From Rubidibacter lacunae KORDI 51-2 (GTDB taxonomy: Bacteria > Cyanobacteriota > Cyanobacteriia > Cyanobacteriales > Rubidibacteraceae): a stretch of 64,000 nt of DNA. Below the pieces are notes generated by a model. The model worked only from the letters and a program-made list of their open reading frames with translations. It made no database searches and was not told the origin of the DNA. The position numbers and the translations under genes are program-made. The stretch covers positions 62,001 to 126,000 of the forward strand of contig NZ_ASSJ01000035.1 of the NCBI RefSeq assembly GCF_000473895.1, read 5' to 3'. Positions 1-64,000 of this stretch are shown one piece after another; position 1 is the first letter of the stretch; every line of letters begins with the position of its first letter.

Positions 1-351
1 GCCTTCCTGAATGAGGTCGAGCAAATCGAGGTTGCGCTTGATATATTTTTTTGCGACCGAAACGACCAAACGTAGATTGGCTTCCACCATTTTGCGCTTG
101 GCGCGTTCGCCAACCGTTACCTGCTGGCGCAGTTCGTCGAGCGACAGTTCGGCAGCATCTGCCCACTGCTGTTCGGTGGGTGCAGCTTCGAGTTGCTCGG
201 CAAGAGAATCCTGGAGCTGCTGCAACCTCACGAGTTGCTGAACCTGCTTGGCAAGATGAATTTCCTCTTCATGGGTGAGCAATGGGACGCGACCGATCTC
301 GCGCAGGTAGGTGCGCACGGGGTCTGTCGAGTTGCGAGCGGCAGATGTCAT
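1..351 (-). CDS. Group-2 RNA polymerase sigma-70 factor, N-terminal part (cut by window edge)
   Basis: Reading leftward from an ATG at 349-351, the protein opens with a sigma region 1.2 signature ([20 protein letters not shown]) and reaches the start of region 2.1 ([20 protein letters not shown], then LLDLIQEG) at the window edge. This is the arrangement of cyanobacterial SigB/SigC/SigD-type group-2 factors, which direct core RNA polymerase to promoters under stress or changing light and carbon supply. The leader before region 1.2 is only about 10 residues. The frame stays open a little upstream of this ATG, so an earlier start is possible. The core-binding remainder, region 3 and region 4 lie outside the window, so the specific paralogue cannot be named. 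Confidence 0.93.
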
Positions 352-672
352 GGAGGTTTCGGAGAAAGGAAATTGTGAATGCGTATTTGGCGACAGAAAA
401 AACCGACACCTAATAGTCGACCAGTGGGACTGATATGCCCCATGACCGCAGGCTCGGAATCATATGTACTCAGTCGCTCCCCCAAAATGACGCGCTATCG
501 CTTCGGAAGCACGCCGTGCAGCGAACACACTTAAGCGGATCTAAAAACAGTTTGTAAGTACGGCATATCTGAAAATTGTAGCATTTCTAACAGGGTCTGA
601 ATAGGGGGTTCACTAACTTTTTGGCAGCGGCAGCGCACGAGTGTTTGGCAGCAGAGGGCTAGACTGGACGTG
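352..672. other. Spacer between sigma factor and rnpB
   Basis: This holds the divergent upstream regions of the sigma gene (leftward) and rnpB (rightward). I see no open frame with protein-like composition and no clear hairpin. A convincing -35/-10 pair could not be assigned by eye. Confidence 0.5.
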
Positions 673-1044
673 AAAGAGAGTTGGCGAGGCGGTTGCGGGC
701 TCGCTTTTATGGCGAGTCTGAGGAAAGTCCGGGCTCCTAAGGACCAGATCGCTGGGTAACGCCCAGTGCGAGCGATCGCGAGGAAAGTGCCACAGAAACA
801 TACCGCCGCTGGGCTTGCCCGTGCGGTAAGGGTGCAAAGGTGCGGTAAGAGCGCACCAGCAGCATCGTGAGGTGCTGGCTCGGTAAACCCCGGTTGGGAG
901 CAAGGTCGGAGGAGCAATGGTTGGTCTTTTCCCAGCTCCGAAGAAGGCGTACCGCTTGAGGCGTGCGGTAACGCGCGTCCCAGATAGATAACTGCCCTCG
1001 GGCTCGTCCCGAGAACAGAACCCGGCTTATGTCCGGCTCTCTTT
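673..1044 (+). ncRNA. rnpB: RNase P RNA (M1-type ribozyme)
   Basis: This is the catalytic RNA of RNase P, which trims the 5' leader from tRNA precursors. The 5' end (AAAGAGAG) pairs with the 3' end (CTCTCTTT) as helix P1. The universally conserved segment GAGGAAAGTCCGGGCTCC sits near 720, and the matching 3' conserved block AGAACCCGGCTTA near 1015. Internal ACAGAAA and GGTAAACCCC elements also fit the bacterial type A fold. The length of about 370 nt is within the cyanobacterial range. Ends are set from the P1 pairing and are accurate to a few bases. Small open frames on both strands across the gene are fortuitous. Confidence 0.96.
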
Positions 1045-1314
1045 CTCGATTTCAACGACTCCTTCAGTTGCAGCTTGCCAGCAGCGATCGCGCCGATGCT
1101 CGGGACAATCTTGCCCTGACATCAGGGAGTTCCAGCTCGGTCTGCGGGCTAACTCTTTAACTGCTTTAGCTGCGAACCGACCGCATAACCCCAAGCAATT
1201 CTTTTGGTCGTCGGCGGGGATAGAGATCGTCTTGACTGTTGAGCATAGCTTGGCTCCTCGCTCGGGCCGGGCAGCCGAAATGTATGTCTCATCTGGGTTG
1301 GTGCTTGATAGCAA
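1045..1314. other. Spacer downstream of rnpB
   Basis: About 270 bp between the 3' end of rnpB and the terminator of the phosphodiesterase gene. It contains one HIP1 site and short open frames without protein-like composition. No feature could be assigned. Confidence 0.4.
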
Positions 1315-1342
1315 AAGCCGAGGGAACTGAGTCCCTCGGCTT
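1315..1342 (-). terminator. Rho-independent terminator of the phytase/GDPD gene
   Basis: A perfect 11-bp stem (AAGCCGAGGGA with TCCCTCGGCTT) encloses a 6-base loop. Read on the minus strand it is followed by a short T-run (the stem ends CTTTTGC). It lies about 40 bp past the TAG/TAA end of the large minus-strand gene, so it most likely ends that transcript. It may also insulate rnpB transcription arriving from the other side. Confidence 0.82.
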
Positions 1343-1380
1343 GGTCAACTTAGGTAGTGCGTTCGGGTCAAGAGAATTTT

Positions 1381-4300
1381 CTAGAGCGCGACCGGTCCTT
1401 CGAGGATTGCGAAGTCCGATGCACCCAAGCTGGCTCCCGGCACGCCCAGCAGAATTGCTAGCTGTACGCCGCCCGCCGCGATCGTCGCGTCGGCTTCGCC
1501 ACCGATGCTCAGGTCGGAAAACTCCATGATGCCTTCGATGCCGGCAATGCCGATGACGTCTTCGCCACTGGTGAAGTCGGTAAGGGTATTCGGTGCCTCA
1601 GGCAAAATAGCGCTCGCGATCCAAAACTGGTCGGCGTCGCCACCACCAGTAACGGTGTTGTCGCCATCGCCGTTCGGGAAGAAGAAGCGGTCTTCGCCCT
1701 TACCACCAGATGCGCGGTTGTTCGTGCCCAGGAAGAAGTCGTCGTTACCGCCGAGACCGTAGACGCGGCTGCTGCCGCCACCTACGAGTGCGTCGATGGT
1801 GTCGGGACCGTTGCCGCCCACGACGCGATCGCCCTTACCGGCGAAAAATTCGTTGCTGCCAGACCCACCATAGAGACGGCTGCCGCCACCGCTGGAATTG
1901 TCGATCGTGTCGTCACCGCTGCCGCCGAAGACCGCTGCGTTGGTGCCGTCGAAGTCACCAGCTTCCGAGTCCAGCGTGTCGTCAGCGAATCCGCCGAAGA
2001 CCGCCTGGGGCGGCACGTATGCGGCGGTGGACCCCAGACCGTCAGCCAGCGCCAACGGCGTATCGAGGAAAATCTGAATGATTTCGTTGTTGTCGATATC
2101 CGGACCGCGACCGACAGAGAAGGGGTAGTTGTTGTCGTTGGCAACCAGAATCGTGTTCTCGTCCAAAACGAGCACGTCTTCGATCGTTACGAACGGGAAG
2201 TCGAAGGTAGTCTCGCCGTCGCCGTTGAGATCGTTGGGGTCGTCGATGTCCAACAAGTCAACGACTTCTTCCTTCTCCACGAAGCCCTCATCATCCACTG
2301 CGGACAAGTCGATCTTGAAGATCTTCTTGAACTGTGCCGACTCGCCCTGACCGCCATCGCGTTCGATGACCAAGAACTCATTGTCGTTGATGGGGGTGAG
2401 GTCACCGATCGCGTGGTTCGGCTCCTCTAGTTGGTAGAGACCCGCCAGCTCGTCTGCAAACGTACTGGTCGCCACGTCGAACTCGTAGATGCGGATAGAT
2501 CCTTCCGGGTCGCCGAACACCGTGCCTTCTAGCATCGGGTAGAGCGTATTGCGATCGGGGCTGAAGCCCATACCCTCGTAGCCACGCGATTGCCGCAGGT
2601 TGGGCTCCTCGACGTTGTTCGGAATCAGCCCTTCAAGGACCGTGCGCCCGGTGCGCGTGAAGTCGGTGAAGACGCCATCGACGCCGAGGTCGAACAGCTG
2701 GCGGAACTCGTCGCCGGGAGACTGAGGCGTGCCGTCGGGGTTGAGGGTGAGGTTGGGTTCTTCGTCCCGCAGGGTGTACGGGTGGATCTGCATCCCCGCA
2801 TCGTGTGCGAAGTCGATCAGCGGGAAAACCTCACCGGTCAACTGGGTGCGGATCTCTGCCTCACCATCGCCATTGCCATCTACGGGCGGGTCGATCGACT
2901 CGCGCAGCAGGATATTGTTCTTCCACGGACCGAGACCCGAGGCATACTCGGAGATCGCCGCGATCGCCGCAGCATTAGCCAAGTCGCCGTAGGTGGGGTT
3001 CTCGAAGTCAATGAATTCCGTCAAGTTGCCGTAGATTGCTTGAAGTTCGGCTTCGCTGAGACCGGAGTTGGCAACCAAGTCGAACGGGACGGAGAAGCCG
3101 CCACCGCCTTCGTTGATAAAGCTGCCAGTGGTATCGCCGAAGAGTTGCACCAGCGGGATGTTACCGATGCCTGCAGCGTCGAGCTGCTCTGCCAGGTCGA
3201 GCAGATTGGCAATCTCGAAGGACTGGATGAAGATGCGGTCCGGATCGGTGAAGCCGTTATCGAGCAGCGTTTGAACCAGCGGCTCTTCGAGGGACAGACC
3301 TTGCTCGTCAAAGAAGGTGGGGTGTTTTGTTTCCGGGTAAATGCCGATATCGCGACCGGCAAACGGGCTGACTTCTTCCACCAACTCGATGACTTCCTCG
3401 AAGGTTGGAATCTCGAAGAGTCCGTCGAAGGCAGGGCTGCGACCGGCACGCGGTTGAACGGCGCGCAGTTGCTTGATTTCCTCGAGGGTGAAGTCCTCGG
3501 CGAAGTAAGCTGTGACGTCTTCGCCGTCCAGGTTCTTGGTGGACTTGCGCTCGGGACCGAACACGTCAGCTACGTTGGTGGTACCATCGAGAATCGGCTC
3601 GTGGCGGGCGATCAATACCCCATCGCTGGTGGTGACGAGGTCGGGTTCGACGAAGTCTGCGCCTTGGTAGATCGCCAAACGGTAGGCTTCGAGGGTGTGC
3701 TCGGGGAAATCGCCGCTCGCGCCGCGGTGGGCGATAATCAGCGGGGTCTGACCGTTGAGGGTGTTCTCGAAGTCGAAGTCCGGGTTCTGGGGCGATCGCA
3801 CCTCATCAGCCACCAACCGATCGCGAACCGGATCGCCGGTCCGTGGGAAGTCAGTGAAGAAACCGTCTGCACCGAGCTCGATGAGCTGCTCGAACTCCTC
3901 CTCGGGTGTTTGCGGCGAGCCGTCGGGCTCTAATGTGAGGTTGGGCTCTTCGTCGCGCAAGGTGTACGGATGAATCTGCAACCCGGAGTTGTGGGCGCGC
4001 TCGATCAGCGGGAAGATTTCCCCAGTCAGTTGCGAGCGAATCTCGGCTACGCCGTCACCGTTCCCGTCTACCGGGGTGCTGAGGGGTTCCCGTAGGAGGA
4101 TGTTGTTCTTCCAAGGACCGATGCCCGAGGCGTACTGGGCGATCGCGTCGATCGCCGCTTGGCTGGTAAGGTCGCCGTAGGTGGGGTTCTCGAAGTCGAT
4201 GAATTGGGCCAGGTCCCCGTAGATTGCCTGGAGCTCGGCTTCGCCGAGATCGGCATTGACGATCGCGTCGTAAGGAACGGAGAAACCGCCGCCCCCTTCA

Positions 4301-5463
4301 TTGATGAATTGACCTGACGTGTCGCCGAAGAGCTGCACCAGCGGGATGTCGCTGAGTCCGGCAGCGTCTAGTTGCCCTTGCAGATCGAGCAGGTTGGAGA
4401 TCTCGAAAGACTGGATGAAGATCCGGCTCGGGTCGGTGAAGCCCGTGTCCTGTAGGGTTTGGATTAGCGGTTCTTCAAGGGACAGACCTTGTTGGTCGAA
4501 GAACGTGGGGTGCTTGGTTTCAGGGTAGATGCCGACGGCTACGCCCGTTTCGAATTCAACCTGTTTGACCGCTTCAATGACTTCTGCAAAGGTCGGAATC
4601 TCGAAGAGATTGTCGAAGGATGGGTCGCGGCCGGCACGAGATTGCACGGCGCGCAGTTGTTTGATCTCCGCCAGGGTGAAGTCCTCGGCGAAATAAGCCG
4701 TGACATCTTCGCCATCCAGGTTCTTGGTGGACTGGCGCTCGGGACCGAATACGTCGGCTACGTTAGTCGTGCCATCGAGAATCGGCTCGTGACGGGCGAT
4801 TAAAACGCCATCGCTGGTAATAACCAAGTCCGGCTCGACGAAGTCAGCACCCGCCGCGATCGCCGCGAGGTAGGCTTCGATCGTATGCTCGGGGAAGTCG
4901 CCGCTGGCTCCGCGGTGCGCGATTACGAGGGGTTCCTGACCGTTGAGGGTATTGAGGTCCACCAAGCTCGGGGTCGGGATGGGTGCTTCCAGGAGCACGC
5001 CCTCGCTGTCAAAGTGCAGCAAGAACGGACCGAACTCGTCTCCAATCCAAAAATCGGCGTTGTTATCAATAACGAACGATTCGATGTCGAAGTCAGCACC
5101 GGTCAGCAATCGCGACTCCGTATCTTCGTTGATAATATCGAACGGAATCAACCCATTGGGGTCGGAAAGCCCCACGAATCCCAGAACATCTACACTGCCA
5201 TCACCGGATTCCGAGCCGACAAAGCTGGGGTCGACGCGATAGAGCCGCAGTAAATAGTCGGAGCTGTTATCTTGCGAGCCAAAACCGTTATCGGACAGGA
5301 ACCAAAAGACCTTATTGGTGTCGAACTGGACGCCGCTGAAGCCTTGAACAGGTTGCCCTGGAAAGGGCCCCATCCGGCCGTTCGCAGAAATACCTTCCCC
5401 AGCTGGCGGACCGGCAGCAAATGTATCGGCAGGAAGCGACGCGAAACCAACGAGCTTAGTCAC
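1381..5463 (-). CDS. Secreted esterase-like phytase protein with two inserted glycerophosphodiester phosphodiesterase domains and RTX-type C-terminus
   Basis: A 1,360-residue protein likely to release phosphate from organic phosphoesters outside the cell. Residues about 1-165 are the first half of an esterase-like phytase domain (FWFLSDNGFGSQDNS, FWIGDEFGPFLLHFD). The second half starts near residue 957 (SRGYEGMGFSPD) and runs to about 1150. Between them lie two tandem, closely similar GDPD domains of about 390 residues each. Their catalytic HRGASGDFPEHT motifs are near residues 183 and 578, each with ETKHPTFF and a C-terminal DGFFTDF/DGVFTDF. From about 1150 onward, Gly/Asp-rich repeats (GGSGDDTID, GGKGEDRFF) resemble calcium-binding RTX repeats and suggest type I secretion; there is no N-terminal signal peptide. 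The start is GTG with AGGAG about 9 bases upstream. A Pho-box-like site lies about 115 bp upstream. Confidence 0.9.
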   Translation of the reverse strand: MTKLVGFASLPADTFAAGPPAGEGISANGRMGPFPGQPVQGFSGVQFDTNKVFWFLSDNGFGSQDNSSDYLLRLYRVDPSFVGSESGDGSVDVLGFVGLSDPNGLIPFDIINEDTESRLLTGADFDIESFVIDNNADFWIGDEFGPFLLHFDSEGVLLEAPIPTPSLVDLNTLNGQEPLVIAHRGASGDFPEHTIEAYLAAIAAGADFVEPDLVITSDGVLIARHEPILDGTTNVADVFGPERQSTKNLDGEDVTAYFAEDFTLAEIKQLRAVQSRAGRDPSFDNLFEIPTFAEVIEAVKQVEFETGVAVGIYPETKHPTFFDQQGLSLEEPLIQTLQDTGFTDPSRIFIQSFEISNLLDLQGQLDAAGLSDIPLVQLFGDTSGQFINEGGGGFSVPYDAIVNADLGEAELQAIYGDLAQFIDFENPTYGDLTSQAAIDAIAQYASGIGPWKNNILLREPLSTPVDGNGDGVAEIRSQLTGEIFPLIERAHNSGLQIHPYTLRDEEPNLTLEPDGSPQTPEEEFEQLIELGADGFFTDFPRTGDPVRDRLVADEVRSPQNPDFDFENTLNGQTPLIIAHRGASGDFPEHTLEAYRLAIYQGADFVEPDLVTTSDGVLIARHEPILDGTTNVADVFGPERKSTKNLDGEDVTAYFAEDFTLEEIKQLRAVQPRAGRSPAFDGLFEIPTFEEVIELVEEVSPFAGRDIGIYPETKHPTFFDEQGLSLEEPLVQTLLDNGFTDPDRIFIQSFEIANLLDLAEQLDAAGIGNIPLVQLFGDTTGSFINEGGGGFSVPFDLVANSGLSEAELQAIYGNLTEFIDFENPTYGDLANAAAIAAISEYASGLGPWKNNILLRESIDPPVDGNGDGEAEIRTQLTGEVFPLIDFAHDAGMQIHPYTLRDEEPNLTLNPDGTPQSPGDEFRQLFDLGVDGVFTDFTRTGRTVLEGLIPNNVEEPNLRQSRGYEGMGFSPDRNTLYPMLEGTVFGDPEGSIRIYEFDVATSTFADELAGLYQLEEPNHAIGDLTPINDNEFLVIERDGGQGESAQFKKIFKIDLSAVDDEGFVEKEEVVDLLDIDDPNDLNGDGETTFDFPFVTIEDVLVLDENTILVANDNNYPFSVGRGPDIDNNEIIQIFLDTPLALADGLGSTAAYVPPQAVFGGFADDTLDSEAGDFDGTNAAVFGGSGDDTIDNSSGGGSRLYGGSGSNEFFAGKGDRVVGGNGPDTIDALVGGGSSRVYGLGGNDDFFLGTNNRASGGKGEDRFFFPNGDGDNTVTGGGDADQFWIASAILPEAPNTLTDFTSGEDVIGIAGIEGIMEFSDLSIGGEADATIAAGGVQLAILLGVPGASLGASDFAILEGPVAL

Positions 5464-6022
5464 AATTATGTTCTCCTGTTCTCATTGACAAACCGACTGA
5501 GAAACGCTCTCAATACGCTTGAGATGTATTGCTCAAAACGCATGCAGGTTAGTCACCCCCACAGGGTTCCATAAAGGCGTTAACAAGGGATTATGGGCTC
5601 ATTAAGGACGCCTTGCAGTGAAGCCTAACCATCGCCGAAATCCCTATAGGGCACCTTGAAGAATTGCCGGATTGTGGTGCCCGGTGGCTGAAGTGCCCCT
5701 ACTGCTATGACGACCTTAGGACTACAGTGACTTAATCGAAGTGCTTTAAAGGGCCTGAGAGGATTGTCAAGATACCGGCGAGCCTCAGAAAATCGATCCT
5801 TTTTTTTGGGATAGATGCCTCGAGCAGTTGGCTACGGAGCCGCGATCGTTCCTGTCAATTCCCACCAACTTTCATTTCGTTAGCCATGACCTCTCGATAT
5901 TCTGCTGCGCTCAGTTTGTGCTGATGAGGGTAGAGATGTTCTCATATCGGTTCAAAGGTTGACTGGACTCCCTGGGGTAGTGACGCAGCCAGGGGCGGGG
6001 GAGTCAGGGTACCGATCCCAAC
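5464..6022. other. Leader of phytase/GDPD gene plus non-coding DNA next to IS630 remnant
   Basis: The first 150 bp hold the ribosome-binding site (AGGAG) and the Pho-box-like repeats of the minus-strand gene. The remaining 400 bp towards the decayed transposase show no protein-like frame and no obvious structured RNA. Confidence 0.5.
5578..5606 (-). promoter_or_regulatory. Pho-box-like direct repeats (SphR/PhoB site)
   Basis: On the minus strand three TTAAT/ATAAT/TTAAC cores fall exactly 11 bp apart (plus-strand positions 5601-5605, 5590-5594 and 5579-5583). The cyanobacterial Pho box is established as 8-bp PyTTAAPyPy(T/A) units separated by 3 bp, which is the same 11-bp period. The site is about 115 bp upstream of a gene for secreted phosphodiesterase/phytase-like activity, a natural member of the phosphate-starvation regulon. 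The middle unit departs from consensus (CATAATCC), so binding is inferred. Confidence 0.6.
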
Positions 6023-7103
6023 TCAAAGAATTTTCGCGACAGATAGAGCGTCGAGAAAGACGTCATATCCCGCGAACGCTGCCACAACCTCTGGTTAAGT
6101 CCGTCGAGCAGCTGCACCAGCTTGCTCTACATTTACTCAAAGCCCTCAAACACTTCCCAGTGCCGGTCTCGCTGCAAGTGCTTTTCACACTTGCTCGTGG
6201 GATTGAGCTCCGGATAGAACGGCGGCTGGAATAGCAGCATCACGTTCTCAGGTAGCACCTGAATCATGGCCGTATGCAGGCGACCCTTGTCCACGTGCAG
6301 GATCGGCAAAGTCAACCGGATAAACTTTCGGCAGCTCCTCAAGAATACGCAGGAACACCAGCTGACGCTTGGGACACCTGAATGATATGGCTCACGCCCG
6401 TTGCTGGTTCCACCGCGGCGCCCGACCAAAATGCCTTGAACTTCTACTTCCATTGCTCCAATCGCATCACACCGGGCAGCGTGAGGCGACGACTCATCGG
6501 GGTCATCAGACCGAAGTAACCCTCATCTTCCTTGACGAAGCGGATGCGACCTTTGAGTGGCTTCTGACCCAACCCGTGCTCCGAGAAGTGGCAGGTCCGT
6601 CCCTAAGTTTTTGATGGCGCACGCCGCGCTTGCCTCTGCCGACGATGGCGCGATCGCGGTAACTTCAATTTCGCTTGCAATGCTAGAGCATTAAATGATG
6701 GACAGTGGACTAGTTGGACTCAACGCTCAGCTGGTTGCGCAGCCATAACTGAATCTGCGTGTAGCCCTCGAACCAGCTCCCTGGGCCCGAAAGTTGCTTA
6801 TGGAGGCAGCGCAACGCCCAATCGGGAATGACACGCGACCGACCGGGGCTAGTGGACCGCCCCATACTTGCCGAGCAGTTGATGGTCGTGGCAAACCGCC
6901 CTGGCGATGCCGTGCCAGCCTGCGCTGGAGCGAGCCTCGATGTTTGCCCAGCACCCTCGCGCGGCCGAGACCGTCAACTGCTCGTCTGGACCCAGGTAGA
7001 GCGCTTACAAGCGCTCTTTCGCTGACGAATGCCTCTCCGAGTGACGGAATGCCTGGAGTTCCTGGATCCTCTCGCGAATTTCAACGTGAGTGACGCCACT
7101 CAT
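6023..7103 (-). mobile_element. Decayed IS630-family transposase (full-length pseudogene)
   Basis: Reading leftward from an ATG at 7101-7103 (MSGVTHVEIRERIQELQ), homology to cyanobacterial IS630 transposases continues through several frames. Recognisable blocks include GYTQIQLWLRNQLSVE, LGQKPLKGRIRF, a degenerate first catalytic block (VKEDEGYFGLMTPMSRRLTLPG), WSGAAVEPATG, then a HVDKGRLHTA block, VLPENVMLLFQPPFYPELNP and the C-terminal GYDVFLDALSVAKIL ending in TGA at 6023-6025. At least five frameshifts or stops interrupt it, so it is inactive. The catalytic Asp and Glu positions are still recognisable in places. I could not define terminal inverted repeats or a TA duplication, probably because the ends have also decayed. 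Confidence 0.85.
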
Positions 7104-7216
7104 AGAATTGCCTCAGGTCGCCGATCCCTCCTCTATCATCCGTTACTCACTTTTTTCAATTTAGTAAGAGATCCTTCGAGGCGCTGCCGACTAGTTGGCA
7201 GCCCGCCAGTCATACC

Positions 7217-8524
7217 TTACGAGCTGGGCAATCCAGTCCGGCGCACGGTTTGCCCGGAGGCAAGTTCGCCGCTGCTGCGGGTGATGTAGGCTTCGCCTGG
7301 TTCGAGCCCCGCTAAGATCTCGACCCGGCCGTCAACGCGATCGCCCGTGCGGACTGTTCGCGCTTCCACGATCGTTTCGGTGCCTGCGTCGATATCGGCA
7401 ACGATAAAGATCGTCGGCTCGCCGGTTTCGGCACTCAGTTCCAGAGCCGTTTGTGGTACAAACGGTCGCGGTGCGGTTTCGGTTGCAAAACTCACGCGGG
7501 CCAGCGAGCCGCTGCCGATTGCGCCATCGGGGTTGGGAATCGTCACTTCCACAGGCACGGCACGCGTTGCAGCATCGGCAACAGGCGAGATGCGGGTAAT
7601 TTGCCCGGCAAACTCGCGATCGGGCAAAGCATCGAGGCGTACTTTTGCGGGCTGTCCGACCCGGAGGTTGGCACGATCGCGATCGGGAACGTCGACGATC
7701 GCATGGATAGCACTGAAATCGCCGAGGACCATCAGCACTTGACCGGAGTCGATGAAGTCGCCGGGCTCAACCATACGCTCGATCGCTACAGCGGTCAGAG
7801 GTGCTGCGATCGCGGTGAACGATAGGCGTTCCCGTGCTTGGGCCACAATCGCCTGCTGCGACTCCACGCGCCGCTCGGCAACGGCGATCGCTTGCTCGCG
7901 GGTGCGCACCGACTCGCGAGCGGCTCGCAAAACTTGTTCGGCAGTCAGCCTTTCCGTTTGGGCCTGCTCGGCTTGCTGCGTGGCAATCGCGCCGCGTTCT
8001 GCCAGTTGCTGAAAGCGATCGGCATCGGCAGTGGCTTGCTGCAAGCGGGCGCGTTCTTGCTCCACAAAGGCTTCAGCATTAGCAAGCTCTGCCCGCGCTG
8101 CTGCCACCTCAAATTGCCGCGCGCTCAGCTCGGCTTCGGCTTCCGCCACAGCCGTTCGTAGCAGATCGGCATCGAGGCGTGCCAAGATTTGCCCAGCCCT
8201 CACGCGATCGCCAACATCGGCAGCGAGTTCTAATAACTCGCCGCTAGCCTGCGCCCGCAGGGTTACTTGCTGGACCGGTTCGGTCGTCCCGAGATAAGCG
8301 GGCGGAGCGATCGCTGCTTCGGCAGTCGCCACCGCAACTGCAACAATGACCGGCTCGTCGTCGGGATCCTGAGATTGAGCCTCGGCACGCGAAGTCGGAC
8401 CGCTTGTAATCGGATCGTCCGCACAGGCAGTCGGCAACAGAACCAGTCCTGCCATCAATGCCCAGTGCGTGCCTTTTCGCGCCGCACGGGTCTGTTGCTT
8501 CGCGATCGCCTGCCACGTAACCAT
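7217..8524 (-). CDS. RND-type efflux periplasmic adaptor (membrane fusion protein)
   Basis: A 435-residue HlyD/AcrA/MexA-family adaptor that links an inner-membrane pump to an outer-membrane channel. After a basic N-terminus and hydrophobic stretch there is a lipobox-like LLPTAC, so it is probably a membrane-anchored lipoprotein. A biotinyl-lipoyl half-motif (GELLELAADVGDRVRAGQILARL) follows at about 95-120, then a long alpha-helical hairpin rich in Ala/Glu/Gln (about 120-230). The second lipoyl half (AAPLTAVAIERMVEPGDFIDSG) and the beta-barrel/membrane-proximal domains complete it. The start at 8524 has GGAGG a few bases upstream. No pump gene is adjacent in this window, so the partner and substrate are unknown. 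The decayed IS630 copy lies just downstream and could have removed a former operon partner. Confidence 0.92.
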   Translation of the reverse strand: MVTWQAIAKQQTRAARKGTHWALMAGLVLLPTACADDPITSGPTSRAEAQSQDPDDEPVIVAVAVATAEAAIAPPAYLGTTEPVQQVTLRAQASGELLELAADVGDRVRAGQILARLDADLLRTAVAEAEAELSARQFEVAAARAELANAEAFVEQERARLQQATADADRFQQLAERGAIATQQAEQAQTERLTAEQVLRAARESVRTREQAIAVAERRVESQQAIVAQARERLSFTAIAAPLTAVAIERMVEPGDFIDSGQVLMVLGDFSAIHAIVDVPDRDRANLRVGQPAKVRLDALPDREFAGQITRISPVADAATRAVPVEVTIPNPDGAIGSGSLARVSFATETAPRPFVPQTALELSAETGEPTIFIVADIDAGTETIVEARTVRTGDRVDGRVEILAGLEPGEAYITRSSGELASGQTVRRTGLPSS

Positions 8525-8876
8525 CTTGCCTCCAGCATCATCGATCCCAGCTACTCCCCAGGTCGCGAACTTAGACCTGCTGCAGTCGCATCTGGTTGAC
8601 TTATAGCAAGAGCCACTCAGATTAGGATCTTTTGAGCTTGGGGCATGGGATGGAGATAGTGGAGGATCTTTTCACCCTACCTTCTAACCAGTACGGAGAT
8701 TGCTAGAGATAATTTTGTAAGCAGAGATGTCTGGAGGTCGCGATCGCTCTGGCGCCAATTCTCAGCGGAGTAATACAGATGCGATTTCCAGATCGCCACA
8801 CGGACCGCAAGCGTGGACGTAGCGACTGCGACCCGGTTGCACACGATCGCCTTGACGGCCGCCGAGTCGGATCGAC
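8525..8876. other. Divergent spacer between efflux adaptor and kinase genes
   Basis: About 350 bp holding both promoters. A GC-poor stretch around 8600-8720 is the most promoter-like part. No structured RNA, repeat or coding frame was recognised. Confidence 0.4.
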
Positions 8877-10772
8877 ATGTCCCGACCGATTTCCTCCGTG
8901 ACTTATTGCCTGAATCCCGATTGCAAGCAACACCAGAACCTACCCAACAGCTTCCACTGCAATAGCTGCGGTGCGGCGCTACTGCTCGGAGATCGTTATC
9001 GGCCCCTGCGCCCGTTGGCATCCGGCGGGTTCGGTCGGACTTTCTTGGCCGTTGACGAGCGGGAGGGCTGCCGCTGCGTTGTCAAGCAATTCGTCCCGCC
9101 GCGCTCCCGCCGCCGATCGGAGCGATCGCGCACGGCGGCCGAGCTATTCCGTGCTGAGGCCGAACGCCTGCGAGAGTTGGGACGGCACCCACAAATTCCC
9201 GCGCTCTATGACTATATCGAGCGGGACGGCTATCAGTTTATCGTGCAGGAATACGTTGAGGGGGAAAATCTTGCAACCATGCTGGCGCGCGAGGGTCCCT
9301 TTCGCGAGCGCGACATCCGCAAGCTACTGCTGGGGTTGCTGCCCGTGCTGGAGTTCGTCCACCAACAGCGCGTCATCCATCGCGACATCAAACCCGAAAA
9401 TATCATTCGCTGCCGGGGTGCTGACGGCGATCGTCTGACGCTCGTTGACTTCGGTGTGGCGAAGTACGCTACCGAGACGGCTCTCGGGCGAACGGGAACG
9501 CTTGTCGGTTCGGCCGGTTACGCAGCTCCAGAACAAATCTACGGCAAGCCGGTCTTTGCCAGCGATCTATACGCTCTCGGTGTCACTTGCTTGCACCTCC
9601 TGACACAAATGGAGCCGTTTGACCTCTACGACCCCGTCGGCGGCGGCTTGTCATGGCGGCAGTATCTCACCCACCGTCCCGTCAGCGCCGATCTTGGCAC
9701 CATCCTCGATCGCCTGACTGCCACGGCTACGCGCGATCGCTCGCCAACGGCCGCTGCTGCCCTGCGCGACTTGCAGCAACCCACGCGGCGTTTGTCCCCA
9801 CTTGCCCGTCGCCCGCGGCGCAGGCAACCGCAGTCCCGCATCTTGAAGGGAAACATCGGCGCGATCGCGTCTCTAGCCTTCGCACCCGACGGGCGAACCC
9901 TGGCTGCGGGCGGCAACCGCACCGCCGGGAAACCTGCCGCGATCGCTTTGTGGGATCCCGTCAGCTCGGTTGCAGTCGGACGCTTGAGCAGCAGCGCAGC
10001 GCGCGTGTCTGCTCTGGCATTCGCTCCGAACGGCAAACAGCTGGCAGCGGTTGCCGGCGAGCGGGCTGTCCGGATCTGGGATTTGACCACGGGAGACGCC
10101 GCACGCGCGATCGCCCACCCTTCCCCAGTGACGACCGTGCAGTTCTGCCCCCAGGGAGAAAAGCTGCTTACCGGCAGTACCGACGGCCTCGTTCGATTGT
10201 GGGATAAGCGCTGGGAGATGACACGGACAGGACTTGAACGCAGCTGGTTCATCAACCCTGGCGCTGGTGCCATCCGCTCGCTCGCCATCAGCCCGGATGG
10301 GACGCTACTCGCGATCGGGACAGATGCTCCTGGAATCCAAGTGTGGGCTATTCCTTCTCGACCTGAAACCGGAATGGCGATCGCGAGCGAGCTAAACCGT
10401 ACGCTCCAGGGACATGCTGACTCGATCGCAGCCCTCGCCTTTGCGCCGGATGGAACCCGACTCGCGAGCAGTAGCGGAGACTGGGATGGCTCGGTGAAGC
10501 TTTGGGATGTCCGGGACGGCTGCCTCTTGGCAACGCTATCGGGTTGCACGGGAATGACGCGCGCCCTTGCCTTTACCCCTGACGGACGCACGCTGGCAAC
10601 CGCTGGCGACGATCGCGTCATTCGTCTGTGGGACGCCCGCACCGGTCGCTCCCGCACTCTGCAACTAAAAGGTCATATTGCCACCGTCAACGCGCTCGCC
10701 TTCAGCCCCGACGGCCGCATGCTCGCCAGCGGTAGCAACGACGAAACGGTTCGACTCTGGACGTATTTTTAG
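8877..10772 (+). CDS. Serine/threonine protein kinase with N-terminal Cys4 motif and C-terminal WD40 propeller
   Basis: A 631-residue signalling protein. Residues 11-33 carry a four-cysteine motif (CLNPDC then CNSCG), probably a zinc ribbon as in cyanobacterial SpkB-like kinases. The Hanks-type kinase domain spans about 39-300: Gly-rich loop (ASGGFGRTF), ATP-binding Lys (CVVKQF), catalytic loop HRDIKPEN near 168, DFG (TLVDFGVAK) and APE (GYAAPEQ). A basic linker leads to WD40 repeats from about 321 to the C-terminus, several with classic ends (LRLWD/VRLWD/IRLWDAR). All catalytic residues are present, so it should be active. The targets are unknown; WD40 blades usually dock partners. It stands alone, divergent from the efflux adaptor gene. 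Confidence 0.94.
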   Translation: MSRPISSVTYCLNPDCKQHQNLPNSFHCNSCGAALLLGDRYRPLRPLASGGFGRTFLAVDEREGCRCVVKQFVPPRSRRRSERSRTAAELFRAEAERLRELGRHPQIPALYDYIERDGYQFIVQEYVEGENLATMLAREGPFRERDIRKLLLGLLPVLEFVHQQRVIHRDIKPENIIRCRGADGDRLTLVDFGVAKYATETALGRTGTLVGSAGYAAPEQIYGKPVFASDLYALGVTCLHLLTQMEPFDLYDPVGGGLSWRQYLTHRPVSADLGTILDRLTATATRDRSPTAAAALRDLQQPTRRLSPLARRPRRRQPQSRILKGNIGAIASLAFAPDGRTLAAGGNRTAGKPAAIALWDPVSSVAVGRLSSSAARVSALAFAPNGKQLAAVAGERAVRIWDLTTGDAARAIAHPSPVTTVQFCPQGEKLLTGSTDGLVRLWDKRWEMTRTGLERSWFINPGAGAIRSLAISPDGTLLAIGTDAPGIQVWAIPSRPETGMAIASELNRTLQGHADSIAALAFAPDGTRLASSSGDWDGSVKLWDVRDGCLLATLSGCTGMTRALAFTPDGRTLATAGDDRVIRLWDARTGRSRTLQLKGHIATVNALAFSPDGRMLASGSNDETVRLWTYF

Positions 10773-11889
10773 CCCTAAACGCACCTGGTCGTTGGCGCTC
10801 TCTCACCTGCGATTGGCTCGAAAGAGTTAGAAAGGGGAAATAAAATGATGTCCTTACCAAACTACCTGAACCTCGACGTTTCCATTTGGTTGTAACGCTT
10901 CGACCTGCCCATAACCAAATCTACTGCCGAGTCGCTGCAAGAAACTGCTACTTGCTCGGCTATCCAACTGAGGTCGTAATTGGCACCAATTTGCACAATG
11001 CCTAACACTGATGAGGCAAAGAATCCCTTGGAATGGAGGATCCAGATCTGCCATCTCCCACATCACTTCCTAGAGTTCCCATGAGATCCTGCGCTGGAAC
11101 CGCGCAAGGTTGGCAATGGGTTGAAGAAGATTGTGAGGACGAAGGCAGAACGACGGAAGCGACATTCATTTGCGAGTGGAAAGGTGAAGTACTGTCGGGT
11201 CGAAATACAGCAATTTGGGGTCAAGAAAATTTTGGAAGATGCACGGAGCCAGCTGATGCAAAAGAGGATCGCTCGCAAGCCCCTAAGTCGCTTTTTTTGT
11301 GGCATGCGGACCATCGTCTCGAGGCGGGCCGCTCTTTTTCCCGCAACCCATGAAACCGTTTTTAGCGCCACTAGTGATGCCAGGTGACGCCGTTTCTCTT
11401 GCCGATCTCATTTGTTTGTGGCATGGCGGTCGTTAGAGACTCTTACTCCGTCTCGGTATTTGGCATGAAGGTGTCTTTGGAAGTGCGAGCTAACATCAGT
11501 ACTTTAAGAAACAAGGTGCCGAACACGCTCTCGTTTCCATTGACTTGCCTTGAGAAAACCACTCCTTATTGGAAGTGACTTACGAGCCCACGCGCGCCAA
11601 GTTTGGCAGGATCGAACAGGAAAAATCCTTTTAAGGGACTGCTGAATCTAGGTGCAGACGTCAGGCTTCTCATCTTTCTGGCCATCGACCTTCCTGGGTG
11701 AAGGTTTGTTTCGTTCTCGAGCTTCGCGGAGGTGGTTCAGTTATCCTTGCGATGGAGAAAGTAGTTCTTGCAGCACGAGATTTATCGCTCATTGCTAGAG
11801 ACTAGAATTGAAGATGCGTCTCAATCCTCTTCTTTCTTGCACAGCTTTAGCCCGGGTTCTAGACACCAGATTTTTAGGAGAAACGGACA
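10773..11889. other. 1.1-kb region without a supportable gene
   Basis: Several short open frames occur on both strands (for example 11121-11387 plus and 10854-11066 minus). None has family motifs, a good ribosome-binding site or sustained coding character. Base composition is lower in GC than the neighbouring genes. It may hold remnants of decayed genes that I cannot identify. Confidence 0.4.
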
Positions 11890-12702
11890 TTGCCATTTCT
11901 AGTCATTGGCGCGATCGCTTTCATCATTGCCGGCATTGTTTTAAGGCAGTGGCGCAGCACGCTGGGGGATAGCCGAGCCATGCTGGCTGCTGAAACGTAC
12001 AACGTCTCAAACCTAGAAGAGCTGAGTCGCGCGATCGCTGACGAACTGGGTAGTGCTGGTTCCTTCAGACAAACTGCTGAAGTCAAGGGTATCATCCATT
12101 GCGAACAGCCCCTCATGTCGGAGTTGTCGCAGCGTCATTGTGTTTACTCGCGCACGAACGTTATCGAACAATGCGAGCACACTTACTACGAAGAGGATGG
12201 TGAAGGCAATAGCGAACGAAAAACTCGTGAAGAGTCCAATACCTTAGCAGAGAGTGACCTAAAAATTGACTTCCAGCTCGAAGACGATACCGGCACGATT
12301 CAAATCAGTCTTGATGGTGCTGAAATTGATGCCATTGAGGTCGTAGATCGCTTCGAAGTGAGTCGCGGGGAATCTATCTCCTTCGGAGGTTTTAGTTTCG
12401 ATCCGACCAATCGCCTGCCAGTCGGAACCGACAGCAAGCGGATATTAGGATATCAATTCAATGAATGGATTTTGCCTGTCGGTCAATACGTCTACGTGCT
12501 CGGAGAAGTCAGCGATAGCGACGGTATTTTAAAAGTTCAAAAACCATCCAATCCTGGGGACCGATTCCTCATTACTTATAAGACTGAAGAGCAGTTGACT
12601 CAACACAAGCAGTCCGTTGCCCGCAAGCAGCAAATTGGTGGTTTTGTAGCATTCGCTGTTGGGGTGGTCTGCGTTATTGCTTGGTTGATGACGGGGAACT
12701 AA
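11890..12702 (+). CDS. GIDE-domain (E3 ubiquitin ligase-like) membrane protein
   Basis: A 270-residue protein with a transmembrane helix at each end (about 2-17 and 247-266). Between them is a domain like the GIDE region of eukaryotic MULAN/MAPL ligases. Family-like stretches include the N-terminal CEQPLMSELSQRHCVYSR segment, an acidic ERK linker (EEDGEGNSERKTREES), DDTGTIQISLDGAEID and NEWILPVGQYVYVLGEVSD. Bacterial members lack the RING finger and none is present here, so ligase activity is not implied. The start is TTG preceded by TTAGGAGAAACGGACA, a good Shine-Dalgarno at normal spacing. No in-frame ATG lies close enough to serve instead. The function in bacteria is unknown. Confidence 0.8.
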   Translation: MPFLVIGAIAFIIAGIVLRQWRSTLGDSRAMLAAETYNVSNLEELSRAIADELGSAGSFRQTAEVKGIIHCEQPLMSELSQRHCVYSRTNVIEQCEHTYYEEDGEGNSERKTREESNTLAESDLKIDFQLEDDTGTIQISLDGAEIDAIEVVDRFEVSRGESISFGGFSFDPTNRLPVGTDSKRILGYQFNEWILPVGQYVYVLGEVSDSDGILKVQKPSNPGDRFLITYKTEEQLTQHKQSVARKQQIGGFVAFAVGVVCVIAWLMTGN

Positions 12703-13207
12703 TACTTGCTTCCCGTAGCAGTGCTGCCACCACCACGGCGCGTGGGATTAACGCTTGGGCTGTATCTGCACTATCCGCTATGTCTACGTCGGAGAACCTA
12801 TGTCTGTTTGTCGGTATTGAAGGCTAAAGCGATCGAATCTAGGAGACTACCCTCCATACCTAACATCTCCACACCCGGCACGATCGATTTCAGTGATTCG
12901 ATTGCAGCAGTGTTCTGGAATTTTTGAAATGAGGCGCTGTGCGCGCTCTTCAAGACGATCGCGCAGAATCCCGTGCTGGACCATGCGGGCAGATCTCGTC
13001 TCCACAGCCTTGCAGTTTAGGGTTTTAGGATGATAGCATTCGAGGATGGTTGAGGTTCTTGGCGTCAGTCCGCCCTCATTTTGCTGGATTGCCCCAGAGC
13101 CGAAGTCCCGCATTACAGTAGAGTGGACGGCCGATCTGTTGGGTGTCGTGAGGCAGGCGCGATCGCCTGCACCCGACCGCAACCAAACCTGCAAGGAGGA
13201 AACGCTG
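12703..13207. other. Leader region upstream of sirohydrochlorin chelatase
   Basis: About 500 bp. The reading frame of the chelatase stays open back to 13046, but that extension is not typical of the family. A HIP1-containing inverted repeat (GCAGGCG with CGCCTGC) lies at 13153-13170, shortly before the ribosome-binding site. No cobalamin riboswitch signature was recognised. Confidence 0.4.
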
Positions 13208-14200
13208 TTGACCGTTGCCACGAGTCCAATCGATCGGAGCCACTTCGAGCAACCGGCACTGCCGCAGCTGCCGCACCCCCATCCGCTGTTGCTAGTCGGT
13301 CACGGTACGCGTGATGCCCAGGGCCGACAGGCATTGCTAGATTTCGCGCGCATCTACGCTGACCTCGACTCATCGCGCCCTGTAGTGCCGTGCTTTCTGG
13401 AGCTAACGACGCCAAGTATCCAAGATGGGGTCGATCGCTGCGTTGCTGAAGGTTATACCGAACTTACCGTTTTACCGGTGTTGTTGTTCGCCGCGCGCCA
13501 CAATAAGTTTGATGTGACGGGCGAACTCGACCGCGCGCGGTTGCGCCACCCGCAGATACAGATTCACTACGGTCGGCACTTCGGTATTGCCGCCGGGATT
13601 TTGGATCTATGGACGGCACGACTGGCCGAACTGGACCGGCCCGAATGCAACCCCCTTCAAATCGCGCGATCTGATACCGTTTTGCTATTTGTCGGCCGCG
13701 GCTCCAGCGACCCGGATGCCAATGGCGACGCTTGTAAACTCGCGCGGTTGCTTTGGGAAGGGAGTGGTTATCGCGCTGTAGAAACCTGCTTCGTCGGCAT
13801 CACCCACCCGCGCCTAGAAGAGGGCTTCGCGCACGCGCGCTTATACGAACCGCGCCGCCTCGTCGTGCTCCCGCACTTCCTGTTTACGGGCGTCCTCGTT
13901 AACAAGATTGCGGCGTTTGCTGCCGCCCAACAAGCGCAATTCCCAGAGACCAAGATCGCCTGCCTGCCCGAACTGGGAGTGCAGCCAGAACTGCTGCAAG
14001 TGCTTCGCGATCGCGAAATCGAAGCGCAGCTCGGGCAGGTGCACATGAACTGCGAGGCTTGCAAATTCCGCCGTGCTGCCGAGAACGGTCTCGAGTCACA
14101 CGGCCATCACCACCACGATCGCGGGCACTCACACCATCACGGCGACGACCCCTGCGCAACCCGCGAGGGCTACCACGAGCGTGCCTGGCAAACGCCCTGA
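13208..14200 (+). CDS. cbiX: Sirohydrochlorin chelatase (CbiX/SirB family), two-domain form
   Basis: Inserts a divalent metal into sirohydrochlorin, for siroheme (Fe) or cobalamin (Co) synthesis. Two CbiX half-domains are visible. The first contains [16 protein letters not shown] and the metal-binding histidine segment [14 protein letters not shown]. The second begins [17 protein letters not shown] and ends [11 protein letters not shown]. The C-terminal tail has a short cysteine pair (CEACKF) and a histidine-rich stretch ([15 protein letters not shown]), likely for metal storage or delivery. I start at TTG 13208, which follows AAGGAGG; the open frame extends to 13046 but lacks a better site. 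The resulting protein is 330 residues. It lies 12 bp before sipA and is probably co-transcribed with it. Confidence 0.88.
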
Positions 14201-14212
14201 TAAGGAGGACGC

Positions 14213-14482
14213 ATGAGTGAGGAACTAGAGAGCAGCAGTCCTTATCGCATCGGCGAAAAAGTTCGGATCGTTGCGATGCCCGCCTATGTTAAGACTGCGG
14301 AGCCAATGCCGATGCTGCGCCCGCCCAGCGTCATCCGGCTTGGCGAAGAAGGTACCCTGGTCGATCGCCGGCCGGGTGGCTATTGGTGCGTCCGCTTTCC
14401 CAAAGGCACGTTCCTAATTGAAAGCCGGTATTTCGAACCCGCACAACCGCCTCAGGCAACGCCGCCAGAGTCTCATACCTGA
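14213..14482 (+). CDS. sipA: Regulatory protein SipA (DUF3148)
   Basis: An 89-residue protein matching SipA, the small partner that binds the histidine kinase NblS (Hik33) and stimulates its activity towards the RpaB response regulator. This pathway controls high-light and nutrient-stress genes. Conserved stretches are RIGEKVRIVAMPAYVKTAEP, MPMLRPPSVIRLGEEG and DRRPGGYWCVRFPKGTFLIE, which together span nearly the whole protein as an SH3-like barrel. A strong AAGGAGG precedes the ATG. Its placement right after a metal-tetrapyrrole chelatase suggests co-expression, but that link is inference. Confidence 0.93.
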   Translation: MSEELESSSPYRIGEKVRIVAMPAYVKTAEPMPMLRPPSVIRLGEEGTLVDRRPGGYWCVRFPKGTFLIESRYFEPAQPPQATPPESHT

Positions 14483-14537
14483 AACAGCCCGTCCGAGTCG
14501 TTCAGCTCGCGGCATGCCCAGCAACTGCAAGCTCTTG

Positions 14538-15266
14538 CTAGTCTGGAGCGCTCTCTCGATCGGGCTCCTCGTCGATAGCTACTTCCTCAGGTTGGCGGGA
14601 TGGCTTCGAAAATCCCCAGGCGAAAACTGAAGCAACTACTACCACCAGTGCCCACTGCGGCGGCACCAAATCGTGTGCAATGACCCGCGCGAGCAAACGC
14701 AACCCGACAAAACCTACCGTGATGTAGCCCGCCGTTTCTAAGTTTTCGAACTCGTCCAACCAACGGATGAACAATCCTGCCAGAAAACGTAAGGCTACCA
14801 CGCCGATTAATCCGCCGGTCAGGACCAGCCATACGCGGTCGGACAGAGCGATCGCTGTGGTTACACTATCGAGCGAAAACGCCAAGTCTGCCAGCGCGAT
14901 CGCCGGAACTGCCTGCCAGACATTGGCAAACTGATGGCCGTGATGCCGGTGCTTGTCGTCCTCTTCGGAAGCGAAGAAATCGAATACCAGCCATAGCAAA
15001 TAAGCTGCGCCGAGCAACTCGAACTGCCAAAACCGAACCACCCAAGCAGCCGTCAAAATCAGCGTGACGCGCAAGGTGTACGCCACCACCAAGCCAATAT
15101 TGAGTGCGCGCCGCTGCTGTTCCCGCGAATGCAGTCCCTGGGCAATTGCTGCCAAGGCGATCGCGTTATCCGCCGATAACACGGCTTCCATCAGTATCAG
15201 CACCAGTAACAACAGCGGTACTTCAGCACTGATGTCGAGTGGGGAATTGAGAATCCGGTCGAGCAT
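14538..15266 (-). CDS. TerC/Alx-family integral membrane protein
   Basis: A 242-residue polytopic protein. The family-defining acidic motifs sit in transmembrane segments: MEAVLSADNAIALAAIA near residue 30 and ALADLAFSLDSVTTAIALSD near 130. A histidine-rich cytoplasmic loop (EEDDKHRHHGHQ) separates the halves, and about seven helices can be counted. Characterised TerC/Alx relatives export manganese or support insertion of membrane proteins, and plant/cyanobacterial TerC members affect thylakoid biogenesis. Which applies here is not visible. No yybP-ykoY (manganese) riboswitch was recognised upstream. It is convergent with sipA, about 55 bp from its end. Confidence 0.9.
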   Translation of the reverse strand: MLDRILNSPLDISAEVPLLLLVLILMEAVLSADNAIALAAIAQGLHSREQQRRALNIGLVVAYTLRVTLILTAAWVVRFWQFELLGAAYLLWLVFDFFASEEDDKHRHHGHQFANVWQAVPAIALADLAFSLDSVTTAIALSDRVWLVLTGGLIGVVALRFLAGLFIRWLDEFENLETAGYITVGFVGLRLLARVIAHDLVPPQWALVVVVASVFAWGFSKPSRQPEEVAIDEEPDRESAPD

Positions 15267-15404
15267 TGGCTAAGGGGCGCGGGTGAGCGAGCGAACGGGC
15301 GGCAAAAGTGACGTTTTGCAGCGAAAACTGTAATAATACTCAGCTTAACGCGGTCTGGATCGATCCTAAAGCCGTTCGACAGCAGTTTTTTGGGAGATAT
15401 TGTA

Positions 15405-15527
15405 ATGACAACAGCGTGGCGATCGCGCGGTCGGCATTTGCTGGCTTCAGGAGTGGCAATCATGCTAGCAGTTCTGGTTGCTCGGGCGATCGCGCAGCCG
15501 GGCAATTGCCTCAGCAACTTTCTATAG
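15405..15527 (+). CDS. Short putative exported peptide (40 residues), possibly a truncated gene
   Basis: A 40-residue frame starts at an ATG preceded by GGGAGATATTGTA. It reads as an arginine-rich N-terminus, a hydrophobic core (LLASGVAIMLAVLVARAIAQ) and a stop shortly after the predicted cleavage region. This looks like a signal peptide whose mature part has been lost by a stop or frameshift. Downstream frames continue open for about 200 bp without recognisable homology. It may be non-functional. Confidence 0.35.
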   Translation: MTTAWRSRGRHLLASGVAIMLAVLVARAIAQPGNCLSNFL

Positions 15528-16071
15528 TCCGTCGTTTGAGTCACATCGCCGGGACCAGCCGCAGGCGATCGCCCAGAGGCCTGCCAATTCCAGCTCGCCA
15601 ACAGACGCTCGATGTCGAGCCAGCCAATATGTCCGCCGTGATGCCAGCGTGCCATGTGCAACTAACGCGCACGCAGTCTCTCGAAAGAATGAGGACCTTT
15701 ACAAAGAGATCTTAACTAGCACATCTGCCCGCATTTTCCGACTGAAACTTCACCATCAAGGAATGAGAAGTATTGACGCTAATCTTATCTAAGATCGAGC
15801 AATTGTTCGGTTGACTTCGATGCTTGAATCGGTAAAATGTGGAACCCGAAAAAAATCTGGATTCCAGGTTCCTGCTCTCAGAAGTGGTATTGCACCAATC
15901 GTTTCCGACAAACGCAAGTGTTGTCGAGGACACTCCCCGCGCGTACCAGCTAGCGTGCGCCCGATCCTTGGCGGTTTTATCCCAACAGCAACCCCGATCT
16001 ACTTGGTGTCTTCCCATTCCGGGTTGAGAGCTCCCAACCTGGCAACCGCTTACCGCTTGCCGACAACCGTT
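15528..16071. other. Non-coding region between short peptide frame and MITE copy 1
   Basis: About 540 bp with only short frames of no protein-like character, possibly the remains of the truncated gene before it. No RNA gene or hairpin with a T-run was recognised. Confidence 0.35.
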
Positions 16072-16077
16072 TAACTA

Positions 16078-16287
16078 GGGCTTGCTGAAAAAGTCCACAA
16101 AGTGAATTTAGGGGACAGAGAGCTCATGAAATCAGGCTTTCGCCATCTAGCCCCAGATTTTCGCTCCTAGATTTCGGCTCAAGTGCAAGGGTTTTGAGGC
16201 TCTAGCAACCATAACCTTGCACTTCTCTGACGCAGAAAACGCTGGAACCTTCTCGCTGAAACAATTCCAGCCTTTTTCAGCAAGCCC
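16078..16287 (+). mobile_element. MITE copy 1 (210 bp, 6-bp target duplication TAACTA)
   Basis: A 210-bp element with perfect 16-bp terminal inverted repeats (GGGCTTGCTGAAAAAG and its complement). It is flanked by direct repeats TAACTA at 16072-16077 and 16288-16293. An internal inverted pair AAGTGCAAGG / CCTTGCACTT gives it a nested hairpin. It has no coding capacity. It is nearly identical to copy 4 at 50916-51125 and clearly related to copies 2 and 3. It sits about 250 bp upstream of sodN. Confidence 0.93.
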
Positions 16288-16538
16288 TAACTATTACCTC
16301 GGAACTGGCTGCAAGTCAGGCGATCGCGGAAATGCCGGGGGAGGGCATCTATGCTATGTTGTGTTTGAAACTCCTGCTGGGTAAGGGTGACGGCTGGTAA
16401 GTCGATTCCGCAACGTCTGCCCCACAGAGCCATCGCCTGCCGACAAGTGTTGTGCTTAGGGTAGAGCGATTCAAGATTGTGTGGTGAGGGCGCGCGGTTT
16501 AAGCCTGCATACAGAGGAAGATTTAGGAGAGTCAAAAC

Positions 16539-17018
16539 ATGGCACTTGCAAAATCGATCGCCGCACAATTGAAGCAGTGGTTCCCCGCCCAATCCGTTAG
16601 CGCTCACTGCGACGGACCTTGTGGCGTTTACGATCCGGCATCTGCACGCATTGCTGCAGAAGCAGTCGTGTCGATGACCAAGAAAATTCTCGATCTCGAT
16701 CCGGCAACCACTGCCGATTACGAGAACACCGTCTCTCGCTATATAGCGATTAAGGAAGAGCAGGCGCAAATTACCAAGGACGAACTGCTAATCTTGTGGA
16801 CGGATTACTTTAAGCCCGAGCACCTGGAGCAGTATCCTCAACTTCACGAGAAGTTCTGGAAAGCTGCCAAGCTCTGCTCGGCGTGTAAGGTGAATGTCGA
16901 TCTGGATAAGACTCTCGAACTGATGAAGTCCATCAAAGACGTACAGGAAATCTTCTGGGCGACCAAGGGTCGTAACGACGTATCTTGGTACGTGGCTAGC
17001 CCAGTGGCAGCCGTCTAG
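16539..17018 (+). CDS. sodN: Nickel superoxide dismutase
   Basis: Dismutates superoxide to oxygen and hydrogen peroxide. The nickel hook HCDGPCGVYDPASARI is intact at residues 23-38; His1, Cys2 and Cys6 of the mature enzyme bind nickel. It is preceded by a 22-residue propeptide (MALAKSIAAQLKQWFPAQSVSA) that must be cut off before His for nickel binding. The rest forms the expected four-helix bundle ending in WATKGRNDVSWYVA. At 159 residues it has normal length. TTAGGAG precedes the ATG. The processing peptidase gene sodX follows, so the pair is probably one operon. No iron or manganese superoxide dismutase is visible in this window. Confidence 0.97.
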   Translation: MALAKSIAAQLKQWFPAQSVSAHCDGPCGVYDPASARIAAEAVVSMTKKILDLDPATTADYENTVSRYIAIKEEQAQITKDELLILWTDYFKPEHLEQYPQLHEKFWKAAKLCSACKVNVDLDKTLELMKSIKDVQEIFWATKGRNDVSWYVASPVAAV

Positions 17019-17057
17019 GTCTCTGATTCAGACAGTTTGGAGTATGTTGGCAGCGGG

Positions 17058-17408
17058 ATGACGGCATTCCTTTCCAGTGCATCTCCGGTCGACTTGATCC
17101 TCTGGCTATGTCGGCGGCGGCAGCGATTCCAGGTAAGCGGTGAATCGATGCTGCCGCTTTTGCGTGCGGGAGATGAGGTGCTTGCCGTGCCGAGCCTATA
17201 TTGGCGCGCGCCATTGAGGCCGGGCGATCTAGTCGTGCTAAACCATCCGTATCGACCTACCCTGCTCGTCATCAAGCGCATAGAACAAGTGACTCGCGAA
17301 GGCAATTACCGCGTATGTGGCGATAACCCAGCGGCAAGTAACGACAGCCGTCAGTTCGGCGCCGTGCTTCCCGAGACAATTGTCGGTAAAGTCGTGTGCC
17401 GGTTATGA
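17058..17408 (+). CDS. sodX: Nickel-type superoxide dismutase maturation protease
   Basis: An S26 signal-peptidase-like protease that removes the SodN propeptide. The catalytic Ser motif is VSGESMLPLLRAGDEVL, and the Lys lies in LLVIKRIEQVT. The C-terminal box is CGDNPAASNDSRQFGAV. It is short (116 residues from ATG 17058) and has no N-terminal membrane anchor, as expected for a cytosolic SodX. An in-frame TTG at 17037 offers a start seven residues earlier. The gene begins 39 bp after the sodN stop, supporting a sodN-sodX operon. Its end is 72 bp from the end of the convergent GHL10 gene. Confidence 0.93.
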   Translation: MTAFLSSASPVDLILWLCRRRQRFQVSGESMLPLLRAGDEVLAVPSLYWRAPLRPGDLVVLNHPYRPTLLVIKRIEQVTREGNYRVCGDNPAASNDSRQFGAVLPETIVGKVVCRL

Positions 17409-17480
17409 GGAGGTCTTGGTACGTCATCAGGTGTGGCGAGAATTGCAGGCGAGCGATCGCGCAGCAATGCAGCGGGATTG

Positions 17481-18938
17481 CTATGGCGTCGGGCAGAATT
17501 TGCGCTCGCGGGCGAGTTCGGGGGTTTGCCATTCATAAGAAAAGTGACTGACCGCTTGGATTTGCGGGAAGCGGCGGTGGAGGTCGTTCATCTGCGCTTC
17601 CAAGGGCGGGCGGTTGTCGTAAGAGCGACCCCAGTCTCCAGCTAACGCAGGAATGATCCGAGTACCGCTCGGAGCGCGATCGACGACCCGTTGGACTAAA
17701 TCGGAAATACAGTCGGTTTTACCACACACACCGTAGGACATGGCGTGCCACTCCAACGTACTTGGAAACTTCGCCCAGGGCTGCAGGCGCGAATCGAATC
17801 CCTGCGCACCAACGATTTGATTGCCATCTGGGAAAAACACCGCACCAGCTGGCAGTCCCCGCTGTCGCACGGGCTGCGCTGCAGCATTCAAGAAATCGAT
17901 TACGCCTTGGGCAGCATGGGCCACACTCAAACGCCATAAATCGCGTTGGAGAGCAGAGCTACCCGATGGACGACCCTGCCAGCGAGCCGGCCCGCTGCCG
18001 AGTTTGTCGGCCGCATTCAGATCGTCAGCCGTTAGGTACCCGCGCTCCAGGTAGCGCTCGATCAACAAGCGGCTCTTGGCGTTCTCGGCTCGTGCCAGCA
18101 GCGCCGCGCGCGAAGCATCGCTGTAAATCCACAGATCGGATACCGTGTCGGCAACGGAGTCACCGCCAATCCCGCGCGGGTAGCGAATGTAGTCGAAGAG
18201 CACTCCGTCCGGCTGCCGCTGCAGCACGGCTTGCACCAACCGGGCGTAATCCTGTCGAGCCAGCAGGTGATAGGGATCGACAAATACCTGCGAAGCGTTG
18301 GGAATAAAGTCCAGGGTGTTCTGACCCCTCCCATTAAGAGCTAGAGCCGGCTGCCTCTCGGCATCTTGAGTATAGGAATAGCCGAAGTTGAGGGAAAACA
18401 TCCAGGCATACACGCGCAGCCCGCGCTCGCGTCCCTTGGCGATCGCCTGGGCCAGTAAATCCACTGACTCGGTACCGGGCGCCCGCAACGCGGACGGCCA
18501 GGGTGTTGGATTATCCTCAACCGGCAGCAGCACCTGTCCGTCGTAAAACGCTTCGACGTAAACCTGGTTGTAGCCACGCGCAACGATGTCGTCGAGGATG
18601 GCATCGACGGCACCCGTTTGTAAATCGCAGGGATACAATCGCAACCAAATTGCTTGCTGGGGCGGCCAGGTCTGGCGGCGGCATTGAGCAAGCTGGCGCG
18701 CGTGCTCTTGCAGCAATTCGTTGTATTGCTGGCGAGCATCCGCATCGCCGGCGATCGCGGCATCCCTTAACTCGGACTGCTGCTCGATGGCATCGGCAGC
18801 AAAGTGACAGTTGGCGTCAGGGCGAGCGGCCATGGCAGGCGGGGCAGCGGCCGCAATTGTGCTGGCTAGAGCCGCAAGTGACAGCCAACCGCGACAACGG
18901 CGAAGAGCAGAAGAGACAACTGAGGAACGGAAAGGCAT
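17481..18938 (-). CDS. GHL10-type (glycoside hydrolase-like family 10) exported protein
   Basis: A 485-residue protein with an N-terminal signal peptide (MPFRSSVVSSALRRCRGW, then LSLAALASTIAAAAPPAMA). A (beta/alpha)8-barrel of the DUF187/GHL10 class follows: IWLRLYPCDLQ, RGYNQVYVEAFYDGQVLLP, GLRVYAWMFSLNFGYSY, then PDGVLFDYIRYPRG near the active-site face and WHAMSYGVCGKTDC later. The barrel is typical of putative glycosidases acting on peptidoglycan or exopolysaccharide, but the substrate is unknown. The open frame extends 30 residues upstream to 19028; I chose the ATG at 18938 because the signal peptide then starts properly. Two cysteines after the signal peptide and one near the end could form disulphides. 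Confidence 0.85.
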   Translation of the reverse strand: MPFRSSVVSSALRRCRGWLSLAALASTIAAAAPPAMAARPDANCHFAADAIEQQSELRDAAIAGDADARQQYNELLQEHARQLAQCRRQTWPPQQAIWLRLYPCDLQTGAVDAILDDIVARGYNQVYVEAFYDGQVLLPVEDNPTPWPSALRAPGTESVDLLAQAIAKGRERGLRVYAWMFSLNFGYSYTQDAERQPALALNGRGQNTLDFIPNASQVFVDPYHLLARQDYARLVQAVLQRQPDGVLFDYIRYPRGIGGDSVADTVSDLWIYSDASRAALLARAENAKSRLLIERYLERGYLTADDLNAADKLGSGPARWQGRPSGSSALQRDLWRLSVAHAAQGVIDFLNAAAQPVRQRGLPAGAVFFPDGNQIVGAQGFDSRLQPWAKFPSTLEWHAMSYGVCGKTDCISDLVQRVVDRAPSGTRIIPALAGDWGRSYDNRPPLEAQMNDLHRRFPQIQAVSHFSYEWQTPELARERKFCPTP

Positions 18939-19096
18939 AGCACGACAGTTGCGACACGTCCCAATAGCTTTAACTAATGACGAGCTGCGGGCCAGGACGT
19001 GCCTGCGCGCGGCTGCCGATCGCCGCATTGTTGCAAATGGTTAGAGCATCTGCCAGGAGAGAACGGTCTGGTGGGACGTCGGTGCGGCCGCGCACC

Positions 19097-19516
19097 CTAG
19101 GCGCCGCGTTGAAGGGCGCGCTCCACCTGAGCGAACTCCTGATTCAAGCGCTTCTCGATCTTCTCGGGCAGCGGTCGGCCGATCGCGTACGGCGAGCTAT
19201 AGTAACCGGCAAGTGCATTAAGAGCCGTTTGCATTGTCGTAAACGAACGCAATCCGGCAACGCTATTATCGCGGCGATAGCGAGCAGCGTAGTCGTTGAT
19301 TTGCAAACGGACAGTATCCTGAAGGTCGGCGCGTCCGGCATCGTCTTGCGACATAGCGATCAACGTTTTGAGGTTGTCGAGCAGCGTCATGGTGTCTTGG
19401 CGGTAGTTGCCGGAGAGGCCGGAGCCGCTGTCGATGCCGCAGCCCAGTACGCCGATCGCGAAAACAGCTGCCAGCACGAAGACACACAATCGACGGAGCG
19501 CGAGCTTGATATCCAT
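19097..19516 (-). CDS. psb27: Photosystem II assembly lipoprotein Psb27
   Basis: Psb27 is a lumenal lipoprotein that binds CP43 during photosystem II assembly and repair, before the manganese cluster is attached. The 139-residue product has a signal peptide with lipobox (FVLAAVFAIGVLGC) and a four-helix bundle including GNYRQDTMTLLDNLKTLI, LQINDYAARYRR and NSVAGLRSFTTMQTALNALA. The ending YYSSPYAIGRPLPEKIEKRL is strongly conserved. I start at ATG 19514-19516 (MDIKLALRR); the open frame runs 32 residues further upstream without a signal peptide. It lies as a single gene between the GHL10 gene and recG. Confidence 0.95.
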   Translation of the reverse strand: MDIKLALRRLCVFVLAAVFAIGVLGCGIDSGSGLSGNYRQDTMTLLDNLKTLIAMSQDDAGRADLQDTVRLQINDYAARYRRDNSVAGLRSFTTMQTALNALAGYYSSPYAIGRPLPEKIEKRLNQEFAQVERALQRGA

Positions 19517-19880
19517 AAAAAGCGTTCTCAACTTGAGGCACAACAATAGGCTCGATCCTACCGCGTTATTGGGATCGGGCAAATCCTTGTGGCGCAGGTC
19601 GATCCCCAGCAATCTGCCAATGCTTTTCCCGACGATCCGTGCAACGGCAGTGAGAGCGATCGTCTAATGCGGCGGCTTCCAAATTCTCGGTCTCGGCAAA
19701 CTCTCCAACTCGCGACCCATATCAACATCTGGAAATGTAGCAGTTCAGAGGCTGCTAAAAATACTTCAAGTCTTCTCCGAGTCTGGATCTGGGTTTTTAT
19801 TCTGGAGATGGTTCCGACCAACCTTTCCATTGGCATATCGACAACCGGAAGCGTCGTTAGTTTAGGTCAGCATCGGAAGT

Positions 19881-22376
<2,496 letters not shown>

Positions 22377-22525
22377 CCCGTCTTTACTGACTGCCTTGGC
22401 AATGCCTTCAATTTAGCAACTGCCCTCACCGCGGTTCGGGCCGTTCGCTCGGTCACCTTATTCGGTCTGGCACCGCCCGGGCCATCGCGGTGCCGTTGCC
22501 CGGGCGCTTGCACCTTTCCGTCGGG

Positions 22526-23428
22526 CTAGTCTTCGAACCACGTCGCGCGCCACGCTGCTTCAGCTCTGGCAACCGAGCGCGCGCGACGCAGGTCGCGTGC
22601 CCTGCGCCGCAGCGGGCTCAAGCGTTCGAGTAGCGAACGCACGTCTGCGCGCTGCGCGCTGAGGTCCGGATCGGCAAATTCGATTTCTACCAGACGCAAG
22701 CGAATTGCCGCGATGGGAGTCGTTACCGCTGGCACCTCGCGATCTTCAAACTCGGGTTCCTCCCCACCATCTGTAGCCCTTGCAGACTCGTCCTTGCCAG
22801 GAACTTCTAATACAAAGCTCAGCGTGTTCGGCGGGTCGCTGCCTGCCTCGGACTCATCTGCATCCACTGCTGCAGCAAGAACTGGCTTCGGCACTTGCCC
22901 AGGCAACACCCCTGCAGTTTGGAGCAGTGTATTTGCTTCTCCTGACAATGACTTAAGCGTCTGTGCGATCCTCTGCTCTCGCGCTTGACACCAAAGCATC
23001 AGTGCTTCGGGATTGACCTGTATCTGTTCGCCAAGTGCTGCTTCAAGCATGTCGGGACGCAGCTCTCCTGATTCGGTTGCCAGCGATGCTTCGTCATCAC
23101 CAGCTCGCTCGGCATTGGCACTGGTACCATCGGGTTCGGTTGACGGCAGTGCGCTCCCTGCGGAAACGATCGCCGCACGAGCTTGCTTACCGAGCTGGCG
23201 CAGATCCTTCTGTAACTGCTCGCGTTGGTCGCCCCTCAACCGCAGAAAGGCTTCTGGATATCCATGCGTACAGATCTGATAACTTGCCTGGGCAAGCTGA
23301 CGCGGAAGCGCGTTACCTAATGCGTTCAGGTAATCGTCGTAAACCTCACGAATGCGAGCTGCTAGCTCTGTCACCGCTTGCACTAGCTGCGCTTGGTCGC
23401 GTTCGATCTGCTCGAGCGATCGCGTCAT
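22526..23428 (-). CDS. Conserved cyanobacterial hypothetical protein, coiled-coil rich
   Basis: A 300-residue soluble protein I do not recognise by family name. The N-terminal 100 residues are helical and probably coiled (RSLEQIERDQAQLVQAVTEL, then YLNALGNALPRQLAQASYQI and LQKDLRQLGKQARAAIV). An acidic low-complexity middle follows (about 105-245). The C-terminal helix is rich in Arg and Ala (LRRRARDLRRARSVARAEAA). No signal peptide or membrane segment is visible. It lies between tsf and recG, in the same orientation, separated by about 160 bp on each side. The ATG at 23426-23428 is the only reasonable start. Confidence 0.75.
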   Translation of the reverse strand: MTRSLEQIERDQAQLVQAVTELAARIREVYDDYLNALGNALPRQLAQASYQICTHGYPEAFLRLRGDQREQLQKDLRQLGKQARAAIVSAGSALPSTEPDGTSANAERAGDDEASLATESGELRPDMLEAALGEQIQVNPEALMLWCQAREQRIAQTLKSLSGEANTLLQTAGVLPGQVPKPVLAAAVDADESEAGSDPPNTLSFVLEVPGKDESARATDGGEEPEFEDREVPAVTTPIAAIRLRLVEIEFADPDLSAQRADVRSLLERLSPLRRRARDLRRARSVARAEAAWRATWFED

Positions 23429-23589
23429 AAGGTGATTGAAAGATGTGTTTGGAATGCCTGAAAGCCCACCAGATGCCCGGTCGCATCAGCCCGATCGCAC
23501 AGCTGGCAGGCTCGGCTTTTCGTTCGAGGAATTGCTCGCGCCCTGGTTTTGGGAACGTGTGGGTTGCAGTCGCCTGCTTTGATTGCCGG

Positions 23590-24228
23590 CTATTCTGCCG
23601 CCTTGCCGCCTTCCGCTGCGGTGCTGGAGTCCCCACCGAGGACGAAGCGCGCGAAGCGGTTTACACGAATGTTCTCGCCGAGTTGCGCGATCGTCTGCTT
23701 GACGTGCTCGCTAACGGTAATACTCTGATCGCGTAGGTAAGGTTGATCCATTAGCGATAGCTCTTTAAGACGCTTTTCAACCCGACCGGCAACGATCTTT
23801 TCCTTAATATTGGCAGGCTTCTTGTCGAGGTCGTCGCGACCCATTTCGATTTCTTTTTCCTTCTCAACGATGTCTTTAGGTATGTCGTTGGTGCTGACGT
23901 ACTCGACGTTGGAATAAGCGGCTACTTGCATGGCAATATCGCGAACGAGGGACTGAAACTCCTCGCGACGCGCCACGAAGTCCGTCTCACAGTTGACTTC
24001 CACCAGTACGCCGATTCGCCCGCCCGTGTGAATGTAACTGTCGACCAAACCTTCTGCGGTTGTCCGACCGGCTTTCTTGTCGGCGGAGGTAATGCCCTTC
24101 TGGCGCAACCATTCCATGGCCTTAGTCGGATCGCCGTCGGATTCCTTCAGCGCCTTCTTGCAATCCATCATGCCAGCGCCAGTTTTCTCGCGCAGCTCTT
24201 TGACGAGTTTTGCCGATATGTCCGCCAT
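23590..24228 (-). CDS. tsf: Translation elongation factor Ts
   Basis: Nucleotide exchange factor for EF-Tu. The short (212-residue) cyanobacterial/chloroplast-type protein shows the UBA-like N-domain ([20 protein letters not shown], then [10 protein letters not shown]), the TDFVAR motif in [16 protein letters not shown] that contacts EF-Tu, and the conserved ending [19 protein letters not shown] followed by [13 protein letters not shown]. It lies 238 bp after rpsB in the same orientation. The rpsB-tsf pairing is near universal in bacteria. Confidence 0.97.
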
Positions 24229-24466
24229 GTTGCTTCAGTATCCTTTCCTAGACAGTCCGACCCGAACTGCGGCTTAGCTGCAGTTCGGGAGCAATATTGG
24301 GTTGCGATGGCTCGTCGGCCAGGCGATCGCGTTGCTTCGACGATTCCCGACCGTGCCGGAACTCTGGGAGCAGTGTACCACTGGATGCAGTGCCTCGTCG
24401 GATCGCCCGAACTGTCACCTGCTTCCTGCACGTACGCCACCTATCCCTTGCCCTTCCTTGCGTACC

Positions 24467-25249
24467 TTACTCTTCCTCGCCGCTCGGTTGGTTACCCTCG
24501 TCGTCGGCGTATTCGTTCATCCCACCTTCGAACTCCTCGTACTCTCCGACATCACTGCCTTCAAGGGTGCCGTGGCGTCCTGCGTAAATAGCATCGGCGA
24601 GCTTGCCTACAATCAGCTTGACCGACCGAATAGCGTCGTCGTTGGCTGGAATGGGCACGTCTACCAAACTTGGGTCGCAATTGGTATCGAGCAGCGAAAC
24701 AATGGGGATGCCGAGCTTTCGGCACTCCTGAACGGCATTGTGTTCCCGGCGCTGATCGACGATCACTACCACATCGGGAACGCGTCGCATCATCTTAATT
24801 CCGCCGAGGTACTTGCGGAGCTTATCCAACTCGCGCCGCAACATGGCTGCTTCTTTCTTGGGACGACGATCGAGCGCGCCGCTTTCCTCAAGGCGTTCGA
24901 GTTCTTTGAGACGCTCGACGCGAGTCTTAATCGTTTCCCAGTTCGTCAGCATGCCGCCGAGCCAACGCTGGTTGATGAAGTAGGACCCGCAGCGGGTTGC
25001 TTCCTGGGCAATAATCCCAGCTGCTTGGCGTTTGGTACCGACGAACAGTACGCGTTCGCCGCGCTCCGATGCGTCGCGCATGAAGGAATATGCTTCCTCC
25101 ATCAATTGAGCGGTTTGCACCAAGTCAATAATGTGGACGCCATTTCGAGCCGTGTAGATGTACTTCGACATCCGTGGGTGCCAGCGGCGGGTTTGGTGTC
25201 CGAAGTGGACGCCTGACTCAAGTAGTTCTTGTAAGCTAATGACTGCCAT
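24467..25249 (-). CDS. rpsB: 30S ribosomal protein S2
   Basis: A small-subunit protein at the head-body junction of the 30S subunit. It starts [20 protein letters not shown] and contains [28 protein letters not shown] and [11 protein letters not shown], all signatures of the S2 family. The acidic C-terminal tail (about residues 228-260) is longer than in enterobacteria but common in cyanobacteria. AAGGAG precedes the ATG at about 14 bases. Downstream is tsf. Confidence 0.97.
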
Positions 25250-25786
25250 GAACGCGAATTTGACTCCTTGCTCGGGTTTTCAACCTCCATCCAGGCGTAT
25301 TTATCAAGACTATAGAGCTATAGAGCTAGTACTTGGTAAACACCCGAGCCCTAGATGTGCGATTTTTAGACAACCCTTCTAGGATAGCACTCAGTCCGGT
25401 CACACATTCGGCGTCAATTCCTGCCGATACTTTACCGAAAAGGTCGGTTGGGATACTTAAAAAAACAGGGTAACTGTACGGTAAGGGTGTTGCGGGTGCA
25501 GAAGCCTTACTAGCCATCCTCTTGGAGGTTATCTGTCGAGAAAAGCCTGAGCCACGAGTCAAGTTAGCATCAACGGCAACATTACCAAGCAAATTGCCGC
25601 TTCACTCAATGCTGATAACCTGACACTCTGATGCCGAATCCGTAAAATTTGATACGAGTAGTAGGTGTCAGCATCGCGAGATGAGTCATTATGCCGGGAA
25701 CGCTCCACATCCATATCGTCAAGTCTTTGTAGCTGGTGGGACGGGATCTCATCGCCTCGCTGACTGGGTGGCGGCGGCTCATCGAC
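25250..25786. other. Upstream region of rpsB
   Basis: About 540 bp. On the minus strand TATAGTCTTGATAA near 25300 could be the -10 region of the rpsB promoter, giving a leader of about 50 bases. The remainder, up to the MITE, holds only short frames without coding character. Confidence 0.4.
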
Positions 25787-25792
25787 TAGCTA

Positions 25793-26002
25793 GTGTTTGC
25801 TGAAAAAGTCCACAAAACGAATTTAGGAGGCAGAGAGCTTATGGAATCTGGCATTTACCATCTAGCCCCAGCTTTTTGCCTCGGATTCTCGGCCCAAGTG
25901 CAGAGGTTTTGAGGCTCTAGTGCCTATAACCTTGCACTTTTCTGGCATAGAAAACGCTGAGTCCCTTTCATTGCAGAGATTCCAGCCTTTTTCAGCAAGC
26001 CC
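25793..26002 (+). mobile_element. MITE copy 2 (210 bp, target duplication TAGCTA)
   Basis: Same length and structure as copy 1, with the left terminal repeat slightly changed (GTGTTTGCTGAAAAAG) and the right intact (CTTTTTCAGCAAGCCC). It is flanked by TAGCTA at 25787-25792 and 26003-26008. The internal sequence belongs with copy 3 (for example GGAGGCAGAGAGCTTATGG), distinct from copies 1 and 4. Confidence 0.93.
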
Positions 26003-26008
26003 TAGCTA

Positions 26009-26721
26009 TCCGTATCAGATCTTTAGGAGATTGACATGAGACATCTCCTGAAACCCCTGGAATCTGGCCACATGCTTGCGGGGTTTGAGGTACTTATGTC
26101 AGTCAGGAAGGAAACCACTCGAAGGCATTGCTTAGACGAAGCTGTCCCCCTGAGCAAGCAAAGGCATATATCACTCCCCATCCCCGCGGCTGCACCTCAA
26201 AGCCCTCTTGCTGTCGGCATACCCCCTCCAGGTGTTCCTTCTCCGCGCGCAGCAGAATCTTTAGTTACTCGGCACTTTCGCGTATTTCAACCTGAGAGAT
26301 GCCACTCGCCAGAGTTTTCTCAGGTCGCTGCCCCTCCACCTAGCAGCCGTTTCTCCATTTTTTTAGTTCGTATAACTTCGATGGAGCCGACTCTTGTAAC
26401 CCTTGCTACTAGGGGGATCGAAATTAAAAGCGGCTGTAGTTTAATCGCAACAAACTCTTTTGTTGAGAATGCGGGGTGTTTATCGCGGCAAATTGCAGTC
26501 ATTTGAGGATAGGCGATCGCATCGCGATCCCGAAAAGTATTTTCCAATAGGGATCTGACTATCTCTTGACTGATGAACACACATCTGCATATGTCTTGGT
26601 TGACAACCTTCCAAACCGGGTTTGATAAAGATTTTCACAACCGTCCGGGTTAAATCGTCTTGTTCTTGCCATCGGTCGTGCGACCGACGCTTGTAGCTGG
26701 AACCAACTGTTGGGACTGATT
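26009..26721. other. Non-coding DNA with IS630 remnant, upstream of STAND ATPase
   Basis: About 700 bp. It contains a short IS630 fragment (listed separately) and then a lower-GC stretch at 26360-26640 that probably includes the promoter of the ATPase gene. A frame at 26036-26506 is open but has no protein-like composition. Confidence 0.45.
26235..26365 (-). mobile_element. Fragment of IS630-family element (N-terminal end)
   Basis: About 130 bp resembling the start and upstream end of the decayed IS630 copy at 7.0-7.16 kb. On the minus strand it reads VEIRESAE-stop-LKILLRAEK, matching the N-terminus of cyanobacterial IS630 transposases (VEIRE, then EL). The start codon is lost and a stop interrupts the frame. 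It suggests that a second copy inserted here and was mostly deleted. Confidence 0.6.
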
Positions 26722-28023
26722 ATGAATGTCGATGACGCGATCGCGTTGTTCATAGAGTTGTGGCATCAACGCGATCCGCAAGGCTCTTTGAGCCCGATTC
26801 AGGAGCAAATCTTCCGGCGCAGTTGGGATGGAAGCTCCTACGAGGAAATCGCCCGCGATCTGGGTTACTCGCCTCACTATTTGCGTCAAGTCGGCTCGCA
26901 GCTCTGGCAGGTGCTTGGCTGGCTGACCGAGCGCTCGGTCAACAAGACCACCTTTCGGCTCGCGCTCGCGGAAATCGGTTCCGCTGCCGCACACTCCGAT
27001 AGCCCGCCTATTTTCATCAGTAGAGCAGAGCTGCCCGCGCAACTCTACGGCCGCACCTCAACCCTCGCGCTCCTGCGAAATTGGCTGGATCGCGATTGCT
27101 GCCGGCTTATCTCGATCCGCGGCGTTGGCGGCGTCGGGAAGACCGCACTGGCTGCCAAGTTAGTCGAACGGGTGGGGGGGAGCTTCGATCGTGTTATTTG
27201 GCATTCACTTTTTGCAGGAGGAAATTGTACGGGGTTGGTCGAAGCGATCGCGCGACGATATCCCAAGGACATTCCCCCGCCGACTGGGAGTAACGACCGA
27301 GTTGCTTGGCTCATGGCACAGTTGCGATCGCGGCGCTACTTGATCGTGCTCGACCGCTACGACGCTTTGTTCCGAACCGGCGAGCGGGCTGGACGCTACG
27401 AAAGCGAGAGCAAGCCCTACGAGCGGTTGTTAGAACGTGCTGTTGTTGAAGCCCACCAAAGCTGCTTGGTCCTGACCAGCCGCGAGCAGCTGGCTAATAT
27501 GCCGAGTGTTGGCAACTGCGCAAGGCCGGCACGCGAGCTCAAGTTGAGTGGATTGCTACCGGCTGCAGCTTGCAAGCTGCTGTGCGATCGCGGACTGCAG
27601 GCAAGTCCGGCCGAACTGCACGCCCTCACTCACCACTATGCAGGCAACCCCCGCGCCCTCCTGGTCGCAGCAACTCTGGCACGCCAAAAATTTTATGGCA
27701 TTGTTGCCCCGCTCCTGGCCTCCGACAAGACCTTCCCAGCCGAACTCGAGGACCTGCTCGGTACCCAATTTGCACGGCTGTCGGCAGGGGAGAAAACCCT
27801 CGCATGTTGGCTGGCTCGATGCGATCGCCCGACGGCTCGCTCAGCAATGCGATCGCAGTTGCGGAGCCAATTCCCGGGTCGGAATTTGACAGCAACACTT
27901 GACTCGCTCCAAGCACGGTCGTTGTTGTCAGAAGGGGGCGGAACCTGCGAACTCGAACCGCTGCTCAGGAGATATCTGCGCGCCAGCCATCCCGATGTAG
28001 TGTCCAACCGCCAGGCAAGTTGA
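26722..28023 (+). CDS. STAND (NB-ARC) ATPase with vMAP-type N-terminal HTH, short form
   Basis: A 433-residue signal-transduction NTPase. The first 85 residues resemble the helix-turn-helix found at the N-terminus of vWA-MoxR-associated proteins (LSPIQEQIFRRSWDGSSYEE, then IARDLGYSPHYLRQVGSQLW). An NB-ARC module follows: P-loop RGVGGVGKTALAAKL near 132, Walker B LIVLDRYD near 207, a sensor-like CLVLTSRE and GNPRALLVAATL near 307. A winged-helix-like segment ends the protein. Relatives usually carry WD40 or other repeats after this point; none is present, and only spacer follows. The start is ATG 26722; an in-frame TTG lies four codons earlier. It is an isolated gene between a MITE/IS remnant region and glcF. 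The function is unknown; such proteins are proposed to act in regulated cell-death or conflict systems. Confidence 0.82.
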   Translation: MNVDDAIALFIELWHQRDPQGSLSPIQEQIFRRSWDGSSYEEIARDLGYSPHYLRQVGSQLWQVLGWLTERSVNKTTFRLALAEIGSAAAHSDSPPIFISRAELPAQLYGRTSTLALLRNWLDRDCCRLISIRGVGGVGKTALAAKLVERVGGSFDRVIWHSLFAGGNCTGLVEAIARRYPKDIPPPTGSNDRVAWLMAQLRSRRYLIVLDRYDALFRTGERAGRYESESKPYERLLERAVVEAHQSCLVLTSREQLANMPSVGNCARPARELKLSGLLPAAACKLLCDRGLQASPAELHALTHHYAGNPRALLVAATLARQKFYGIVAPLLASDKTFPAELEDLLGTQFARLSAGEKTLACWLARCDRPTARSAMRSQLRSQFPGRNLTATLDSLQARSLLSEGGGTCELEPLLRRYLRASHPDVVSNRQAS

Positions 28024-28154
28024 TGCCCTAAAGGCTAAGCCCGCTAGGGAGCACGTGCCTTAACCCAGTCGCGTTGCCAGCGGACAAGAGTTCTCGGGGC
28101 TGACAGTCAAGCACCGATGCGATCGCTTTGCGCGACCTAGATTTCTAACGACTC

Positions 28155-29537
28155 TCACGCCAGCTGCTCGCCGCGGATCGAGCGATCCAGCAGTTCCATC
28201 GGATGCAGGAGCGGTAGCGCGCAATCTTGCCCTTGCAGGTGTTTGCGAATGTGCAACGCACAGCCTGGATTGGGAGACGCGATCGCGTCAGCACCCGTAG
28301 CTGCCAAGTTGTTGGCCTTCTGACGGCCGAGTTCGTCAGCTACCTGTGGTTGCAGCATGTTGTAAACGCCCGCGCTACCGCAACATAAAGCCGCATCCAC
28401 CGGCTCGCGCAGGCGTACCCCGGGAATCTGGCGCAGCAGTTGGCGTGGTTGTAAACTGATACGCTGTCCGTGCAGAAGGTGGCAGGCATCTTGGTAAACC
28501 AACGTCAGCTCGCCACTCGCCGTCAGTGGGGACATCGATGCGGTCAACCCGACCTCCATCAAAAACTCCTGCACGTCCCTCACCTTATCCGCAAACTCCC
28601 CGGCGCGATCGCAATACTCCGGATCGCCAGCTATTAGGTGTCCGTACTCCTTGAGCGTGTGACCGCAGCCAGCAGCGTTGATAACGATCGCCTCTACATC
28701 TGCGCCTGCAAAACCGTCGATCGTGCGGCGTGCGATCGCTCGGGCTTGTTCTTCTTGTCCCTGGTGTGCCGGGAGCGCCCCACAGCAACCTTGGTCCTTT
28801 GGGATGACGACTTCGCAGCCATTAGCGCTAAGTACGCGTGCGGTGGCAGCATTGACCGAAGAGAAAAACAGCCGCTGCACGCATCCGAGCAGCATCCCGA
28901 CGCGATAGCGCCGCTTGCCGCGGGCGGGAATAACGTCCGGCAAATCATCGCGGAATGATGCTGCATTTATCTTCGGCAACAAAGCTTCCATCGCTGCCAA
29001 ACGCGGCGAGAAGTATCCAAGCAGGGACGACTGGCGCACGACTGCCTGCAGTCCCGACATCTGATACAACCACATCGGTGCGAGCAGCACCCGCAGTCGC
29101 TGCGGGTAAGGAAATAGCTGGAAAATCAGCGTGCGGAACAGGCGATCGCCAAGCGATCGCGGGTAATTGCGTTGGATTTGCGGGCGGGTAGATGCAATCA
29201 GCTTGTCGTACTGCACCCCTGAGGGACAGGTGCTCACGCAGGCCAGACAGCCCAAACACGAGTCAAAATGTTGGACGGTTCCGGTAGCTAGCGGCGCGCG
29301 TCCATCGCCGATCGCTTTCATCAAGTCGATACGCCCCCGCGGAGAGTCAGTTTCTTTGCCGATGACGCGATAGCTCGGGCATGTTGCCAAGCAGAATCCG
29401 CAATGCACGCAATCGTTCGCGAGCTGGGGATCGGGCGGGTTGCTGGCATCAAATCCGGGAATATCGGGACGCGCGACAAGCGGACGCGCCTCGGGTAGTG
29501 GCGTTGCAGGGTGCTGCGGGGAGTCCGAAGTTTGCAT
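28155..29537 (-). CDS. glcF: Glycolate dehydrogenase iron-sulfur subunit GlcF
   Basis: Part of the GlcDEF-type enzyme that oxidises glycolate from photorespiration to glyoxylate. Two 4Fe-4S motifs are visible (CVHCGFCLATCP near residue 43 and CLGCLACVSTCP near 93). Two CCG domains follow (DQGCCGALPAHQGQ near 240 and AALCCGSAGVYNM near 388). At 460 residues it is of normal length. It lies 94 bp downstream of glcE on the same strand, so the two are probably co-transcribed. The catalytic GlcD subunit is not in this window. Confidence 0.94.
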   Translation of the reverse strand: MQTSDSPQHPATPLPEARPLVARPDIPGFDASNPPDPQLANDCVHCGFCLATCPSYRVIGKETDSPRGRIDLMKAIGDGRAPLATGTVQHFDSCLGCLACVSTCPSGVQYDKLIASTRPQIQRNYPRSLGDRLFRTLIFQLFPYPQRLRVLLAPMWLYQMSGLQAVVRQSSLLGYFSPRLAAMEALLPKINAASFRDDLPDVIPARGKRRYRVGMLLGCVQRLFFSSVNAATARVLSANGCEVVIPKDQGCCGALPAHQGQEEQARAIARRTIDGFAGADVEAIVINAAGCGHTLKEYGHLIAGDPEYCDRAGEFADKVRDVQEFLMEVGLTASMSPLTASGELTLVYQDACHLLHGQRISLQPRQLLRQIPGVRLREPVDAALCCGSAGVYNMLQPQVADELGRQKANNLAATGADAIASPNPGCALHIRKHLQGQDCALPLLHPMELLDRSIRGEQLA

Positions 29538-29631
29538 GTAACTTAGGTCGACCGGGTAAAGATTTCGATAGCAGTTTTAAGCAGTTTTATAAGGGTTGCG
29601 GATAGGGCGCGGGCCGGCTTCCATCCGCCAC

Positions 29632-30954
29632 TCAGATGCCGCCGACGAAACAACCGGAATTGAGCAGATCGTCGGGATCGAATTGATGTTTCAATCGCCG
29701 CATCAACGGCAGAGCATTGCCGGTGTAACCCCAGCGGCCTATGCGTTGCAGCACTTCTGCTGGGGCTTCCAGAAGGCTAAGGTACCCGCACCCGGCTTCA
29801 CATTGCGCTCGCAGCTCCTGCAGCCGCGCGATCGGGTCGTCGCTCGCCAGGTATAGGCGGCCCAACCCGCTACCCGCACGGACAATTCCACATTCTTTCT
29901 CTGCTGATAACCGAGCCAGGAAAGCGATTGCCTCCGCCGGCAACACTCCTATTTTGCAAGTGACTGCCAGTCCCGAGCTCGGCGGATGAATCAACAACGG
30001 CAATCGCGCCCATAGATCTCGCTCGCCCTCCCCAGCAAATGTTGCCGCCCGAACTGCCAGCTGCTGAGCGACCGCCGCAACGCGCTCGCACTGCTGGGCA
30101 ACACTTGCCGCCACGCTCTCAAAGCGAACCAGCAATCCCAGATCGATTCCCTGTCCGGAGGTTCCTAACTCCAGAGCGCGCACTGCACCGGCAGACAGCA
30201 AGTCCGCCGCCGTCGGTGTCAGTGCCGAGCCGCGCAGCCACTGAGCTGCCCGCGCGATCGCGTCTGCCGGCCCCACCAGCGCAATCGTGCCCGAGTCATC
30301 CGGGAGCGGATAGGTGCGCAGCGTTACCAGCGCGATCGCGCCTAGGGTTCCGTGGGACCCGACCATCAGTTTTGTCAGGTCGTAACCCGCCACGTTCTTA
30401 ACTACGCGCCCGCCCGCGTGCGCGACTTGCCCGTCCGCTCGCACGAACTCGACGCCGATCGCCAAATCCCTCACGCCACCGTACCGCTGCCGCCAGCTGC
30501 CCGAGTCTGCCGTTGCGACAACGCCGCCTACCGTGGCGCGATCGGGATATGTCGGATCCAGCGGCACGAATTGCCCGGTTTTTGCCAGCACGTGTTGGAG
30601 TTCCGTCCATCGAACCCCAGCTTCCACCGTCACCGTGAGGTCGCCAACTGCATGCTCCACCAGGCAATCGAGCGCGCGCGTACTCAAGCGCACGTCTGCA
30701 TTCAACGGCTCGACCCAGGTCAGCTTACTCCCGCAACCGTAAATCGCCACTCGCAGGCGTTTCTGTTGCGCGCGTTCCAGCACCAAACTCAATGCCGCGC
30801 GCGATCGCGGCACGACCGTGCAACTCAATGCATCGACCGCGCACTCGGCTGCACCTGCCGCTACGAGATCGTCAAAGACCGACGCGATCGCATCCGCTGC
30901 TGCCAAACTCGTCCCTCTGCTCGGTGCCCTACTTAGTATAGTGCGACACTTCAC
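29632..30954 (-). CDS. glcE: Glycolate dehydrogenase FAD-binding subunit GlcE
   Basis: A 440-residue FAD-linked oxidase subunit. The PCMH-type FAD domain is visible in VAIYGCGSKLTWVEP, DLTVTVEAGVRWTELQHVLA, QFVPLDPTYPDRATVGGVVA and AGGRVVKNVAGYDLTKLMVG, then GTLGAIALVTLRTYPLP. The C-terminal half is degenerate, as usual for GlcE compared with GlcD. The ORF begins with GTG at 30954; no closer ATG gives a complete domain. It precedes glcF in what looks like a two-gene operon for photorespiratory glycolate oxidation. Confidence 0.92.
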   Translation of the reverse strand: MKCRTILSRAPSRGTSLAAADAIASVFDDLVAAGAAECAVDALSCTVVPRSRAALSLVLERAQQKRLRVAIYGCGSKLTWVEPLNADVRLSTRALDCLVEHAVGDLTVTVEAGVRWTELQHVLAKTGQFVPLDPTYPDRATVGGVVATADSGSWRQRYGGVRDLAIGVEFVRADGQVAHAGGRVVKNVAGYDLTKLMVGSHGTLGAIALVTLRTYPLPDDSGTIALVGPADAIARAAQWLRGSALTPTAADLLSAGAVRALELGTSGQGIDLGLLVRFESVAASVAQQCERVAAVAQQLAVRAATFAGEGERDLWARLPLLIHPPSSGLAVTCKIGVLPAEAIAFLARLSAEKECGIVRAGSGLGRLYLASDDPIARLQELRAQCEAGCGYLSLLEAPAEVLQRIGRWGYTGNALPLMRRLKHQFDPDDLLNSGCFVGGI

Positions 30955-31130
30955 GCGCCAGTCCCAAATACCTTACCCATGCAGGTCTTTGCTGCCGCAG
31001 GCGAGGTACTGGCGGGGGTCAGCTGCCCTTCCTCACCAACCGCACTGACCTGCTGAGAGCAGTTGCCACGTCTCCAAGAAGACTCAGTCGCCGCGACGAG
31101 CGATCGCGACCCACGATTGCGGATTGAATC

Positions 31131-31379
31131 TCAGGTTGGTACTGGCTCGCCCGGTCGCAAGCGGACCCATTTCCCCATCTCTTCGGCAAAGCTGTTGCAG
31201 CCGACCACGTCCCACTCGATTTCGATGTGGTCCTGACGCGAGCGGATATTTACGTTAATTGTCGGTTCGACTGGCTCGAAGTCCGGAGCTTCGGTCAGAT
31301 GCAGCTGTTCGTGCTGCGTTTCCACCGCGTGGTATGTCTTACAGCGATCTACGTACGTGCAATTAATGCAAATGCACAT
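31131..31379 (-). CDS. ycf34: Ycf34 family iron-sulfur protein
   Basis: An 82-residue protein conserved in cyanobacteria and red-algal plastids. It opens MCICINCTYVDRCKTYHAVE, the four-cysteine signature shown in Synechocystis to hold an iron-sulfur cluster and to be linked to photosynthetic electron transport. The rest (NVNIRSRQDHIEIEWDVVGC, then NSFAEEMGKWVRL) is also typical. It lies between trpS (downstream, same strand, 60 bp) and glcE. The ATG at 31377-31379 is clear. Confidence 0.93.
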   Translation of the reverse strand: MCICINCTYVDRCKTYHAVETQHEQLHLTEAPDFEPVEPTINVNIRSRQDHIEIEWDVVGCNSFAEEMGKWVRLRPGEPVPT

Positions 31380-31439
31380 GGCTTTAAGCCCTACGATCTT
31401 AGTGCCAATCTAGCTCGGATTCGCGGGCTCGCATCGGCC

Positions 31440-32453
31440 TTAGAACGGCCGGAGGAATCCTAAGGCATCGCGCACGCGAGCGAGGGTAGCATCGGCAATC
31501 GCAGCTGCGCGATCGCGGCCGTCGCGCAACACGGACGCCAGGTAGCGCTTGTCATCGGATAGCTCTCGATGACGCTCCTGGATCGGACGCAGGGCTTCAA
31601 CTGCAGTCCCGGTCAGCAGCGGTTTGAACTGCCCCCAACCCATATCCGCACATTCGGCGGCAACGGTTTCCTTGGTTTTGCCTGCGAGCAAGGCGTATAA
31701 CGACAGTAAGTTCTGACACTCGGGACGTTCGGGGTTGTCGAACTCCAAACCGCGCAGCGGGTCGGTTTTACAGCGCTTGATCTTCTTGGCGATCGCCTCG
31801 GGTGGGTCCAGCAGGTTGATGCGACTAGCGTCGGCCGGGTCGGACTTGGACATTTTGCGCGTGCCGTCGGTCAAGCTCATCACGCGCGCGCCTTCGGTTC
31901 GGATCAGCGGATCGGGAATTTTCAGCACCGGTGCATCGGCGCTGGCAAACTGGTCGTTGACGCGGGCGGCGATATCGCGAGTGAGTTCGAGGTGTTGCTT
32001 TTGGTCTTCGCCCACCGGAACTTTGTCGGCGTCGTAGAGCAAGATGTCGGCTGCCATTAAGACGGGATAGTCGAGCAAGCCGACGCCGACATTTTCACCC
32101 TGCTTGACGGCTTTTTCTTTGAACTGAATCATCCGCTCCAACCAATTGAGCGGCGTAACGCAGTTCAGCAGCCATGCCAGCTCGCTGTGAGCGCTGACGT
32201 GAGATTGCACGAAAATGGTTGAATACTCGAGGTCGATCCCGCAGGCAAGGTAAAGGGCCGCGATCGCTAGGGTATCGTTGGCAAGCACTCTGGGCTCGTG
32301 GGGGACGGTGATGGCGTGGAGATCGACAACGCAGAAGAAGTTGTCGTACTGGTGCTGCCCGTCGACCCAGTTGCGAATCGCCCCAAGGTAGTTGCCTAGG
32401 TGCAGATTACCCGTCGGCTGGACGCCGGAAAGAACTCGCGGTTTAGACACCAT
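31440..32453 (-). CDS. trpS: Tryptophanyl-tRNA synthetase
   Basis: Charges tRNA-Trp. A class I catalytic core is seen: a HIGH-type motif (GNLHLGNYLGAI near residue 15) and KMSKS (TRKMSKSDPADASRINL). The intermediate VLMAADILLYDADKVPVGED, then QKQHLELTRDIA, is diagnostic of TrpRS. I start at ATG 32453 (MVSKPRVLSGVQPTG), giving 337 residues; the frame stays open nine codons upstream to another ATG that is less likely. It is followed by ycf34 on the same strand. Confidence 0.96.
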   Translation of the reverse strand: MVSKPRVLSGVQPTGNLHLGNYLGAIRNWVDGQHQYDNFFCVVDLHAITVPHEPRVLANDTLAIAALYLACGIDLEYSTIFVQSHVSAHSELAWLLNCVTPLNWLERMIQFKEKAVKQGENVGVGLLDYPVLMAADILLYDADKVPVGEDQKQHLELTRDIAARVNDQFASADAPVLKIPDPLIRTEGARVMSLTDGTRKMSKSDPADASRINLLDPPEAIAKKIKRCKTDPLRGLEFDNPERPECQNLLSLYALLAGKTKETVAAECADMGWGQFKPLLTGTAVEALRPIQERHRELSDDKRYLASVLRDGRDRAAAIADATLARVRDALGFLRPF

Positions 32454-32703
32454 TATCTCGTGCGCGGATTGCCTGACCAATTATACGGCGTCAGACATTG
32501 CTGGCATGTGCGCCCATAGGGGCTAAAAGTCGCAGGAACTCGAGCGGGCGGTTCCGCCATCAAGAACCCGACAGATCCCGAGGGGGAACTACCGTTTGAT
32601 GAGCTTCTCAACCCTCGCGAGTGAGTCGCTCGCGACTCCGAAATGCTGATGGGCTCGCGGCTGCTCGCTCTTTTGGGCAACCGCTGCCGAGGGCAACCGC
32701 AAC

Positions 32704-33306
32704 CTACCAGGCAAACAATGCCGGCAGTTCTCGTGTTGGGGTAAGTGTCGGTATTTCCGCAGCTCCATCGGTATTGCCGGATTCATCCAAGCGAATCTCG
32801 GCACAGAACGTTGCAGAGTTAAAACCGCCGAAGCGGGTGACTGTGCTCGTCCGCATCCGCAAATCCGGGCCGGCAAACCAGAAGCGCTCGAATGTACCCA
32901 TGGTTTCGTAGTCGGTTGTCAAAACCAGTGCCTCACCATCCATCACATAGCAGCCGGCAACGGGGACTATCTCGGCATAACCGCGATCGCGCAGCAGTCG
33001 CCCAGTTTGCGAGCTGCCCGGATCGGGCACGATCGCAAATATGGTGCTCCCCGCGTGGTTCTCGTCATCCTTATCCCAAGCCATTGCCCCGTTCCAAGTA
33101 ACGTGCGCGCCGCCGACGCAAAGGCTTGGGTCGATATCGTGCATCTGGCAAATCTCGACAGTTTGAGGGGTGCCGGCCGCTAGCGCTTCGACGACAACGC
33201 AGGAACTGCCATTTTCCGCCCGCCGAAACGGTAGATGATGAGTTGTTCGCAGCGATCGCCACGTGCCCGCACTCCGGCGGAAGAAATCCATCGCATCCAC
33301 GCTCAT
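32704..33306 (-). CDS. CpcS/CpeS-family phycobiliprotein lyase
   Basis: Attaches phycocyanobilin or a related bilin to cysteines of phycobiliproteins. The 200-residue lipocalin-like fold begins MDFFRRSAGTWRSLRTTHHL, the family's hallmark, and continues with AHVTWNGAMAWDKDD, FAIVPDPGSSQTGRLLRDRG, then Y(A)EIVPVAGCYVMDGEALVL and YETMGTFERFWFAGPDLRMR. Which of the S-type lyase subgroups it belongs to, and its target subunit, cannot be decided from sequence alone. It stands alone, 250 bp upstream of trpS on the same strand. Confidence 0.9.
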   Translation of the reverse strand: MSVDAMDFFRRSAGTWRSLRTTHHLPFRRAENGSSCVVVEALAAGTPQTVEICQMHDIDPSLCVGGAHVTWNGAMAWDKDDENHAGSTIFAIVPDPGSSQTGRLLRDRGYAEIVPVAGCYVMDGEALVLTTDYETMGTFERFWFAGPDLRMRTSTVTRFGGFNSATFCAEIRLDESGNTDGAAEIPTLTPTRELPALFAW

Positions 33307-33625
33307 TTACTCCTTAGTTCTGTCTGGCTCGGCGGCGATCCATTTGGGTACCGACCGGTTGGTTGTCGATCGCCATCCGAACGTGGCTCATTTCCAGTGT
33401 GCGCGATCTAGCCCGTGGAGACTGAATGCCGAACCGTAGCTGTGTCCGCAATTTGCCCCCGACGTGCCGGTGGCTCGAGCTAGAAACCGTCTACCACCAG
33501 CGCGAACGCTCGGACAAACTCAGACAATTCCCACTCCGGTTGCGTTAGCTGAGCCCGATATATGTTGGGGATTCAGGGCACGAACTGTCGCGTACTCGCA
33601 CTCACTATACTTGACTCCGTGTCTG
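33307..33625. other. Spacer upstream of cpcS-type lyase
   Basis: About 320 bp holding the probable promoter of the lyase gene on the minus strand. One HIP1-like site and an open frame (33464-33649) continuing into the pseudogene that follows are visible. No other feature was recognised. Confidence 0.35.
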
Positions 33626-33919
33626 ACTCTTGAGGCAACGGTTGAGTAAGCGTGCCAGGCTCTCGATCGCATCCCGCATTATTACGAACCGGCGGACGAT
33701 TTATAGAGATATCTGCGATCGCCCGACACCGACGCCGAACATTTCCTTAACGAGCTCTAAACCAGCGGGTAGCGCGCGTGGTTGCTTCCCGGCTATTGCG
33801 AAGAACACCGAAGCGTTGAAGCCTGGTTGTTCGACAAGTTCATCCGTAAAGGCAGCCGGCCGTATCTTCAGTATCCGCTCTACTTCGTCTTGGGAAAAGT
33901 GACGAATTTTTCCGACTGA
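33626..33919 (+). pseudogene. Decayed gene with four in-frame stops, unknown family
   Basis: Read in one frame this stretch gives protein-like sequence interrupted by stops: TLEATVE-stop-ACQALDRIPHYYEPADDL-stop-RYLRSPDTDAEHFLNEL-stop-TSG-stop, then RAWLLPGYCEEHRSVEAWLF, DKFIRKGSRPYLQYPLYFVL and a final stop. The tail is rich in aromatic residues and charged pairs as in a folded domain. Four premature stops within about 80 codons leave no doubt that it is not translated as one protein. I do not recognise the family. It ends about 170 bp before cysK. Confidence 0.6.
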
Positions 33920-34092
33920 ACGCCTTCTTGAACAATGTAGCCCCGGCAAAGCTCGCGATCCCGCTCGCGCTATTTGAGTGCAAAGCGATCTCGTGTATGA
34001 ACCCTGACAGCATGCCCACCTCTGTCAAGGGAGGTCGGGTTACCGGGGCGCGATCGCTTTACCATGATGCAAAGACGAGACAGCAAGCGCAC

Positions 34093-35067
34093 ATGGACAT
34101 TCGCAACGGGTTCGTGGGAACCGTCGGCAATACGCCCCTGATTCGACTCAACCGCCTTAGCGATGAAACGGGGTGCGAAATCCTCGGGAAAGCCGAATTC
34201 CTCAATCCAGGTGGTTCGGTTAAAGACCGCGCAGCACTGTTCATCATCAAAGACGCCGAAGAACGCGCCTTGCTCGCGCCCGGTGGCACAATCGTCGAAG
34301 GTACGGCGGGCAACACGGGTATCGGTCTCGCCCACATTTGCAACGCTAAAGGCTACCGCTGCCTCATCGTCATTCCCGAAACCCAGTCCCAGGAAAAAAT
34401 CGACCTACTCCGCACCCTCGGAGCGGAAGTGCGCACCGTTCCTGCTGTGCCTTACCGCGATCCCAATAATTACGTCAAGGTCTCCGGTCGGCTGGCCGCA
34501 GAGATGGAAAACGCAATTTGGGCCAACCAATTTGACAACCTTGCCAACCGTCGCGCCCACTACGAAACCACCGGTCCCGAAATCTGGGCGCAAACCGACG
34601 GCACCGTCGATACTTGGGTCGCGGCTACGGGTACGGGGGGTACCTACGCCGGTGTTGCCCTCTATCTCAAGGAGAAAAACCCCGACATCAAATGCGTTGT
34701 TGCCGACCCGATGGGCAGCGGTCTTTATAGTTACGTCAAGACCGGCGAAATCAAAAGCGAAGGTCGTTCGATTACGGAAGGTATTGGCAATGGTCGCGTC
34801 ACCACCAATATGGAAGGTGCTCCCGCTGATGATGCCGTCCGCGTTGACGACCCGGCCTGTATCAAGATGGTCTACCGCTTGCTGCACGAAGAAGGGTTGT
34901 TTATGGGCGGATCGGTTGGGATCAACGTCGTTGCAGCGTACACCCTTGCCAAGCAGCTCGGTCCCGGACGCACGATCGTGACCGTCCTCTGCGACGGTGG
35001 CGCGCGCTACCAATCGCGGCTGTTCGATCGCGCCTGGCTTGCCGAGCACGGCTTGTCTCCGGACTAA
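34093..35067 (+). CDS. cysK: Cysteine synthase A (O-acetylserine sulfhydrylase)
   Basis: Makes cysteine from O-acetylserine and sulfide using pyridoxal phosphate. The PLP lysine lies in NPGGSVKDRAALFIIKDAE near residue 45, the phosphate-binding loop in EGTAGNTGIGLAH, and the glycine-rich loop in ATGTGGTYAGVALYLKEK. The length from ATG 34093 is 324 residues. The frame is open a further 55 codons upstream, but family N-termini match MDIRNGFVGTVGNTPLIRL at 34093, so that ATG is used. An alpha/beta hydrolase gene starts 30 bp downstream. Confidence 0.94.
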   Translation: MDIRNGFVGTVGNTPLIRLNRLSDETGCEILGKAEFLNPGGSVKDRAALFIIKDAEERALLAPGGTIVEGTAGNTGIGLAHICNAKGYRCLIVIPETQSQEKIDLLRTLGAEVRTVPAVPYRDPNNYVKVSGRLAAEMENAIWANQFDNLANRRAHYETTGPEIWAQTDGTVDTWVAATGTGGTYAGVALYLKEKNPDIKCVVADPMGSGLYSYVKTGEIKSEGRSITEGIGNGRVTTNMEGAPADDAVRVDDPACIKMVYRLLHEEGLFMGGSVGINVVAAYTLAKQLGPGRTIVTVLCDGGARYQSRLFDRAWLAEHGLSPD

Positions 35068-35097
35068 CTTCTTCCTTACGACGGCACGTTCGCTATT

Positions 35098-36138
35098 ATG
35101 CCCGATGTCACTGTAGAACCAAGCGCTCGCGATCGCTGGCACCAGCGCATCGGCAACCAGCGCGACTGGGTTTGGCGCGGCTGGCAAATCCGCTATTCTT
35201 ACTGGCGATCGCCCTGCATCGGGACCGACCTCGGCACCCAATCCAGCACCAACCCCAGCCCCAACTCCAGCAATCCGCCGCTGATTTTACTCCACGGCTT
35301 CGGGGCGGCAATCGAGCACTGGCGGCACAACATCCCAGTACTCGCGCCAACTCATTCTGTGTACGCGCTGGATCTATTGGGTTTTGGCTGCTCGCGAAAA
35401 GCTGCTACCGAGTATTCGGCTGCCTTTTGGGCGCGCCTCGTCCGCGATTTTTGGGCGACATTTGTCGGGCAACCGACTGTATTGATCGGCAACTCCGTCG
35501 GCGCGCTCGTTGCTCTCAATGCGGCTGCGACCTATCCCGAAATGACGGCCGGGTTGGTGCCGATTTCGTTGCCAGATGTGGCCGGACGTGCCGAGATGCT
35601 CCCCGGTTGGGCATTGCCACTCGTCAACGCGATTGAAGGTGCAGTGGCTTCGCCGGCACTCATCAAGGGGCTGTTGCGCGTATTGCGACAGCCGGCAGTG
35701 ATTCGCCGCTGGGCGGGTGTTGCTTACCGCGACCGCGCTGCCGTCACGGACGAACTCGTTGCCATCCTTGCCAATCCAGCTGCCGATGCCGGAGCGGGCG
35801 ACACGCTCGTTGCCCTCTCGCAGTCCGTCCGCCGTCCCGGATTTTCGCGACCGGTCAAAGACCTGCTGCCGCAGGTACGCGTTCCGATCCTACTGCTCTG
35901 GGGAAGTTGCGATCGCATGGTGCCGATTGCCGCGGCGCAAACGTTCCTCGGGCTCAATCCGCTCCTGCAGTTCGTAGAATTGGAAGATGTCGGCCATTGC
36001 CCCCACGATGAGGCACCCGACCGAGTTCATGCTGTTTTACTGCCGTGGCTAGCAGATCGGGTCGGCGGCGCGATCGCGTCTTTACCAACGCACCGGTCGC
36101 AGCGCCCCGTCATCGACCGGCAGAGCGATCGAGGATAA
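35098..36138 (+). CDS. Alpha/beta hydrolase
   Basis: A 346-residue serine hydrolase with an N-terminal RWHQRIGNQRDWVWRGWQIR segment typical of cyanobacterial/plastid members. The oxyanion-hole motif is ILLHGFGAAIEHWR, the nucleophile elbow is LIGNSVGALVAL (Ser in GNSVG), and the catalytic His is in EDVGHCPHDEAP. The Asp is probably in LLWGSCDRMVP. A cap domain lies at about 150-240. Relatives include chlorophyll- and phaeophytin-related hydrolases, but no substrate can be assigned. It is between cysK and ilvH with 30-bp and 3-bp gaps, so it may be in one operon with them. Confidence 0.88.
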   Translation: MPDVTVEPSARDRWHQRIGNQRDWVWRGWQIRYSYWRSPCIGTDLGTQSSTNPSPNSSNPPLILLHGFGAAIEHWRHNIPVLAPTHSVYALDLLGFGCSRKAATEYSAAFWARLVRDFWATFVGQPTVLIGNSVGALVALNAAATYPEMTAGLVPISLPDVAGRAEMLPGWALPLVNAIEGAVASPALIKGLLRVLRQPAVIRRWAGVAYRDRAAVTDELVAILANPAADAGAGDTLVALSQSVRRPGFSRPVKDLLPQVRVPILLLWGSCDRMVPIAAAQTFLGLNPLLQFVELEDVGHCPHDEAPDRVHAVLLPWLADRVGGAIASLPTHRSQRPVIDRQSDRG

Positions 36139-36141
36139 AGA

Positions 36142-36666
36142 ATGACCGTGAAACACACATTATCGGTGCTGGTTGAAGATGAAGCCGGCGTGCTGACGCG
36201 AATTGCTGCACTGTTCGCACGACGCGGGTTTAATATCGAAAGCCTGGCCGTCGGCTCGGCAGAAAGTTCGGGTGTCTCGCGCATCACCATGGTCGTGCCG
36301 GGCGACAACCGCACGGTCGAGCAGCTCACCAAACAGCTTTACAAGCTCATCAACGTCCTCAAAGTTCAGGACGTCACGGGTACACCTTGTGTCGAGCGCG
36401 AGCTGATGCTGATCAAAATCAATGCCACCACCTCGAATCGAGCGGAAGCGATCGAGCTGGCACAAGTATTTCGGGCACGGGTCGTGGATATTTCTGAAGA
36501 AACCCTAACGATTGAAGTTGTCGGCGACCCCGGCAAGATGGTGGCAATTATCAAAATGCTCGGCAAATTCGGCATCCGCGAGCTGGCCCGGACGGGTAAG
36601 ATCAGCCTGGTTCGCGATTCGGGAGTCAATACTGAGTTGCTCAAGACCCTCGAGCTGAAAGTCTAA
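36142..36666 (+). CDS. ilvH: Acetolactate synthase small (regulatory) subunit
   Basis: The regulatory subunit that activates acetolactate synthase and gives valine feedback inhibition in branched-chain amino acid synthesis. An N-terminal ACT domain ([20 protein letters not shown], then [13 protein letters not shown]) is followed by the conserved [14 protein letters not shown] and ERELMLIKI, and a C-terminal ACT-like domain. Length 174 is normal. The start is ATG 36142, three bases after the hydrolase stop, suggesting translational coupling. A MITE lies 90 bp downstream. The large subunit gene is not in the window. Confidence 0.96.
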
Positions 36667-36756
36667 GTCCGACTGCCCTATGCTGCGGGCAAACGATCCG
36701 GAAATGCCCGCTCGCTGGCAGGTGCTCTCATTTCAAACCCGTTGGAACGCTATCTA

Positions 36757-36966
36757 GGGTTTGCTGAAAAAGTCCACAAAAAGAATTTAGGAGGCAGAGA
36801 GCTTATGGAATTTGGCTTTTACTATCTAGCCCCAGCTTTTTGCCTCGGATTCTCGGCCCAATTGCAAGGGTTTTGAGGCTCTGGTGCCTATAACCTTGCA
36901 CTTTTCTGGCATAGAAAACGCTGGGATCCTTTCATTACAGGGGTTCCAGCCTTTTTCAGCAAGCCC
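36757..36966 (+). mobile_element. MITE copy 3 (210 bp, target duplication TATCTA)
   Basis: Same element as copies 1, 2 and 4. The left terminal repeat is GGGTTTGCTGAAAAAG and the right is CTTTTTCAGCAAGCCC. It is flanked by TATCTA at 36751-36756 and 36967-36972. Internal sequence is closest to copy 2. It lies 90 bp downstream of ilvH, where its inverted ends could also act as an RNA hairpin. Confidence 0.93.
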
Positions 36967-37137
36967 TATCTAAACCAGATAATGCCGATCGCTGCAGGTC
37001 GAGTCTCGCAGTAGTCCGGTACGTCCAGAGACCTTAAGGAACCGTCAGGTTCTGATAAGCAAGCAGTGTTCGGCGATCGCCTGGCAAGTCCCGTATCCCG
37101 AGCCCCCTAACGGAAAATTACATCGGCAGCAATCGCC

Positions 37138-38025
37138 CTACGTCAGCAACCACAACACTAACGGGAGCGTGACCAGCGCCAGCACCGTCGAAACCACGAC
37201 CGTGCGGGCTACGCGACCGGCATCACCGCCGAACTCTGCCGCCCAAACCACTGTATTAACCGCTGACGGCATCGCACACTGCAAGACCAAGACCTGCAGG
37301 TCCAACCCCTCCAGCCGCAGCAGCCGCCCAATCCCGAACGCGATCGCCGGACCGACAAGCAAACGCAGGAGCGACACACTAACTTCGTAGCGCCCCAGCA
37401 CAAATGGCGTCATGGCCAACTGCATGCCCAAGATCAGTAAGGCGATCGGGATCGATGCATCCCCCAAACTGCGGATGCCTTCGCCCAACCGCCACGGCAT
37501 TGACACTCCCATCCAGCGCAAGCTCAACCCCGCCAGCGTTGCATACAGCAGGGGCAGTCGTAGGATCAGTCGCAACCCTGCCCCGACCCCGCGACCTTGA
37601 TAAATGGCCGGGCCAACGGTGAAAAACAGAATCGCCGATGCCATCAGACATATCGCCGCGCGCTCAAGCCCTGCTTCGCCGAAGGCAAACGCATTGATCG
37701 GCAAGCCCATGTTCCCGACATTGCCGAACACGGTCGTCGCGCTCAGGCTCGCTTGCTTCGACGGCGGCATATTTCTCAATCGCGCGATCGCCAGTGCCAG
37801 TCCATACATCGCCACACAGGTCAGAACGAATCCCGCCACGAGACCGGCTGCGCTGGTTGCCGGCAGCTCCGCTCGATAAATGCGATCGCCAATCAGCGCT
37901 GGAATCAGCACGTACACAGAAAGCTGTGAAAGTGTCGTGCCATCGAGCTTGAGGAAACGCTGGGCAACGATCCCCATCAGCACGATGAAGACGACAGGAA
38001 CTAATGCGGGAAGAAAAACCGACAT
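37138..38025 (-). CDS. AEC (auxin efflux carrier) family transporter
   Basis: A 295-residue integral membrane protein with about ten hydrophobic segments. Family features include the N-terminal FLPALVPVVFIVLMGIVAQ, the internal STTV-like motif SLSATTVFGNVGNMGLPINA near residue 94, and a C-terminal VVVSTVLALVTLPLVLWLL. AEC transporters export or import small organic acids or amino acids; no substrate can be predicted. It is a lone gene, running towards the MITE downstream of ilvH. Confidence 0.88.
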   Translation of the reverse strand: MSVFLPALVPVVFIVLMGIVAQRFLKLDGTTLSQLSVYVLIPALIGDRIYRAELPATSAAGLVAGFVLTCVAMYGLALAIARLRNMPPSKQASLSATTVFGNVGNMGLPINAFAFGEAGLERAAICLMASAILFFTVGPAIYQGRGVGAGLRLILRLPLLYATLAGLSLRWMGVSMPWRLGEGIRSLGDASIPIALLILGMQLAMTPFVLGRYEVSVSLLRLLVGPAIAFGIGRLLRLEGLDLQVLVLQCAMPSAVNTVVWAAEFGGDAGRVARTVVVSTVLALVTLPLVLWLLT

Positions 38026-38609
38026 GCGGACACCACCCCGACTAATAGCAATAGCTACTCAGACTAGCCTGGATTATTCATGAACGCTTATGCAGAGACT
38101 CTTATCCTTATGCCGTGCACGGCTTGCAGATTTTTTCGCGCAAAGGCAGTTCGTTTCTATACACGTAGATTGGAGCTTAGTCAGAGCAAGGGTTTGAGGC
38201 TTCGTCAAAATCTTCGTGAATAATCCAGGCTAGGTCACCTTGCCGAGGAATTACCCACGTCCGCAGCAGTACGGCGATTGCCATACATCCCGCTTAAGCT
38301 AATACGGGCAGAGAATGGTTGAAACGACAGATCCTCGGTGGAGCCGGATCGGAGATCTTGATAAAAACAGAGGGAGAACACAACGGCTTTTTATGCTCCC
38401 CTTAACGTAGCTGAAGAGGAGTTCATGCTTCCAGACACTGCACCGCCAACTCTCGCTCGGTGATTGCCGATCGGGCTGCCGAGCTGGTGCCTCTCACCGA
38501 GAGCTTTGCGCAGATAGCTACGCTCACAGCGTAATTGCCTTGAAGAGTCGGGCAATAGTGTTAGGGATCAACAACCCGCCTCGGCGGCAACAACTTAATT
38601 GACTGGAAC
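38026..38609. other. Intergenic region with inverted-repeat element
   Basis: A 580-bp spacer between the starts/ends of the AEC transporter and hemH. Its left part holds a 162-bp inverted-repeat element (listed separately). The remainder has no protein-like frame. A short CCGCC/GGCGG hairpin near 38570 could terminate hemH transcription, but a T-run is absent. Confidence 0.45.
38068..38229 (+). mobile_element. Putative 162-bp MITE with 17-bp inverted ends and CTAG duplication
   Basis: Left end CCTGGATTATTCATGAA and right end TTCGTGAATAATCCAGG are inverted repeats with one mismatch, 128 bp apart. CTAG flanks both sides (38064-38067 and 38230-38233), which fits a 4-bp target duplication. There is no coding sequence inside. 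Only one copy was seen in this window. The 4-bp duplication and CC-starting ends would suit an IS1380-like parent, but that is only a guess. Confidence 0.6.
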
Positions 38610-39773
38610 TTACAGGATGCCGAGGAAATGTAGCGGACCGTAACCGCTGATCGCTTCAATTACCAGTGCCAGGAATCCAAGCATCGCCAAGCGGCCGTTC
38701 CAAACCTCTGCCGTCGACGTCAGGCCCCATTCCCATCGCTCTTGAGGATACATCTTGGTATTCTCCTTCAACGGCGTCACCTCGGAGAAGTGGCGCGATG
38801 GTGAGTTCAAGGCGTCTTCGACGATTTCCGCCAGCGAATTGATAAATACCGGATTCGTGTTAAGCGCCGGCACCCGCTGGAAGTTCTCGATGCCGGCTTC
38901 TTCGGCCAGCTCTCGATACTCGATATCGATCTCTTGCAGCGTTTCGATGTGCTCCGAAACAAAGCTAATCGGCACCACTAAGATTTCCTTAACCCCGCGC
39001 TCGCCCAGTTCTTTTAGGGCATCGTCGGTGTAAGGCTGCAGCCACTCCACCGGACCAACGCGGCTTTGGTAGGCCAGGGTATGCTCGTTTACTCGCCCGA
39101 GGGTTTCGACAATCGCGCGCGTGCAATCTTCAATCTCGCGCTGATAGGGATCGCCAGCTTCCTCTACATAGCTGACCGGAACGCCATGGGCGCTAAAAAA
39201 TAAATGCACGCGATCGGGCTCGTCAAAGCTGTCGAGCTCGTTGGCGATCGACTGTGCCATTGCCTGCAGGTAACCTGGATGCCGGTACCAAGACTCCACG
39301 ACCGTATAGTCGATCTGCTGCAGAGCAGTCTCCTCTTGCCACAGCCGCTCAAGCACGCGGAAACTCGAGCCGCTGGTGCTGATCGAAAACTGCGGGTACA
39401 GGGGCAAAATTGCCAGGCGCTCGGGGCAATCGCGCTTGATGCGAACGGCAGCCTCCTCGGTGAATGGATGCCAATAGCGCATGCCGACGTATACAGTGGC
39501 ATCGCGGCCGCGCGCGCGGAGATTGGCTTCAAGCTCGCGCGCTTGCTCCTCTGTGATACGGCGCAATGGGGAGCCCCCGCCAATTTCGCGGTAGTTCTCT
39601 TGGGAACGACGCGCTCGCGAGCTAGAAATAAACCACGCCAGCGGACCCTGCAGCTGCCGGAAGGGCAAGCGAATGATCTCCGGATCGGAGAAAAGGTTAT
39701 ACAGGAACGGACGCACGTCTTCGAGGGTATCCGGTCCGCCCAGGTTCAGCAGCAGTACGCCTACACGACCCAT
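38610..39773 (-). CDS. hemH: Ferrochelatase with C-terminal chlorophyll-binding (Hlip-like) helix
   Basis: Inserts iron into protoporphyrin IX, the last step of heme synthesis. The catalytic domain (about 1-320) starts [19 protein letters not shown] and contains [12 protein letters not shown], the conserved histidine motif [19 protein letters not shown], then QRVGP-like [13 protein letters not shown] and [18 protein letters not shown]. The C-terminal segment ([20 protein letters not shown], then [13 protein letters not shown]) is a light-harvesting-like transmembrane helix, as in cyanobacterial and plastid type II ferrochelatases, linking heme synthesis to chlorophyll supply. Length 387 is normal. 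It is divergent from a methyltransferase gene. Confidence 0.97.
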
Positions 39774-39894
39774 AGTTATAATGCGTTGCTATGCGTTCAG
39801 ATTCTTTAACTAAGTTAAACAATATTACAACTCAGGGCTATAGATTTCGACCTCTCCGGGCAAATACCTTAACGAATTCGTTACGAAATCCTAA

Positions 39895-40575
39895 ATGGCA
39901 ACAATTCTCAGAACCTGGAGCTATCGCTACCCACTGCTCTACGATGCGATCGCGCGCCTCTCGGCGCTCGCCGTTGGCGGCGAAGCGCGTTTCCGGCAAC
40001 TTCCACTGCAGGGTTTAGACATTACCCCGTCAACACCCGTCCTCGACCTATGTTGCGGTGCCGGCCAAACCTCGCGTTTTCTCGCGCGGCGATCGCGCCA
40101 GGTCGTGGGACTGGATATTTCTCCCGTTGCGATCGCGGCGGCGCGGGCGTGCGTTCCGGAGGTCGAATTCGTGCGCGGGCGAGCGGAAGCGTTGCCCTTT
40201 GCTGCCGAACACTTCACCATCGTCCACACCAGTGCGGCACTCCACGAAATGGCTCCACGCCAGCGCGAGCAAATTTTGCGCGAAGCATATCGCGTCTTAC
40301 AGCCTGGCGGCAGGCTAACGTTCATCGACTTCCACCGCCCGCGCAACTGGTTGATGAAGCCGGGGCTGTGGTTATTTCTATGGTTGTTCGAGACGGAAAC
40401 GTCGTGGCAGTTCATCGCTGCCGACCTCATGCGCGAACTGATCGAGCTCGGCTTTGTCTCACCACAACGAACCCTGCACGCTGGTGGCAGCCTACAGGTC
40501 GTGTTAGCGCAAAAGCCACTCACTGCCTCGCGATCGGCTGCCGATGCCACAACTCGCGAAGAGAACCTAAAGTAA
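39895..40575 (+). CDS. Class I SAM-dependent methyltransferase
   Basis: A 226-residue methyltransferase. Motif I is VLDLCCGAGQTSRFLA, motif II VVGLDISPVAIAAAR, a later acidic GRAEALPFAAEHFTIV, and motif III LREAYRVLQPGGRLTFIDFH. A hydrophobic stretch follows (KPGLWLFLWLFETETSW), suggesting contact with a membrane or a hydrophobic substrate such as a quinone. The target cannot be named. It is 94 bp upstream of eno on the same strand. The ATG at 39895 fits the family N-terminus. Confidence 0.88.
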   Translation: MATILRTWSYRYPLLYDAIARLSALAVGGEARFRQLPLQGLDITPSTPVLDLCCGAGQTSRFLARRSRQVVGLDISPVAIAAARACVPEVEFVRGRAEALPFAAEHFTIVHTSAALHEMAPRQREQILREAYRVLQPGGRLTFIDFHRPRNWLMKPGLWLFLWLFETETSWQFIAADLMRELIELGFVSPQRTLHAGGSLQVVLAQKPLTASRSAADATTREENLK

Positions 40576-40608
40576 TGCCGCGGCTAGAAGACTCGGACGT
40601 ATCCTTAG

Positions 40609-41958
<1,350 letters not shown>

Positions 41959-42086
41959 CGCGATACTCACCTGCTCTCCTACGAGCACCTGTGCAAAAGG
42001 GACTTGCTGCGATCGCGTGCAGCTCCCTAACTCGCGTGCGGCCCGAGCATCCTGCCAACGCGAATGCTATTTGTGCGGGTACTTGC

Positions 42087-42109
42087 GCCCGCCGGCTCAA
42101 CCGGCGGGC
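42087..42109. terminator. GC-rich hairpin between convergent eno and sigma genes
   Basis: A perfect 9-bp stem (GCCCGCCGG with CCGGCGGGC) and a 5-base loop lie between the stop codons of eno and the convergent ECF sigma gene. No T-run follows on either strand, so intrinsic termination is uncertain, but the position suits a bidirectional stop. Confidence 0.45.
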
Positions 42110-42143
42110 ATGCGCGATCGGCAGTTGCTGATGTAGCCAAAAA

Positions 42144-42914
42144 TTAAATTGCCGCAGTTGCCGCTAGTGCGGTTCTGGTCGGTACGTTCTGGCGGCGGCG
42201 TGCTATCGCTGGCTCGCGGCCGTTGAGGTATCGGCTAAGACGACGCTTGAGTTGGGAACGAGCTTGTTGGACGCGCTTGCGCGCATTAGCATTCGTCAGT
42301 CCCAGGTAACTTGCGATTTGAGTGTAGGGCTGTTCTTGGCAATGGTGCAATACAAAGGGCTCGCGCAATCCGGCGGGCAGTTCGGAAATAGCGGTGCGGA
42401 GATGACAATTGAGTTCCTGGCGGAGAAGAACTGTCTCAGGGGACTCCATTCGCGAACGAATCGATCCGCTAGCAATCAGCTCTTCAATATCTCCAACAGG
42501 CATTGCCGCACGACCGCGCTCGCGATGCATATCGACGCAAAGGTTGTGCGTCATGCGAGTGAGCCACGCGCGCAGGTTTTCAATCCGATCCGCATAAACC
42601 GGAAGTTTTTCCCAAGCCTTGAGCGTTGCGCGACTGAGAGCTTCTTCTGCATCGTTTGGATTGCCGCCCATCCATATCAGACAGCGACGGTATAAATAAT
42701 CATTGTGCTGCCTCCATAACGGCCAGAATGCCGCGCGATCGCCCGCAGCTAGGCAACGCAGATACTGAGTGTGCTCCGCCTTACCTTTAGCAGAGTCTGG
42801 CGGATGCGAAGTCACTCGAGCAGCAGGCTGGCGAGCACGGCTTCTTATCGGTTGGTCTATACGTGCATTTCTCATATACGTAAGCAATGAATCAAGCTTT
42901 GTTCTTAGTATCAT
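42144..42914 (-). CDS. ECF-like sigma-70 factor divergent from AAA/CHASE2 operon
   Basis: A 256-residue alternative sigma factor with only regions 2 and 4. Region 2 is AFWPLWRQHNDYLYRRCLIW, then GGNPNDAEEALSRATLKAWE; region 4 is SELPAGLREPFVLHHCQEQ, then PYTQIASYLGLTNANARKRV, a helix-turn-helix for -35 recognition. The N-terminal 45 residues are basic and not conserved. No anti-sigma factor is adjacent. The gene diverges from the vMAP-HTH/AAA operon and shares a 184-bp promoter region containing 10-bp repeats, suggesting that it or another factor regulates that operon. Control of the neighbour is inferred. Confidence 0.88.
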   Translation of the reverse strand: MILRTKLDSLLTYMRNARIDQPIRSRARQPAARVTSHPPDSAKGKAEHTQYLRCLAAGDRAAFWPLWRQHNDYLYRRCLIWMGGNPNDAEEALSRATLKAWEKLPVYADRIENLRAWLTRMTHNLCVDMHRERGRAAMPVGDIEELIASGSIRSRMESPETVLLRQELNCHLRTAISELPAGLREPFVLHHCQEQPYTQIASYLGLTNANARKRVQQARSQLKRRLSRYLNGREPAIARRRQNVPTRTALAATAAI

Positions 42915-42998
42915 TGAGTTCGCCTTCGATTTGTTTAGCTAAAATCATGCCCTTTGAAACACCTGAAATGACCTCAACCTAAAGTTGAATACTGGCTG

Positions 42999-43030
42999 AT
43001 TCGGGTAAGTTCAGTTAAATTCAGGTAAAA
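42999..43030 (+). promoter_or_regulatory. Three phased 10-bp direct repeats in the divergent promoter
   Basis: TTCGGGTAAG, TTCAGTTAAA and TTCAGGTAAA follow head to tail at 43000, 43010 and 43020, one DNA turn apart. An inverted copy of the core (ACCTGAA) lies about 35 bp upstream at 42961. The repeats end about 70 bp before the ATG of the AAA gene and are 85 bp from the sigma start. This arrangement suits cooperative binding of a regulator on one DNA face. The protein is unknown. Confidence 0.55.
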
Positions 43031-43098
43031 TTCTGCAATGCGGGTTTGATGCCCGGTTCGAAAACGTCTTTACCCCCTCGATCCGAGTGCTAATTGCT

Positions 43099-44460
43099 AT
43101 GGAGTTCACGATCGACGAGGCTATCAAAGTTGCTAACCAAGTTGTCTTTGATAAAATTGGTAGAAATCTTACTGACGTCGAGATTTGGGTACTCGAAGGC
43201 TCGTGGGAGCGACTCGATTACGATCGAATTGCAGCTCGCAATCAGTACGCTGCTAGCTATATCAGCCAGGATGTAGCTCCCAAACTCTGGCGGCTACTTT
43301 CCGAAGCATTGGGCGAGCGCGTCAAGAAGAGTAACTTCCGCGAGGCACTCAAGCGGGCCTGGGACCAGCGACGGATTCCAATTACCCCGGTCTCTCCGCG
43401 CGCTCTCAAGCTTGCACCACTAGAACCTGTGCCATCGACGCCGCTGTCACCGAGCCTATACGTCGAACGCCCGCCACTCGAATCGCTATGTTACGACGCT
43501 CTCCTGCATCCAGGCGCGCTGGTTCGTGTTAAAGCACCAAGTCTGATGGGAAAAACATCATTGGTCGAGCGCGTTCTCGCTCAACTGTCAGAGCAGGGGT
43601 ATCGGACGGTCGGTCTTAGTTTCGAACTAGCGGAACGACGCACGCACTTCGACGCCTTGGACCGTTTTTTGCGCTGGTTTTGTTTGAACCTGACTCGTGA
43701 GTTGGGATTACCTATCCAGCTTGAAGATTACTGGGACTCAGCCGGCATGGGGTCTAAAGTGAGCTGCACGACTTATTTCGAGGAATACCTGCTCGCACAG
43801 TCCGACAGTCCACTCGTATTGTGTTTGGACGATGTCGATTTGCTATTTCCATATCCAGTAATCTATGAAGATTTTTTTGGACTGCTGCGTTCTTGGTATG
43901 AGAAGGGACGCAGTCGTAAGATCTGGAAGCGCCTGCGATTGGCGATCGTGCACTCTACCGACGTGTATATCCGGCTCAATATCAACCAATCGCCATTTAA
44001 TGTCGGTTTGCCGATCGAGCTGACGGAGTTTACGCCCGAGCAAGTCGAAGAGTTCGCCAACCTTCACGACCTAGAACTGGATGCAGCACAAATCGGTGTG
44101 GAGGGACTCGCACTGCTGATGGAACACGTGGGCGGTCACCCATATCTCATCGAACAAGCTCTCTCGCATCTCAAAGGACATCCCCACGAGACGCTCGGGC
44201 ACGTGCTCGACAACTCACCTACCGAAGCCGGGATTTACGCCAATCACTTGCGCGAATATCTGATCGGGCTGCAGCAGGTACCGGAGTTGGCAAATGCCTG
44301 CCAGCGCGTGATGGCGGCAACCACTCCTGTAAAGATCGACCCCGTGCATGCCTATCAATTACAGAGCATGGGCCTGGTGCGATTGCTCGGAAACGAGGTC
44401 GAGCCGCGCTGCTATCTTTATCGCACTTACTTCCGCGATCGCCTAGGAGAATTTGCATGA
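43099..44460 (+). CDS. vMAP-type HTH fused to AAA_35 ATPase
   Basis: A 453-residue protein. Residues 1-85 match the N-terminal HTH of vWA-MoxR-associated proteins ([20 protein letters not shown], then [20 protein letters not shown] and [15 protein letters not shown]), the same domain type as in the STAND gene at 26.7 kb. An AAA_35 ATPase follows: Walker [16 protein letters not shown] near 150, Walker [14 protein letters not shown] near 240, and [14 protein letters not shown] near 355. I start at ATG 43099; the frame begins four codons earlier with GTG. The stop overlaps the next gene start (ATGA). This is the first gene of the operon and probably a DNA-binding or signalling ATPase working with the CHASE2 protein. 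Confidence 0.86.
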
Positions 44461-46868
44461 CCGCCCGTTCCCAGACTTACCAACCCGGCGGCAGCTTGCC
44501 GGCAGATGCCTCCACATATGTGGTGCGTCGTTCGGATGCCGAATTGTGCGAGGCATTATTGGCGGGAGAGTACTGCTATGTGCTCAACTCCCGGCAGATG
44601 GGCAAGTCTAGCTTGCGGGTCCGAACGATGGATCGGCTTCAGGCACGCAACGTTGCCTGCGCTGAAATCGAACTGTCGGGTATTGGCAGTCAAGAGATCG
44701 CCGCGCAACAGTGGTATGGCGGAATCGTTCAGGAGTTGATCAGCGGCTTCAACCTCCAGGTCAATCGCCAGCGTTGGCTGCGAGATCGTGACGACCTTTC
44801 ACCCGTACAGCGCTTGGGGGAGTTTATCGAAACGGTGTTACTCGTCCATATCCAAGGTAATTTAGTGATCTTCATCGACGAGATCGACAGCGTACTCAGT
44901 CTCCGCTTTGCAACTGACGAATTTTTTGCACTGATCCGCTCCTGCTACGATCGGCGGGCGCGGCGGCCGGAATATAGGCGACTTGCATTCGCCTTACTCG
45001 GAGTAGCCACACCTTCAGATCTGATCGGCGACCCGCACTCTACGCCCTTCAATATCGGTAGGGCGGTCGATTTGTGCGGGTTCGAATTACAGGAGTGCGG
45101 TCCGCTGGCGGCTGGATTGGCTGGCATTGCCGAGCAGCCGCATGCAGCGATCGCGTCGGTACTGGCCTGGACGGGGGGACAACCATTTCTGACGCAGAAA
45201 CTGTGTTGGCTGCTAATCGACAGCGCGCAAAAAATTCCGAGCGGTGGCGAAACTGCAGCGGTGGCGCACATCGTTCGCAAGCGCGTGCTGACGCACTGGG
45301 AATCCCAAGACAATCCCGAGCACTTGCGGACGATTCGCGATCGCTTCCGCCGCAACCCGCGCGACTGCGAGCACCTGTTGCGGCTCTATCGGAGCGTTCT
45401 GAACCGGGGTGCAATTGCGAGTAGTAATCGCGCCGATCGCATGGCTCTGCGTCTGTCGGGAATCGTCAGCAATGTCAACGGCAAGCTAACGGTCAAAAAC
45501 CGTATCTACGCAACTGTATTCGATCGCGTCTGGGTGGACGAGCAACTGCGAGCGCTGCGCCTGCGAGAGGCTAAGCCCCCCAAGTGGTTCGTACCAGCCG
45601 TCAGTGCCTTGAGTGCAACTGCGGTGATGCTCGCCCGCTGGTATGGAGCGTTGCAAGGCATAGAATTGCCAGCCTTCGATCGCTTGCTGTCCCGACTGCC
45701 CCTGCAGCCATCGGACGAGCGCTTATTGATCGTCGGTGCAACGGAAGCAGATGTCGGCCCTCAAGGCTATGGCTTTCCCCTGCCCGACACGACCCTAGCC
45801 GAACTGATCGATACATTAGAGCAATATCAGCCGCGCGTCATCGGCATTGACATCATTCGCGACCAGCCAGAATTGCCCGGCAGAGTGGCGTTCGAAAGGC
45901 ATCTGGAGCGTAACGAAAACGTCGTTGCAATCTGCGCGTTTGGCGGGGCGACCGATACGCGCATCCTGCCACCCGCTGCAATCGCAGGCGATCGACTGGG
46001 CTTTGCCGACTTGTTTTCCGATGCGGATCTGTTTGCTGGTGACGGAATCTCGGGCGGCAGCGTAACGGCAGCCGGTCCTGCAACCGACATCTTTGCAAAG
46101 CCACAACCGGTCACGCGGGAAAATGCAGTTGTTAGGCGCTACCTACTCTCGCACTCGCCCCCCGAATCAGACAACCCATGCTCGACTCAGTATTCTTTCG
46201 GCTTGCAGCTTGCGCTGCGCTATCTTCGAGCCGAGGGCATCGCGATCGGAACGGAAGCGGGCAACTGGCAGCTAGGCTCATCCGTACTTCAACGACTCCA
46301 GTCCCGCAGTGGCGGCTACCAAACTCTCGACGCAAACGGCAATCAATTGCTCGTACGCTATCGCAACCTGCTCTACCCACAGGCGATCGCCCGTCAAGTA
46401 TCCGTGCAGTCAATTCTCGATGGCGGCAAAGGCGCGCGCTTCGATCCCGATTGGGTCAAGGACCGGATCGTGATAATCGGCGTCGTTGCCGACTCCGTGC
46501 GCGACGATCACGACACGCCCTACGGAGAAATGCGCGGGATTCACATCCACGCCCACCTCATCAGCCACCTACTCGATGCAGCGACGGACGAGGGGGTTCT
46601 GTTTTGGTGGTGGCCGCAATGGGGGGATGCACTGTGGGTGTTGAGTTGGTCGCTAACCGGTGGAGCGGTGGTCGCGATCGCTAGGCGACCCTGGCAGCAG
46701 GCTACCGTGGCAGTCGCGCTTTGTCTCGTCAACTATGGAGTCTGCTGGATGGCCCTCCTGTACAGCTGCTGGCTCCCGCTCGTCCCGGTTGCTATCAGCA
46801 TCGTTAGCGCATCTACTGGCGTAGCAGCTTATTCGATCTACCTGCGCTTCCAAAGACAACATTCCTAA
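44457..46868 (+). CDS. AAA_35 ATPase with membrane CHASE2 sensor domain
   Basis: An 803-residue membrane protein. The N-terminal AAA_35 ATPase starts [20 protein letters not shown], then Walker [16 protein letters not shown] near 50 and Walker [16 protein letters not shown] near 140, and [14 protein letters not shown] near 243. One hydrophobic helix (about 375-395) leads to a CHASE2 extracytoplasmic sensor (about 420-700; [19 protein letters not shown]-like [43 protein letters not shown]). Three transmembrane helices end the protein. Usual CHASE2 proteins place a kinase or cyclase after the helices; here the only output domain is the N-terminal ATPase. The overlap with the preceding gene (ATGA) implies coupled translation, and DUF928 follows after 21 bp. 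Confidence 0.9.
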
Positions 46869-46889
46869 AGCAACCCCGGAATCTTCACT

Positions 46890-47609
46890 ATGACACCATT
46901 AACAATTTCGTCCCGCGCGATCGCTATGGCGATCGCGCTTGGATCGATCCCGGCAACAGCCCTCGCTCAATCCACTGCGTCGGATCGTTCCGCCAAGGAT
47001 GCGAATGTATCGCTCCCCGAGCCGCCCGAGAACGGCACACCGGGCGGCGACCCAACACCTGGCGCAACTCGACCGGAGTCGAGTTGCGCGCTCGACCCCC
47101 AACAACCCGAGCTGACAGCGCTCTATGCCAATCGAGGTCACGACGTGACGGCATTCGAACAACCGACTTTTTGGTTTTACGTGCCCTTGGCTCGAGAGCA
47201 GGTAGCAGGCGCGCAGTTCGTTTTGTTGAACGCTACCGAACGAAAAACTCTGCACCGCCATCGCGAGATCGCAGTCCCGAATGCACCCGGTTTCTTCAGC
47301 GTGACCTTGCCTCCCGAGGTTGGACTGGAAGCCGGTGGGTTGTATCGCTGGTATTTCCTTCTCGATTGCGCGCCCGATCGCACCGAAGACCCGGACTTGG
47401 TCGTCAGCGGATGGGTACGCCGTATGCTCGGAAATCGCTTCCCGATGGGCGGTCCATTGGACAATCCATCCAATGATGCGATCGCGGAGATTGCCGAGCG
47501 CCTGGCGGCCGAGCCCGACGATCCAAGCCACCAACAAAGCTGGATGGAGCTGCTCGAAACTCTCGGGCGCGCCGAACTGATTGGCGTACCATTTATCGGG
47601 ATGGAGTAA
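46890..47609 (+). CDS. DUF928 exported protein
   Basis: A 239-residue protein with a signal peptide (TISSRAIAMAIALGSIPATA, then LAQS). A proline/glycine-rich low-complexity region follows to about residue 60. The DUF928 domain comprises LTALYANRGHDVTAFEQPTF, WFYVPL, FVLLNATERKTLHRHREIA and GGLYRWYFLLDCAPDRTED, then VVSGWVRRM. The role of DUF928 is unknown; it recurs in cyanobacteria beside CHASE2 proteins and outer-membrane secretion proteins, so a partner or ligand-like role outside the cell is plausible. It is the last gene of this operon. Confidence 0.87.
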   Translation: MTPLTISSRAIAMAIALGSIPATALAQSTASDRSAKDANVSLPEPPENGTPGGDPTPGATRPESSCALDPQQPELTALYANRGHDVTAFEQPTFWFYVPLAREQVAGAQFVLLNATERKTLHRHREIAVPNAPGFFSVTLPPEVGLEAGGLYRWYFLLDCAPDRTEDPDLVVSGWVRRMLGNRFPMGGPLDNPSNDAIAEIAERLAAEPDDPSHQQSWMELLETLGRAELIGVPFIGME

Positions 47610-47765
47610 GGCATGCAACCGGTCTGACCTTAACGTAAGCGTGGTTTGCAAGACGCAAGGCTGCTCCAAAACATCTCCCAACATCGGAGCGCCACCTATT
47701 CGGATAGGATGCTGCGGGCGATCGCGTCCGCCCTCGCCGGTGAATGTGACGTCCCCACTGCCACT

Positions 47766-48947
47766 TCAACCCTTGACGCAAACCACCTGGCGCAGCGTCG
47801 CCACGATTTCAACGAGGTCTGTTTGTTGGTGCATGACCTTGTCGATCGGCTTGTAGGCACTTGGAATTTCGTCGAGGACGCCCCCGTCCTTACGGCATTC
47901 GATCCCCTGCGTTTGCTGCACGAGGTCGTCTACAGAAAAGCGCTTCTTCGCCTGGGTACGCGAGAGCTGGCGGCCGGCACCATGGGCGCAACTGCAAAAG
48001 CTCGTTGGATTGCCCTTGCCTTTCACGATGAACGATTGTGCACCCATCGAACCGGGAATAATACCGTAATCGCCAGTTCGAGCGCGCACGGCACCCTTGC
48101 GAGTCACGATGACTTCTTCGCCGAAATGGATTTCCTGCTCCGCGTAGTTGTGGTGGCAGTTCACCGCTAAGAGCGGCGTAACGGGCTTGCCACCGGACAG
48201 GTGCAGCTCCATAACTCGCCGGCATCGATCGAGCATAACTCGGCGGTTGTAACGCGCGTAATCTTGCGCCCACTGAAGGTCCCGCCAGTAAGCGGCAAAC
48301 TCTGGCGTTCCCCTTACGAAGTGCGCCAAATCAGGATCGGGCAAACCGGGGACGGCAAGCTTCGCTAACTCCTTTGCCGTCGCGATGTGACATTGGGCGA
48401 GGCGGTTGCCGATGTGTCGCGACCCGGAGTGCAGCATCAGCCACACACCATCGTCGGTGTCGAGACATAACTCAATAAAGTGGTTGCCGCCGCCGAGGGA
48501 GCCCAGTTGCTTGAGTGCCTTAGCTTCCAAGCGCTGCACGCCGCGATGCAGGTCCTTGAATCCGCGCCAGCCCTGCCAGTTGCGGGCCTGCTTGTCAGCA
48601 TCCGCGTTTTCGTTGAACCCGACCGGGACGACGGCTTCAATGTCTCGCCGCATAGGTTTGAGCTTGCCGTCGAGGTGCTCGCTCGTGAAGGGCAGCTTCA
48701 GTGCGGCCATGCCGCAGCCGATATCGACACCAACTGCTGCTGGAATCACGGCATCACGCGTGGCGATCGCCGAGCCGACGAGTGCACCCTTGCCTAGGTG
48801 GACGTCTGGCATCAGGGCCACGTGCTTGAACACGAACGGCAGCGATGCCACGTTCTTCGCCATCCGCACTTCCTGCGCGCCCAGTTCGTGATGCGCCCAG
48901 GAGTAAACGGGGGCAGGGGTTTGAAGTGAGAGCTGTTGGTATGGCAT
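47766..48947 (-). CDS. rtcB: RtcB family RNA ligase
   Basis: Joins RNA 2',3'-cyclic phosphate ends to 5'-OH ends using GTP and Mn2+, in tRNA repair or splicing. Motifs include ALMPDVHLGKGALVGSAIA, VGVDIGCGM (Mn-binding Cys), GSLGGGNHFIEL, MLHSGSRHIGN, NCHHNYAEQE and CSCAHGAGRQLSR, the His in the last being the guanylylated residue. Length from ATG 48947 is 393 residues; the frame stays open 13 codons upstream. It runs convergently with the DUF928 gene. The 393-residue length is on the short side but motifs are complete. Confidence 0.94.
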   Translation of the reverse strand: MPYQQLSLQTPAPVYSWAHHELGAQEVRMAKNVASLPFVFKHVALMPDVHLGKGALVGSAIATRDAVIPAAVGVDIGCGMAALKLPFTSEHLDGKLKPMRRDIEAVVPVGFNENADADKQARNWQGWRGFKDLHRGVQRLEAKALKQLGSLGGGNHFIELCLDTDDGVWLMLHSGSRHIGNRLAQCHIATAKELAKLAVPGLPDPDLAHFVRGTPEFAAYWRDLQWAQDYARYNRRVMLDRCRRVMELHLSGGKPVTPLLAVNCHHNYAEQEIHFGEEVIVTRKGAVRARTGDYGIIPGSMGAQSFIVKGKGNPTSFCSCAHGAGRQLSRTQAKKRFSVDDLVQQTQGIECRKDGGVLDEIPSAYKPIDKVMHQQTDLVEIVATLRQVVCVKG

Positions 48948-49275
48948 GAACCTCGCTCGTACGATGACCCTCAGATTGTAATACAAATTTGTAACACGTG
49001 GAGTGCTTCAGGCGATCGCGGATCGACAACATCTGGCGGGCCGGGCGCGAGAATCGATTTTCCGAATCGCACCTGGGACGATGCAAGTGCCGGTCGTTTC
49101 GGACGGGTAATGCGATCGCGGCAGGTGCAACCTGGAATCTACCTAGGCACTAAAGCAAAATCGAGGTTAGAATCAGAAACTGCGTGTCAAACGCACTGCT
49201 CGGATCGGGTCGGGATTGCTAAGCGCTGCTGATAGAGCAGCTACCCGTACGGCACCCACTAGATAAGGATTCGCC

Positions 49276-49719
49276 ATGACTTACGCCATTGTTGAAGCCA
49301 GCGGGACGCAATTGCGCGTTGAGCCCGGTCGCTTCTATGACTTGGACCGCATCGTAACGACCGATGATGACGATCGCCAGCCACTCGCCGAAGGCAGCAC
49401 GTTCACGCTCGATCGCGTGCTGTTGATCTCCCACGAGGGTGAGGTGACTGTCGGCCAACCCTACATCGAAGGCGCGGTCGTCGAAGGGACGGTACTGCGG
49501 CACTTCCGGGGCAAGAAGGTCATCGTCTACAAGATGAGACCCAAAAAGAAAACTCGCAAAAAGCGGGGTCACCGACAAGAGCTAACGCGTTTGGCAATCG
49601 CAGCAATTCACCTCAATGGCACCGCGATTGCTCTGGCACCGGAAGTAGAGGACGAACCGCTCGCAACCGAAACAACGGTTATAGAGATCGCGGACTTTGA
49701 CACACTCCGCAAGCATTAG
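49276..49719 (+). CDS. rplU: 50S ribosomal protein L21
   Basis: A 147-residue L21 protein. MTYAIVEASGTQLRVEPGRF and YIEGAVVEGTVLRHFRGKKV are characteristic, and VYKMRPKKKTRKKRGHRQEL is the conserved C-terminal basic box of the family. An unusual extra C-terminal tail of about 40 residues (LAIAAIHLNGTAIALAPEVE and acidic end) follows; cyanobacterial L21 often has such an extension. rpmA lies 113 bp downstream, as usual. Confidence 0.96.
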   Translation: MTYAIVEASGTQLRVEPGRFYDLDRIVTTDDDDRQPLAEGSTFTLDRVLLISHEGEVTVGQPYIEGAVVEGTVLRHFRGKKVIVYKMRPKKKTRKKRGHRQELTRLAIAAIHLNGTAIALAPEVEDEPLATETTVIEIADFDTLRKH

Positions 49720-49832
49720 CGAAGGAGCAACCAACCTGCTCTGAAGAAGACGAAGCTTAGTTTACCCACAGTAGCTAGTTGACTTAAGCTGACGTAACGC
49801 AAAATAGATTTAGTTAAGGAGCGTTAGGAACT

Positions 49833-50126
49833 ATGGCTCACAAGAAAGGAACGGGCAGTACTCGCAACGGCCGCGACTCTAATTCCAAACGCCTGGGCGT
49901 CAAGCGCTACGGCGGTCAAGTCGTGCGAGCAGGCAATATTCTCGTGCGCCAACGTGGGACCCGGCTCCATCCCGGCGTGAATGTCGGTCGCGGCGGCGAC
50001 GACACTTTGTTTGCGTTGATCGACGGGATCGTCACCTTCGAGCGCAAAGGCAAAAGCCGTAAGAAGGTTAGCGTCTATCCGGTTCCTGCGGCCGGAACCG
50101 TCGAGGCTACTGAGGCAAAGGCTTAG
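49833..50126 (+). CDS. rpmA: 50S ribosomal protein L27
   Basis: A 97-residue L27 protein, located near the peptidyl-transferase centre. It starts [20 protein letters not shown], then [20 protein letters not shown], both highly conserved, and contains [17 protein letters not shown]. The upstream TTAAGGAG fits as ribosome-binding site. It forms an operon with rplU and precedes tRNA-Gln. Confidence 0.97.
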
Positions 50127-50202
50127 GCGGGATTTGCAGCGATTGCACTGGGCGTTGACATAAAGCGCAACTCAACTGCTAGAATATTCTTCGCTGCATC
50201 AA

Positions 50203-50274
50203 TGGGGTGTCGCCAAGTGGTAAGGCAGCGGATTTTGGTTCCGCCATTCCTAGGTTCGAATCCTAGCACCCCAG
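50203..50274 (+). tRNA. tRNA-Gln (anticodon TTG)
   Basis: A 72-base cloverleaf. The acceptor stem TGGGGTG pairs with CACCCCA, discriminator G. The D arm contains GCCAAGTGGTAAGGC, the anticodon stem GCGGA/TCCGC holds the loop TTTTGGT with anticodon TTG, and the T arm is CTAGGTTCGAATCCTAG. CCA is not encoded. A T-run (TTTTTT) follows directly and may act as part of a terminator. Confidence 0.96.
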
Positions 50275-50909
50275 TTTTTTAATTCGTAATAGTAGCAAGT
50301 CGACCTAGGTAATATCCGATCGTTGGGTTTGCTCTGGCTAATTTGCCGATTTCATGGGCAAGCTGGCAACCAACTAACCTTCAGTTTGACTCGTCGGATA
50401 TTTGTGCTTCCCAATATAGTTCGGCTAGCGCTCCTGCAGGGTGCCATTCTTTTCAGTTGCGGGGATTACCGCTGAAGCGAAATGCAGATTTAATGACAGT
50501 AGGATGACTCGATAGTTAAGCAGCTGGAAATAATGGAAGGACATCTCGACGATTCGATGTCTGCCGCAGCAGCTTCCTAGCCGACTGCTAGACTAGGGGG
50601 CGATCCCCCCTTGCGAGCAGGCGGTATGAAATAGTCTCTTCGGCATTTTTGAGGACAAAGGTTGTCGTCGGACGATGGTTGTTCGATGTTGTTGGGAAAT
50701 CTGCGCAAGATATTGAGCAAATTCAAGCCTCGATCGGACAGAACCGAGTTCTCAATGGCCGTTCGTAGACCGTGCATTCTTTAATCCCATCAGGAACGGC
50801 GAGCAATTTGTCGAATTGAGCCAGGGGTGCTCCCAAGCCGGCAAATTGAAAAGCAACGCAGCGGCATTGGATCGAGATCGTCTTGAGTTTCGGTCTTAGC
50901 CGCGCGAGC
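50275..50909. other. Intergenic region between tRNA-Gln and MITE copy 4
   Basis: About 635 bp. A minus-strand frame at 50577-50777 and another reading (positions about 50730-50870, with a stretch like GLGAPLAQFDKLLAVPDGIK) look faintly protein-like, but both are broken by stops and I cannot assign a family. No RNA gene was recognised. Confidence 0.35.
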
Positions 50910-50915
50910 TAGTTG

Positions 50916-51125
50916 GGGCTTGCTGAAAAAGGCTGGAATGGTTTCAGCGAGAAGGTTCCAGCGTTTTCTGCGTCAGAGAAGTGCAAGGTTATGGTTGCTA
51001 GAGCCTCAAAACCCTTGCACTTGAGCCGAGAACTAGGGGCGAAAATCTGGGGCTAGATGGCGAAAGCCTGATTTCATGAGCTCTCTGTCCCCTAAATTCG
51101 CTTTGTGGACTTTTTCAGCAAGCCC
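50916..51125 (-). mobile_element. MITE copy 4 (210 bp, inverted orientation, target duplication TAGTTG)
   Basis: The same 210-bp element in the opposite orientation, with perfect 16-bp terminal repeats. It is flanked by TAGTTG at 50910-50915 and 51126-51131. It differs from copy 1 at only a few positions by eye, indicating recent common origin. Confidence 0.94.
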
Positions 51126-51131
51126 TAGTTG

Positions 51132-51449
51132 TTACGTTTCCGGATCTACGTGCGGCATGTAAAAGCCCAGTTGCCGTTCTGCCACGCTCGAAGCAGCAAA
51201 CTCTGCAAACGATTCGAAGCGCCAGGAAATTCCAAGCAGTCCGTAATTGACGCGAATGGTCGCGTCTGCATGCGCCAGTAGAACTGCTGAAAAAGCTGCC
51301 GATAGCGACGAGATCGCATCTGTGCCAGCGGTCCACATCCAGTGCCCTCATGCCTGCGTACCGCGCTTCAGTTTCATGAGAGTTTGTCTGCCGAAGAAGC
51401 CAGACTCATGGTATGACGGACGCAAGGTTACGGCGACGCGCGATCGCCG
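51132..51449. other. Spacer between MITE copy 4 and the substrate-binding protein gene
   Basis: About 320 bp. A 68-codon minus-strand frame (51132-51338) ends at the MITE and may be the tail of a disrupted gene, but it has no recognisable motif. No hairpin with a T-run was seen. Confidence 0.35.
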
Positions 51450-52565
51450 TCAGCGGGCTCTCTGCCAGGTTCGTTGAACCTCAGCGATGACTTCCGGAGA
51501 GAGGGGTACCTCAATGCGAGCGGGTAGATCGACCCGCGCGCCCGGAACGTCCTGTGCCCAGGGGCTTTCCGGCACGGCAGTAAGGTCGAGTTTGCCGACG
51601 ACCGGACGGAATCCGAAGCGCACGAAGATCTCCTGCTGCTCGTCTGCAGTTAGGAAGTCCAGCAACTCCCGGGCGGCATTAGCTTGCGCGCGGCCCACAT
51701 CGCGCCGGACGATCGCGGCAGTGGACACAGTCTCGATGGTGGGATCGACGTAATAGATCCGATAGGGTCCGTTCTGCGTCTTGGCAGCCTGCGACCAGCG
51801 ATAGAGGGCGATGCTTTCGTACACCGTCGCAACGTCGGCATCGTTGGGGCCGCGAGCGATGAACTCTTGCAGCAAAATGTCGGTCGATCGCGGCGGCAGA
51901 TAGACCGAGCGTCGTACCAGACCGAACAGCGCGGTTGCTTCCGGAGTGCCGAAGCTCCCCGGGGTCAGCGGCCCCCTCGCGATCGCCTGGGTCCAAAGGC
52001 CGAGCGTTAGCTGACCGCTGTTCGAGCGCGCCGGGTCGGTGGCGACGAAATCGAAGCTGCCCCACGTGGGGGCACCGCCGAGGGCAGACCAGTGACCCGC
52101 TTGCAGAGCGCGTTCCAATTGATGCCAGTCGAATCGACCGTTGGGGAAGAGCACCTGCCCGCGTTCGGGCCAGGCAATGCCGACGAGCACGGTTTTGACG
52201 ATCGCGCGTGGCTCCTCCCAGAAGACCTCAGTTTCACCCTGCGCCGTCATGCGATCGCGCAATTGTTCCAGGATCTGCCCGTTGGCCGGAATTAACACCG
52301 TCGGTTGAACGTCGCCCGCGCGATCGACGTAGGCGTTAACCATATCTTGGGAGCCCTGAAAACGCAGGTCGAGGTCGATAGTGGGATAGGTTGCCTCGAA
52401 GCGATCGGCTAGCAAGGTTAACGGTTCTTGGAGTTCGGTGCCGCTGACGACGACGAGGGTGCGCCGTGAGCCAGGAAGCGGGATGTAGGCAAGTCCGACC
52501 GAGATCGCGGCGATTGCGATCGATACCAGCGGGCGAGTGCGTTTGGAAAAATACGGTAAGCGCAT
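51450..52565 (-). CDS. Substrate-binding-like extracytoplasmic protein (SBP_bac_11 type)
   Basis: A 371-residue protein with an N-terminal hydrophobic anchor (VSIAIAAISVGLAYIPLPG). The rest is a two-lobed periplasmic binding fold: RTLVVVSGTELQEPLTLLAD, then RFEATYPTIDLDLRFQGSQD and PTWGSFDFVATDPARSNSGQ. It ends with LDFLTADEQQEIFVRFGFRP, typical of the family's C-terminal lobe. No transporter gene is adjacent. It is the third gene of a minus-strand set headed by an SBP-vWA lipoprotein and may have lost its transport role for a sensing or structural one. GGAG precedes the ATG at 52565. Confidence 0.8.
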   Translation of the reverse strand: MRLPYFSKRTRPLVSIAIAAISVGLAYIPLPGSRRTLVVVSGTELQEPLTLLADRFEATYPTIDLDLRFQGSQDMVNAYVDRAGDVQPTVLIPANGQILEQLRDRMTAQGETEVFWEEPRAIVKTVLVGIAWPERGQVLFPNGRFDWHQLERALQAGHWSALGGAPTWGSFDFVATDPARSNSGQLTLGLWTQAIARGPLTPGSFGTPEATALFGLVRRSVYLPPRSTDILLQEFIARGPNDADVATVYESIALYRWSQAAKTQNGPYRIYYVDPTIETVSTAAIVRRDVGRAQANAARELLDFLTADEQQEIFVRFGFRPVVGKLDLTAVPESPWAQDVPGARVDLPARIEVPLSPEVIAEVQRTWQRAR

Positions 52566-52613
52566 GGTGTGGGCTCCGCGAATTCGGTCGCAAATTCGGC
52601 AAAAGCGCGCCTT

Positions 52614-53339
52614 CTAGCGCGCGACGAGTACGCCGAGATTGGCTTCTAAGCCCTGCAAGTCATCGCCAAGCGAGCGCAGCGCCCGGATGCGATCGGCATC
52701 GGTCAGATCGGCAACTCGCAGTTGGTTCTGCAGCTCCTGCATCGTTCCGACTGCATCGGCGATCGCGGTGGACAAGGCAATTACCTGTGCCTGGCGGGCG
52801 TCTTGACCCTCACGGGCGAGCGCGAGGTTGCGCTCCAAACTTGCAATCAGGCGATCGCGTTGGGTCAGGGCAGCGTCACTACCGGGAGGTTGTTGGGACC
52901 AAACTGCCTGCAACTGTGCTTCGAGGTCGCGGATGGACAACAGCGAATCGCTGCCGTGCAGGCGGCGAGTAAAGGCATCGACGCGTTCCGGCAGTTCGCT
53001 GGCGCGATCGCAAGCGTATTGAACGACCGAGAGCAGCTCTAGTTGCTCGCCCCCCGTCAACAGGCGGGCGGCTTCCTCGCGTAGGTCTTCGGCTTGGCGG
53101 ACCAGACGCTCGGCTTGCAGGCGGGCAGCGCGGACTTGACGGACCAGCTCTGGATTTTCCAGATCGACTTCGGGCGGTTGGCGGGTTTCGATCGCGATCG
53201 CCACTGCTGTTGATACGATCGCCGCCACCGGGACGATGACTGGAACCGGCAATCGGGCCAAGCGCGCGCCCGCGACCAGCACGATCCCGCCCAGGAGGAC
53301 GGCGAGCGGATATTGCAGGGGATTAGCGAGTTTGTCCAT
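52614..53339 (-). CDS. Membrane-anchored coiled-coil protein of the vWA operon
   Basis: A 241-residue protein with two hydrophobic segments at the N-terminus (YPLAVLLGGIVLVAGARLA, then VIVPVAAIVSTAVAIAI). A long helical region follows with heptad-like spacing (ARLQAERLVRQAEDLREEAA and LIASLERNLALAREGQDARQ). No enzyme motif is seen and I do not recognise the family. I use ATG 53339; the frame begins three codons earlier with TTG. It lies between the two binding-protein genes, 50 bp from each, suggesting it is a physical partner. Confidence 0.7.
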   Translation of the reverse strand: MDKLANPLQYPLAVLLGGIVLVAGARLARLPVPVIVPVAAIVSTAVAIAIETRQPPEVDLENPELVRQVRAARLQAERLVRQAEDLREEAARLLTGGEQLELLSVVQYACDRASELPERVDAFTRRLHGSDSLLSIRDLEAQLQAVWSQQPPGSDAALTQRDRLIASLERNLALAREGQDARQAQVIALSTAIADAVGTMQELQNQLRVADLTDADRIRALRSLGDDLQGLEANLGVLVAR

Positions 53340-53389
53340 AGATCTCAAGAGATCGCGCGATCGCCTTGGCTGGTGTGCCTGTTCGGTCC

Positions 53390-55123
53390 CTAAAACTCTA
53401 GTTGCAAGTCGGCCATCAAACTGACGATGGTTTCGGGATCGCCTTCGCTATAGTACCCGCCGTTAGTGTGGGCGAGCTGTTTCAAGAGATCGGGATTGAA
53501 TCCACCGCTACCGCCATAGCCAATGGTGAAAACGGCGACGCCGCGATCGCTCTCGAAGTTGGAACTCTCTAAACGCTGCTGCAGTCCGCCGAAGGGCAGT
53601 TGCGAGTCGGTATCGTCCCCGTCGGTTAGGACCAACACGGCGTTAATAGCATCTTCGCGGTAGTTGCTCTGCAGCCAGTCGCGAGCAAACAGCGTGGCGT
53701 CGTACAATCGCGTCCCGCCGCTCCCGCGCAGGCGGCTGACGAACTGAATGCCGCGATCGCGTCCTGCGGGCGTCCCGTCCACGAGCACCGGCTCGCCGAT
53801 ATCGCTACTGAACGGCACGATCGTAATTTGCTCCTTGGGTCCTAAATTGTTGATGTAGCTCAGCAGCGTATTTTGCACTGCAGCTAGCTTCTTGCCGCGC
53901 ATCGAACCGGAGACGTCTACAACCACGACGACTTGCGAGGATTTCTTTGCAAAGAGCTGCCAGCTTTCCAGCATCGCTGCCACAACTTCCGGTTGCGGCG
54001 GTCGGTAGGAGTCGTATTGCGGGTTGGCAATGACGCCATAGCTTTCATCGAACTTGGCACTCAGGGGCACGCCAGGGACCCCCGGGCGCAGTCCCAAATC
54101 GGTGGCAATTTCTTGGATTTGGGGCGATCGCAAGAACTCGATGATGGCTAGGGCGGCAGCGCGCTCTCGATCGCTCACCCATGGCGCGTTCGGTAAAATT
54201 GCGCGCATGTTCGAGGTATAGGTCGCGGCCGGATAGATGGCTTCGTAGCGCGTGCCGTCGGTCGCTTCCGTATTCGCGCGAATTACCAGCGATTCGTACA
54301 CTGACCCCGTCGACGCCCAGAACGGTCCGTTTTGCACCATGTCCCGCGCCAGCGAACTCGTTGAAGTACCGTAGCGAGTGATTTTAGCCTGGATCGCGCG
54401 CACTTGGTCTTGGTATTGCTTCACATCGGAAATATCGATCTCTTCCGGGCGCTTACCGGTCACGGCCGCAAATTGCGCCACGAGAGTTTGCAAGCCGGAG
54501 TTCGAGCGCGTCGGCGCGGTGTGTACGAAGCGCACCGGCAGCGGCGGGCTGCTGGGATCGATATCGCGATGGTTGTCGAATTGCGCGATTGCCCCATATG
54601 GATCGGGGACTTGCCGCAGTCCGTCAGCAATATCCGACCGTGCGAGTAATACCATCGGGCTGTATGCAAGCAGCGGCGCGTCGGTTAAACCGGGAATGTA
54701 GTTTTGCCCGGGGAAGATCCGATCTATCTGGTAGATCGACAAAGCGTGATAAATGCCGCCGTCGACCGATACCAGGGTGGGAAATGCAGGATCGTCGGCT
54801 TCGATGGTGCCATTGCGTAACTGCCGTCCGAGATCGGTCACGCTTGAAACAACATCGCCGCTACCCAGTACTTCGCAGCTCAGGTAATACTGCGTGCCGT
54901 CATCCAGGCGAGGATTCCGCGCGTTCAGCCGCTCTGCTGCCTCTTCGCAAAAGTGGTCCAGAGCACTTCCGGCTAGGAACTTAATTTCTAAACCGCTGCG
55001 GCGACCCCCGTTACCGTTTGGTCCTGGGAGTATCCAGCAGCCACCGAGCACGGTCGATCCGATCGCGCCCAATAGCACGATCGCCTGGCGCGACTGTAAA
55101 AACCGTTTTATTGAAAAATTCAT
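53390..55123 (-). CDS. Lipoprotein with substrate-binding domain fused to von Willebrand A domain
   Basis: A 577-residue exported protein. A signal peptide ends in a lipobox (AIGSTVLGGC), so it should be anchored in the membrane. The first about 370 residues form a binding-protein fold (LEIKFLAGSALDHFCEEAAE, VRFVHTAPTRSNSGLQTLVA, FWASTGSVYESLVI). A vWA domain follows near 395-570 with a complete MIDAS site: VVVVVDVSGSMRGKK, then a Thr in RGSGGTRLYDATLF and Asp in VLVLTDGDDTDSQ. It therefore should bind a divalent metal and a ligand. The ATG at 55123 is preferred over the ORF start at 55165, since it yields a proper signal peptide. It heads a three-gene operon. Confidence 0.87.
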   Translation of the reverse strand: MNFSIKRFLQSRQAIVLLGAIGSTVLGGCWILPGPNGNGGRRSGLEIKFLAGSALDHFCEEAAERLNARNPRLDDGTQYYLSCEVLGSGDVVSSVTDLGRQLRNGTIEADDPAFPTLVSVDGGIYHALSIYQIDRIFPGQNYIPGLTDAPLLAYSPMVLLARSDIADGLRQVPDPYGAIAQFDNHRDIDPSSPPLPVRFVHTAPTRSNSGLQTLVAQFAAVTGKRPEEIDISDVKQYQDQVRAIQAKITRYGTSTSSLARDMVQNGPFWASTGSVYESLVIRANTEATDGTRYEAIYPAATYTSNMRAILPNAPWVSDRERAAALAIIEFLRSPQIQEIATDLGLRPGVPGVPLSAKFDESYGVIANPQYDSYRPPQPEVVAAMLESWQLFAKKSSQVVVVVDVSGSMRGKKLAAVQNTLLSYINNLGPKEQITIVPFSSDIGEPVLVDGTPAGRDRGIQFVSRLRGSGGTRLYDATLFARDWLQSNYREDAINAVLVLTDGDDTDSQLPFGGLQQRLESSNFESDRGVAVFTIGYGGSGGFNPDLLKQLAHTNGGYYSEGDPETIVSLMADLQLEF

Positions 55124-55268
55124 GATGCGTCGAACCCCGGATCCCCTGCACCTTAATTGTCTCATTTGCTACAAACAGCAATGGGAAAAAGTATTCCCTT
55201 GCAACGGTCTCAGTCCCGCGCGACCGATTATGATGCCGATCGCCCGCGGCAGCTGCATCGCGAATTTT

Positions 55269-56144
55269 TTATGTTTTCTCAATCAAATAATCGTCGAGGG
55301 CGCGGCGCATGATGTCTACGGGGACCGGTTGCTGTAGCCAAAGTTCCAGGGAAGCAGCCCCCTGCTGCACGAGCATTTCCAGCCCGTCGATCGCGATCGC
55401 GCCGGAGCCCCGCGCCACCTCCAGAAAGCGGGTCGGACGCGGCGTGTATATCAAGTCGTAGGCGATCGCGCCCGGCTGCAAGCGCGCGAGTGTCGATGCA
55501 TCGACTGGCAAGCGATCGGGGTGGGGGGTCATGCCGACTGGCGTGGTGTGGACTAGCAGCTCCGTTGTTGCTAGAAGTTCGGGCAATACGTCCCACGTGC
55601 AAGTATCAACCTTCGCGCTCAGTTCGACATCCTGCCAGCTTGCCTGGAAGGTTGCCAGCTTGTCCGGGTTGCGCCCGACCACCACAACTCGGCGGCAGCC
55701 CAGCTGCGCGCAACCAACTACCACCGCTCGGGCCGCGCCGCCGTTGCCGAGAATGACCGGGACGACCTGTTGCCAGTCGCGATCGCGATGCTCTCGCAGC
55801 GGCGCCACAAACCCCGCTGCATCAGTATTCGTCCCCGCCCAGCCCGTTGCCGTCCGCCACACCGTGTTAACCGCGCCTACTTGTCTTGCGGTTGGTGAAA
55901 TCTCTGTCAACAGCGGCAGCAAGTCTTGCTTGTGCGGAATCGTTGCATTGAAGCCGACGAGCGCGATCGCTTCAAAGCCTGCCATTGCCCGCGGCAGGTC
56001 ACCGACTGCCACTGATAAAGGAACGTAAATGTAGTCGAGTCCGAGAGCAGCAATCGCGGCATTGTGCATCACGGGCGATAGCGAGTGTTCGACCGGAGCG
56101 CCGATGACGCCGAGAAGTTGCGTGCGACCGGTAATGAGATGCAT
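55269..56144 (-). CDS. aroE: Shikimate dehydrogenase
   Basis: Reduces 3-dehydroshikimate to shikimate in aromatic amino acid synthesis. Substrate-binding motifs GVIGAPVEHSLSPVMHNAAI, FNATIPHKQDLLPLL (catalytic Lys) and NTDAAGFVAPL are intact. The NADP site begins VILGNGGAARAVVVG, and the C-terminal QQGAASLELWLQQPVP is also typical. Length 291 is normal. It is upstream of the SBP-vWA lipoprotein gene on the same strand, about 145 bp away, so linkage to that operon is doubtful. Confidence 0.96.
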   Translation of the reverse strand: MHLITGRTQLLGVIGAPVEHSLSPVMHNAAIAALGLDYIYVPLSVAVGDLPRAMAGFEAIALVGFNATIPHKQDLLPLLTEISPTARQVGAVNTVWRTATGWAGTNTDAAGFVAPLREHRDRDWQQVVPVILGNGGAARAVVVGCAQLGCRRVVVVGRNPDKLATFQASWQDVELSAKVDTCTWDVLPELLATTELLVHTTPVGMTPHPDRLPVDASTLARLQPGAIAYDLIYTPRPTRFLEVARGSGAIAIDGLEMLVQQGAASLELWLQQPVPVDIMRRALDDYLIEKT

Positions 56145-57100
56145 GTGTCAAGTAATAGAAACAGCATTAAACAGTAAACCTTACGGCGAGCGCGACGTCA
56201 TTGGGTATGTCACGCGATCGCGAGCTGGCCTGCGGCTAGCCTAACAAACAGTTGATTACACGAATTGACGCCAAATAAAAAGCAATTGCGGCCGAAACGG
56301 AGTATGAGAAAATTGAGCCTTCTTTACTAGCCTATTTTATACAGAAAGAGGCTGACAAAACCTTAGGATCGACTAATTAGTTGCTCGTTGCTCGGGATCG
56401 GACGAACTACCTGGTCCCGTGTGGTTTTGCGATCGCGTAGTCCGAGCAAGCAAAGCGACTATATACACTAGGCGAGACCAGCAGCATCAAACAAGGGGTC
56501 GAAATCTCGATCGGATGCGTGCAGAAGCAAGGCTCATTCTCACGAGATCGACTGTTTGTAGAAACCAACTGGTCGATTGCCTAAATTCAAGAGAATACCG
56601 GCAATCACTTGAGCAAGTTTAACTACAGGGAAAACGGGATACAGCCTTTGCTTAGCTAGTGAGGTACACATGTTTTTTTGGATTAGTTTTATTGAAAGTT
56701 TTTCTAGAAGGGAGAGCGTACCTCACGAGACTGAGAAATGCTGTAAAACCCAAGCAGTAATGATAGATTTACTAGGTGTTCCTGAAGTTATACCTGTCTC
56801 GCCATACATCAGTGTCCTACCTGCCAAGCTCAACACACGGTCAAGAATAGTCATATTCACGCGGGCAAAATCACTTTCTCTGTAAGCAGAGTGGCGAGAT
56901 CGGAGAGAAGATGTTGCTGTTGATACTGCCTCGACTTGTGGCTCAATCCATTCTTTACAGATACCCTCCAGTCATCGTGCAGCTATGGGCGTTATTTCCC
57001 TTATAGATCGAATGCCCCATTAGACTACAAGACTGCTGCCCGGAACGACAAATTATAATGGCTGAGTTGCCATACCCTTGCAGTCGCACCGTATTTCGTT
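56145..57100. other. 956-bp region without a supportable gene
   Basis: This holds the divergent promoters of aroE and miaB. A lower-GC stretch runs at 56240-56400. An open frame at 56670-56885 (71 codons) and a minus-strand frame reading MYGETGITSGTP-like sequence are present, but neither has a good ribosome-binding site or a known family. It could contain remnants of a decayed gene. Confidence 0.4.
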
Positions 57101-58477
57101 ATGACCGACGCCGATCGCCGCTACCACATCACCACGTTCGGCTGTCAAATGAACAAAGCCGACTCGGAGCGCATGGCCGGCATATTGGACGCACTCGGCT
57201 GGCACGCCTGTAACGATCCCGATCGCGCCGATCTCGTTCTCTACAACACCTGTACGATCCGCGATAACGCCGAGCAGAAAGTTTATTCCTATCTCGGGCG
57301 GCAAGCCAAGCGCAAGCGCGATCGCCCCGACCTCACTCTGGTTGTCGCCGGGTGCGTCGCCCAACAAGAGGGCGAAGCACTGTTGCGCCGCGTGCCGGAA
57401 CTGGACTTGGTGATGGGACCCCAGCACGCCAACCGACTTGGCGACTTGCTCGAACAAGTGTTTGCTGGCAATCAAGTTGTCGCGACCGAACCGATTCACA
57501 TCGTCGAAGACATCACAAAACCCCGCCGCGATAGCACCGTCACCGCCTGGGTCAATGTCATCTATGGCTGTAACGAGCGCTGCACGTATTGTGTCGTCCC
57601 CAATGTGCGCGGCATCGAACAATCTCGCTATCCCGAAGTCATTCGCGCCGAGATGGAAGTCCTCGGGCAGCAGGGATTCAAAGAAGTGACGTTACTCGGT
57701 CAAAACATCGACGCCTACGGTCGCGACCTCCCCGGCTCTACACCTGAGGGGCGGCACCAATATACGCTGACGGATTTGCTCTATTACGTTTGTGACGTGC
57801 CGGGTATCGAACGCATCCGCTTCGCCACCAGCCACCCCCGCTACTTCAACGAACGCTTGATTCGGGCCTGTGCCGAACTGCCGACAGTCTGCGAGCACTT
57901 CCACGTGCCATTTCAATCCGGCGACGACGACATTCTTCGCGCCATGTCACGCGGCTACACGCGCGATCGCTACCGTCGCGTTGTCGATAAGATCCGCCGC
58001 TATTTGCCCGACGCTGCTATCAGCGCTGACGCGATCGTCGGCTTCCCGGGCGAAACCGAAGCCCAATTCCAGAACACAATGGATTTGGTCGCTGAAATCG
58101 GCTTCGACCAACTCAATACCGCTGCTTACTCGCCGCGACCCGGCACGCCGGCGGCAACTCATCCCGACCAAATCGATGAGGAAACGAAACGCGATCGCCT
58201 GCAGCGTCTCAACCATCTAGTCGCCATCGAAGCGGCCGAGCGATCGCTGCGCTACGCCAACCGCATCGAAGAGATTCTCGTCGAAGGACAAAACCCCAAA
58301 GACCCAACCCAAGTGATGGGGCGCACCCGCACCAACCGCTTAACCTTTGCGCCTGGCGATATCGGATTGTTGAAAGGGCAGCTCGCGCGCGTGCGTATCT
58401 CTCAAGTACGTGCCTTTAGCCTAACGGGCGAACTCCTGCCGGTGGACGATCGCCAAGTTCTTCCAGCGCTAGTCTAG
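57101..58477 (+). CDS. miaB: tRNA-2-methylthio-N6-dimethylallyladenosine synthase MiaB
   Basis: A radical-SAM enzyme that adds a methylthio group to adenosine 37 of certain tRNAs. The N-terminal UPF0004 domain supplies three cysteines ([33 protein letters not shown] and [14 protein letters not shown]). The radical SAM cluster is [15 protein letters not shown] near 158. A C-terminal TRAM domain begins [20 protein letters not shown]. Length 458 is normal and all cluster cysteines are present. The ATG at 57101 is preceded by a weak ribosome-binding site. A small membrane protein gene follows. Confidence 0.97.
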
Positions 58478-58518
58478 GAACGAAGACCTGTTCAACGTGC
58501 TTTGCTTGGAGGTTCCTC

Positions 58519-58725
58519 GTGAAAACTCTCGCGATTATTCTCAATATTTTCCTGCCAGGCGTTGGCACGCTCGTCGCGGGCAAAATCGGCATCGGCATCG
58601 TCCAATTGTTGATCCTCGCGATCGCTGGCGGCGTTAGCATCACGGGTGTCGGCATCATCGCTGGCGGACCGATAGCCTTCCTGAATTGGATTTGGGCGCT
58701 CTACACCGTCGCTAAGATGAAGTAG
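58519..58725 (+). CDS. Small hydrophobic membrane protein (68 residues)
   Basis: A 68-residue protein that is almost entirely membrane-spanning: two helices (TLAIILNIFLPGVGTLVAG and IGIVQLLILAIAGGVSITGV) and a third shorter segment, ending FLNWIWALYTVAKMK. The pattern (PG.G..V.GK...GI.Q) resembles TM2-like or YqaE-like small membrane proteins. Start is GTG with GGAGG six bases upstream. It lies 42 bp after miaB and may share its transcript. The function is unknown. Confidence 0.8.
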   Translation: MKTLAIILNIFLPGVGTLVAGKIGIGIVQLLILAIAGGVSITGVGIIAGGPIAFLNWIWALYTVAKMK

Positions 58726-58929
58726 CTACCGTAGGTTAGTCAGCTGCAATCGCTTTTTCAACGCTACCCTGCCTGCGGACATGTCACCGGCCGGGCAATT
58801 GCCTGCCTTCCATCGCGCCCGGACTTCAACGATGCTGGCAGAACGGTCTGGAAGCATGATGCTGAGGCCAGAGCGCAACAGCGATCGCCCGGAGGCTACT
58901 GCTATAATCTGCGGCGTCGCGCGCCATAA

Positions 58930-59940
58930 ATGTCGTCGCTCATGCCTCTTGCGTCTCAGCCCGGATCGATCTATCTCCTTGCCGCTGTCAGTTTTCTCAT
59001 CAGCTTAGGTGCCGTCCGCTCCATCGAGGTGCGCTGGGGATCGCAGCTACTCGACGTGCCAAACGAGCGCAGTTCCCACAAACAACCGACGCCGCGTGGG
59101 GGAGGGTTGGGCTTCGTGGTTGCATTCGCGATCGCCAGTGCGGTCTTTGCGCTCGTGGATCGCGCTGCTGCGCCGATCTTCTGGCATCTCTGGACGGTAC
59201 TTTTACCCCTGTCAGTAGTTGGCATCCTCGACGATCGCGGCAACGTTCCGGCAGGTGCGCGCTACCTCGTGCAACTCTCTGCGGCCGGACTGGCAGTCTA
59301 TTGGTTCGGCGCGTTCCCGCAACCGTGGTTGAGTGCTTGGGGCAGCATCGGCACGGCGATCGCCTGGGTGCTCACAGCAATCGGGTTCACAGCCCTGGTC
59401 AACTTCTACAACTTCATGGACGGCCTGGACGGCCTGGTTGCCGGTTCGACAGCCTTACAGCTTGGTTTCCTGGCAACCGCTACGGAAGAGCCGCTATGGG
59501 GGTTGTTAGTGGCATCGCTGCTCGGATTCCTGGTACGGAATTGGTCGCCGGCAAAAATTTTCATGGGCGATGTGGGCTCTACGGTGCTCGGCGCGTGCGT
59601 GGCAATCGCGTTGCTGAATGTTTCCGAGCCCGCTCCAGCGTGGACGCTGCTGGCAGTCACGCTGCCGCTAGTCGGCGATGCCGTCTACACCTTGGCGCGA
59701 CGGCTGCTGCGCGGCGAAAATATCTTCCAGGCACATCGCACCCATCTGTATCAGCGCCTGCAACAAAGCGGGTGGTCCCACGCGAGCGTTGCCGCGACTT
59801 ATCTAGCTCTAACAGCAACAGCTGCCCTAGCAATCGCGGCTCTCGGAAGCACCGGCGGCTGGCTTTGCCTGGGTGGGGAGGCGATCGCGCTCTCGATCGG
59901 GGAAGGCTACCTGCGATCGCGCCAGCAAGTTCCGGCCTAG
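58930..59940 (+). CDS. GT4-type (MraY/WecA-like) undecaprenyl-phosphate sugar-1-phosphate transferase
   Basis: A 336-residue polytopic enzyme that transfers a sugar-1-phosphate to a lipid carrier, initiating synthesis of a polysaccharide. About ten membrane segments are seen. Signatures: VPNERSSHKQPTPRGGGLGF, a DDR motif in VVGILDDRGNVPAGARYL, the catalytic NFYNFMDGLDGLVAG near 160 and FMGDVGSTVLGACVAI near 210, and the HR loop AHRTHLYQRLQQSGWSHA. The specific sugar and pathway are unknown. Nearest relatives in the family are WbpL/WecA-type proteins. The pabB-pabC fusion begins 57 bp downstream. Confidence 0.92.
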   Translation: MSSLMPLASQPGSIYLLAAVSFLISLGAVRSIEVRWGSQLLDVPNERSSHKQPTPRGGGLGFVVAFAIASAVFALVDRAAAPIFWHLWTVLLPLSVVGILDDRGNVPAGARYLVQLSAAGLAVYWFGAFPQPWLSAWGSIGTAIAWVLTAIGFTALVNFYNFMDGLDGLVAGSTALQLGFLATATEEPLWGLLVASLLGFLVRNWSPAKIFMGDVGSTVLGACVAIALLNVSEPAPAWTLLAVTLPLVGDAVYTLARRLLRGENIFQAHRTHLYQRLQQSGWSHASVAATYLALTATAALAIAALGSTGGWLCLGGEAIALSIGEGYLRSRQQVPA

Positions 59941-59996
59941 GATGTAGCGATAGGCCTACAGCGAGCTTGCTCCCGCTCCCGAGACCGATCCGAGCC

Positions 59997-61742
59997 TTGA
60001 GCATTCCCGCATTTTCCGATCGTACCGTTCTGCTACACGACGCTGCCGCGCGCCACTGGCTCTTGTTTCGCGCGCCGACGGAGATTTACGTTGCGCGATC
60101 GCCGGCTGAAGTTGTCCGCGTTCTTAACACCGTCCAAGCCCAAGTCACAGCAACCGGCTGCTATGCTGCTGGGTTTGTTGCCTACGAAGCAGCTCCCGGA
60201 TTCGATTCAGCGCTGATAGCACGATCTCCAGGGGAGTTTCCGCTAGCTTGGTTTGGCATCTATCCGCGCCCCGAGTCGTTCGCTTGGCCGGACACCCGCC
60301 CCGCCAACGTTCCCCTGTTATGGGAACCATCGGTGGACGACTGCGGCTATCGGGATGCCATCCGCCGCATCGCGGCTTACATCGCTGCGGGCGACACCTA
60401 TCAGGTGAATTATTCGTTCCGGTTACGCTCGCCGCTAACGTTCGCGCCGTGGGACCTATTTCAGCAAGCGATCGCGGCACAAGGTGCGGGCTATAGTGCT
60501 TACGTGCAGCTTCCTGACTGGACGATTTGTAGTAGCTCGCCGGAGCTATTTTGGCAGCGGCAGGGACGTTCCCTAAGTTCGCGTCCGATGAAGGGCACGA
60601 TCGCGCGCGGTCTGTGGTCGCAGCAGGATCGCGTGCGGGCGCGTTGGCTGCAGCAGTCTGAAAAGAACCGTGCCGAGAACGTGATGATCGTCGATATGGT
60701 GCGCAACGACTTCAACCGCATCGCCGATCGCGGTAGCGTCAGCGTCCTGGGTCTCTTCGACCTCGAGCAGTATCCAACGCTCTGGCAGATGACCAGTACC
60801 GTTGACTGCACCAGCGATGCCGGTCTTGCCGAGGTATTTCGTGCTGTCTTTCCACCAGCGTCAATTGTCGGTGCACCGAAAGCCCGCACGATGGAAATTA
60901 TTGCCGAGCTCGAAGATAGCCCGCGTCGGATTTATACGGGCTCGATCGGATTCGTCACGCGCGATCGCGCTCAATTCAACGTCGCGATCCGCACGGTGCT
61001 CGTCGATCGGCGCGCGCAAACGGCTGAATACGGCGTCGGCGGCGGTATTGTCTGGGATTCAAGCGATCGTGCCGAACAGGAAGAATGCCACACGAAGGCG
61101 CGCGTGCTGAGCTATGTCGAGCCGAGGTTTTCCCTGCTTGAAACGCTGCTCTGGACGCCAAGGGACGGGTACTTTTTACTCTCGCTGCACCTGCAACGCT
61201 TGCAAGACTCGGCTGCATACTTTGCCCATGCGTTGGACGCGACCGCCATCCGGCAAAACCTAGAGTGCTTGGGCAATCGCCTGCCGCCGCACCCGCACAA
61301 AGTCCGCCTGCTCGTCACCAAATCGGGTGCAGTGCGGCTAGAGCACTATCTCCACCAGCCAGCTGCAACAACCGTGCGTTTGCAACTGGCACGAGAGCCC
61401 GTGGATGCAGGCGATCGCTTCCTCTATCACAAAACCACGCATCGACGGATTTACGACCGCGCGCTAGCCGAACGGGGCAACTGCGACGACGTATTGCTCT
61501 GGAACCGAGACGGCGAAGCGACTGAAACCTGTTATTGCAATCTCGTTGCCGAGCTCGACGGGCAACTCGTCACGCCACCCCTACACTGTGGGCTACTGGC
61601 AGGCACTTATCGCTCGTGGCTGTTGAAGCAAGGAAAGATTAGCGAGCAGGCGATCGCAGTAGCCGACCTCAAACGCTGCAATCGGCTTTTTGTTATAAAC
61701 TCCGTCCAACAGTGGCGATCGGCAATCCTGATTAGCGAGTGA
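59997..61742 (+). CDS. pabB: Aminodeoxychorismate synthase component I fused to aminodeoxychorismate lyase (PabB-PabC)
   Basis: Makes p-aminobenzoate for folate. The N-terminal two-thirds is the chorismate-binding PabB module: AAGDTYQVNYSFRLRS, SSSPELFWQRQGRSLSSRPM, then KGTIARGLW, VMIVDMVRNDFNRIADRGSV, TSTVDCTSD, PPASIVGAPKARTMEIIAEL and YTGSIGFVTRDRAQFNVAIR. The C-terminal part (from about 375) is a class IV aminotransferase-like lyase, with LLVTKSG, YHKTTHRRIYD (PLP Lys candidate) and ETCYCNLVAELD. I start at TTG 59997, 57 bp after the GT4 stop; the frame is open upstream to 59301, but that portion overlaps the GT4 gene and does not match the family. Product 581 residues. Confidence 0.87.
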   Translation: MSIPAFSDRTVLLHDAAARHWLLFRAPTEIYVARSPAEVVRVLNTVQAQVTATGCYAAGFVAYEAAPGFDSALIARSPGEFPLAWFGIYPRPESFAWPDTRPANVPLLWEPSVDDCGYRDAIRRIAAYIAAGDTYQVNYSFRLRSPLTFAPWDLFQQAIAAQGAGYSAYVQLPDWTICSSSPELFWQRQGRSLSSRPMKGTIARGLWSQQDRVRARWLQQSEKNRAENVMIVDMVRNDFNRIADRGSVSVLGLFDLEQYPTLWQMTSTVDCTSDAGLAEVFRAVFPPASIVGAPKARTMEIIAELEDSPRRIYTGSIGFVTRDRAQFNVAIRTVLVDRRAQTAEYGVGGGIVWDSSDRAEQEECHTKARVLSYVEPRFSLLETLLWTPRDGYFLLSLHLQRLQDSAAYFAHALDATAIRQNLECLGNRLPPHPHKVRLLVTKSGAVRLEHYLHQPAATTVRLQLAREPVDAGDRFLYHKTTHRRIYDRALAERGNCDDVLLWNRDGEATETCYCNLVAELDGQLVTPPLHCGLLAGTYRSWLLKQGKISEQAIAVADLKRCNRLFVINSVQQWRSAILISE

Positions 61743-62197
61743 AATCGAAGTGCCCTTTTCCGAAATCGCAACCAGAGACGTCGATCGGAATTCGCGACCC
61801 CTACCGGTTGGCATTGCGTTCCGCTCCGACACGCAAATTGGCGGTTGCGACTCCAGCTGGCTGCTCGCACCTATTGCTTGCCGTCCCGTCTGTGCAGAAT
61901 CGCGCTCGGCACTGCATCAATCGCATTGTCAGCTTCAGCAAGCATAGCCAATATCGCTGCTCGAGCAGTGCATCCCTCTAAGTGCACGCTATGGGACGGT
62001 CATCTTCATCCTGGTAGCCGAGCGATTTTGGACCTGCGGTCGCAAACCCATCACACCTTGACTTTTTAAGGGAACCAGAGCTAAGTTTGTTTTATGAGTA
62101 GTTCTTATGTACCAAAATAACGCTCTTGTCAGTACCCACGAACTACATTCCTGAAGATCTTGAAGATAGCAAAGCGGGAACCATTTGGAGTCAATCG
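61743..62197. other. Spacer downstream of pabB-pabC
   Basis: About 455 bp. Short frames here have no protein-like composition. The upstream part of the next gene's open frame reaches into this region (62126), but its ATG at 62198 has the better ribosome-binding site. No repeat or RNA gene was recognised. Confidence 0.4.
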
Positions 62198-62722
62198 ATG
62201 GAAAACAGCAATCACCGCCAACTTCTCGACCAGCTAGACGGACTCGCCGCTGCTGCCGCTCGAACGCGCGCCCAGATCGCTGCTGAGGAAGCCGAGCATG
62301 CCTTTCGCATTCTGCTGCGCGATCGCTTCGAGCGCGAGATGAAGGAGCAAGCTGAGCAAACCTATCAACGCCTGCTGTCAGATACCCAACAGTTTGTCGA
62401 GCAAGCCGCACAAATGTCCGCCCAGCGATCGCTCGAACTCGAGGAGCGCACGATTGCTCATGCTCCAGCCTTCAGCGTTGCCACGCCGCAGTTTGCCAGC
62501 TTTGGGAGCGTTTTGGATGCCGAACGCCAGCGTCAAAACGGTATGGCGCAGCTAGTCGGTCAAACGCCCCAAGAGCAAGACATCGTTGCAGCTGCCTCGA
62601 TGGGCATGACGGAAGCGGAAATTGCTGCCGAAGTCCTAGGTGACGAATCGCCCGATACGGTGGCCCGCGTGCGCGGAGTCCTGCGCGATCGCCTCACCGA
62701 CTGCATTCCGGCTGCCGACTAG
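62198..62722 (+). CDS. Conserved hypothetical protein, helical, near DnaJ-like gene
   Basis: A 174-residue soluble protein of unknown function. It is largely alpha-helical, with a probable coiled coil (LLDQLDGLAAAAARTRAQIA, then AEEAEHAFRILLRDRFEREM and QQFVEQAAQMSAQRSLELEE). A second part includes EQDIVAAASMGMTEAEIAAE and GDESPDTVARVRGVLRDRLT, which resembles a short helix-turn-helix-like segment. The ATG at 62198 has GGAG eight bases upstream, preferred over 62126. It lies 186 bp upstream of a J-domain-like protein gene on the same strand. Confidence 0.65.
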   Translation: MENSNHRQLLDQLDGLAAAAARTRAQIAAEEAEHAFRILLRDRFEREMKEQAEQTYQRLLSDTQQFVEQAAQMSAQRSLELEERTIAHAPAFSVATPQFASFGSVLDAERQRQNGMAQLVGQTPQEQDIVAAASMGMTEAEIAAEVLGDESPDTVARVRGVLRDRLTDCIPAAD

Positions 62723-62907
62723 TTCGCGGGCGCGGCCGTTCGAGCAGCTCGGGACAACACCCCAGCGATGGTCGCGGCTGCTATCGGCAACTTGGTGTCA
62801 TCCGCTGCTGTTAGCACCTCCACACCCTATCGATGCATTGGCAGCTAAGACTGCAGTTGTCGGGTTTACAGGTCCTTGACGATAAAAATCCTATCCCCCT
62901 TAAGAGA

Positions 62908-63663
62908 ATGATGACTACCACGCTGGTCGAACGCGTCGAATACCTCACCTACACGCCGCGCGATCTGCAGCGTTTGGCAGCTCTCAACCCCCGCCACCGC
63001 AGCTCGGAGCAACTCCTACTTGGTTTCTTCGACTTCATCAAACGCGCGTGGACGGCAGGGGCGTTCCGGACCTTTCAGCAGCAAACTGGATTGCGTCTCA
63101 CTTCCAACCTCAACCGCTGTGAATTCGCGCGCCGCGCAGCGATCGAAGAGCTGCGGCATGCCACACCAACCGCAGACTTCTCGGAATACGATCGCGAGCA
63201 GTTTCGCGCGCGGCTCGAAGCTCAAATCGGGTCGATGCGCCAGCGGCTGACGTTCGCCCAGGAAAAAGCACACCAACTCGAACTCGCCCTCGAATCCGAA
63301 AAGCGACGGCTGAGTGCTTCTGCGAACCTAACGTTGTTGCTGATTGCCGAACGTTTGTTGCCGCCCGGCGATCCGCTCAACGGTTCGCAAGAGAGCCCGG
63401 CAATGCGTGTTTTGGGATCGCCAGCAACGCTAACCGAGCTGGAAGCCAACTATCGCGAGCTGCTCAAGCGCGAGCATCCCGATGTCAGCGTTCATCCTAC
63501 AGAACTCGCGCAGGCAAGGTTTGCCTATGTCCGACGGCTCTATCAAATCGTGCGCAGAAACTGGGAAAAGCTCCGACCAACTGCCGCGATCGCCGATAAC
63601 GAACTGGAGCGCCGCCTCCGCGCGCCCGTCCCGTTCGACCCCGCAAGTTTCTGGCCGGCATAA
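62908..63663 (+). CDS. DnaJ-like (J-domain-related) protein
   Basis: A 251-residue protein whose C-terminal part resembles a J domain: LTELEANYRELLKREHPDVS near residues 171-190, with HPD in the right place, then ARFAYVRRLYQIVRRNWEKL. The N-terminal region (ERVEYLTYTPRDLQRLAALN, FDFIKRAWTAGAFRTFQQQT) and a central coiled coil (LTFAQEKAHQLELALESEKR) are helical. It probably assists an Hsp70, but the classic J-domain start is not strict. I use ATG 62908; the frame runs further upstream and a second ATG follows immediately. Confidence 0.65.
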   Translation: MMTTTLVERVEYLTYTPRDLQRLAALNPRHRSSEQLLLGFFDFIKRAWTAGAFRTFQQQTGLRLTSNLNRCEFARRAAIEELRHATPTADFSEYDREQFRARLEAQIGSMRQRLTFAQEKAHQLELALESEKRRLSASANLTLLLIAERLLPPGDPLNGSQESPAMRVLGSPATLTELEANYRELLKREHPDVSVHPTELAQARFAYVRRLYQIVRRNWEKLRPTAAIADNELERRLRAPVPFDPASFWPA

Positions 63664-63761
63664 GCGCATTAAATCTCTGAGGGAAAGCACTCGAAGGGCT
63701 TCTTCTGAAGCTACTTTTGCAGCTGCTTCAGCAGAGGTGGCGCGAGCGCGAACAAATTGCG

Positions 63762-64000
63762 TTACATCGCTGCTGCCGACGAGTAGCGGGTGCTCAGCTC
63801 GGCCGGCGTCATTTGCTCGTAGGGTTCGAACGGCTGGTGAATCCAGGGATTATCGGGTAAGTAATGTGCGTGAAAATCGGGGGCAAATTTAGAGCAATCT
63901 TTGCACCACAGCACGGCTGTTCGCATGTCCTCGATCGCGTCGCCATAGCCAGCGTGCAACCAGGCGATCGCCGCCTGCAGGCTCTCGCCGGAATCGACCA
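63762..64000 (-). CDS. Conserved hypothetical protein, C-terminal part (cut by window edge)
   Basis: The frame is open from the right window edge to a TAA at 63762. It reads GESLQAAIAWLHAGYGDAIE, DMRTAVLWCKDCSKFAPDFH and AHYLPDNPWIHQPFEPYEQM, then a short tail. A CxxC pair (CKDC) and several aromatic residues suggest a small, possibly metal-binding domain. I do not recognise the family. It converges with the DnaJ-like gene, about 100 bp away. Confidence 0.6.
   Translation of the reverse strand, partial: VDSGESLQAAIAWLHAGYGDAIEDMRTAVLWCKDCSKFAPDFHAHYLPDNPWIHQPFEPYEQMTPAELSTRYSSAAAM

What the first reader, a model, noticed from the sequence alone, without database searches (positions are those of the whole stretch)
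42144..47609. Sigma / vMAP-HTH-AAA_35 / AAA_35-CHASE2 / DUF928 cassette
A divergent ECF-like sigma gene faces an operon of two AAA_35 NTPases overlapping by ATGA, one with an N-terminal vMAP-type HTH and one with a membrane CHASE2 sensor, followed by an exported DUF928 protein. Together these could sense an extracellular signal (CHASE2/DUF928), use ATPase switching and alter transcription (sigma, HTH). Individual domains are known to co-occur in cyanobacteria, but the pathway has no defined function that I know of.
Basis: partly seen in the sequence, partly recalled or inferred. Interest (0 to 1): 0.62.

Follow-up and report, generated by a model that had tools for sequence, protein, structure and literature searches.

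The report
Membrane-sensor ATPase switch with operator array
A cyanobacterial gene set pairs a membrane-anchored sensor ATPase with a DNA-binding ATPase whose promoter carries evenly spaced repeats that go with its type of DNA-binding domain, which suggests a little-studied way to turn an outside signal into gene expression, in some relatives beside genes for secreted proteins.

Summary
In detail: an ECF-like sigma gene (42144-42914, -) faces an operon of HTH-AAA_35 ("A", likely start 43099), AAA_35-CHASE2 ("B", ATGA overlap) and a DUF928 protein with a signal peptide ("C"). (1) B-CHASE2 with C: DUF928 lies within 3 kb of 13 of 25 CHASE2-type B genes and 0 of 55 others, with CHAT (9 of 25) and two-partner-secretion genes (10 of 25) nearby. 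(2) Sigma facing an HTH gene: 12 of 42 sigma relatives, 1 of 340 other genes. Sigma is not part of module 1 (0 of 25). New: the sigma-A gap holds three 10-bp direct repeats (43000-43029). Such arrays occur in 13 of 19 loci whose A is at least 57% identical to this one and 0 of 85 others; repeat unit and period track the type of A's N-terminal domain (0 of 2000 permutations). Folds are STAND/ORC-like. Best reading: A is a MalT-like STAND regulator reading its own operator and controlled by membrane partner B; here the operator also serves sigma. Binding, partnership and signal are untested; held-out tests with more distant A genes were mostly negative.

The parts
42144..42914 (-). ECF-like sigma factor (regions 2 and 4_2, no region 3)
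   Evidence: Pfam and NCBIfam sigma70-ECF superfamily; relatives recur facing HTH genes
43000..43029 (+). three 10-bp direct repeats TTCGGGTAAG TTCAGTTAAA TTCAGGTAAA, operator-like, in the sigma/A intergenic gap
   Evidence: (0 of 500 shuffles); the only such array found in the genome by pattern search
43099..44460 (+). A: HTH-AAA_35 NTPase (GTG at 43087 possible, ATG 43099 better by alignment)
   Evidence: model mean pLDDT 88; STAND/ORC-like fold
43099..43386 (+). N-terminal HTH-like domain of A (type I)
   Evidence: similar to sigma region 4; helices; type goes with array
44457..46868 (+). B: AAA_35-CHASE2 membrane protein; helix 378-395, CHASE2 about 400-710, helices 721-741, 745-768, 775-802
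   Evidence: Pfam, alignments, model, fold search
45618..46664 (+). CHASE2 domain of B
   Evidence: Pfam residues 388-736
46890..47609 (+). C: DUF928 protein, signal peptide by eye (cleavage near ALA-QST)
   Evidence: Pfam; translation; goes with CHASE2-type B

Best explanation
This is a two-ATPase switch. Shown: A and B carry STAND/ORC-type NTPase modules with invariant Walker A and GxP residues; B is built as a membrane protein with a CHASE2 domain between one helix and three more; C is built for export; A's promoter carries a three-fold 10-bp array whose unit and period go with the class of A's N-terminal domain across genomes. Inferred: A binds the array as a row of monomers one helical turn apart, as the STAND regulator MalT does on direct repeats (recalled), and so controls its own operon. 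B holds or releases A, or joins its oligomer, according to what CHASE2 (perhaps with C as periplasmic partner) detects. In this genome the array is unique and lies in the gap to the divergent sigma gene, so the wider response would be relayed by sigma. In relatives the same arrays lie in front of separate B-CHASE2 genes and beside DUF928, peptidase-ABC exporter or RTX genes, so the output there may be exoprotein secretion.
For: Array against shuffles: 0 of 500. Tandem arrays (score at least 22) upstream of A genes 7/36 + 9/36, control genes 14/927, B 5/121, sigma 1/44, which is this same array. Strict iteron arrays (score at least 52): 16 in the scanned loci, 0 in each of 12 order-2 shuffles. 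Presence anywhere in a locus by identity of A to the window's A: at least 57%, 13 of 19 (the window included); 45-57%, 0 of 50; under 45%, 0 of 35. Repeat class goes with N-terminal type: I 10 bp (11 of 12 arrays), III 11 bp (9 of 9), IV 10 bp (4 of 4), types II and other none (0 of 9, 0 of 31 genes); within/between similarity 0 of 2000 permutations. G002's sigma/A gap has six 10-bp units by eye. Where A and B-CHASE2 are apart (L174, L176, L181) the array stands before B. The nearest new relative, L298, has it. Folds of A: Z 21 to 2qen and 20 to 2fna, 16-18 to CED-4 and plant NLRs, 13.7 to the MalT entry 8bob. A and B are mostly neighbours: A upstream on the same strand within 3 kb in 17 of 25 and 32 of 55 B loci.
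Against: No binding, interaction or expression data. A genes form clades, so array class and HTH type are not independent observations. Held-out sets were weak: 3 of 26 more distant A genes passed the tandem threshold (2 of 14 type I, AT-rich, and 1 other), and 3 of 19 new type I genes, only L298 with this unit. Four of 17 loci with a window-like A (57% or more) and type I N-terminus lack the array, one of them cut by a contig end. Several arrays stand by genes other than A or B (L067, L075, L245). No sigma of this family lies within 5 kb of 25 CHASE2-type B genes. In this genome CHAT and TPS genes lie about 23-28 kb away, with no array found near them.
Confidence: 0.45

Rival explanations
1. 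The array belongs to another regulator (for example an OmpR-family response regulator that uses 10-11 bp direct repeats, such as the cyanobacterial HLR1 or Pho boxes, recalled), and A acts by other means.
For: Period 10-11 is common for OmpR-family sites (recalled). The reverse strand reads TTTACCTGAA, which shares TTTAC with my recalled HLR1 consensus. Held-out A genes mostly lack arrays.
Against: Unit and period change with A's N-terminal type; among the 104 A loci tallied the array occurs only with a window-like A; it is unique in this genome, unlike a global regulator's box.
Confidence: 0.2
2. The sigma gene is a chance or merely local neighbour: the functional unit is A-B-C, and sigma belongs to its own HTH-linked module.
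For: 0 of 25 CHASE2-type B genes have a sigma of this family within 5 kb. In the seven divergent sigma/HTH-AAA_35 pairs of other genomes the nearby genes on A's side that I scanned are unrelated (YcaO, TP_methylase, TPR, amine oxidase, amidohydrolase, FTR1, or no Pfam match) or, in L137, a kinase-AAA_35 fusion.
Against: 12 of 42 sigma relatives face an HTH or AAA_35 gene within 850 bp, 11 of 40 without the two loci picked knowing that AAA_35 was near, against 1 of 340 other genes of the same loci; the array lies between the two starts here and in G002; L165 has similar units upstream of its sigma.
Confidence: 0.4
3. It is a conflict or programmed-death module: B senses damage or invaders, and nearby CHAT proteases are the effectors, as proposed for related cyanobacterial systems.
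For: STAND-like folds close to NLR and Avs proteins; CHAT within 8 kb of 9 of 25 CHASE2-type B genes against 2 of 55; PMC8195603 (passages read) describes caspase-EACC2 genes with CHASE2, an ECF sigma factor and DUF1822 as a sensing system tied to apoptosis and immunity.
Against: The only PADLOC match of the four proteins up to E 0.1 is E 0.036, to the sigma protein. No CHAT or caspase match in the cassette itself. CHAT genes often stand with TPS exoproteins and are fused to TPS in L082, L186 and this genome, which points to secretion.
Confidence: 0.15

Closest known systems
MalT-type STAND transcription activators
   Same: STAND-like NTPase plus DNA-binding domain, direct-repeat operator, control by a membrane-bound partner (MalK) (MalT facts recalled); 8bob is among the fold matches, Z 13.7
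   Different: DNA-binding domain at the N-terminus and of another type; no long sensor region in A; sensing is apparently placed in a second, membrane NTPase (B)
EACC2-caspase / ECF sigma / DUF1822 systems (PMC8195603, passages read)
   Same: found in multicellular bacteria including cyanobacteria, CHASE2 as one variable sensor domain, linked ECF sigma
   Different: no caspase-EACC2 and no DUF1822 match here; two AAA_35 NTPases instead; the term DUF928 does not occur in its main text
NOSP7 cluster of WD40, CHASE2 and DUF928 genes (PMC5587647, passage read)
   Same: CHASE2 sensor gene close to a DUF928 gene; that paper also infers signalling
   Different: the paper reports it only in NOSP7 among 7 species; no AAA_35 pair, operator or secretion link in the passage seen
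r4_2 + accessory-domain 'sigma' proteins of cyanobacteria (PMC11119718, passages read)
   Same: AAA_35 (2.80%) and NB-ARC (9.09%) are listed among accessory domains of sigma70 homologs, perhaps proteins like A
   Different: classified there as sigma factors; neighbourhood and operators not described in the passages seen

Membership tests
STAND NTPase | P-loop NTPase with Walker A GK[ST], acidic Walker B and a GxP motif (motifs recalled) | tested here: met
   Invariant G151 K152, D244 and G346-x-P348 in 25 A sequences; G49 K50 S51, E142 and D144, G241-Q242-P243 in 21 B sequences
STAND NTPase | NTPase fold with following helical and winged-helix parts | tested here: met
   A: 2qen Z 21.1 over 309 residues, CED-4 and NLRs Z 16-18; B: 2qen, 1w5t, 2fna best by Foldseek. 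ORC/Cdc6 folds score similarly, so STAND and ORC are not cleanly separated
STAND NTPase | signal-driven oligomerisation | not testable with these tools
   needs biochemistry
ECF sigma factor | regions 2 and 4 only | tested here: met
   no region 1.2 or 3 match
ECF sigma factor | cognate anti-sigma gene next to it | tested here: inconclusive
   none recognised: A and the convergent enolase flank it. Four of five sigma-downstream genes scanned in relatives (L132, L136, L137, L140; not L161) are TPR proteins of unknown role
vWA-MoxR-VMAP ternary system | MoxR ATPase, vWA protein and VMAP in one locus | tested here: not met
   none among the four genes or the flanking eno and rtcB; most other window genes were not scanned
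EACC2-caspase ECF/DUF1822 system | caspase-EACC2 protein and DUF1822 | tested here: not met
   no caspase or DUF1822 match in the six genes scanned
vMAP-type HTH domain | match to the published family model | not testable with these tools
   the model recalled is not in the library; no Pfam match above cut-off
MalT-type regulators | binding to direct-repeat operators | tested here: inconclusive
   array present and correlated with HTH type; binding not measured

The most novel reading that the evidence does not exclude
A split STAND signalling system: a membrane CHASE2-STAND receptor and a DNA-reading STAND partner form one switch on iterated operators. Several N-terminal types each pair with their own repeat code (10 or 11 bp), and the outputs are exoprotein secretion (TPS, CHAT, RTX, C39 exporters) or, here, an ECF sigma factor. 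That would make it a class of prokaryotic one-turn-per-subunit transcription platforms driven by NLR-like ATPases.
Probability: 0.3. Interest if true: 0.8.

Novelty: new variant of a known kind. Interest (0 to 1): 0.6.

Why it matters
AAA_35, CHASE2 and DUF928 proteins are common in cyanobacteria, and I found no defined pathway for them in the papers seen. This work gives a concrete, quickly testable prediction: which domain reads which DNA repeat, and which genes are its targets. If right, it links NLR-like ATPases to signal-driven transcription rather than to cell death, and ties a membrane sensor family to control of secreted surface proteins.

Tried and rejected
Single conserved four-gene cassette: rejected, no sigma of this family within 5 kb of 25 CHASE2-type B genes. 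Defence system by PADLOC: one match, E 0.036, to the sigma protein. Operator regulon in this genome: the two-repeat pattern gave the window site at 0 and 1 mismatches and five others at 2-3 mismatches, about as many as the reversed control (4 hits), so no further targets. Promoter and terminator scan: fewer matches than in shuffles, nothing usable. Shared two-part promoter motif upstream of 45 sigma genes: the best pairs are in 4 of 45, none convincing. Two hexamers that occur in the repeat's reverse strand are enriched there (ACCTGA 12 of 45 against 59 of 921; TTAACT 16 of 45 against 127 of 921), but longer forms are not (TTACCTGA 1 of 45), so this is weak. Empty-site test at enolase in eight same-family genomes: the other flanking genes that I searched for are not near enolase there, uninformative. 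Sequence search of solved structures with the A profile: none at E 0.1. A loose iteron scan gave many chance arrays and was replaced by a stricter one. In the fold lists the ATPase part fills the rows, so the HTH part was not tested against solved HTH structures. Literature: the listings of searches showed no paper on an AAA_35-CHASE2-DUF928 system; 16 (either-term, 20 of 42,885 listed) and 73 (ambiguous term) are weak, and only open-licence papers are held.
Full report
WHAT IS THERE. Window 42144-47609 holds four genes as described: an ECF-like sigma factor on the minus strand; on the plus strand A (HTH-AAA_35, 43087/43099-44460), B (AAA_35-CHASE2, 44457-46868, ATGA overlap) and C (DUF928, 46890-47609). 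Pfam supports each above cut-off. The set lies between enolase and rtcB. The genome (4.15 Mb, 99.6% complete) has no other AAA_35 gene and no other DUF928 gene. A's N-terminus has no Pfam match above cut-off. A profile of 45 such domains resembles sigma region 4 over 22 columns (probability 77%; region 2 as control 0.1%). The models give A mean pLDDT 88 and B 82.

FOLDS. A's ATPase part matches archaeal 2qen (Z 21.1, rmsd 4.0, 309 residues), 2fna (20.1), ORC2 1w5t (18.6), CED-4 (up to 18.1) and plant NLRs (16-18); the MalT complex 8bob is listed at 13.7 (Foldseek list). B's best Foldseek matches include 2qen, 1w5t and 2fna. Walker A and a GxP motif are invariant in A (25 sequences) and in B (21 sequences). 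So both are STAND/ORC-like NTPases. B's model has one helix (378-395) before CHASE2 and three after it, the layout expected of a membrane sensor.

THE A-B-C MODULE. Of these, 25 have CHASE2 and 55 do not. DUF928 within 3 kb: 13 of 25 against 0 of 55 (Fisher p 1.7e-8); 12 of 25 lack it there. CHAT within 8 kb: 9 against 2. TPS within 8 kb: 10 against 1. ShlB within 10 kb: 1 against 0. A upstream on the same strand within 3 kb: 17 against 32. Sigma of this family within 5 kb: 0 against 1. Pfam confirms CHAT in six, TPS in two and ShlB in one of the neighbour proteins scanned. Two loci have C39-peptidase ABC exporters and two have RTX-repeat proteins (four of eight proteins). In this genome a CHAT gene and a TPS gene lie on the same contig about 23 and 28 kb downstream of C, and two TPS-CHAT fusions lie on another contig. 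The AAA_35-CHASE2 fusion, searched by its junction, was listed 29 times in 20 of 291 genomes of the order, this one included. In the eight other genomes of the family no match was as strong as any junction-spanning one (best 9e-29 against 4e-49 or better; list truncated, split variants missed).

THE SIGMA-HTH PAIR. I fetched 38 loci from the sigma search, out of about 150 listed places: 36 by score and spread, and two (L161, L165) knowing that AAA_35 lay on the same contig. Of 42 sigma genes in them, 12 face an HTH or HTH-AAA_35 gene within 850 bp (11 of 40 without those two loci), against 1 of 340 other genes of the same loci; in B-centred loci, where A genes are present by selection, 44 of 744 genes do. 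Seven partners are HTH-AAA_35 (L132, L134, L137, L140, L141, L159, L161). Of the other five, three are HTH-REC-PAS (L133, L136, L163), L164 has no Pfam match and L150 was not scanned. The genes that I scanned on A's side of the AAA_35 pairs are mostly unrelated. Thus the window combines two recurring associations. G002, of the same family, has the same sigma/A arrangement with a fragmentary B (L100).

THE ARRAY. Between the sigma and A starts lie TTCGGGTAAG TTCAGTTAAA TTCAGGTAAA (43000-43029), not reached in 500 shuffles. Unbiased by sequence, such three-fold arrays (score at least 22) precede 7 of 36 type I A genes and 9 of 36 other A genes but 14 of 927 control genes, 5 of 121 B genes and 1 of 44 sigma genes, which is this array (at score 21 the control rate is 37 of 927). 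With N-termini sorted into types (105 A genes, 103 with usable upstream DNA), arrays (score at least 21) are found in type I (12 of 41 genes, 11 of them 10 bp), type III (9 of 16, all 11 bp with a GACTT/GAGTT core) and type IV (4 of 6, all 10 bp), and not in type II (0 of 9) or the rest (0 of 31). Units are more alike within than between types (6.46 against 4.83 of 10; 0 of 2000 permutations). A stricter scan for the window-type unit found 16 arrays against none in 12 shuffled sets. They lie before A, before B-CHASE2, beside DUF928, or near exporter (L067), RTX (L064, L245) or subtilase/PatG-type (L075) genes. By locus, anywhere in the stretch held: 13 of 19 with an A at least 57% identical to the window's, 0 of 50 at 45-57%, 0 of 35 below; L064, which has the strongest array, was not tallied because its A is cut at the locus end. 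The sigma/A gap of G002 has, by eye, six 10-bp units of a related sequence.

RESULTS AGAINST. The weight matrix was drawn after seeing some arrays, and A types are clades, so the permutation test overstates independence. In 26 further A genes, 3 passed the tandem threshold (2 of 14 type I, AT-rich; 1 of 8 other; 11 already used were skipped). In 19 new type I genes 3 passed, and only the closest, L298, has this unit. So the repeat code is firm only for the close clade. L190 and L101 are among the 19 at 57% or more but lack a type I N-terminus; L065, L165 and L072 have one and no array at the threshold, and L042 is cut by its contig.

HOW IT PROBABLY WORKS. Shown: architecture, folds, neighbourhood statistics, array and its correlation with A's N-terminal type. 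Inferred: A reads the array, one subunit per turn, and controls its own operon and the sigma gene; B's CHASE2 state sets A's activity across the membrane through their related ATPase modules; C is a periplasmic partner of CHASE2 (among the 80 B loci it is found only with CHASE2-type B). In this genome the array was found once, so any broad response would have to pass through sigma. In relatives the output may be secretion of surface proteins.

KNOWN WORK. PMC8195603 (passages) describes caspase-EACC2 genes with CHASE2, ECF sigma and DUF1822; PMC5587647 (passage) a CHASE2-DUF928-WD40 cluster and a reported acid response of sll1891; PMC11119718 (passages) sigma70 homologs with AAA_35 or NB-ARC; PMC7159879 (passages) the VMAP systems. 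None describes this pair or the arrays in what I read. MalT, HLR1 and Pho-box statements are recalled.

Noticed in passing
window 26710-28023 (+): A second protein with a similar N-terminal HTH (weak Sigma70_r4_2 match, below cut-off) fused to an NB-ARC/NACHT-type NTPase.
   Followed up: partly
L264:6794-9565 and L264:11418-14120 (G000 contig C35, beyond the window): CHAT protein and TPS exoprotein about 23-28 kb downstream of the cassette on the same contig; no repeat array found near them.
   Followed up: partly
L265:4863-13694 and L265:13975-17823: Two tandem TPS-CHAT fusion proteins (2943 and 1282 aa) with the same first 45 residues: an apparently secreted CHAT protease family.
   Followed up: no
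L067:939-3158 and L195:5691-7889: C39-peptidase ABC exporters beside A/B loci, with a small ORF in L195 (8404-8790) that by eye may have a double-glycine leader.
   Followed up: no
L249:3616-4923 (upstream), also L242, L239, L234, L232, L222, L219, L214, L204: Nine other HTH-AAA_35 genes with a Cro/CI-like N-terminus are preceded by 11-bp GACTT/GAGTT-type repeats.
   Followed up: partly
L136:7766-8968, L133:7754-8944, L163:7901-9127: HTH-REC-PAS proteins with the same N-terminal domain type face the same ECF-like sigma family.
   Followed up: partly
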